Source of the DNA: Actinomycetota bacterium
GTDB lineage: Bacteria; Actinomycetota; Nitriliruptoria; Nitriliruptorales; Nitriliruptoraceae
Length of the DNA: 36,526 nucleotides
Assembly (NCBI GenBank): GCA_019348135.1
Contig: JAHWJY010000017.1
Span: forward strand, 1 to 36,526
Direction: 5' to 3'
Shown here: in pieces, positions 1 through 36,526 of the stretch
How positions within the stretch are numbered: position 1 is the stretch's first letter
Layout of the letters: every line of letters begins with the position of its first letter
Notes under the pieces: generated by a model
Database searches by the model: none
The model's input: only the letters and a program-made list of their open reading frames with translations
What the model was told of the DNA's origin: nothing
Program-made: the position numbers and the translations under genes

Positions 1-99
1 GCGAGGTCGCCTCCGGCGCTGCTCGACCCGCCGGCGAGGTCGCCTCCGGCGCTGCTCGACCCGCCGGCGAGGTCGCCTCCGGCGCTGCTCGACCCGCCG
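1..99 (+). repeat. 33-bp direct tandem repeat, three copies plus a short fourth
   Basis: Three identical 33-bp units occupy 1-33, 34-66 and 67-99; the next bases (gcgaggt) begin a fourth. The unit is a multiple of three and, in the methyltransferase frame, encodes EVASGAARPAG without stops. The last GEV runs straight into the motif I strand. The array is cut by the window edge, so the copy number is a minimum. It could be a real in-frame expansion or an assembly effect at a contig end. Confidence 0.9.
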
Positions 100-740
100 G
101 CGAGGTGGTGCTCGACGCCGGCTGCGGGGAGGGCTACGGGCTGCGCATGCTCGCCGACGCCGGCGCGCGTCGCGTCGTGGGCGTCGACCTCGAGGCCTCG
201 ATCGTCGCCCACGCCGAGGCCACCTACGCCGCCGGGTCCGGCTCGATCGAGGTGCACGCCGCGGAGCTCATGTCGCTCCCCCTGGACGACGACGAGGTCG
301 ACGTCACGGTCTCGTTCCAGGTGATCGAGCACCTCCACGACATCCCGGGCTACCTCGCCTCGCTCCGCCGGGTGACCCGCCCCCGCGGCGAGATCGTGAT
401 CGCCACGCCGAACCGGCTCACCTTCACCCCGGACAGCGACGTGCCGGTGAACCCGTTCCACACGCGCGAGTTCACCGCGGCGGAGCTGACCGCCGAGCTC
501 GAGGCCGCGGGGCTGACCGTGGCGACCGTCCTCGGGGTGCACCACGGCCGACGGCTACGGGCGGTCGAGGCGGCCACCCGGCGTCCGTTCCCGGACCTGC
601 TGACGGCGAGCCCGCCGGACGCGTGGCCGGCGTGGCTGCAACGGCTCGTGCCGCGCGTCCGCGCGAGCTGGTTCGAGCTGCGCACCGACGACCTCGACGC
701 CTCGCTCGACCTCGTCGCGGTGTGCCGCGTGCCAGGGTGA
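1..740 (+). CDS. SAM-dependent methyltransferase, Rv3030-like (5' partial)
   Basis: Class I SAM-dependent methyltransferase. The reading frame is open from base 3 to the TGA at 738-740 and holds no ATG, GTG or TTG before base 105, so the true start lies outside the window. A GTG at 105 would begin inside motif I (VVLDAGCGEGYG) and delete what precedes it. Other marks are the acidic end of the second strand (GVDLEAS), the post-I region (LPLDDDEVDVTVSFQVIEHL) and a family-specific stretch NRLTFTP...NPFHTREF. The C-terminal part (LRTDDLDASLDLVAV) resembles, from memory, mycobacterial Rv3030, a proposed methyltransferase of methylglucose lipopolysaccharide synthesis. The next gene, a GH57 enzyme, starts inside its stop codon, as expected for a translationally coupled pair; Rv3030 and Rv3031 are likewise adjacent. 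The substrate is inferred. An 11-residue unit, EVASGAARPAG, is repeated three times directly before motif I. Confidence 0.85.
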   Translation, partial: EVASGAARPAGEVASGAARPAGEVASGAARPAGEVVLDAGCGEGYGLRMLADAGARRVVGVDLEASIVAHAEATYAAGSGSIEVHAAELMSLPLDDDEVDVTVSFQVIEHLHDIPGYLASLRRVTRPRGEIVIATPNRLTFTPDSDVPVNPFHTREFTAAELTAELEAAGLTVATVLGVHHGRRLRAVEAATRRPFPDLLTASPPDAWPAWLQRLVPRVRASWFELRTDDLDASLDLVAVCRVPG

Positions 741-2461
741 GCGCAGCCGCCCCCGGCGAGGTCGCGTTCGTCCTCCACACGCACCTGCCGTACCTCAAGC
801 ACCACGGGGTCTGGCCCGTCGGTGAGGAGTGGCTGTTCCAGGCCTGGGCCGGGTCGTGGCTGCCGGTGACGCGGCTGCTGCTGCGCCTCGCCGACGACGG
901 CCACCGCGACGTGCTGACGCTGGGCGTGACCCCGATGGTCGCCGCGCAGGTCGCCGACGACCGACTGGCCGACGAGCTCGGGACGTGGGTGGGCGGGCAG
1001 ATGTGGCGCGCCGAGGAGCAGCGCTGGCAGGGCTGGCACGCCGGCGAGGAGGTCGCGGCACTCGCGACCTTCTACTGGCGTTCCTACGCCGAGGTGCTCG
1101 CGACCCACGAGGAGGTGCAGGCGGCGGGCGGCCTGCTCGCCGTGTGGCGCGACCTCGCCCGGCGCGGGGTCATCGAGCTCCTCGGCGGCCCCGCGACGCA
1201 CCCGTACCTGCCCCTGCAGACCGACCCCGCCCTGATCGACGCGCAGCTCGCCTGCGGGCTGGACGCCCACGCGGCCTGGGCCGGCGAGCGGCCCCGCGGG
1301 ATGTGGGCGCCGGAGTGCGGCTACCGGCCGGCCGGACCCGTGGCGGACGCCACGGCGGAGCCGCTGCGGGTCGACCGTCACGGCACGCCCTCCCTGCCGC
1401 GCACCGGACCGTCGCTGCCCGGGTTGGAGGAGGCCTACGCCCGGGCGGGCGTGGGTCACTTCCTGGTGGACGCCGCCACGCTGGTGCAGGCGGCGGGTGG
1501 CGCCGAACGGGACTGGACGCAGAGGCCGGCCGTGCCCGACCCCGCGGCCGGCGACCCGTACGAGGTCGTGCACGACGGTGTGCTGGTCGGCGACTCCGAC
1601 GTGGTCGCGTTCGCCCGGGACCTCTCCGTCGCCTACCGGGTGTGGTCGCCGACGACCGGGTACCCCGGCGACCCCTGGTACCGGGACTACTTCGCCCGGG
1701 GCGACTGGGGCCTGCACCCGTCGTGGCGTGTCACGGACCACGAGCTCGGCCCGATGGACAAGGCGGTCTACGAGCCCGCGCGGGCGGCGGCCCGCGTCGA
1801 CGAGCACGTCGACGACCTCCTGGGCGTGCTCCACGAGGTCCTCGGTCCGCGCCCCGGCGACCTCGTCGTCGCCGCCTACGACACCGAGCTCTTCGGGCAC
1901 TGGTGGTTCGAGGGCGTGGCCTGGCTCGAGGCGCTCCTCCGTCGCGTCGCCGCGGACCCGCAGCTGCGCACGACCACGCTCGCGTCGCGGGTCGACCGTC
2001 GCCCGCCGACGCGCCGGCTGGACCTGCCCGAGTCGTCGTGGGGGTACGCGAAGGGACACGCCAGCTGGGTCACGCCCGAGACGCGCCCGATGTGGGTCGA
2101 CCTCCGGCGGGCCGAGGACCGCGCCCGGGAGGCGCTGTCCGCCACCGCGGCCGGCGGCCCGCGGCTCGCGCCGGCGCGGGAGCAGCTGGCGCGCGAGCTG
2201 GCGCTGCTCACCGCGAGCGACTGGCCGTTCATGGTCACCCGCGGCAACTCGTCCGGCTACGCCTTCGAGCGCTTCGCGGGCCATCTCGACGCGGTCGAGC
2301 GGCTCGCCGGCGCGCTGCTGACGGACGATCCGGTGCGCGACGCCCTCGTGGCCGAGCTCGGCGTCCGCGACGACGCACCGGCCGACCCCGGCGCCTTCGT
2401 CGCCGCCCTGTCGGGGGCGACGCCGGGGAGGTCCCACGCTCAGTCCTCGATGCGGACCTGA
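737..2461 (+). CDS. GH57 glucan branching enzyme with DUF1957 domain (Rv3031-like)
   Basis: Predicted alpha-1,4-glucan 6-glucosyltransferase of family GH57, 574 residues, cytoplasmic. The GTG at 737 overlaps the methyltransferase TGA by four bases and puts the first conserved block (HTHLPY, residues 14-19) near the N-terminus; an upstream GTG in this frame would overlap the methyltransferase deeply. In the Thermus and Thermococcus branching enzymes the nucleophile is the Glu in block 3 and the acid/base the Asp in block 4. Here these are E193 in MWAPECGY and D382 in YDTELFGHWW, so the enzyme should be active. The C-terminal helical DUF1957 part includes SDWPFMVTRGNSSGYAFERF. Coupling to the methyltransferase and the nearby GT4 gene matches the Rv3030-Rv3032 arrangement. 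The 3' end overlaps the convergent next gene by 22 bases. A related 4-alpha-glucanotransferase activity cannot be excluded. Confidence 0.88.
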   Translation: MSAAAPGEVAFVLHTHLPYLKHHGVWPVGEEWLFQAWAGSWLPVTRLLLRLADDGHRDVLTLGVTPMVAAQVADDRLADELGTWVGGQMWRAEEQRWQGWHAGEEVAALATFYWRSYAEVLATHEEVQAAGGLLAVWRDLARRGVIELLGGPATHPYLPLQTDPALIDAQLACGLDAHAAWAGERPRGMWAPECGYRPAGPVADATAEPLRVDRHGTPSLPRTGPSLPGLEEAYARAGVGHFLVDAATLVQAAGGAERDWTQRPAVPDPAAGDPYEVVHDGVLVGDSDVVAFARDLSVAYRVWSPTTGYPGDPWYRDYFARGDWGLHPSWRVTDHELGPMDKAVYEPARAAARVDEHVDDLLGVLHEVLGPRPGDLVVAAYDTELFGHWWFEGVAWLEALLRRVAADPQLRTTTLASRVDRRPPTRRLDLPESSWGYAKGHASWVTPETRPMWVDLRRAEDRAREALSATAAGGPRLAPAREQLARELALLTASDWPFMVTRGNSSGYAFERFAGHLDAVERLAGALLTDDPVRDALVAELGVRDDAPADPGAFVAALSGATPGRSHAQSSMRT

Positions 2462-2802
2462 CGCGCGGAGCCTCCGGCGAACGGCGCCACGGTGAGCGAG
2501 CTCGCCGGGATGGTCACCGTCCCCCCGCCCTTGAGGTGCCGAACCGCGGCACCGTCCGGCCGGAACGACACCGGGTGGACCTCGATGTCCCCGCCGGAGG
2601 GGTGGCGCAGCCGGAGCGACGCCGGCAGCTCGTCCTGCACGACCGCGAACCCGCGCGACACGAGCAACCGCAGCACGGAGTCGGCGCCGTCGGCCTCGGC
2701 CATGAGCGCGAAGGCGTCCGGCTGGTCGGGGTAGGTGACCCACGCCACGACCCCTCGCGCCTCGAGCAGCCCGAGGAGGTCGAGCACATCGGCTTCGGTC
2801 AA
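2440..2802 (-). CDS. degenerate LnuA/ANT(2'')-like nucleotidyltransferase-fold protein
   Basis: Small protein of about 120 residues. The overall pattern follows the lincosamide/aminoglycoside nucleotidyltransferase fold: an N-terminal helix (TEADVLDLLGLLEARGV), a strand with W, a helix ending in LLVSRGFAVVQDELP, then LRLRHPSGGDIEVHPVSF. In active relatives the segment after the W carries a GGWGVD-like motif and a DLDLV metal-binding strand; here it is replaced by a short TYPDQPDAFALM stretch, and the usual VDLHPV reads IEVHPV. Catalysis looks lost. I chose the TTG at 2802 because AAGGGAG lies six bases upstream; a GTG at 2859 would give 19 more residues but has no comparable site and crowds the divergent PBP promoter. 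The 3' end overlaps the GH57 gene. The role is unknown. Confidence 0.6.
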   Translation of the reverse strand: MTEADVLDLLGLLEARGVVAWVTYPDQPDAFALMAEADGADSVLRLLVSRGFAVVQDELPASLRLRHPSGGDIEVHPVSFRPDGAAVRHLKGGGTVTIPASSLTVAPFAGGSARQVRIED

Positions 2803-2869
2803 GACTCGCTCCCTTCGGTCCCCGCAGCGTAGAGCGGACGGCGGGGCATCCGGCGGCACCGGCGCGCCC

Positions 2870-2875
2870 TACCCT
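2870..2875 (+). promoter_or_regulatory. candidate leaderless -10 element of the PBP gene
   Basis: TACCCT fits the actinobacterial TANNNT -10 consensus and ends six bases before the ATG at 2882, so transcription would begin at or next to the start codon. No Shine-Dalgarno sequence is visible before that ATG. No clear -35 box was found. Confidence 0.4.
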
Positions 2876-2881
2876 CCCCGC

Positions 2882-5077
2882 ATGCGATCGTTCCTGAAGC
2901 GCGTCGTGGTGGTCGGCACGTCCGCGGTGTTGTCGGTGACCGCCCTCGTCGCCCTCTTCGCCTGGCTGGCGCTCACCATCGAGTGGCGCGTGCCCGATCC
3001 CGGCGCGCTCTCGGGCCCGACCGAGCTCCAGGCACGGGACGGGACCGTCATCGCCCGCTTCACCTCCGAGGTCGACCGCCGCATCATCCCGTTCGACGCG
3101 ATGAGCGAGCACGTCGTCGCGGCCGTCGTCGCCAACGAGGACCAGCGCTTCTACGAGCACGACGGGGTGGACCCGCTGTCGCTCCTCCGCGCGATCGTGA
3201 TGAACGTCCGCACCGGCGGCATCGCCCAGGGCGGGTCCACGCTCACCCAGCAGTACGTCAAGAACGCCTTCGTGGGAGCGGACCGCACCTTCCTCCGGAA
3301 GATGCGGGAGGCCGTGATCTCGATCCAGCTCGAGCGTGACCTCGCGAAGGAGGAGATCCTCGAGCGCTACCTCAACACGGTCTACTTCGGCGAGGGCGCC
3401 TACGGGGTCGAGGCGGCGGCGCTGACGTTCTTCGGGACGCCCGCGGCGGAGCTCGACCTCGCCCGGGGTGCCCTGCTGGCCCAGGCCCTGCCGGCTCCCT
3501 CCGCCCGCAACCCCCGGGTCGACCCCTCCGGCGCGGACGCCCGTGCCGATGCGGTGATCCGGAAGATGCAGGCGCTCGGCACCGTGAGTGCGGACGAGGC
3601 CGCCGCGGCCATGGCGCAGGACGTCGAGATCCTCCCGCGCCAACGCGAGGTCTTCGAGGCGCCGTACTTCGTCGAGTACGTCCGCAAGCAGCTCGAGCAG
3701 GCGTACGGCCGGCAGGCCGTCATGACCGGAGCGCTGACGGTGCGGACCACGATCAGCCTGCCGGCGCAGCGGCACCTCGACGAGGCGGTGGCGAACCAGC
3801 TCCTGTCGAAGGATCCCGGCGACATCCGCGCGGGCGGCGTCGCGATCGACCCCCGCACGGGCGACATCCTCGCCATCCACGGCGGACCGGACTTCGCCAC
3901 GCAGCCGCTGGACCTCGCGACCCAGACCCGGCGCCAGAACGGCTCGACCTTCAAGCCGATCGCGTTCGTCGCGGCGCTGGAGGAGGGCGTCGACCCGGAC
4001 ACGACCTACCCGTCGCCGGGGCGGACGACCGTCACCGCGGAGAACTGCGAGGCCTACGACGGCGAGCCGTACGACGTGGGGGGCGGACCCGGTGGTCGGT
4101 TGCCGCTCCGCGAGGGCCTGACGCGGTCGGTGAACACGGTGTTCATCCGGGTGGGCTGCGAGCTCGGCCCGCAGCGGATCATCGACCAGGGCCTCCGGAT
4201 GGGTATCCGCAACCGCATCGACCCGTTCGTCTCCGTCGCCCTCGGGGGCTCGAGCAACGGAGGCTCGGTCCTGGACATGGCCTCCGCGTTCGGGACCCTG
4301 GCGAACGACGGCGTCTACTGCGCCGCGCGGTCGATCATCTCGGTCACCGGCCCCGACGGTGGGGCCATGCCGACGCCGCGCGAGGTGACGATCGTGCCCC
4401 GGATGGAGCCGCGCCCCCGGTCGCTCACGCAGGTCGAGCTCGACGCCCGGCCCGAGGGGCTGGCGGAGCGCGACGGCGACGGCTGCGTCGGTGCCGTGGA
4501 CGCCGACATCGCCCGGACGACGACCCTGGCGCTGGAGCAGGTCGTCGCGCGCACCACGGGACAGCGGGCCCAGATCGGCCGCCCGCAGGCCGGCAAGACG
4601 GGGACGACGAACGAGGAGCGGGACGCCTGGTTCGTGGGCTACACGCCGGAGCTGTCGATGGCCGTGTGGGTCGGCGACCCCGGGACCCCGGTGCCGATGC
4701 GCGACGTCGCCGGCTTCGCGCGCGTGCAGGGCGGCACGATCCCGGCCCTGATCTGGAAGGACGCCGCCGAGGACATCCTCGCCGACGTCCCACCGACCGA
4801 CTTCCTCGCCCCCGGCGAGCTGGACCCGTCCGACGACGTCGCCCGCCCCGCTCCGGCGCGGGACCGCGAGCGCGAGGCGACACCGACGGAGGAACCCACC
4901 GACATCCCCTCCGAGGACACCGGCGGGAGCACCGAGCCCGACGACGAACCCACCGACGGCGACGACCCGGGCGGCGGGGACGACCCCGGCGGCGGGGACG
5001 ACCCCGGCGGCGGGGACGACCCCGGCGGTGGGGACGATGACGACGACGGCTGCATCATCGTGATCGGCGACTGCTAG
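2882..5077 (+). CDS. class A penicillin-binding protein (bifunctional transglycosylase/transpeptidase)
   Basis: Peptidoglycan glycosyltransferase and DD-transpeptidase, 731 residues, anchored in the membrane by one segment at about residues 6-30. The GT51 domain shows EDQRFYEHDG (catalytic E86), GGSTLTQQ, RKMREA and EILERYLNTVYFG. The transpeptidase domain shows GSTFKP (S355 nucleophile, K358), SVN and KTGTT (K572). All expected active-site residues are present. The start is the ATG at 2882, directly before the membrane segment. The C-terminal tail is low complexity: a Pro/Glu/Thr/Asp-rich stretch, four perfect DDPGGG units, a run of Asp and a terminal CIIVIGDC. The gene interrupts the glucan cluster and is convergent with the inactive protease-like gene. 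Similar to mycobacterial PonA-type enzymes. Confidence 0.95.
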   Translation: MRSFLKRVVVVGTSAVLSVTALVALFAWLALTIEWRVPDPGALSGPTELQARDGTVIARFTSEVDRRIIPFDAMSEHVVAAVVANEDQRFYEHDGVDPLSLLRAIVMNVRTGGIAQGGSTLTQQYVKNAFVGADRTFLRKMREAVISIQLERDLAKEEILERYLNTVYFGEGAYGVEAAALTFFGTPAAELDLARGALLAQALPAPSARNPRVDPSGADARADAVIRKMQALGTVSADEAAAAMAQDVEILPRQREVFEAPYFVEYVRKQLEQAYGRQAVMTGALTVRTTISLPAQRHLDEAVANQLLSKDPGDIRAGGVAIDPRTGDILAIHGGPDFATQPLDLATQTRRQNGSTFKPIAFVAALEEGVDPDTTYPSPGRTTVTAENCEAYDGEPYDVGGGPGGRLPLREGLTRSVNTVFIRVGCELGPQRIIDQGLRMGIRNRIDPFVSVALGGSSNGGSVLDMASAFGTLANDGVYCAARSIISVTGPDGGAMPTPREVTIVPRMEPRPRSLTQVELDARPEGLAERDGDGCVGAVDADIARTTTLALEQVVARTTGQRAQIGRPQAGKTGTTNEERDAWFVGYTPELSMAVWVGDPGTPVPMRDVAGFARVQGGTIPALIWKDAAEDILADVPPTDFLAPGELDPSDDVARPAPARDREREATPTEEPTDIPSEDTGGSTEPDDEPTDGDDPGGGDDPGGGDDPGGGDDPGGGDDDDDGCIIVIGDC
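4961..5032 (+). repeat. 18-bp coding repeat, four copies (DDPGGG)
   Basis: Four consecutive 18-base units in the PBP frame encode DDPGGG, with only third-position differences between copies (gggcggc, cggcggc, cggcggt). They form a flexible acidic Gly-rich segment directly before the last 14 residues of the protein. Confidence 0.9.
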
Positions 5078-5136
5078 AGCCCGCCGGGAGGTCGACCGTG
5101 GGCACCGACCCGTCCGTGGCGATGCCGCGGCAGCGG

Positions 5137-6228
5137 TCACTCCTCGGTGGACGCCTCGTCGGGGTCGGCCTCGAGGGCGTCGCAGTTGCGCAGCATCCGT
5201 TCGCACAGGAGGTGGACGGGTGCGGCGCCCTGGCCGTCGCCGGCCGGCGCCCCGAACGGTCGGTACGCGGTGGTGTAGACGGCGACGACCCGACCCTGCG
5301 GGTCCACGATGGGTGCGCCGCGCAGGAAGTCGATGGTCGGCAGGTCCGTGACCAGGAGCGTGACGTCGGTGTAGGCGACCTGGCCGCTGACCTGCACGGT
5401 GTTGAGCGTCGGCGTCACGCCGGCGGTGATGAGCCGCTCGCCCACGACGAGGCCCTCCTCGTCGGGTCGCCACGGCAGCAGCTCGACCTCGCCGATGTCG
5501 GCCCGGATGAGCGCGAGGTCACGACCGGCGTCCCACGAGTGCACGATGCCGCGGGCGGTCCCGCGGGGGGTGATGACCTCGACCTCGCCGACGACGCCGC
5601 CGGGAGCTCCCGGGTCGGCGATCAGCGAGTGGACGGTCGCGATGAACGTCGTGCCCCCGTCGAAGGCGACCGCGAAGCCGGTCGCCACGCGCTCCTCCGT
5701 CGGTCGGCTGGGACGCGACGTCCGGGTCGGCTCCGGCGACGGTGAGGCCGTCGGCTCCCCGGTCGGCTCCCCCGTGGGCGACGGCTCCTGCGTCGGCTCG
5801 CCCGTCTGCTCCTCCTGGGCCAGCACCGCCCCGGACGCCTCGCCGTCGCCGGCCGGCGCGCCCTGCGCCCCGGACCCGGTGCTACCGGTCACGGCACGCA
5901 GCGCCACGACGCCGCTGACCGTCACGTCCTCGAAGGGGAACTCGCGCGTCAGCGCCTCCCGGACGGCGTCGACCTCGGCCTCGATCGAGCCGAGCGCCTC
6001 CTCGCGTGCCCGCTCGACGTCCTCGACCGCCCCGCGCAGCTCGGCGCGGCTCGATGCGGTCTCCTGCTCGAGCGCGTTCACCTGCTGGCCGTAGTAGACG
6101 GCCGCGAGCGAGCCCGCGAGCACGGCGCCGGCGAGCCCCACCAGCAGGAACATCGGCAGCGTCCACCAGCCGAGCTGCGTCCGCGCGCCCGGGAGACGCT
6201 CGCGCCACGAGGCGTCGTCGTCGGACAC
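5137..6228 (-). CDS. membrane-anchored trypsin-like protein, probably catalytically inactive
   Basis: A 363-residue protein with a short N-terminal cytoplasmic part, one membrane segment (about 22-46), a Glu/Ala-rich likely coiled coil (about 48-98) and a GEPT/SPSPEP-rich linker. A C-terminal trypsin-like (HtrA/S1C fold) domain follows from about 178. The GTG at 6228 has GGGAGG six bases upstream, which favours it over starts further out. In the domain the His position is kept (FIATVHSLI) and so is the Asp position (GRDLALIRAD). The GNSGGP nucleophile motif reads FLRGAPIVD, so by my alignment Ser is replaced by Arg. It may therefore be an extracytoplasmic sensor or scaffold rather than a peptidase. 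It is divergent from the GT4 gene and convergent with the PBP. Confidence 0.75.
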   Translation of the reverse strand: MSDDDASWRERLPGARTQLGWWTLPMFLLVGLAGAVLAGSLAAVYYGQQVNALEQETASSRAELRGAVEDVERAREEALGSIEAEVDAVREALTREFPFEDVTVSGVVALRAVTGSTGSGAQGAPAGDGEASGAVLAQEEQTGEPTQEPSPTGEPTGEPTASPSPEPTRTSRPSRPTEERVATGFAVAFDGGTTFIATVHSLIADPGAPGGVVGEVEVITPRGTARGIVHSWDAGRDLALIRADIGEVELLPWRPDEEGLVVGERLITAGVTPTLNTVQVSGQVAYTDVTLLVTDLPTIDFLRGAPIVDPQGRVVAVYTTAYRPFGAPAGDGQGAAPVHLLCERMLRNCDALEADPDEASTEE

Positions 6229-6263
6229 CTCACGCCTCCCGGTCTGCCGTCTGCGGTGGCCGG

Positions 6264-6269
6264 AGTCTA
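6264..6269 (-). promoter_or_regulatory. candidate -10 element of the trypsin-like gene
   Basis: On the minus strand CCCTAGACT contains TAGACT (TANNNT), about 35 bases upstream of the GTG at 6228. It leaves a short leader carrying the GGGAGG ribosome site. The -35 region is not recognisable. Confidence 0.3.
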
Positions 6270-6318
6270 GGGCCACCGGGCCGGTCCCCCGCCGGACCAC
6301 CGCCCGCTGGCCGCTGGG

Positions 6319-6324
6319 TAGGCT
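6319..6324 (+). promoter_or_regulatory. candidate leaderless -10 element of the GT4 gene
   Basis: TAGGCT (TANNNT) lies eight bases before the ATG at 6333 and no ribosome-binding site is visible between them, consistent with a leaderless transcript. Confidence 0.35.
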
Positions 6325-6332
6325 CCGCAGCC

Positions 6333-7607
6333 ATGCGTGTCCTGATGCTGTCCTGGGAGTACCCGCCGCGGGTCGTAGGTGGGCTCGGTCGGCACGTGGC
6401 CGCGCTCTCCCGGACGCTCGCCGCCGAGGGCCACGAGGTCCACGTCATCACCCGTGGGATGGCGGACAGCGACGCCCCGGCGGACGAGTGGCTCGAGGGG
6501 GTCCACGTCGTCCGGGTGCCCGAGGCGCCCCCCGTCATCCCGTTCGACGACCTCATCCCCTGGGTCCTCGCGTTCAACAACCGGGTGCAGGCGGCGGCCG
6601 CGAGGCTCGTGCAGGAGCACGACATCGACGTCGTGCACGCCCACGACTGGCTGGTGGCGTACGCCGCCGCCGGCATCAAGGACGCGTTCGGCATCCCGCT
6701 GGTGGCCACGATCCACGCCACCGAGTACGGCCGTCACCAGGGCTACCTCCCGGGTCCGATGAACAAGCTCATCCACCAGGTCGAGTGGTGGCTGACCTAC
6801 GAGGCCCGACGCGTCATCACCTGCTCGAAGTACATGCGCCAGCAGTGCCGCGACATCTTCCTGCTCCCCAGCGACAAGGTCGACGTCGTGCCCAACGCGG
6901 TGGCGGTGCGCGACTTCGCGCTCCCGGCGGACGAGGTGGCGGCCTTCCGGCGCACGCTCGTCGGGCCGCGGACCAAGATGGTGCTGTTCGCCGGCCGGCT
7001 GGAGTACGAGAAGGGCATCCAGACCGTCCTCGAGGCGCTCGAGCAGGTCCGCGCCGAGGTCGGTCCGGTGAAGTTCTTCATCGCCGGCACCGGCACCTAC
7101 AGCGACGAGCTGCGCCGCAAGGTCCGGGAGCTGAAGCTCCGCAACCACGTGCGCTTCACGGGCTTCCTCGAGGACCACGACCTCCGGCTGCTCTACGCGG
7201 CGGCGGACGTCGCGGTCGCCCCGAGCATCTACGAGCCGTTCGGCCTCGTGGCCGTCGAGGCCATGGCCTGTGGCACCCCCGTCGTCGTGGGCGACACCGG
7301 TGGCCTGCGCGAGATCGTGTCCGGCGGGCACGGGATGGCCTTCCGGCCGCAGGACGCCGAGCACCTCGCCGAGGTGCTGGTCGAGGTGCTCCGGGACGAC
7401 GTGCTCGCGGCGGAGCTGGTGGCCCGGGGCCGGCGACGGATCGCGCAGCGCTACGACTGGGCGACCGTCGCGGTCGACACCGTCGACGTCTACGAGCGCG
7501 CCATCGTCGAGGAGGCGGAGCTGGCCGGCCGTGACGACCGGCCGCCGCTGCGCGCCATCCTCCACGAGGCGCCGATCCTCGAGCTCGGCTCCTCCCGCCC
7601 CGCCTGA
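6333..7607 (+). CDS. GT4 glycosyltransferase, Rv3032-like alpha-1,4-glucan synthase
   Basis: Retaining GT-B glycosyltransferase of family GT4, 424 residues, cytoplasmic. The N-terminal Rossmann domain begins MRVLMLSWEYPPRVVGGLGR, with the glycine-rich acceptor/donor loop. The C-terminal donor-binding domain has FAGRLEYEKG (about 226-235) and the E-x7-E motif EPFGLVAVE (E301, E309). The SWEYPP-VVGGLGRHV start resembles, from memory, mycobacterial Rv3032, which elongates the glucan of methylglucose lipopolysaccharide and cytoplasmic glycogen. GlgM (Rv1212c), which makes maltose-1-phosphate, is a less likely alternative. Rv3030- and Rv3031-like genes are close by on the same strand but separated by three unrelated genes. 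It is convergent with malQ, 21 bases apart. Use of an NDP-glucose donor is inferred. Confidence 0.88.
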   Translation: MRVLMLSWEYPPRVVGGLGRHVAALSRTLAAEGHEVHVITRGMADSDAPADEWLEGVHVVRVPEAPPVIPFDDLIPWVLAFNNRVQAAAARLVQEHDIDVVHAHDWLVAYAAAGIKDAFGIPLVATIHATEYGRHQGYLPGPMNKLIHQVEWWLTYEARRVITCSKYMRQQCRDIFLLPSDKVDVVPNAVAVRDFALPADEVAAFRRTLVGPRTKMVLFAGRLEYEKGIQTVLEALEQVRAEVGPVKFFIAGTGTYSDELRRKVRELKLRNHVRFTGFLEDHDLRLLYAAADVAVAPSIYEPFGLVAVEAMACGTPVVVGDTGGLREIVSGGHGMAFRPQDAEHLAEVLVEVLRDDVLAAELVARGRRRIAQRYDWATVAVDTVDVYERAIVEEAELAGRDDRPPLRAILHEAPILELGSSRPA

Positions 7608-7628
7608 GCCGGTCCCACCGCGGTCGGG

Positions 7629-9503
7629 CTAGCGGGGCCGGGCGCGGCTGAGGGCGGAGGCGACGGCCGCGACCGTGGGGTGCTCCTCGAGCTCCTCGAG
7701 CAGCACCGGCAGGGCGAGGGACCAGTTGGCGCGCACGTCCCGGGTCGTCCCGGGGACGTTGGGGCGGTCGTGCAGCCCGAGCGCGTCCTCGAGCTGGGTC
7801 ACGACCAGGCGGTCCGGCGCGCGGGCGAGGCGCTCGTGCAGCGCCACGACCACGTCCCGCACCGCGGCGTCGCGCGGCACGCCGGCGGCGCGGCGGATGC
7901 GGGTGCGCAGCTCGTCGTGCCACGCGAGGTCGGGATCGAGCCCGACGCCCCGCTGCATGCGTGCGTCCTCCCCCGTCCACACGCCCGCGACGGTCGGGAG
8001 GTCGTGGGTCGTCACCGACGCGAGCGCGTCGCGGGCCCACTCGTCGATGGGGTCCTCCTCGAACCACCACACCTGGTAGCGGAGGATCCGACGGGCGGCG
8101 AGCTCCTCCCGGACCCCCGCCTCGACCGTGCCGAGGTCCTCGCCGACGACGAAGGCGCCGGCGCGGTGCGACTCCAGGGCGAGGATGTCCAGCAGCTCGC
8201 GCGTGTGCTGGCGGACGTAGGCACCGTCCGCCGCGGTGCCGCCGGGTGGGATCCAGAACATCCGGAAGAGCCCGAGCACGTGGTCGATGCGCAACCCACC
8301 GACGTGCCGGAAGGCGCTGCGGAGCGTGTCGACGAACGGCTGGTACCGCGCGGCCCGCAGCTTCCAGGGCACGAACGCCGGCAGGGACCAGTCCTGGCCC
8401 TGCGGTCCCAGCATGTCCGGCGGCGCCCCGACCGTGACCCCCTCGGCGAGCACGTCCTGCCACATCCAGGCGTCGGCGCCGTCGGGGTCGGAGCCGATCG
8501 GGAGGTCGCCCAGCAACGCGAGCGGCTCGCCGGCACGACGGAGCTGGTCGTCCAGCACGAACTGGACCCAGCGGTGGAAGCGGACGCGGTCGACGCGGTC
8601 CGCGGCGACCCGGTGGACCCCGGGTGACGACGGCGCCTGCAGCCCCTCCGGCCAGCTGCGCCAGCGGTCCCCGTGCAGCTCGGTCAGGGTCTGGTGGATG
8701 GCGAAGCGGTCGAGGTCGGGCCCGCGCTCGTCGAGGAACCGACGGTAGCCGGCGTCCGCGTCGAGCCCGCCGGACACCTCGGCGTAGCAGCGTTCGAGCG
8801 CCGCGAGCTTGATGGCGGCCACCTCGTCGCGGTCGATCTCGCGCACCTCGTTGAGCTCCGCCGCCCTGGCCGGCAGGTCGCCGAGGTCGGCGTGGGCGGC
8901 CCCGGGCACCTCCGCGATGCGGGCGTAGACCGGGTCGAGGAACCGCCGGCTCGTCGGGTAGTAGGGGCTCGTCTCGCGTGGCGTCAGCGGGTCGACGGCC
9001 GCGAGCGGGTTGATGAGCAGGGTGCCGGCGCCGAGGCGCGCCGACCACGCCGCCAGCCGTCGCAGATCCCCGAGGTCGCCGATCCCCCAGCTGTCGTCGG
9101 ACCGGACCGCGTAGAGCTGGGCGGCCCAGCCCCACGTCCGCAGGTCGTCCGGGAGGTGGCACGTGCCGGGGCTCACGATCAGCCGACGCGGGTCGTCCTC
9201 TCCGCGGACCTCGAGGTCGTGGTAGCCGAGCGGCAGGTCACCGGGCACGTGGCCGTCGAGGTCCCGTCCGCCGCCCTCCTCGAGCTCCACCCGGACCGCG
9301 CCGGCGACGTCGACGGGCTCGCCGGCGCGGACGACGTGGACCGCGTCCGAGGCCGGCGGTCCGTCCGCGGCGGGATCCCCGCCCATCGCGGCCACCAGGG
9401 CGTCGCGCGTCTCGACGGGGACGTCCGTCCACTCCCCGAAGGCGTCCTCGTAGCCGGAGACGATGCCCCACGCGTCGGGCGCCGCGGCCGCGCCCCCGCT
9501 CAC
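7629..9503 (-). CDS. malQ: 4-alpha-glucanotransferase (amylomaltase, GH77)
   Basis: Transfers alpha-1,4-glucan segments between maltooligosaccharides, releasing glucose; cytoplasmic; 624 residues. It carries the GH77 marks: SWGIGDLGDL, ETSPYYPTSR, and the catalytic residues D407 in GLRIDH (nucleophile), E455 in VVGEDLGTV (acid/base) and D501 in TTHDLP. An N-terminal extension of about 110 residues precedes the barrel, as in the longer actinobacterial MalQ type. The GTG at 9503 overlaps the treY TGA by four bases. It is the last gene of the GH57-treZ-treX-treY-malQ operon. There it would rework short maltodextrins left by TreX and TreY so that they can re-enter the cycle. Confidence 0.95.
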   Translation of the reverse strand: MSGGAAAAPDAWGIVSGYEDAFGEWTDVPVETRDALVAAMGGDPAADGPPASDAVHVVRAGEPVDVAGAVRVELEEGGGRDLDGHVPGDLPLGYHDLEVRGEDDPRRLIVSPGTCHLPDDLRTWGWAAQLYAVRSDDSWGIGDLGDLRRLAAWSARLGAGTLLINPLAAVDPLTPRETSPYYPTSRRFLDPVYARIAEVPGAAHADLGDLPARAAELNEVREIDRDEVAAIKLAALERCYAEVSGGLDADAGYRRFLDERGPDLDRFAIHQTLTELHGDRWRSWPEGLQAPSSPGVHRVAADRVDRVRFHRWVQFVLDDQLRRAGEPLALLGDLPIGSDPDGADAWMWQDVLAEGVTVGAPPDMLGPQGQDWSLPAFVPWKLRAARYQPFVDTLRSAFRHVGGLRIDHVLGLFRMFWIPPGGTAADGAYVRQHTRELLDILALESHRAGAFVVGEDLGTVEAGVREELAARRILRYQVWWFEEDPIDEWARDALASVTTHDLPTVAGVWTGEDARMQRGVGLDPDLAWHDELRTRIRRAAGVPRDAAVRDVVVALHERLARAPDRLVVTQLEDALGLHDRPNVPGTTRDVRANWSLALPVLLEELEEHPTVAAVASALSRARPR

Positions 9504-12022
9504 GCGTGCTCCTCGGCGACGAGCAGCGCCGCGGGGAAGGTCGCCAGGAGCTCCGCGAGCCGGTGCTCACCGCCGGTCCACCGCGCGCCGGAGAGCTGGT
9601 CGTACCACGTCGCGTCGGGCAGCTCGAGGGTGGTGCCGCGCCAGTCCCAGTCGGCGAAGGCCCCACCGAGCCCCACGACGAGCCGCGGCGCGATCGTGAT
9701 CACCTGCCCCGCTCGGAGGAAGGCCACGACGTGGTCCTCGCGCGGACCGGCCGCGTACAGCGGGTCGTAGCTGGCGTCCGGACCGAACGCCTCGGGCCGC
9801 TCGCGTCGGGTGGCGAGCGCCTGCCGCGTCACCCACAGCTTCGGCACGCCGCGGTCGAGCTCGCCCCAGACCTCGTCGGGCCGGGGCTCGCCCTCGAGCT
9901 CGGCGAGCAGGCGCCGACGCCGGTCGTGGTCCACGGGCCGGCGGTTGTCGGGATCGACCAGGCTGAGGTCCCACAGCTCGGTGCCCTGGTAGATGTCCGG
10001 CACACCCGGGCTCGTGAGCTTCAGCAGCGTCTGCGACACCGAGGTGATGCGGCCGGGCTCGACGACCGTGTCGAGCAGCCGTTCGACGCTGGCGACGAAC
10101 TCCTCGTCGGCGAGGAGCCCGCGCGCGAAGGCCTCCAGGTCCGCCTCGTACGCCTCGTCGATGTCGAGCCACGACGTCGACCGCTTCTCCTCGCGGGCCG
10201 CCTTGACGAGGTAGGCGGTGAGGCGCTCGGGATCGATCGGCCACGCGCCGACGATCGTGTGGTAGGCGAGGTGCTCGTGGTTGCCGGACGGACCGTGCTC
10301 GCCCCGGTGCCGGGCGGCGAGCTGCTGCCACTCGTCGACCGCCCGCACCCACAGGTCGGGGAGCTCGGTCAGCACGGCGAGCCGCGCCCGCACGTCCTCG
10401 CTGCGCTTCGTGTCGTGTGTCGAGGTGGTCAGCATCGTCGCCGGCCAGTCCCGCTGGCGGAGACGGTTGCGCTGGTGGAACTCGCCGAGACCGACCGACA
10501 GCCGGTGCGGGTGGCCGCCGACCTCGTTGGCGGCCGGGAAGCGGAGGTAGCGGTAGAAGACCGTGTCCTCGACGCCCTTGGCCATGACCGGTCCGGTCAG
10601 CTGCTGGAACGCCATCACGAAGCGGTGCACCGGCTCGACGTCGTGCCGGAGCGCCAGCGTCTCGGCGATGACGTCGAGCGCCTCGCCGAGCTCCCCGTGA
10701 CGGGCCCGGACCCTCGCGACCGCCTCGTCGATGTAGAGCCGGTCCTCGTCGGTGAGCTCCCCTTCCGCCGCCCGCACGTAGGTGCGGTAGACGGGGAAGT
10801 CGATCAGGACCTCGGTGAGCGCCGTGCCGAGGTCGTCCTCGGAGCAGTCGGCCCCGACGGCGGTGCAGACCTCGACGAGCGAGCGCAGGAGCCGACGACG
10901 TTCGGCCGGGAACAGCGTGGCGAGGACCTCGCGCTTCGCCTCCTCGACCGTGGCCTCCCAGTCGGGCCGGTCGCCGTCGAGGAACCGCGTGTAGACGTCG
11001 GTCAGCACCCCCTCGCTGTGCGGGTCGAGGAACAGGTGGAGGACGAGGTTCGTGAACTCGTAGCCCACCGTGCCGTCGACGGGCCACTCGCTGCGCTTGC
11101 GCTCGTCCGGCTCGAGGATCTTCTCGATCACGATCCACGTGTCGTCCCCGGCCGCGTCACGGAGCCGGCGGTAGTACGCCGCGGGGTCGTGGAGCCCGTC
11201 GGGGTGGTCGATGCGCAGCCCCTGCACGGTCCCGTCGGCGACCAGCGCGAGGACGCGGCGATGGGTGTCCTCGAACACCTGCGGATCCTCGACGCGCAGC
11301 CCACCGAGCGTCGTGATGTCGAAGAACCGGCGGTAGTTCAGCTCCTCGTTGGCGCGCCGCCAGTGGACCAGCCGGTAGTGCTGCTGCAGGAGGAGCGAGA
11401 AGAGCCGGCCACGGTCGCCGGCCACCGCGGCGACGGCCGCCGCCGGGTCGTCCTCGTCGAGCCCGATGGCCGCGACCGAGCCGGGCCGGACCGGCCAGGC
11501 GTGCTCGTGGTAGACGATGCGGAACCCGTCCGTGCCGTCGTCGGCGACGTCGCGGTGCTCCAGGCGGAGGTCGTCCCCGTCGGCGATCTCGTCCTCGAGC
11601 TCGCGACCGAGCTGCGCCACGACGACCTGCGGTGGTCCGTCGCCGCGCTGCTCCCAGTCGATGTCGAAGTGGCGGGCCCAGCGGCTGTCGGGACCGTGCT
11701 GCAGCACGTCCCACCACCACGGGTTGCCGGGGCTCACCAGGCCGAGATGGTTCGGGACGATGTCGAGCACGATGCCCAGGCCGGCGTGGTCCACGGCCTT
11801 GGCGAGCTCGGCGAAGCCGTCGTCACCTCCGAGCTCGGCGTTCAGCCGGCCCGGGTCCACGACGTCGTAGCCGTGCGTGCTGCCGATCGCCGACTGCAGG
11901 GACGGCGACAGGTAGACGTGGCTCACCCCGAGGTCCGCGAGGTGGTCGACGACCGCCGCCGCGTCCCGGAACGTGAAGTTGGGGTGCAGCTGGAGCCGGT
12001 AGGTCGCGCGGGGCGTCGTCAC
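9500..12022 (-). CDS. treY: maltooligosyltrehalose synthase (GH13)
   Basis: Isomerises the reducing-end alpha-1,4 bond of a maltooligosaccharide to alpha,alpha-1,1, giving maltooligosyltrehalose; 840 residues, cytoplasmic. It starts with the typical TYRLQLHPNFTF and has HGYDVVDP, DIVPNH, D272 in LRIDHPDGLHDP (nucleophile), E300 in WIVIEKIL (acid/base) and D537 in STHDTKRSEDVR. The C-terminal signature SPGVPDIYQGTELWDLSLVDPDNRRPVD is complete. The GTG at 12022 overlaps the treX stop by four bases. The frame stays open far upstream, but that part is antisense or shadow to treX. It acts between TreX, which supplies linear chains, and TreZ, which releases trehalose. Confidence 0.97.
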   Translation of the reverse strand: MTTPRATYRLQLHPNFTFRDAAAVVDHLADLGVSHVYLSPSLQSAIGSTHGYDVVDPGRLNAELGGDDGFAELAKAVDHAGLGIVLDIVPNHLGLVSPGNPWWWDVLQHGPDSRWARHFDIDWEQRGDGPPQVVVAQLGRELEDEIADGDDLRLEHRDVADDGTDGFRIVYHEHAWPVRPGSVAAIGLDEDDPAAAVAAVAGDRGRLFSLLLQQHYRLVHWRRANEELNYRRFFDITTLGGLRVEDPQVFEDTHRRVLALVADGTVQGLRIDHPDGLHDPAAYYRRLRDAAGDDTWIVIEKILEPDERKRSEWPVDGTVGYEFTNLVLHLFLDPHSEGVLTDVYTRFLDGDRPDWEATVEEAKREVLATLFPAERRRLLRSLVEVCTAVGADCSEDDLGTALTEVLIDFPVYRTYVRAAEGELTDEDRLYIDEAVARVRARHGELGEALDVIAETLALRHDVEPVHRFVMAFQQLTGPVMAKGVEDTVFYRYLRFPAANEVGGHPHRLSVGLGEFHQRNRLRQRDWPATMLTTSTHDTKRSEDVRARLAVLTELPDLWVRAVDEWQQLAARHRGEHGPSGNHEHLAYHTIVGAWPIDPERLTAYLVKAAREEKRSTSWLDIDEAYEADLEAFARGLLADEEFVASVERLLDTVVEPGRITSVSQTLLKLTSPGVPDIYQGTELWDLSLVDPDNRRPVDHDRRRRLLAELEGEPRPDEVWGELDRGVPKLWVTRQALATRRERPEAFGPDASYDPLYAAGPREDHVVAFLRAGQVITIAPRLVVGLGGAFADWDWRGTTLELPDATWYDQLSGARWTGGEHRLAELLATFPAALLVAEEHA

Positions 12023-14136
12023 GCCGGGACCTCCTGCAGGACGACGACCGAACGGTCCGGGAGCTTGCGGGTCGCCCCCGCGGCCAGCAGCTCGCGCTCG
12101 TCCCCCGAGGGCAGCGTCACCAGCGCGGTGTCGAGGACGACCACCCACTGCGGCGCCATCGAGTCGTCCGGCAACGTGAACTCGAGCACGTCGTGGTGGC
12201 CGTTGAACAGGATCAGGAAGGAGTCGTCGGTCACCCGCTCGCCACGCTCGTCGGGGCTCGCGATGCCGTGGCCGTTGAGGAACACCTGCAGCGAGCGGGC
12301 GAAGTTCTCCTGCCAGTTCTCGTCGGACATGACCTCCCCCTCGGGCGTCAGCCACGCGATGTCGTGGGCGTCGTCGCCCTTGATGGGACGGCCCTCGAAC
12401 CAGCGCCGGCGCCGGAAGACGGGGTGGTCGCGGCGCAGCGAGATGAGTTGGCGCGTGAAGGTCTGCAGCTCCTCGTCGGCCTCGTCCCAGCGGAACCAGG
12501 ACAGCTCGTTGTCCTGGCAGTACGCGTTGTTGTTGCCGTGCTGCGTGCGGCTGAACTCGTCGCCGCCGAGCAGCATCGGCACCCCCTGGCTGAGGAACAG
12601 CGTCGTCAGGATGTTGCGCTGCTGTCGAGCCCGCCGCGCGAGGACCTCCGGGTCGTCGGTCGGCCCCTCCGCGCCGGAGTTCCACGAGCGGTTGTCGTCG
12701 GCGCCGTCGTCGTTGTCCTCGCCGTTCTCCTCGTTGTGCTTCTCGTTGTAGGAGACGAGGTCGCGCAGGGTGAAGCCGTCGTGCGCGGTCACGAAGTTGA
12801 TGCTGGCGGAGGGCCGGCGGGTGTCGGACTCGTAGAGGTCGGAGCTGCCCGTGAAGCGGTTGCCGAACTCGGGCAGGGTGGCGGGCTCGCCCCGCCAGTA
12901 GTCGCGGATCGTGTCGCGGTACTTGCCGTTCCACTCCGACCACTGCGGGGGGAAGTTGCCCACCTGGTAGCCGCCCTCGCCGACGTCCCACGGCTCGGCG
13001 ATGAGCTTGACCTGGCTGATGATCGGGTCCTGCTGGATGACCTCGAAGAAGGTCGACAGCCGGTCGACGTCGTGCAGCTCGCGGGCGAGCGTGGACGCGA
13101 GGTCGAAGCGGAAGCCGTCGACGTGCATCTCGTTCACCCAGTAGCGCAGCGAGTCCATGATCAGCTGCAGCACGTGGGGGTGGCGCATGTTCATGGAGTT
13201 GCCGGTGCCGGTGTAGTCCATGTAGTAGCGCGGGTCGTCGTCGACGAGGCGGTAGTAGGCGTGGTTGTCGATCCCCTTCAGCGACAGCGTCGGCCCGAGG
13301 TTGTTGCCCTCGGCGGTGTGGTTGTAGACGACGTCGAGGATGACCTCGATGCCGGCGATGTGGAACGTCTTGACCATCTGCTTGAACTCGGTCACCGCCT
13401 GCTCGGCCGGCCCCGAGGCGTAGTCGTCGTGGGGCGCGAGGTACGCGATCGAGTTGTAGCCCCAGTAGTTCGACAGGCCGCGCTTCACGAGGTCGTGCTC
13501 GGACACGAACCGGTGGATCGGGAGGAGCTCGATCGCGGTCACGCCGAGCGACGTGAGGTGATCGATGATCACGGGATGGGACAACCCGGCGTAGGTCCCG
13601 CGCAGCTCCTCCGGGACGTCGGGGTGGAGCATCGTCATGCCCTTGACGTGCGCCTCGTAGATGATCGTCTCGTGCATCGGCTTGCGGGGGTGACGGTCCT
13701 CGCCCCAGTCGAAGAACGGGTTGGCGACCACGGACCGCGGGACGTGGCCGGCGCTGTCGAGCTCGTTCATCGCGCCGTCGGGGTCGTCGAAGTGGTAGCC
13801 GAAGACCGCCTCGGCCCAGTCGAGCTCGCCGTCGACCGCCTTCGCGTACGGGTCGATCAGCAGCTTGGCGGGGTTGCAGCGGAGCCCCTGGGCCGGGTCG
13901 TAGGGCCCGTGGACGCGGTAGCCGTAGCGTTGGCCGGGTCCGATGTTCGGCGCGAACCCGTGCCACACGAAGCCCGTGACCTCGGGCAGGTCGACGCGGG
14001 TCTCGTGGTCGTCGGCGTCGAACAGGCACAGCTCGACCCGCTCCGCGACCTCCGAGAAGATCGAGAAGTTGGTGCCGAACCCGTCGTAGGTCGCACCGAG
14101 GGGGTAGGCCTGTCCCGGCCACAGCTTGATCGTCAT
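12019..14136 (-). CDS. treX: glycogen debranching enzyme (isoamylase type, GH13)
   Basis: Hydrolyses alpha-1,6 branch points of glycogen to supply linear chains for TreY; 705 residues. An N-terminal CBM48-like domain (about 10-110) precedes the GH13 barrel. Catalytic residues are D345 in DGFRFDLAS, E381 in LIAEPWDVG and D453 in TAHDGFTLRDLVSYN; the last runs into the TreX/GlgX-typical acidic stretch EENGEDNDDGADDNRSWN. The ATG at 14136 overlaps the treZ TGA by four bases and has AGGAG eleven bases upstream. The frame is open further upstream but that part lies within treZ. GlgX is the equivalent in glycogen breakdown clusters; between treZ and treY the name treX is preferred. Confidence 0.96.
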   Translation of the reverse strand: MTIKLWPGQAYPLGATYDGFGTNFSIFSEVAERVELCLFDADDHETRVDLPEVTGFVWHGFAPNIGPGQRYGYRVHGPYDPAQGLRCNPAKLLIDPYAKAVDGELDWAEAVFGYHFDDPDGAMNELDSAGHVPRSVVANPFFDWGEDRHPRKPMHETIIYEAHVKGMTMLHPDVPEELRGTYAGLSHPVIIDHLTSLGVTAIELLPIHRFVSEHDLVKRGLSNYWGYNSIAYLAPHDDYASGPAEQAVTEFKQMVKTFHIAGIEVILDVVYNHTAEGNNLGPTLSLKGIDNHAYYRLVDDDPRYYMDYTGTGNSMNMRHPHVLQLIMDSLRYWVNEMHVDGFRFDLASTLARELHDVDRLSTFFEVIQQDPIISQVKLIAEPWDVGEGGYQVGNFPPQWSEWNGKYRDTIRDYWRGEPATLPEFGNRFTGSSDLYESDTRRPSASINFVTAHDGFTLRDLVSYNEKHNEENGEDNDDGADDNRSWNSGAEGPTDDPEVLARRARQQRNILTTLFLSQGVPMLLGGDEFSRTQHGNNNAYCQDNELSWFRWDEADEELQTFTRQLISLRRDHPVFRRRRWFEGRPIKGDDAHDIAWLTPEGEVMSDENWQENFARSLQVFLNGHGIASPDERGERVTDDSFLILFNGHHDVLEFTLPDDSMAPQWVVVLDTALVTLPSGDERELLAAGATRKLPDRSVVVLQEVPA

Positions 14137-15989
14137 CGGGGGTGGGTCTCCTGTGTCAGCAGCACCAGGGTCCAGGGTGCGACGGTCACCTCGAGGCGAC
14201 CGTCCGAGCCGTCGAGCGTCCGGGTGTCGTCGGGGATACCAGGGCCGCCGTAGCGGTGGTCGGCGGTGTCGAGCTCGCGACGCCACCGGCCGTCGAGCTC
14301 GAGGGTGACGGTGCGTTCCTCGTCGCCGGCGTGCAGCACCGTCACGGCCGTCTGTGCTCCGGCCCGGCGGCGGAGGCTCACCAGCGTGTCGTCGTGGACG
14401 ACCGCCTCCTGGGGGCCGGCGTCCTCGCCGGCGATGGCCGGCACGTCGCGACGGAGGCGCAGGAGCTCACGGTAGAGCTCCAGGGTCGCGGCGTGCGGCT
14501 CCTTGCTCCGCAGGTCCCAGTCGAGCTTCGAGCGCTCGAACGTCTCGGGAGCCTGGGGATCCGGCGCCTCGCCCTGCCAGGCGAAGTCGGCGAACTCGCG
14601 CCGGCGACCCTCGCGCACCGCCGTGACGAGGTCCGGATCGGTGTGCGAGACGAAGTACTGGAACGGCGCCGGCTCGGCGTACTCCTCGCCCATCCACAGC
14701 ATCGGCGTGAACGGGGACAGCAGCACCGCCGCCGCCGCGAGCCGCGCCTGCGCCGGGTCGACCAGCTCGTTCAGCCGCTCGCCCAGCATGCGGTTGCCGA
14801 CCTGGTCGTGGTTCTGGGTGCAGACGACGAACCGCTCGTACGGCACGTCCGGGGCGGGGCGCCCGATGGTGCGGCCACGGAAGCTCGAGTACCGGCCGGC
14901 GACGACGTAGCGGTCGCGGGCCGCGCGTGCGAGGTCCGGCAGCCCGGAGAAGTCGGCGAAGTAGCCGCTGCGGTCGCTCGTGAGCGCGGTGCGCAGGACG
15001 TGGTGGACGTCGTCGAGCCACTGGGCGTCGAGGCCGTACCCGCCGCGCTCCGGCGGACGCACGAGCCGCGGGTCCTGGAGGTCGGACTCGGCGATGAGGA
15101 CGGCGGTCCGACCCAGCTCGCCGGCGACCCCGTGCACCGCGGTCGCGAGCTCCTCCAGCCAGGGCACGGCGGACCGGTCGATCACCGCGTGCACGGCGTC
15201 GAGGCGCAGGCCGTCGAGGTGGAAGTCCGTCACCCACCGGACCGCGTTGTCGACGATGAACCGGCGGACGTGGTCGCTACCGGGGCCGTCGACGTTGACG
15301 GCGTCGCCCCACGGGGTGTCGTAGGCGTCGGTGAAGTACGGACCGAAGTCCCGGAGGTGGTTGCCCTCGGGGCCGTAGTGGTTGTAGACGACGTCGAGCA
15401 CGACGGCGACGCCGGCGCCGTGGGCCGCGTCGACCAGGCGCCGCAGCCCGTCGGGCCCGCCGTAGCTGTCCTGGACCGCGTACGGCAGCACCCCGTCGTA
15501 GCCCCAGTTCCGCTCCCCCGGGAACTGCCACACCGGCATCAGCTCGATCGTGGTCACCCCGAGCTCCCGCAGCTCCCCGAGGCGCGGGACGATCGCGTCG
15601 AAGGTGCCCTCCGGCGTGAACGTCCCGACGTGCAGCTCGTAGAGCACCTGCTCGCGGAGCGGCGGCGCACGCCAGCCGGCGTCGGTCCAGTCGAACGCGC
15701 CGGCGTCGTCGACGGCCGACGGGCCGTGCAGCCCCTCGGGCTGGGAGCGGCTGGCCGGATCGGCCCGCTCGACGGGCTCCTCGCCGTCGCGGTGGAGGCG
15801 GTAGCGGTAGGTCGAGCCGGCCGGGACGTCGTCGAGCACGGCGAGGTGGTAGCCGTCCCGGTCGCGGCTCATGGTCACCACGTCGCGGCCGTCGACGAGG
15901 AGGTCGACGGCGCTCGCCGTCGGTGCCCACACGAGGAAGGACGTGCGCCCGTCCGGGCGCACGTCGGCGCCGAGCCGTGTCTCGTCCAC
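14133..15989 (-). CDS. treZ: maltooligosyltrehalose trehalohydrolase (GH13)
   Basis: Hydrolyses the alpha-1,4 bond next to the trehalose end of maltooligosyltrehalose, releasing trehalose; 618 residues. An N-terminal beta-sandwich (TSFLVWAPTASAVDLLVDG, about 16-34) precedes the barrel with YELHVGTFTPEGTF. The catalytic residues are D264 in LRLDAVH, E301 in LIAESDLQDP and D395 in TQNHDQVGNR; ESDLNDPR-type sequence after the acid/base is typical of TreZ. I chose the GTG at 15989, which has GGAGG ten bases and GGGGA three bases upstream. A GTG at 16046 would add 19 Pro-rich residues. It lies 93 bases behind the GH57-DUF3536 gene and overlaps treX. Confidence 0.96.
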   Translation of the reverse strand: MDETRLGADVRPDGRTSFLVWAPTASAVDLLVDGRDVVTMSRDRDGYHLAVLDDVPAGSTYRYRLHRDGEEPVERADPASRSQPEGLHGPSAVDDAGAFDWTDAGWRAPPLREQVLYELHVGTFTPEGTFDAIVPRLGELRELGVTTIELMPVWQFPGERNWGYDGVLPYAVQDSYGGPDGLRRLVDAAHGAGVAVVLDVVYNHYGPEGNHLRDFGPYFTDAYDTPWGDAVNVDGPGSDHVRRFIVDNAVRWVTDFHLDGLRLDAVHAVIDRSAVPWLEELATAVHGVAGELGRTAVLIAESDLQDPRLVRPPERGGYGLDAQWLDDVHHVLRTALTSDRSGYFADFSGLPDLARAARDRYVVAGRYSSFRGRTIGRPAPDVPYERFVVCTQNHDQVGNRMLGERLNELVDPAQARLAAAAVLLSPFTPMLWMGEEYAEPAPFQYFVSHTDPDLVTAVREGRRREFADFAWQGEAPDPQAPETFERSKLDWDLRSKEPHAATLELYRELLRLRRDVPAIAGEDAGPQEAVVHDDTLVSLRRRAGAQTAVTVLHAGDEERTVTLELDGRWRRELDTADHRYGGPGIPDDTRTLDGSDGRLEVTVAPWTLVLLTQETHPR

Positions 15990-16082
15990 TGGTCCCCTGC
16001 CTCCGTCGGGTGGAGGGTGCGGGTTGGACCGCCCGAGCGCAGCCACCAGGCCGCCCGTTCGTCCCCTGCCACGGACGATCGA

Positions 16083-18536
16083 TCAGGCCGGGGTCGCCAC
16101 GCCGAGGGAGACGGCGAGCCGGTCGAGCTCGTCGACCCAGCGCCCGGCCGCGGCGTCGCCACGGTCGGCCCGCTCGACGAGGCCCGGTCGGTGGTGGTGG
16201 ACGGCCCGGTGGCAGACGAGCTGGGCACGGGTGAGGTCGACGTCGAACGGCAGCTCGTCCGCGACCGCGATGAGCTCCTGGATCCGCCGGAAGAACGTCT
16301 CCTCCTCGGTGCCGAAGTCGTCGAAGACCTTGGGATCGTCGAGCTGCGACGCGATCCGCGCGGCGGTCCGCCCGACGCCCACGTCGAGCGCGTGGGCGAG
16401 GCCCTCGGTGTCGAGCTCGAGGCCGAGGCGGTCGGCCTCGTCGATGAGCGAGCGGATCCGTACCGGGTCGATGTCGCTCAGCAGGTCGCGCAGCTCGGCG
16501 TTGACGACGACCTCCGCGGCGTTGCGCAGGGGACGCGGGATGCCGCTGGCGAGGTCGGCGAGGAACCGCAGCATCGGCGCCCGGCTGCGGTAGATGTTGC
16601 GGTAGGCGGCCTCCACGTCGCGCATGCTGGCGTCGAGGACGGTGCCCAGGATGCGTGACTGCTCGTCCCGGAAGAGGTCGCGGAGCGAGTACGCGTGCCC
16701 GCCGAAGTGCTCGTCCAGCACGCGGATGAGCTCCGGCACGTCGGCACGCGCGAACGACTCCTCCAGCTGCGAGGTCATCGTGGTGAACGGCCCGTCGTCG
16801 TCCTCGGGCTTCACGCCGCAGGCGAAGTTGTGGTCGCCGAGGTGGACGACGCCGTACTCGAACGAGCCCGACTCGCGCGTCAGCACCGACCGGAGCCGGA
16901 TCTTGCCGTAGGCCATCTTCGCCCGACCCGCCTCCGCCAGGCGTTCCTCGGCGCGCTCCACCTCGTAGCAACCGAGCACCTCGCGGGTGCCGTGCCGGCC
17001 GAAGAGGCCGGCCATCGCGAAGTGCGCCGCGACCTTCTCGAGACCCGCGACCGCCGGCTCCACGAGCGCCTCGAAGACCGTGCGGCCGTCCTCGTACGCG
17101 GCGACGTTGCTCGGGGCGCCCTCGAGCAGCTCGAGGAACCGGCCGGTGAGCGCGCGGGCGCCGAGGTGGTCGCCGGCCAGCTGCAGGACGCGAGCGGCGT
17201 AGGCCAGGATCTGGACGGTCTCGATGCGCGACAGCTCGTCGAAGAACCAGCCGCAGCTCGTGTACATGAGCAGGCTGTGCCGTTGGAGCTCCAGCAGCGC
17301 CAGGGCCTTGACCTGCTCCTCCGTGTCGAGCGGGTGGGCCGCGTGCCGCGCGAGGAACGCGTCGACCTGCTCGTCGGAGCGGTCCAGCACGACGTGGATG
17401 TAGTCGTCACGTGCCGCCCACGGATCGGCGAGGAGCTGCCGCGCCGCGTCCTCGTAGCGCGGCCCGACCTCGTCGCGGAGCCAGTCCAGCGCCTGGCGCA
17501 GCGGCGCCCGCCACGCCTGGGAGAAGCCCGCTCCCTCACCGTCCGCGCAGCCGCAGTCGGCGCGCCAGCGCTCGACGCCGTGGGCGCACGACCACGACGA
17601 CGGCGACACGATCTCGGCCTCGTGGGTCGGGGGGAACCGCTCGAGGTAGGCGCCGTAGTTCGTGAGCGTGACGTCCGGGTCGGTCTCGAGGATGTCGAGC
17701 GCCCGCGCCAGGGCCATCTCCCCGTGGCGGTGGTGGTGGCCGTAGGACTCGCCGTCGGTGGCGATGTTGACGAGCTGCGGTCCGTCGCCGTCGACGAAGC
17801 CCGTCAGCAGTCGCTCCGCGAAGGTCTCACCGGAGGTCAGCAGACCCTCGAAGGCCACGGCCTGCGAGATGGGCCCGTCGTAGAAGAAGACGTCGATCGA
17901 CCGACCCGACGGCAGCGCCACGCGGTACGGCCGGGTGGGATCGACCCGGCCGCCGGTGACGTCGATCCAGCCGCCGCCCTCCGGTCGGGTCCGTGCCGCC
18001 TGGAACGGGGAGAGCACGGTGAACAGCACGCCCTCGGCGGCCAGGAGGTCCAGCGTCTCCACGTCCGCCGCGGTCTCGGCGAGCCACATCCCCTCGGGGT
18101 CCCGCCCGAACCGCGAACGGAAGTCCGCCAGCCCCCAGCGGACCTGGGTCCGCCGGTCGCGCTCGCTCGCGAGCGGCATGATGACGTGGTTGTAGACCTG
18201 CGCGAGGGCGGAGCCGTGCCCCTGGAACCGGTTCTGGCTCTCCTTGTCGGCCTCGAGCACGCCGGCGTAGGCGTCCGGCGCCGCGACCTCCATCCAGGCG
18301 AGGAGCGTCGGGCCGAGGTTGAAGCTGATGCGCGCGTAGTTGTTCACGAGCCGGATGATCCGGCCCTCCTCGTCGAGGATGCGCGCCCGGGTGTTGGGCG
18401 CGTAGCACTCCTCGGTGATCCGCTCGTTCCAGTCGTGGTACGGCGAGGCCGACTCCTGGCGCTCGACGAGCTCCAGCCAGGGGTTCTCCCGAGGTGGCTG
18501 GTAGAAGTGACCGTGCACGCAGATGTAGCGGTCCAC
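16083..18536 (-). CDS. GH57 family protein with DUF3536 domain, uncharacterised
   Basis: An 817-residue GH57-type protein. The N-terminus has the first conserved block with a HGHFYQPPRENPW pattern (H8, H10, Q13). Candidate catalytic residues by position are E154 in GMWLAETAAD and D261 in NIATDGESYGHHHRHGE. A Cys-rich segment, SSWSCAHGVERW then DCGC, follows at about 313-330. The C-terminal half is helical and matches what I know as DUF3536. The activity of this subfamily is not established to my knowledge; an alpha-glucan-acting enzyme is likely from the fold and from its place at the head of the treZ-treX-treY-malQ operon. The GTG at 18536 has GGAG five bases upstream. A -10-like element and an inverted repeat lie upstream. 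Confidence 0.85.
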   Translation of the reverse strand: MDRYICVHGHFYQPPRENPWLELVERQESASPYHDWNERITEECYAPNTRARILDEEGRIIRLVNNYARISFNLGPTLLAWMEVAAPDAYAGVLEADKESQNRFQGHGSALAQVYNHVIMPLASERDRRTQVRWGLADFRSRFGRDPEGMWLAETAADVETLDLLAAEGVLFTVLSPFQAARTRPEGGGWIDVTGGRVDPTRPYRVALPSGRSIDVFFYDGPISQAVAFEGLLTSGETFAERLLTGFVDGDGPQLVNIATDGESYGHHHRHGEMALARALDILETDPDVTLTNYGAYLERFPPTHEAEIVSPSSWSCAHGVERWRADCGCADGEGAGFSQAWRAPLRQALDWLRDEVGPRYEDAARQLLADPWAARDDYIHVVLDRSDEQVDAFLARHAAHPLDTEEQVKALALLELQRHSLLMYTSCGWFFDELSRIETVQILAYAARVLQLAGDHLGARALTGRFLELLEGAPSNVAAYEDGRTVFEALVEPAVAGLEKVAAHFAMAGLFGRHGTREVLGCYEVERAEERLAEAGRAKMAYGKIRLRSVLTRESGSFEYGVVHLGDHNFACGVKPEDDDGPFTTMTSQLEESFARADVPELIRVLDEHFGGHAYSLRDLFRDEQSRILGTVLDASMRDVEAAYRNIYRSRAPMLRFLADLASGIPRPLRNAAEVVVNAELRDLLSDIDPVRIRSLIDEADRLGLELDTEGLAHALDVGVGRTAARIASQLDDPKVFDDFGTEEETFFRRIQELIAVADELPFDVDLTRAQLVCHRAVHHHRPGLVERADRGDAAAGRWVDELDRLAVSLGVATPA

Positions 18537-18574
18537 GCAGGCTCCGTGCGGGTCGGGGGCTGGGACCGGAGAGC

Positions 18575-18598
18575 TCGTGCCGGAGCGTCACGGCACGA
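18575..18598. promoter_or_regulatory. inverted repeat, candidate operator
   Basis: Perfect 8-bp arms TCGTGCCG and CGGCACGA separated by 8 bases. It lies in the divergent region between the GH57-DUF3536 operon and the glucoamylase gene. It starts six bases downstream of a minus-strand -10-like hexamer, so it would cover the transcription start of the trehalose operon. The size and place fit a dimeric repressor site; no regulator gene is in the window. Confidence 0.4.
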
Positions 18599-18604
18599 AC
18601 GCGA

Positions 18605-18610
18605 AGGGTA
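18605..18610 (-). promoter_or_regulatory. candidate -10 element of the GH57-treZXY-malQ operon
   Basis: On the minus strand this reads TACCCT (TANNNT). It would give a leader of roughly 60 bases before the GTG at 18536. No good -35 is visible. The inverted repeat immediately downstream would place an operator over the start of transcription. Confidence 0.35.
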
Positions 18611-18702
18611 CCTCCCGCCGGCTCCCCGATCGGCCGCCAGTCGGGAGGAGGCCCGGGGCCGCGCGTCGAAGTCTCCGTCACCCCCTCTCCAGAGGTCCTC
18701 CC

Positions 18703-21027
18703 GTGCGCGTCCTCGCACTCGTCCTCGTCGCGCTCCTGATCGCCGCCGACCCCATCCACGTCGGGACGCCCGACGGCCGCGTGCAGGTCACCGCGGACGG
18801 CGGAGGGGGCGCGGACGGCGGCTCCGCGACGGTCGAGGGCAACGTCGGGGCGCAACCCTTCCAGACCGGTGTCGCCGCCGACCACGACTCGCTGCGCATC
18901 GAGGACCCACCGATGGCGGAAGCCTGGGAGTTCAGCGCCGACGGGCACCACGCGGAGCGCGAGGAGCTCTACGGGCCGCGGGCGGCCAACGCGTCGCTCG
19001 GCACCGGGGGGCTCACCGCCAACGTCGCCCGCGACGGCGTGCTCTCCGGCCTCAACTGGCCCGGACCCGGCCTCTACGACCACCTCGCCTACCTCAACGT
19101 CTCGCGGGACTGGGACAACCACGGCTCGGCGGACACCGCGGGTTCGTTCGGCGGGCTCGGGACCGGTTGGCTGCGCGAGGACTTCGGCTGGGAGGTCGTG
19201 GACCAGCGCTGGTCCGACGCCGAGACCGGCACGCTCGAGACCGTGCTGTCGTCCGAGGCGGAGGACCTGACGGTCACCGTCACCGACGTCGTGCACCCGA
19301 CCGAGGACCTCCTCGTCCGCAACTTCCGCTTCTCGCGCGACGTGACGGAGCCCTTCGCCTACTACGGCAACTTCAACCCCACCACGAGCCGGGCGCCACG
19401 CGTGCCGTCGGTCTTCGACGCCTTCGCGGACCCGGTGCTGGACTTCGCCACGACCTACAGCGAGACCGAAGGCGCGCTCCTCCACTTCCGTCCGTACCGG
19501 GTCGACCCCGCCTCCTTCACGCGCCTCGCGACCTCGCAGCCCGACGCGGCCACCGCCCAGGACGCCGTCGCCGGCGGCTTCGGCCCGGGCGTCTACCTCG
19601 CCGTCGCCGGCCAGGACCGCCCCGCATCGTTCCAGGCCGGGCTCGAGACGGTCGGGCTGGTGCGCGCCGAGGGCGAGGGCACGCCGCTCCTCGATCCCTA
19701 CTACGACCTGGCGGACGGGTCGCTGTCGAACTCGCCTGCCGCGTTCGGCAAGACCGCCGGCGCGCTCGCGGGGCTGCCGTCGGACCCGGACGGCTCGTAC
19801 ACGGTCTACCTCTCCGCCGCGGAGCGGCCGGGGGACGCCCTCGACACCATCCGGGACGCCCGCCGGAGGGGCTTCCGCGCGATCAGGGCCGCCGCCGACG
19901 CCGACTGGCGCCGCTGGATCGGCCGGGCCCGGCTGCCCGACACCGAGGACGGCGCCACCCTCGACGTGAGCCGGCGCGCCCTGATGCTGATCCGGACGGC
20001 CCAGGACCGGACCACCGGCGCGATCGTGGCGAACACCACCGCCCAGACCCCCTACCGCGAGGACTGGGTGCGTGACGGCGCCTTCTTCAACTACGCCCTG
20101 CTGCTGGCCGGCTACGACGACATGGTCGCGGCCCACAACGACTTCTACCGGCGCATCTACCGACCCGGCGGCACCTGGGATTCGTTCTACTACACCGACG
20201 GTGCCGAGGCCGGAGCGATGTTCCCCTACGAGATCGACAGCCAGGCGTTCGCGCTGTGGGCCCTGTGGCTGCCGATGGAGTTCGGCGCCGACGTCGACTA
20301 CCTCGCCGACGTCTACCCCGCTATCCGGGAGACCGCCGACGCGCTCCTCCTCTGCACCGACCCCACCAACGACATGCAGTGCTACGCCCCGGAGGACGAC
20401 GCCTACCGGCCGACCCAGGAGTCCCAGGGCGCCGCCACCGTGTACCTCGCCTTCCGCAGCGCGGTCGCGGCCGCCGAGGCCATGGGTGTCGAGCCGAGCC
20501 CCGCATGGGCCCGCCGCGCCGAGGAGCTGCGCACCGCGACGCTCGAGGAGCTGTGCGACGACGACGGCTGTCGGGGTGGCCGTGGCGGCATCTACCTCGT
20601 GTGGCCGTCGCGCCTGCTCGACCCGGACGATCCCCGGACGGCCGAGCTCACGCAGTCGCACCTCGCGCGGTTCGCCGACCAGCTCGACCGCCGCGTGCGA
20701 CGCCAGGAGCCGGTCGTCGGCGGCTTCTTCCAGTACCCGATGGAGTCCATCCTGGCTCTCGCCCCCGCCTGGGAGCACCCCGATGCCGACGCGCGCCTGG
20801 ACGCGGCTGTCCGGTGGCTGACCTCGGACGTCGTGGAGCCCGGCGTGCTGCACTTCGGCGAACGGATCTACCGCGACGGTCCGCGGAGCCACCTCCACAC
20901 CGTCGGGTTCCCGCACATCTGGTCGGGCGCCGAGACCTACCTCGCGGCGGCCTTCGCGGAGGGTCTGACCGGGTGTCGGCGCGGCGTCGACCGGATCGGC
21001 GAGGCCACCTGCCGTCCCGGCCGCTAG
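18703..21027 (+). CDS. secreted six-hairpin glycosidase, GH15 glucoamylase-like
   Basis: A 774-residue exported protein. The GTG at 18703 has AGAGG upstream at a six-base spacing and opens a short signal sequence (VRVLALVLVALLIAADP). After a Gly/Asp-rich linker comes a beta-rich domain (about 85-390), then an (alpha/alpha)6 catalytic part. The glucoamylase-like block YREDWVRDGAFFNYALLLAG is at 451-470; candidate acids are E573 in PTQESQGA and E744 in HIWSGAETYL. GH15 enzymes release glucose from starch, dextran-type glucans or, in some actinobacteria, trehalose, so the substrate is open. Cysteines at 551, 560, 618, 623, 758 and 770 could form disulfides outside the cell. It is divergent from the trehalose operon, and its TAG overlaps the stop of the convergent kinase gene. 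Confidence 0.75.
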   Translation: MRVLALVLVALLIAADPIHVGTPDGRVQVTADGGGGADGGSATVEGNVGAQPFQTGVAADHDSLRIEDPPMAEAWEFSADGHHAEREELYGPRAANASLGTGGLTANVARDGVLSGLNWPGPGLYDHLAYLNVSRDWDNHGSADTAGSFGGLGTGWLREDFGWEVVDQRWSDAETGTLETVLSSEAEDLTVTVTDVVHPTEDLLVRNFRFSRDVTEPFAYYGNFNPTTSRAPRVPSVFDAFADPVLDFATTYSETEGALLHFRPYRVDPASFTRLATSQPDAATAQDAVAGGFGPGVYLAVAGQDRPASFQAGLETVGLVRAEGEGTPLLDPYYDLADGSLSNSPAAFGKTAGALAGLPSDPDGSYTVYLSAAERPGDALDTIRDARRRGFRAIRAAADADWRRWIGRARLPDTEDGATLDVSRRALMLIRTAQDRTTGAIVANTTAQTPYREDWVRDGAFFNYALLLAGYDDMVAAHNDFYRRIYRPGGTWDSFYYTDGAEAGAMFPYEIDSQAFALWALWLPMEFGADVDYLADVYPAIRETADALLLCTDPTNDMQCYAPEDDAYRPTQESQGAATVYLAFRSAVAAAEAMGVEPSPAWARRAEELRTATLEELCDDDGCRGGRGGIYLVWPSRLLDPDDPRTAELTQSHLARFADQLDRRVRRQEPVVGGFFQYPMESILALAPAWEHPDADARLDAAVRWLTSDVVEPGVLHFGERIYRDGPRSHLHTVGFPHIWSGAETYLAAAFAEGLTGCRRGVDRIGEATCRPGR

Positions 21028-21452
21028 CGCCGCGGTTGCAGCTGCACGACCAGCTCCACGACGTTGTGCTGGTCCCGGGTGGACACGTGCAGCGCGTCCA
21101 CCAGGTTCCGCATCAGGAACAGACCCCAACCGCGGGGGCTCTGCTCGCCCCGCAGCTTGGCGTCGAGGTCGGGCGGCTCCGGGTCGACCGGCGGTCGGCC
21201 GCCTCGGCCCTCATCGGTGACGCGGACGACCAGGGTCTCTTCGGTGGCCCACACGCGGATCCCGACGAACCGCGAGGCGTCCCCGGCGTTACCGTGCTCG
21301 ATCGCGTTCGTCGTCGCCTCGGCGACCGCGGCCTCGAGCGCGTCGAGGCGGCCAGGCGCGAGTCCGAGGCCGGCACACGCCTCCCGTACCCGCGCCCGCA
21401 CGAACCGCACGTTGGACGGCGCGCCCGTGACGTGGAACCCGGCGAGCTCCAC
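21024..21452 (-). CDS. RsbW-like anti-sigma factor/serine kinase ATPase domain
   Basis: A 142-residue single-domain GHKL ATPase of the RsbW/HATPase_c_2 type, which in known systems binds a sigma factor and phosphorylates an anti-sigma antagonist. The N box is EAAVAEATTNAIEHGN, the G1 box DEGRGG, and the ATP-lid/G2 region RGWGLFLMRNLVD. I chose the GTG at 21452 because GGAGG sits five bases upstream. The GTG at 21497 would add 15 residues but lies inside a perfect 17-bp hairpin, so it is unlikely. No sigma factor or STAS partner is encoded nearby. It follows glgB on the same strand and may be read through the hairpin or have its own promoter. Confidence 0.8.
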   Translation of the reverse strand: MELAGFHVTGAPSNVRFVRARVREACAGLGLAPGRLDALEAAVAEATTNAIEHGNAGDASRFVGIRVWATEETLVVRVTDEGRGGRPPVDPEPPDLDAKLRGEQSPRGWGLFLMRNLVDALHVSTRDQHNVVELVVQLQPRR

Positions 21453-21469
21453 CTCCACCTCCAGGATGG

Positions 21470-21508
21470 GTGACGTTCCCGTGCCGCACGCCGGCACGGG
21501 AACGTCAC
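21470..21508 (-). terminator. perfect 17-bp hairpin after glgB
   Basis: Arms GTGACGTTCCCGTGCCG (21470-21486) and CGGCACGGGAACGTCAC (21492-21508) pair perfectly around a 5-base loop. On the minus strand it begins 11 bases after the glgB stop. There is no U-tract, so it may be a GC-rich terminator, an RNA-stabilising hairpin or a partial attenuator before the kinase gene. Confidence 0.65.
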
Positions 21509-21519
21509 ACCGTTCGGGA

Positions 21520-23625
21520 TCAGGCCTCGCCGAGGGCCTCGGGCTCGTGGGCGAGGTCGGCCTCGAGATCGCCGGCGGCCTCGTCGTCCGACGGCGTCAC
21601 GATCTCGTCGGCCCGGAGGATCACCACCGACAGTGGTGGCAGGGTGAGCGGGGCCGAGTGGTCACGCCCGTGGTAGGCCATCGGCTCGGCGTCGACGCCG
21701 CCGTGGTTGCCCTGCCCCGACCCGCCGTAGCGCGCGTCGTCGGAGTTGAACACCTCGCTCCAGTGACCGCCGACGGGGAGGCCCACGCGGTGCTCCTGGC
21801 GGACGACGGGCGTGAGGTTGAGGACCACGACGCAGTTGCGTGACCCGTCGCGCGTCCGGCGGAGGAACGCCACCACCGACTGCTCCCAGTCGCTGGCGTC
21901 GATCCACTCCCACCCGGCCGGGTCGACGTCCCCGTCGTGCATCGCGGGCTCGTCGCGGTAGAGGCGCCCGAGGTCGCCCACGCACTCGAGCAGTCCCGAG
22001 TGCAGCGGCCCGTCGAGCAGGTGCCAGTCGAGGGAGCGCTCGTGGCTCCACTCCTGCCACTGTCCGAACTCGCCGCCCATGAACAGCAGCTTCTTGCCGG
22101 GCGAGGCGAACATGTAGCCGTAGAGCGCGCGGAGGTTCGCGAACTTCTGCCAGTCGTCGCCCGGCATCTTGCCGATCATCGAGCCCTTGCCGTGCACGAC
22201 CTCGTCGTGCGACAGCGGCAGGCAGTAGTTCTCGCTGAACGCGTAGATGGCACGGAACGTGAGCTCGTTGTGGTGGTACTTGCGGTGGATCGGGTCGTGC
22301 TGGAAGTAGGACAGGGTGTCGTGCATCCAGCCCATGTCCCACTTCATGCCGAACCCGAGCCCGCCCACGTAGGTCGGGCGGGACACCATCGGCCACGCCG
22401 TCGACTCCTCGGCCAGCGTCTGCACGCCCGGGAAGGCGCGGTAGATCTCCTCGTTGAAGCGGCGCAGGAACGTGATCGCCTCGACGTTCTCGTTGCCGCC
22501 CCAGTCGTTGGGGATCCACTCGCCGTCCTTGCGCGAGTAGTCGAGGTAGAGCATCGAGGCGACCGCATCCACCCGGATGCCGTCGATGTGGTACTCGCGC
22601 AGCCAGAAGAGCGCGCTCGACAGCAGGAACGACACCACCTCGTGCCGGCCGTAGTTGAAGATGTAGCTCGACCAGTCGGGGTGGTAGCCCTTGCGGGGGT
22701 CGGCGTGCTCGAACAGGTGCGTGCCGTCGAAGTAGGCGAGGCCGTGCTCGTCGGACGGGAAGTGGCTCGGGACCCAGTCGATGATCACCCCGAAGCCCGC
22801 CTGGTGCAGACGGTCGACGAGGCGCTTGAAGTCCTGCGGCGTGCCGAACCGGGAGGTCGGCGCGAAGTAGCCGGTCGACTGGTACCCCCAGGACCCGCCG
22901 AAGGGGTGCTCCATCACCGGCATGAACTCGACGTGGGTGAAGCTCATCCGACGCAGGTGCTGGATGAGGGGGTCGGCCAGCTCGTCGTAGTTCAGCGCGC
23001 GCCCGTGCTCGTCGTCGCCCTCGTCGGGGACCCGACGCCATGACCCGAGGTGCATCTCGTAGATCGACATCGGCCTGTCGAGCGCCTGGTGCGCCTCACG
23101 GGCCGCCATCCACTCGGCGTCGTCCCACTCGTAGGACAGGTCCCAGATCTTCGAGCCCGTGAACGGCGGCGTCTCGGTGTGCACCGCGAAGGGGTCCGCC
23201 TTGTCCACCGTGTAGTTCCGGTGGCGCGAGCGGATGTGGAACTTGTAGGTGTCGCCCTGCCCGACCTGCGGCACGAACAGCTCCCAGATCCCCGACGACC
23301 CGCGCGCCGCCATGGGGTGGCTCGTCTTGTCCCAGCCGTTGAAGTCACCGATGACCGACACCGTCTCGGCGTTCGGCGCCCACACGGCGAAGTGCGCCCC
23401 GTCCACACCGTCGACGGTGCGCAGATGCGCCCCGAGCTTGTCGTGGATGTTGAAGTGACTGCCCTCGTTGAACAGGTGCAGGTCGAAGTCGGTCAGGATC
23501 GACGTCGCCCCCGCGCCCTCGACGTCGGGAGCCGGCGCGTCCCGGTCCGGGGCGTCGGTGGGTGTCGGGGCGTCGGTTCGGGTGGCCATCGTCGGACCTC
23601 TCGTCTCGTCGGTGGTTCGGGTCAT
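21520..23625 (-). CDS. glgB: 1,4-alpha-glucan branching enzyme (GH13)
   Basis: Introduces alpha-1,6 branches into the glucan made by GlgE; 701 residues, cytoplasmic. After a 40-residue Pro/Asp/Thr-rich N-terminus comes a CBM48 domain ([21 protein letters not shown], about 78-98) and the GH13 barrel. The barrel has D353 in [13 protein letters not shown] (nucleophile), E406/E407 in TLAEEST (acid/base) and D474 in [12 protein letters not shown]. The ATG at 23625 overlaps the treS-mak TGA by four bases and has GGGAG six bases upstream; an ATG 12 codons later is possible. It is the third gene of glgE-treS/mak-glgB, a known GlgE-pathway arrangement. The window also encodes an unrelated GH57 branching enzyme. 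Confidence 0.97.
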
Positions 23626-26600
23626 GCGTCGCTCCCCTGCAGCACCTCGGCGATGCCCGCGAGGGGGATGTCGACCCACTGGGGGCGGTTGTTCAGCTCG
23701 TAGCCGAGCTCGTAGATGGCCTTCTCGAGCAGGAAGGCGTCGAGCAGGATGCGGACGTGCTCCGGGTCGCCCGGGACGAGGTCGGCGTCCGCCGTGGCGT
23801 CCAGGTAGCCGCGGAGGAAGCTCGCGCCCACCCAGTGGTTCCAGTAGGTCAGCCAGTCCGCCAGCTCGTCGTGCGCCACCGTGCCCGGCGTCACCGCGCC
23901 CCGCTCCGCCTGGTCGACCAGCGCCGACGAGGTCGCGTAGTGGAACGAGCGCAGCATCCCGGCGACGTCACGCAGGGGCGAGCGCTTCAGCCGCCGCTCC
24001 CCCAGCGGACGCGCCGGCTCGCCCTCGAAGTCGATGAGCACGAAGTCGCGCCCCGTCCACAGCACCTGGCCGAGGTGGTAGTCGCCGTGGATGCGGGTAC
24101 GGACCGCGTCGATGCGGGTCTCCGACAGCGACGTGAGCCGCTCCAGGACCTCGCTCTCGCGGTCCGCCAGCATCAGGATCCGGGTCTGGAGGTCGGTGTC
24201 GTCGAGGTGGCGGCTCGCCTTCTTCGCCGCCTGCAGCCCCTTGCGCAGCGCGTTGCGGATCGACTGGTAGAGCGAGCGCTGGTAGAGGCTCGTGAACCCC
24301 TCCGGGGCGAAGGCACGGTCGTCCCCGATCGACGCGATGGCGACGTGCATCTCGCCGGTGCGACGTCCGAGCAGGATGGCGGCGTCCAGGTAGGGGCCGA
24401 CGACGTCGTGCACGGTGTCCGGGATCTCGTCGGCGGCCAGGGCCAGGGAGCTGGGGAGCTCCGACGGCACGACCCGCCCGCGCGCCGGAGGCTCGGTGAG
24501 CATGCGCTCGCAGAAGCGACCGAGCTCGTCGAGGGTGAACGTCCAGGCGTCGCCCTCGTTGGCGACGTAGCGGTGGAGCACCGCCACCGTCCGGTCCGGC
24601 CCCTTCTCGCGGACGTGGTCGACGGTGCCGACGAGGTCGGGGGTGTGCTCGAAGCGACCGGAGAGGGCACGACCGATCTCGACGTCCGGGGAGGTGCCGG
24701 GCTCCAGCTTGCGCACCACCTTGAGCAGGAGCTGGTCACCGAAGCGGATCGAGGTGTTGGACTGCTCGGCGCGGAGCGGCTGCGGCGACAGCTCCGTGAC
24801 CGTGGCGTCGAGCGCGGCGAGGGGACGTCCCACGAGCTCACCGCCGGCGGACTCGAAGCTGCGGTCGTGCACGACCGCGTCCAGGAGGAGCGAGGCGGCA
24901 TCCTCGGTCTGCAGCGCGTCGTAGAGGAGCCCGCTGTGGCCGGCCTGGCCGCGACCGCGGACGGTCGCCAGCACCGATCGGGGCGCGGTGACCTCGATGC
25001 GGCCCGCCTCCTCGCCCTCGGCGAAGGCGACCGGGACGACGTACTCCTCGGGCTCGCCGTCGATGTAGTCCACCCGGACGATGAGGACCTGCACCTCGGC
25101 CTCGGCGCGGTCGCCGAGCGGGATGACGTCGACGATCTCGCAGCCCCGGACGGCGCGGGCCTTGCCGCCGAACCAGCGCTGCCGCTCCAGGAGCGCCGGC
25201 ATCACGCCCTCGAGGCGTTCCTTCCCGCGACCCTTGAGGAGCGCCCGCCAGTCCCCCGACACCGTGACCTCGGGTGCGTCGAGCTCGCCCGGGATGCCGC
25301 CCTCGTTGGCGAGCTGGGGCATCTTCGACATCGACAGGCGGCTCGGCGCGCGCTCGACGGAGAACCAGTAGAACTGGAACGGCCCGAGCGTCAGCGAGTA
25401 CGGCGTCTCGGTGACGGCCGGGAAGGCGGTGTGGCCGAGCATCTCGACGAGGGTCATGCCCTCGAACTGGCCGAGGTCGAGCTCGCACGGCTGGGCGTGG
25501 CGGGACAGGTTCGCCACGACGAGGACGTGCTCGTCGTCGCGGTCCTCGTGCTCGAGCGTCCGGACGAACGCGAGCACCTTGGGGTTGTCCGGGTAGAGGA
25601 ACTCGATGGTCCCGCGGCCGAAGACGGAGTTGCGCTTCCGCAGCGCGATCAGGCGCTTCATCCACCACAGGAGCGAGCGCGGGTTGTTCTGCTGCGACTC
25701 GACGTTGACGGTCTCGAAGTGGTACTCGGGGTCGATCACCACCGGCAGGTACAGACGCTGCGGGTTGGTGGAGCTGAAGCCGGCGTTGCGGTCCGGCGAC
25801 CACTGCATGGGCGTGCGGACCCCGTTGCGGTCACCGAGGTAGATGTTGTCGCCCATCCCGATCTCGTCGCCGTAGTAGAGGACGGGTGTCCCCGGCATCG
25901 AGAACAGGAGCGAGTTCATCAGCTCGATCTGGCGGCGGTCGTTGCCGAGCAGCGGCGCGAGCCGGCGGCGGATCCCGAGGTTGATGCGCATGCGCTGGTC
26001 GTGGGCGTAGGCGCGGTACATGAAGTCCCGCTCCTCGTCGGTGACCATCTCGAGCGTCAGCTCGTCGTGGTTGCGGAGGAACAGCGCCCACTGCGAGGCC
26101 CCACCGATGGCGGGCGTCTGCTGCAGGATGTCGATGATCGGGAAGCGGTCCTCCTGGCTCACGGCCATGAACAGCCGCGGCATCAGGGGGAAGTGGAAGT
26201 TCATGTGGCACTCGTCGTCGTCGCCGAAGTACTCGGCGGCGTCCTCGGGCCACTGGTTCGCCTCGGCCAGGAACATCCGGCCCGGCCAGGTCTCGTCGAG
26301 GTGGGCGCGCAGGCTCTTGAGGTAGTCGTGGGTCTCGGGGAGGTTCTCCCCGTTCGTGCCGTCGCGCTCGTAGAGGTACGGGATGGCGTCGAGGCGGAAG
26401 CCGTCGACGCCGATCTCGGCCCAGTGGTCGAGCGCCTTCTTGACCGCGTCCTGGACCTCCTCGTTGTCGAAGTTGAGGTCGGGCTGGTGGTGGAAGAAGC
26501 GGTGCCAGTAGTACTGCTCGGCCTCGGGGTGCCAGGTCCAGTTCGACGGCTCGAAGTCCTGGAAGATGATCCGGACCTCGTCCCACTGGTCCGGGTCGTC

Positions 26601-27014
26601 GGACCACACGTACCAGTCCCGGTAGCGGCTCCCCTTCGGTGCCTTGACCGCCCGCTGGAACCACGGGTGCTGGTCCGAGGTGTGGTTGATCACGAGCTCG
26701 GTGATGACCTTGAGGTCGCGCTCGTGGGCCTCCTCGACGAACCGCCGGAACTGCCGCATCGTGCCGTAGTCGGGGTGGATCGCGTTGTAGTCCGCGATGT
26801 CGTAGCCGTCGTCACGCAGGGGCGAGGGGTAGAAGGGCAGCAACCAGATGGCGGTGACGCCGAGGTCCTGGAGGTAGTCGAGCTTCTCGGTCAGGCCCTT
26901 GAAGTCGCCGATGCCGTCGCCGTTGGCGTCGCGGAACGCACGGACGTGGAGCTCGTAGATGACGGCGTCGCGGTACCACTGGTGGTCGTCTGCGGTCGCG
27001 CCGGGGTCGGTCAT
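23622..27014 (-). CDS. treS-mak: trehalose synthase-maltokinase fusion
   Basis: Bifunctional 1130-residue protein. The TreS part (about 1-555, GH13) interconverts trehalose and maltose, with D209 in [12 protein letters not shown]251 in [11 protein letters not shown] and D317 in [11 protein letters not shown]. The maltokinase part (about 585-1130) phosphorylates maltose with ATP to maltose-1-phosphate. It starts near RALLKGRG...[10 protein letters not shown] and ends in a kinase-like lobe with HGDYHLGQ (D978, catalytic base) and LIDFEGEP (D995, metal). The ATG at 27014 has GAGGAG nine bases upstream; the long open frame beyond it is antisense or shadow to glgE. TreS and Mak form a complex in mycobacteria and are fused in many bacteria, which channels maltose into the GlgE pathway. 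Confidence 0.97.
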
Positions 27015-27064
27015 CTGCGGGGGCTCCTCGAGGGGGCGGGCCAGGTCGTGGTGGCAGGGACGGG

Positions 27065-29026
<1,962 letters not shown>

Positions 29027-29070
29027 CGTGTCGTGCTCCTGACGGGGCGCTCCTCCGGGATCCAGCTTCG

Positions 29071-29076
29071 AACCTA
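29071..29076 (-). promoter_or_regulatory. candidate -10 element of the glgE operon
   Basis: Minus-strand ACCCTAGGTT contains TAGGTT (TANNNT). It would give a leader of about 38 bases before the TTG at 29026, carrying the AGGAG site. No -35 match was recognised. Confidence 0.35.
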
Positions 29077-29180
29077 GGGTCCAGACGGCGCCGATGCGGC
29101 TCCTCCCCGGTGGACGGGCGACCGGGTACCGGTTCGCGACGGGACAGGGCACGGCTCACGCTGTGTGAGGCGAGGGCAAC

Positions 29181-29186
29181 TACGGT
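29181..29186 (+). promoter_or_regulatory. candidate leaderless -10 element of the LCP gene
   Basis: TACGGT (TANNNT) ends six bases before the GTG at 29193, the same geometry as the PBP gene. There is no Shine-Dalgarno sequence between them, so the message is probably leaderless. Confidence 0.4.
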
Positions 29187-29192
29187 GCGCGG

Positions 29193-30446
29193 GTGTCCTC
29201 CTCCGTGCCGCCCATCCGCTGGCCGCGAGTGGCCGCGGCGCTGGCCGTGGTCCTCGTGTCGGCGGTCGCGTGGCTCGCCTGGACGTGGTGGTCGGCCGAC
29301 CGCGCGCTCGACCAGCAGCAGGTCGAGAGCATCTCGGACCGCGGGGCCGAGGACGCGGAGGCCGAAGGGCTGCGGGAGTCGCTCGACGTGCTGGTCGTCG
29401 GCAGCGACGACCGGGCGGACCTCACCGATGAGCAGCGCCGCGAGCTCCACACGGGCGACTTCGACGGGACGCGGACCGACACGATCCTGTGGGTCCAGCT
29501 CCGCCCCGACGGCGTCTCGATCGTGTCGTTCCCGCGCGACCTCCGCGTCCTCGCGTCGGACGGGGACTCGGTCCGCATCAACCAGGTGCTCGAGCTCGGC
29601 GGGCCGGACGCGCTCGCCGCGACCGTCGAGGGTCTGATGGGTGCCGAGCTCGACCACTACGTGGAGGTCTCGATCTCGTCGTTCCTCGAGATCGTCGACG
29701 CCGCGGGTGGCGTCGAGATCTGCCTCGACGAGGAGCTGCGCGACACCAAGTCCGGTGCGGACTTCGACGCCGGCTGCCACGACATGGACGGCGTCGATGC
29801 CCTGGCGTACGTCCGCTCGCGCCAGGGGGCGCGATCCGACTTCGCCCGGGTCGAGCGACAGCAGCGGTTCCTCTCCGCCCTCGCCGACCGTGCGACCAGC
29901 CTCGCGGTGCTGGGCAACCCCGTCCGGCTGCGATCCGTCGCCACGACGGTGGCGGAGGGGCTGACCGTCGACGACGGCCTGAGCGTGCCCCGGATGGTGG
30001 AGCTCGCCCGCGCCATGCGCAGCGTGCTCGAGGACGGCCTCGACAGCGTCACGCTGCCGGCGTCGCCCGAGGAGATCGACGGCATCCCGTACGTCGTGCC
30101 CTACACGCCCGGGCTGGCCGAGCTGGCGGGGCGGATCCAACGCGGGGAGGCCCTCCCCGAGCAGCCGTCGGCCGAGGAGCGCGAGGAGCTGACGATCCTG
30201 ATCCGCTCGGGTGGTGATCCCGACGAGGCGGCCGAGATCGAGAGCGTGCTCTACTTCGCGGGCTACGACGTCCTCGTCGACGGGCGCGCCGAGGACCCCC
30301 CGCTGCGCACCCGCGTCGTCGCCGGACCGGGCGACGAGGACGCCGCGGAGGTCATCGCCCTGATCGTCGGCGGCGAGGTCACCCGGTCGGTCCCGGACGA
30401 ACCGCTCGACCCGGGCACGATCGTCGTCGAGGCCGGCTCGAGGTAG
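29193..30446 (+). CDS. LytR-CpsA-Psr (LCP) family glycopolymer ligase with LytR_C domain
   Basis: Membrane-anchored enzyme that attaches lipid-linked glycopolymers to peptidoglycan; 417 residues. One membrane segment (about 10-32) is followed by the LCP domain with VGSDDRADL, RTDTILWV, SFPRDLRV, RINQVLELGG and RSRQGARSDFARVERQQRFL. These include the Arg and Asp residues that bind the pyrophosphate of the lipid donor in known structures. A C-terminal LytR_C-like domain starts near LTILIRSGG (about 331). Its wall-side substrate cannot be told from the sequence. It is divergent from glgE and convergent, 33 bases away, with the acyltransferase gene. Like the PBP, it places wall assembly genes beside the glucan cluster. 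Confidence 0.9.
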   Translation: MSSSVPPIRWPRVAAALAVVLVSAVAWLAWTWWSADRALDQQQVESISDRGAEDAEAEGLRESLDVLVVGSDDRADLTDEQRRELHTGDFDGTRTDTILWVQLRPDGVSIVSFPRDLRVLASDGDSVRINQVLELGGPDALAATVEGLMGAELDHYVEVSISSFLEIVDAAGGVEICLDEELRDTKSGADFDAGCHDMDGVDALAYVRSRQGARSDFARVERQQRFLSALADRATSLAVLGNPVRLRSVATTVAEGLTVDDGLSVPRMVELARAMRSVLEDGLDSVTLPASPEEIDGIPYVVPYTPGLAELAGRIQRGEALPEQPSAEEREELTILIRSGGDPDEAAEIESVLYFAGYDVLVDGRAEDPPLRTRVVAGPGDEDAAEVIALIVGGEVTRSVPDEPLDPGTIVVEAGSR

Positions 30447-30479
30447 CCCTCGCCCGCCCGGTCCGACCACGACCGTCGA

Positions 30480-31451
30480 TCAGCGCTCGAGGGGGTCGCC
30501 CGGGATGGCCTCGCCCCGCCGGAGGAGGTCGAGCGCCTCCTCCGGGTCCACGCCCGCCGGCAGACGTGACTTCACGACCCGGACCGGGACGCCCACCGCG
30601 ATCGAGAACGGCGGCACGTTCTTGTTCACGAGGCAGTGGCTGGCGATGACCGAGCCCTGCCCGATGTCGACGCCGCGCAGGACGGTCGCCTTCTCACCGA
30701 TCCAGACGTCGCCGCCGACGCGCACGGGCGACTTCGCGATCCCCTGGTCCTTGATGGGGACGTCGAGCCGGTCGTAGCGGTGGTCGAAGTCGCAGATGTA
30801 GATCCAGTCCGCGAGGATCGAGGCGTCGCCGATCTCGATGTCGAGGTAGGTGTTGACGACGTTGTCCCGTCCCATCACGACCTTGGCGCCGAGGGTCAGC
30901 TGCCCCTCGTGGGCGCGCAGCTTGTTGTCGTTGCCGATCCAGCACCACGGCCCGAGCAGCAACCGGCCGTGCCCTCGCCGTGCGTGGAGCTCGACGCGCT
31001 TGCCCGTGAACACCATCCCCTGCAGCTCGACCTGACGGCCCGTCGTCGCGATCACGGCGCGGTGCCGCAGGTAGCGCGCGTAGAGCCGGAGGTACTGGTG
31101 GGTCAGCATCCGCCGCTCGACGGCGTGCCGGACGGCGCGGCGCCAGCCGTACCGCGGGTACTCGAGCCGGAGCGGTGGACGCCGTTCCACCGCCGGCACG
31201 CCGGCGCCGGCGGCGGCATCGTCCGCCAGCAGCGACAGCCGGCGCTGGGCTTCGCGCGCCGTCTCGACGCGGACGGCCGTCTCGACGAGCTGCGCGTGGC
31301 CGTCCCGGACGACGTCGTCGTCGACGTCGAGCTCGACCGGATCCTCGGCCACCGCCTCGGCCGCCGCGGCCGCCGGGAGCACGTCCGCCCGTTCGGGGCG
31401 GCGCTGTGGCTCCACCACCTCGGGAGGATCGCCGGCGCGGTCGCGGTCCAC
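30480..31451 (-). CDS. left-handed beta-helix (hexapeptide) acyltransferase, Rv3034c-like
   Basis: O-acyltransferase of the LbH superfamily, 323 residues in this model. The C-terminal two thirds carry hexapeptide-repeat turns: LLLGPWCWIGNDNKLRAHEG, LTLGAKVVMGRDNVVN, YLDIEIGDASILADWIYICD, VRVGGDVWIGEKATVLRGVD, IGQGSVIASHCLV and the family-typical end IAVGVPVRVVKSR. The start is unsure: the GTG at 31451 lies just behind the methyltransferase stop but has no clear ribosome site, and the first 90 or so residues look unlike a conserved domain. An internal ATG near MLTHQYLRL would still keep the whole helix. From memory it resembles Rv3034c, a proposed acetyltransferase of the MGLP cluster. Substrate unknown; acylation of a methylated glucan is an inference from synteny. 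Confidence 0.82.
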   Translation of the reverse strand: MDRDRAGDPPEVVEPQRRPERADVLPAAAAAEAVAEDPVELDVDDDVVRDGHAQLVETAVRVETAREAQRRLSLLADDAAAGAGVPAVERRPPLRLEYPRYGWRRAVRHAVERRMLTHQYLRLYARYLRHRAVIATTGRQVELQGMVFTGKRVELHARRGHGRLLLGPWCWIGNDNKLRAHEGQLTLGAKVVMGRDNVVNTYLDIEIGDASILADWIYICDFDHRYDRLDVPIKDQGIAKSPVRVGGDVWIGEKATVLRGVDIGQGSVIASHCLVNKNVPPFSIAVGVPVRVVKSRLPAGVDPEEALDLLRRGEAIPGDPLER

Positions 31452-31456
31452 GGGGA

Positions 31457-32401
31457 TCAGACCGGCTTCCGCCCGAAGAGGATGAGGTTGTAGAACAGAC
31501 CGCGGGGGACGATGCGCTGGAGCACGTTCTCGTCCAGGGCCGTCAACGCCAGGTAGGTGCGGAACGCGCCCATGGCCCACCGGTAGCCGAGAGCACCCGG
31601 CGCGGCCGACCCCTCGATCGTGCGCGCCGCCCAGCCGGCCCAGTTCGCGGTGAGCTCCTCCGTCACGACGCGGACGTCGGTGAAGCCCGCGATGTCGGCC
31701 ATGTGCTCGACGTCCTGCGGACGGAAGGTGTGCAGGTCGACCTCGTGCTCGAGCGCCGCCAGCGCCGCCTCCTCGCCCCCGGTCTCGCCCGTCTCGGCGT
31801 CGACCTTGCGGAACCGCCGCAGGGATGGCAGCGCGGTCACGGCCATGAACGCCTTGTACGACGACCGCTTCACGACCGTCGCGATGCGGTCGCCGAGCTC
31901 GGTCGGCTCGCCGGCGATCACGACGATCCCGCCCGGCCGGAGCACCCGGTACATCTCCTGGACGGCCTTGCCCGGGACGGGCAGGTGGTGGATGAACGCG
32001 TGGCCGATGACGACGTCGAACGTGTCGTCGTCGTAGGGCAGCGCCTCGGCGTCACCCTGCTCGGTGCTGACCTCGAGGCCGTGCTCCTCGGCGTTGCGCT
32101 TGCACACCGTCAGCATCCCCTCGGAGATGTCGCTGGCGTGGAGCTCGGCGCCGTCGAAGCAGCCGGCGAGGGCGAGGTTGACGAGGAAGAACCCGGTGCC
32201 GGCGCCGACCTCCAGGACGCGGTCGAACGTCTCGCCCTCGGGGACGACCTTGCGGAACCGGTCGCGGGCGTAGTCGATGCAGCGCTGGTCGTAGCTGATC
32301 GAGAACTTCGTCTCGTAGTTCTGCGCCTCCCAGTCGTGGTAGGCGGCCTGCTTGGCCTTGATGTCCATCTGCTCGGTGTCGAGCGGCTGTGCAGCGCTCA
32401 C
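31457..32401 (-). CDS. class I SAM-dependent methyltransferase (Methyltransf_11 type)
   Basis: A 314-residue methyltransferase. After an N-terminal helix region (YHDWEAQNYETKFSISYDQR), motif I is RVLEVGAGTGFF and motif II ends HASDISEGML. The post-I region is GDAEALPYDDDTFDVVIGHA followed by FIHHLPVP, then MYRVLRPGGIVVIAGEPTE. The C-terminal half is a long extension ending LFYNLILFGRKPV. The GTG at 32401 has AGGAG five bases upstream and starts eight bases after the crotonase stop, so the two are in one operon; the acyltransferase follows six bases later. A methyltransferase also lies between EchA17 and Rv3034c in mycobacteria, as I recall. The methyl acceptor cannot be read from the sequence. 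Small molecules, lipids and sugars are all possible. Confidence 0.85.
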   Translation of the reverse strand: MSAAQPLDTEQMDIKAKQAAYHDWEAQNYETKFSISYDQRCIDYARDRFRKVVPEGETFDRVLEVGAGTGFFLVNLALAGCFDGAELHASDISEGMLTVCKRNAEEHGLEVSTEQGDAEALPYDDDTFDVVIGHAFIHHLPVPGKAVQEMYRVLRPGGIVVIAGEPTELGDRIATVVKRSSYKAFMAVTALPSLRRFRKVDAETGETGGEEAALAALEHEVDLHTFRPQDVEHMADIAGFTDVRVVTEELTANWAGWAARTIEGSAAPGALGYRWAMGAFRTYLALTALDENVLQRIVPRGLFYNLILFGRKPV

Positions 32402-32409
32402 GGGGTCTC

Positions 32410-33192
32410 CTACCTGCCGGTGAACTCGGCCTTGCCGGGCCCGTTCTCGATGAAGCTCTGGATGCCGATGCGCGCGTCGTCGGTCGCGAAGCACTCGGCG
32501 AAGAGGTCGCGCTCGAGCCGGAGCGCCTGGTCGAGCGGCATCTCGATGCCGTCCTCCATCGCGCGCTTGGCGAGCCCGATCGCGTACGGGCCGGCGGCGT
32601 ACTTCGCGGCCGCCTCGACCGCCTCGGCGTAGACGTCGTCCGCCGGGAACACCGCGTCGGCGAGCCCGATCGCCGGCGCCTCGTTGGCGTCGACCATCCG
32701 ACCGGAGAGCACGAGCTCCTTGGCCTTCGACAGCCCCACCAGCCGCGGCAGGCGCTGGGTGCCGCCGGCGCCGGGGATGATCCCGAGCAGGATCTCGGGC
32801 TGGCCCAGCTTGGAGTTCTCGGCGATGAAGCGGAAGTCGCAGGCGAGCGCCAGCTCGCAGCCGCCGCCGAGCGCGTAGCCGTTGATGGCGGCGATCACCA
32901 CCATCGGGAGCCGGGCGAGGGTGTCGAGCGCCCGCTGGAGGACCGTGCCCGTGCGCTTGACCTCGTGGTAGTCCCAGTTCGGGAACTCCTTGATGTCGGC
33001 GCCGGCGGCGAAGACCTTCGGCCCGCCCCACACCACGACCGCACGCACGTCGTCGTGCTGCGCGGCCTCGCGCGCGGTGGCCTCGATCTCCAGCCACACC
33101 TGGCGCGACAGGGCGTTCATGGGGGGACGCTCGATGCGGATGGTCCCGACCTTCGTCTCCGCGTCGACCTCGAGACGGACGAACTCCCCCAC
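32410..33192 (-). CDS. enoyl-CoA hydratase/isomerase family (crotonase)
   Basis: Hydrates trans-2-enoyl-CoA in fatty acid oxidation; 260 residues, the usual length. Oxyanion-hole segments FAAGADIKEF and NGYALGGGCELALACDFRF are present. Both catalytic glutamates of true hydratases are there: the Glu in GGGCELAL and that in GQPEILLGIIPGAGGTQRLPR. The GTG at 33192 has AGGAG six bases upstream. It is the first gene of the crotonase-methyltransferase-acyltransferase operon. The best remembered match in context is mycobacterial EchA17 (Rv3039c), which sits upstream of Rv3034c in the same orientation. Its direct role in glucan modification is doubtful; it may simply travel with the group. Confidence 0.93.
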   Translation of the reverse strand: MGEFVRLEVDAETKVGTIRIERPPMNALSRQVWLEIEATAREAAQHDDVRAVVVWGGPKVFAAGADIKEFPNWDYHEVKRTGTVLQRALDTLARLPMVVIAAINGYALGGGCELALACDFRFIAENSKLGQPEILLGIIPGAGGTQRLPRLVGLSKAKELVLSGRMVDANEAPAIGLADAVFPADDVYAEAVEAAAKYAAGPYAIGLAKRAMEDGIEMPLDQALRLERDLFAECFATDDARIGIQSFIENGPGKAEFTGR

Positions 33193-33222
33193 GGTGGGCT
33201 CCTTGCCGATGGGTCGGGATGA

Positions 33223-33234
33223 CGGACCGGTCCG
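33223..33234. promoter_or_regulatory. 12-bp palindrome in the crotonase/TauE divergent region
   Basis: CGGACCGGTCCG is a perfect palindrome 31 bases upstream of the crotonase start and 73 upstream of the TauE start; CCGGTCCGC recurs about 20 bases on. It could be an operator, but GC-rich palindromes also occur by chance here. Confidence 0.25.
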
Positions 33235-33306
33235 CGCCGCTAGCCTCGCGCGCCGGTCCGCACGGCCGTGCGACGGCCGGGCCGCGAGTCTAGAGGAGCC
33301 CCCTGC

Positions 33307-34128
33307 GTGACCGAACCCGACGGTCGCGACCGCGTGCCCATGTCCGCTGCCGCGGTGGGCGGCGGGCTCGTGGCGGGCACGGCCGCCGGGCTCTTCGGCG
33401 TCGGCGGCGGCGTGCTGCTCGTCCCCCTGCTCGTGCTCGTGCTCAAGCGCAGCCAGCACGTCGCCCACGCGACGTCGCTGGTCGCCATCACCCTGGCCGC
33501 GGTCGCCGGCGCCGGACGCTTCGCGCTCGACGGCTCGGTCGCCTGGGCGGGAGGTCTCGCGGTGGCCGCGGGCGCCGTCGTCGGCGCCCGCTTCGGGGCG
33601 CGGTTCCTCCCGAAGGTCTCGGAGGGCGGGCTCCGGCGGCTCTTCGCCGGCGTGCTGCTCCTCCTCGCGCTGCGCTTCCTCCTGGTCGGGGCGACCGGGG
33701 AGGCGGCGGTCGCGGGGAACGTGACGCCGGCTCTGGACCCGCTCGTCGTGGCGCTGCACGTGGTCGGCGGCCTCGCCGCCGGCGTGACGTCCGCGGTCCT
33801 CGGCGTCGGCGGCGGGATCATCATGGTGCCGCTGCTCGTCCTCGGGTTCGGCTACGGGCAGCACGTCGCGGAGGGTACGTCGCTGGCCGTCATCATCCCC
33901 ACGGCGGTGACCGGCGCGTGGGCCCATCACCGCAACGGCTACACCGACTGGCCGCTGGGCATCCAGCTCGGGTCGGCGAGCGTCCTCGGGAGCATCGCCG
34001 GCGCATCGCTCGCCCTGTCCCTCGATCCCGTCACCCTCGGCCGGCTCTACGGTGGCCTCCAGCTCGCGGTCGGTCTGCTGATGCTGCGACGCACACCGGA
34101 CGCTCCCGAGACGGAGGAGCCGACATGA
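33307..34128 (+). CDS. TauE/SafE family membrane transporter
   Basis: Predicted permease of the TauE/SafE (DUF81) family, 273 residues, with about eight membrane segments. The internal duplication of the family is clear: GLFGVGGGVLLVPLLVLVL near residue 30 and AVLGVGGGIIMVPLLVLGF near 170, each followed by a HATSLV- or EGTSLAV-type segment. Members export or import small sulfur-containing or organic anions; the substrate here is unknown. The GTG at 33307 has GAGGAG eight bases upstream. Its TGA overlaps the ATG of the next gene by four bases, so it is translated together with the MogA/MoaB protein. That partner might point to molybdenum or sulfur metabolism, but this is weak evidence. Confidence 0.88.
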   Translation: MTEPDGRDRVPMSAAAVGGGLVAGTAAGLFGVGGGVLLVPLLVLVLKRSQHVAHATSLVAITLAAVAGAGRFALDGSVAWAGGLAVAAGAVVGARFGARFLPKVSEGGLRRLFAGVLLLLALRFLLVGATGEAAVAGNVTPALDPLVVALHVVGGLAAGVTSAVLGVGGGIIMVPLLVLGFGYGQHVAEGTSLAVIIPTAVTGAWAHHRNGYTDWPLGIQLGSASVLGSIAGASLALSLDPVTLGRLYGGLQLAVGLLMLRRTPDAPETEEPT

Positions 34129-34619
34129 CCCGACGGACCGCCGCGGTCGTGACCGCGAGCGACGGCACGGCGGCCGGCACCCGGGAGGACACCTCGGGCC
34201 CGGCCGTCTCGGCGCTCCTCGAGGAGGCCGGCTTCGCGATCGTCGCGCGCGAGGTCGTGCCCGACGACCTCGAGGCGATCGCGGCCGTCCTCTGCCGGCT
34301 CACCGACGACGGGGTCGCCCTCGTCTGCGTCACCGGCGGCACGGGGCTCGGCCCCCGGGACGTCACGCCCGAGGCGACCCGCGCCGTGATCGACCGCGAG
34401 GTCCCGGGCCTGGCGGAGGCGATGCGCGCCGCCGGCCGCGCGTCGACCCCGATGGCGGACCTGTCGCGCGGGATCGTGGGCCTGCGTGGCGCGACCCTGA
34501 TCGTGGACCTCCCCGGCTCGCCCCGCGGCGCCACCGAGTCGCTCGCCGCCATCCTCGAGGTCCTCCCCCACGCGCTGGACCTCGCCGCCGGCGACACCGC
34601 CCACCACCCGCCGGCGTAG
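34125..34619 (+). CDS. MogA/MoaB family molybdopterin-binding protein
   Basis: Molybdenum cofactor biosynthesis protein, 164 residues. In this family MogA adenylylates molybdopterin; MoaB is closely related and often does the same job in actinobacteria. It shows the MoCF fold marks: AAVVTASDGTAAG, the motif CVTGGTGLGPRDVTPEATR, and LPGSPRGATESL near the C-terminus. The ATG at 34125 has GGAGGAG five bases upstream and overlaps the permease stop. No other moa or moe genes lie in the window. The gene ends beside a repeat element facing the convergent carbamate kinase gene. Confidence 0.9.
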   Translation: MTRRTAAVVTASDGTAAGTREDTSGPAVSALLEEAGFAIVAREVVPDDLEAIAAVLCRLTDDGVALVCVTGGTGLGPRDVTPEATRAVIDREVPGLAEAMRAAGRASTPMADLSRGIVGLRGATLIVDLPGSPRGATESLAAILEVLPHALDLAAGDTAHHPPA

Positions 34620-34646
34620 CGCGCGCCGACGCGCGTCCGGGACCGG

Positions 34647-34728
34647 ACCGTGAGCGACCCGCCGACCGTGAGCAGGCCGTCCCCGGATGCGGGGATGCAC
34701 TGCTCACGGTGAGGAAGGTGCTCACGGT
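34647..34728. repeat. four-copy ACCGTGAGC element with two-fold symmetry
   Basis: ACCGTGAGC occurs at 34647-34655 and 34665-34673, and its complement GCTCACGGT at 34702-34710 and 34720-34728. Each pair has an 18-base period and the pairs face each other. The inner copies extend to 11-bp arms (34665-34675, 34700-34710). Between them a small hairpin, CCCCG-GATG-CGGGG, lies at 34681-34694. It lies between convergent genes, so it may be a bidirectional terminator or a REP/BIME-like mobile repeat. Confidence 0.65.
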
Positions 34729-34766
34729 GGCGGCCGCGCCGCACGACGGGAGCGAGGGCCGCGCGG

Positions 34767-36526
<1,760 letters not shown>

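What the first reader, a model, noticed from the sequence alone, without database searches (positions are those of the whole stretch)
34620..34766. Symmetric four-copy ACCGTGAGC element between convergent genes
Two direct copies 18 bases apart face two inverted copies 18 bases apart, with a small CCCCG/CGGGG hairpin in the middle. The equal spacing of both pairs is more ordered than a simple terminator and looks like a REP/BIME-type unit, a multi-site binding region or a bidirectional terminator.
Basis: seen in the sequence. Interest (0 to 1): 0.6.

Follow-up and report, generated by a model that had tools for sequence, protein, structure and literature searches.

The report
Mobile palindrome with a Vsr-fold nuclease
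The four-copy ACCGTGAGC element is one of about a dozen scattered copies of a roughly 110-base palindrome, and it belongs to a widespread, apparently undescribed class of REP-like repeats in Actinomycetota in which each repeat family has its own DNA-cutting (AbiEi-Vsr type) gene, carried as an insertable unit between two copies of the repeat.

Summary
It is not unique. The window's assembly has 12 copies (2 degenerate), its only held congener 15; 59 other relatives none. All are intergenic; 13 of 27 lie between convergent genes. No RAYT gene (PF01797) was found. In the congener, two pairs of copies bracket homologous ~325-aa genes (AbiEi-like part plus Vsr/DUF559/MTES_1575 nuclease part); nucleotide homology runs exactly from core to core, and in three relatives the same flanking genes abut without the unit. 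This generalises across Actinomycetota: 49 of 76 testable genes of this family have matching flanking repeats, each of its own sequence; 19 such palindromes hit 121 sites in their own genomes and 2 elsewhere; a second unit is absent from the same gap in 18 congeners. It is organised like REP/RAYT but with an unrelated enzyme. How it spreads (nicking of the extruded palindrome, or homing-type repair) is inferred and untested. The window copy is a gene-less solo; its cognate nuclease was not found in the 72%-complete assembly. No prior description was found in the searchable open literature.

The parts
34647..34728 (.). Whole four-arm palindromic element (solo copy)
34665..34710 (.). 46-bp conserved core: 11-bp inverted arms, N24, with central hairpin
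   Evidence: fixed length in 25 of 27 copies
34647..34655 (+). Outer left arm ACCGTGAGC
34665..34675 (+). Inner left arm ACCGTGAGCAG
34681..34694 (.). Central hairpin CCCCG-GATG-CGGGG; its fourth pair co-varies between genomes (C:G to A:T)
34700..34710 (-). Inner right arm CTGCTCACGGT
34720..34728 (-). Outer right arm GCTCACGGT
34631..34639 (+). Degenerate third (outermost) left arm GCGCGTCCG against consensus GCGCGTTCC, 2 mismatches, at the consensus position
34125..34619 (+). Left neighbour gene, MoCF_biosynth (PF00994), convergent; host gene, not part of the element
34767..35702 (-). Right neighbour gene, amino-acid kinase family (PF00696), probably carbamate kinase, convergent; host gene, not part of the element

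Best explanation
The element is a solo copy of a REP-like dispersed palindrome whose gene-bearing form is palindrome - AbiEi/Vsr-type nuclease gene - palindrome. Proposed mechanism: the AbiEi-like N-terminal part recognises the inverted (and 18-bp repeated) arms of its own palindrome, and the C-terminal Vsr-fold endonuclease nicks or cuts there, most likely when the palindrome is extruded as an imperfect hairpin in single-stranded or supercoiled DNA. Strand transfer or recombinational repair then copies the palindrome, with or without the gene, to new intergenic sites. Shown by sequence: dispersal, pairing of each gene with its own palindrome, specificity of each pairing, presence/absence of units and of palindromes at orthologous loci, conserved nuclease residues. 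Inferred: binding, cutting, the transposition or homing chemistry, and that the nuclease rather than a host process spreads the palindromes.
For: 27 dispersed copies in two congeneric genomes and no element in 59 other relatives. Two congener loci are element-gene-element, 74% identical at nucleotide level from core to core. Nuclease family: 49 of 76 testable genes have a flanking repeat pair at E<1e-3, 41 at E<1e-6, 30 with both direct and inverted matches, against 6 of 150 mismatched flank pairs and 25 of 112 random segments at E<1e-3, none of either with both. 19 gene-flanking palindromes hit 121 sites in their own genomes and 2 elsewhere, both between the two congeners. Empty sites: the L046 unit's two flanking genes are 74-95 bp apart in three relatives; the L142 unit is absent from the same gap in 18 congeners, two of which carry a related-looking solo palindrome there. 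Domains: AbiEi in 71/71 (PADLOC), PF13338 in 53/71; MTES_1575 in 53/71, DUF559 in 41/71; PDB matches 3hrl, 3r3p (mobile intron protein) and, weakly, Vsr; two Asp invariant, Glu and His over 90%. Characterised AbiEi binds 11-bp arms separated by N27 (PMC3985639); this core has 11-bp arms and N24. All 47 copies checked are intergenic.
Against: No cognate nuclease for this palindrome was found in the window's own assembly (72% complete). 27 of 76 family genes lack a detectable repeat pair. No experiment exists. The structure model failed (pLDDT 35), so the Vsr fold rests on sequence profiles. Palindrome covariation fits dimer binding as well as hairpin formation. How a Vsr-fold enzyme would move DNA is not known.
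Confidence: 0.62

Rival explanations
1. Pure homing version: the nuclease cuts solo palindromes (or uninserted alleles), and break repair using the flanking palindromes as homology arms copies the gene in. Palindromes are primarily homing sites; their own dispersal is due to something else.
For: PDB profile matches include 3r3p, deposited as a mobile intron protein; the unit is a gene between two copies of one site; units sit in gaps that in other species are empty or carry a solo palindrome.
Against: Does not by itself explain how solo palindromes reach many unrelated intergenic sites.
Confidence: 0.2
2. Operator plus terminator: the upstream palindrome is an AbiEi-type autoregulatory operator, the downstream one a terminator, and solo copies are bidirectional terminators or binding sites of the same repressor.
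For: AbiEi represses its own promoter through inverted repeats (PMC3985639); 24 of 47 copies lie between convergent genes; strong RNA hairpin.
Against: No T-tract or terminator-like site; solo copies also lie between divergent or co-directional genes; the downstream copy matches the upstream one, and the complete unit is absent at the same locus in relatives.
Confidence: 0.09
3. Ordinary REP/BIME or MITE moved by a Y1 transposase or a DDE insertion sequence elsewhere in the genome.
For: Palindromic, dispersed, intergenic, multicopy.
Against: No PF01797 match in either genome although the same search found it in 5 of 14 control genomes; each palindrome tracks a specific AbiEi-Vsr gene. DDE elements were not searched for.
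Confidence: 0.03
4. Defence or repair locus: the nuclease is a defence or mismatch-repair enzyme and the palindromes are its regulatory or self-marking sites, kept by selection and not by mobility.
For: Vsr and AbiEi are known from repair and phage defence; PADLOC AbiEi models match every member.
Against: The gene stands alone between its palindromes in L046 and L050; palindrome sequences differ between paralogues in one genome; units are present or absent at orthologous loci.
Confidence: 0.06

Closest known systems
REP/REPIN elements with RAYT transposases (REPtrons)
   Same: Dispersed intergenic palindromes; the enzyme gene is flanked by its own palindrome; different palindrome for each enzyme; several systems possible per genome (PMC3116915, PMC3733652).
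   Different: Enzyme is AbiEi-Vsr-fold and not Y1/HUH; no GTAG tag in the consensus; palindromes of about 50-115 bp; two homologous units occur in one genome here, whereas RAYTs are reported as single copies.
Vsr-fold mobile-intron (homing) endonucleases, e.g. PDB 3r3p
   Same: Nuclease domain related by profile; presence/absence at orthologous sites.
   Different: No intron or intein seen; flanked by palindromes that also occur alone at many sites; carries an AbiEi-like part.
AbiEi antitoxin of type IV toxin-antitoxin systems
   Same: Related N-terminal part; characterised AbiEi binds 11-bp inverted repeats with N27 spacing (PMC3985639), against 11 bp and N24 here.
   Different: Joined to a nuclease domain; sites dispersed, and downstream of the gene as well as upstream.
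MTES_1575 / DUF559 REase domains
   Same: Nuclease domain family (PF18741, PF04480).
   Different: MTES_1575 was described as a domain of a large multi-domain protein (PMC3710099); no dispersed cognate palindrome was found described.
CGTC-tagged REPs and ERIC/NEMIS-type palindromes
   Same: Short intergenic palindromes; CGTC REPs are reported to lack a dedicated transposase (PMC3733652).
   Different: Here a candidate mobiliser gene is identified; no CGTC tag.

Membership tests
REP/RAYT (REPtron) | Y1 (HUH) tyrosine transposase gene associated with the palindrome | tested here: not met
   PF01797: 0 of 2 genomes, control found in 5 of 14; both genomes are incomplete drafts
REP/RAYT (REPtron) | GTAG (or CGTC) tetranucleotide at one end of the palindrome | tested here: not met
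   Symmetrised consensus of 25 copies has neither tag at the ends of the core
REP/RAYT (REPtron) | Dispersed, extragenic, palindromic, multicopy | tested here: met
REP/RAYT (REPtron) | Enzyme gene flanked by its own palindrome family | tested here: met
   Met, but with an unrelated enzyme
AbiEi-Vsr nuclease palindrome units (class proposed here) | Gene with AbiEi-like plus MTES_1575/DUF559 parts between two copies of the palindrome | tested here: met
   L046 and L050 for the window's palindrome; the window itself holds no such gene
AbiEi-Vsr nuclease palindrome units (class proposed here) | Same palindrome dispersed without the gene in that genome and not in unrelated ones | tested here: met
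   (121 against 2) for other members; for the window's family
AbiEi-Vsr nuclease palindrome units (class proposed here) | Unit present/absent at orthologous loci | tested here: met
   L142; L046, the window's family
AbiEi-Vsr nuclease palindrome units (class proposed here) | Nuclease binds and cuts the palindrome | not testable with these tools
   Needs biochemistry
MITE / insertion sequence | Terminal inverted repeats with target-site duplication | tested here: inconclusive
   Junctions at the L142 locus show absence of the unit but no clear duplication
Intrinsic terminator | Hairpin followed by a T-tract | tested here: not met
Known RNA family (Rfam) | Match above gathering score | tested here: not met
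   Only a sub-threshold microRNA-precursor match, 28.4 against 77.5 bits

The most novel reading that the evidence does not exclude
A second, independently evolved REP/RAYT-like class of bacterial mobile DNA: AbiEi-Vsr-fold nucleases that recognise and spread their own dispersed palindromes throughout Actinomycetota, possibly using mismatches of the extruded hairpin as the cutting signal.
Probability: 0.5. Interest if true: 0.92.

Novelty: categorically new. Interest (0 to 1): 0.84.

Why it matters
REP-type palindromes are known to be associated with HUH (RAYT) transposases. A separate, phylum-wide class paired with an unrelated, Vsr-type nuclease would give a function to a large group of genes annotated only as 'DUF559' or 'type IV toxin-antitoxin AbiEi family', explain families of intergenic palindromes in actinobacteria, and offer many natural nuclease/target pairs for studying how sequence-specific nucleases and their sites evolve together. 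The question of how palindromic repeats without a RAYT spread becomes directly testable. Functional analogues (REP/RAYT, homing endonucleases) exist; 'categorically new' refers to the unrelated enzyme and to finding no description in the open literature held here, which lacks most subscription journals.

Tried and rejected
RAYT/Y1 transposase: none in either genome. Intrinsic terminator with T-tract: none. Rfam RNA: only a sub-threshold microRNA-type match caused by the hairpin. Single-sequence structure prediction: pLDDT 35, discarded, no fold search made. Viral-contig search with the 71-row alignment: not run because no stretch was conserved enough. Synteny of the window copy in the congener: the two neighbour genes were found on separate contigs with no element beside either, so an empty site for the window copy itself could not be shown. 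Correlation of palindrome similarity with protein similarity: only the 71%-identical pair clearly shares its palindrome, so palindromes diverge faster than proteins and no deeper co-evolution test was possible. Literature: nine searches found no report linking Vsr/DUF559/AbiEi-type nucleases to dispersed palindromes.

Full report
OBSERVATION. The four-copy structure is exactly as described. Coordinates tighten to 34647-34728; the 147-bp gap lies between a MoCF_biosynth gene and an amino-acid-kinase gene (probably carbamate kinase) that converge. The inner arms are 11 bp (ACCGTGAGCAG-N24-CTGCTCACGGT), and a third outer arm (GCGCGTTCC / GGAACGCGC) 34 bp outside the core is visible in many other copies but degenerate here.

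NOT UNIQUE. By inspection there are 12 copies in the window's assembly (10 clear, 2 degenerate) and 15 in G001. The 46-bp core has a fixed length in 25 of 27 copies and 95% paired cells with five co-varying pairs; the shuffle control is exceeded, but a palindrome bound by a dimer would covary in the same way. Four copies are at the same place in both genomes. At two of these sites the fourth central pair differs as C:G against A:T, and the A-type centre occurs in 8 of 15 G001 copies and none of the 10 aligned G000 copies, so the copies appear to evolve in concert or to follow a shift in specificity (inference).

LOCATION. All 27 copies are intergenic and 13 lie between convergent genes, against 2 of 51 element-free gaps of at least 60 bp in the same loci; 4 lie between divergent genes. 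Gene calls are from a home-made codon-usage finder, so orientations are approximate. Twenty solo copies of two other palindrome families, in genomes G172 and G150, are also all intergenic: 11 convergent, 8 co-directional, 1 divergent.

THE PARTNER GENE. In G001 two pairs of copies are about 1.1 kb apart. Between each pair is a ~325-aa gene; the two proteins are 71-72% identical and the nucleotide match runs from the first core to the second and stops there. Members of this family (71 aligned) match AbiEi models (71/71 in PADLOC; PF13338 in 53) and MTES_1575/DUF559 nuclease models (53 and 41); PDB profile matches are an endonuclease-like protein (3hrl), a mobile intron protein (3r3p) and, weakly, Vsr. 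MTES_1575 is described as a Vsr-fold REase (PMC3710099). Two aspartates are invariant and further Glu, Asp and His positions over 90% conserved. The window has no such gene and no copy of the cognate one was found in the 72%-complete assembly; its best relative there (C225) has its own, different palindrome.

A GENERAL SYSTEM. I collected 105 family ORFs from relatives and from 199 genomes drawn across the phylum. In 76 testable loci, left and right flanks share a repeat at E<1e-3 in 49 and at E<1e-6 in 41; 30 have both direct and inverted matches, meaning that the repeat is palindromic. Mismatched flank pairs gave 6 of 150 and random segments 25 of 112 at the looser cut-off, none with both. 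The palindromes have inverted arms of 8-14 bp with 16-38 bp between them. Nineteen of them, joined into one query against eight genomes, hit 121 sites in their own genomes and 2 elsewhere, the 2 being between the window genome and its congener (the hit list was cut, so counts are minimal; a few families showed only the copies beside the gene). A named example is Tsukamurella tyrosinosolvens plasmid NZ_LR134454.1, gene EL451_RS09515 (DUF559), flanked by a 93%-identical inverted pair.

MOBILITY. The two genes that flank the L046 unit of the window's own palindrome family lie 74-95 bp apart in three family relatives (G003, G007, G012), with no unit between them; a fourth (G002) has an unrelated 1-kb insert there. 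For a second unit (L142, genome G130), 25 further genomes of its genus were searched: 18 could be read across the site and lack the unit, with as little as 10-30 bp between the flanks in several; G252 has a whole unit at the same place and G248 at least part of one; G258 and G259 have a lone, related-looking palindrome there, and three others a different palindrome-like stretch. Units and solo palindromes are therefore gained or lost independently.

MECHANISM. A characterised AbiEi binds an 11-bp inverted repeat with 27 bp between the arms (PMC3985639); this core has 11 bp and 24 bp. I therefore infer that the AbiEi-like part recognises the palindrome and the Vsr-fold part cuts it. Vsr enzymes cut beside mismatches (general knowledge), and many of these palindromes have mismatched steps within their stems, so an extruded imperfect hairpin is a plausible substrate. 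This is a hypothesis; homing by break repair is the main rival, and the two can coexist. None of it has been tested in the laboratory.

COMPARISON AND NOVELTY. By organisation it works like REP/RAYT (PMC3116915, PMC3733652). It is not a member: no Y1 enzyme, no GTAG/CGTC tag. Nine searches of the open literature found no description of a Vsr/DUF559/AbiEi-type nuclease with dispersed palindromes; subscription journals and preprints were largely out of reach, so prior description cannot be excluded.

VERDICT. The window holds a solo copy, but it opens onto what looks like a new, phylum-wide class of nuclease-associated mobile palindromes.

Noticed in passing
L046 (G001:C253) 2953-4123 and L050 (G001:C351) 1990-3167: Two homologous complete units (palindrome, nuclease gene, palindrome) in one genome, one bracketed by CCCA-centred palindromes and the other by CCCC-centred ones, matching two sub-groups of solo copies.
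   Followed up: partly
L209 (G002:C36), between the genes that flank the L046 unit in G001: A different ~1-kb insert at the same intergenic site, without a nuclease match and without a clear flanking repeat pair: the site may be an insertion hot spot.
   Followed up: partly
L100 and L103 (genomes G035, G021), downstream of the nuclease gene: Tandem arrays of several palindrome copies next to the nuclease gene, so these repeats can also expand in tandem.
   Followed up: no
L186, L191, L195, L199 (genus of G130), same intergenic gap as the L142 unit: Other palindrome-like stretches of different sequence occupy the same gap in other species; L199 has a long stem (GCGAACAGACGCGAAAGCCCCC...).
   Followed up: no
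L029 (G023:C1 about 3152782-3153003): A tandem array of 18-base GCTCACGGTCACCGCCAC units, with no palindrome, matches the pair pattern but is unrelated to the element.
   Followed up: no
L085 (G000:C225) 1264-2196: Nuclease relative in the window's own genome with about 15 sites of a different palindrome; the search reported one TGA inside the matched stretch.
   Followed up: partly
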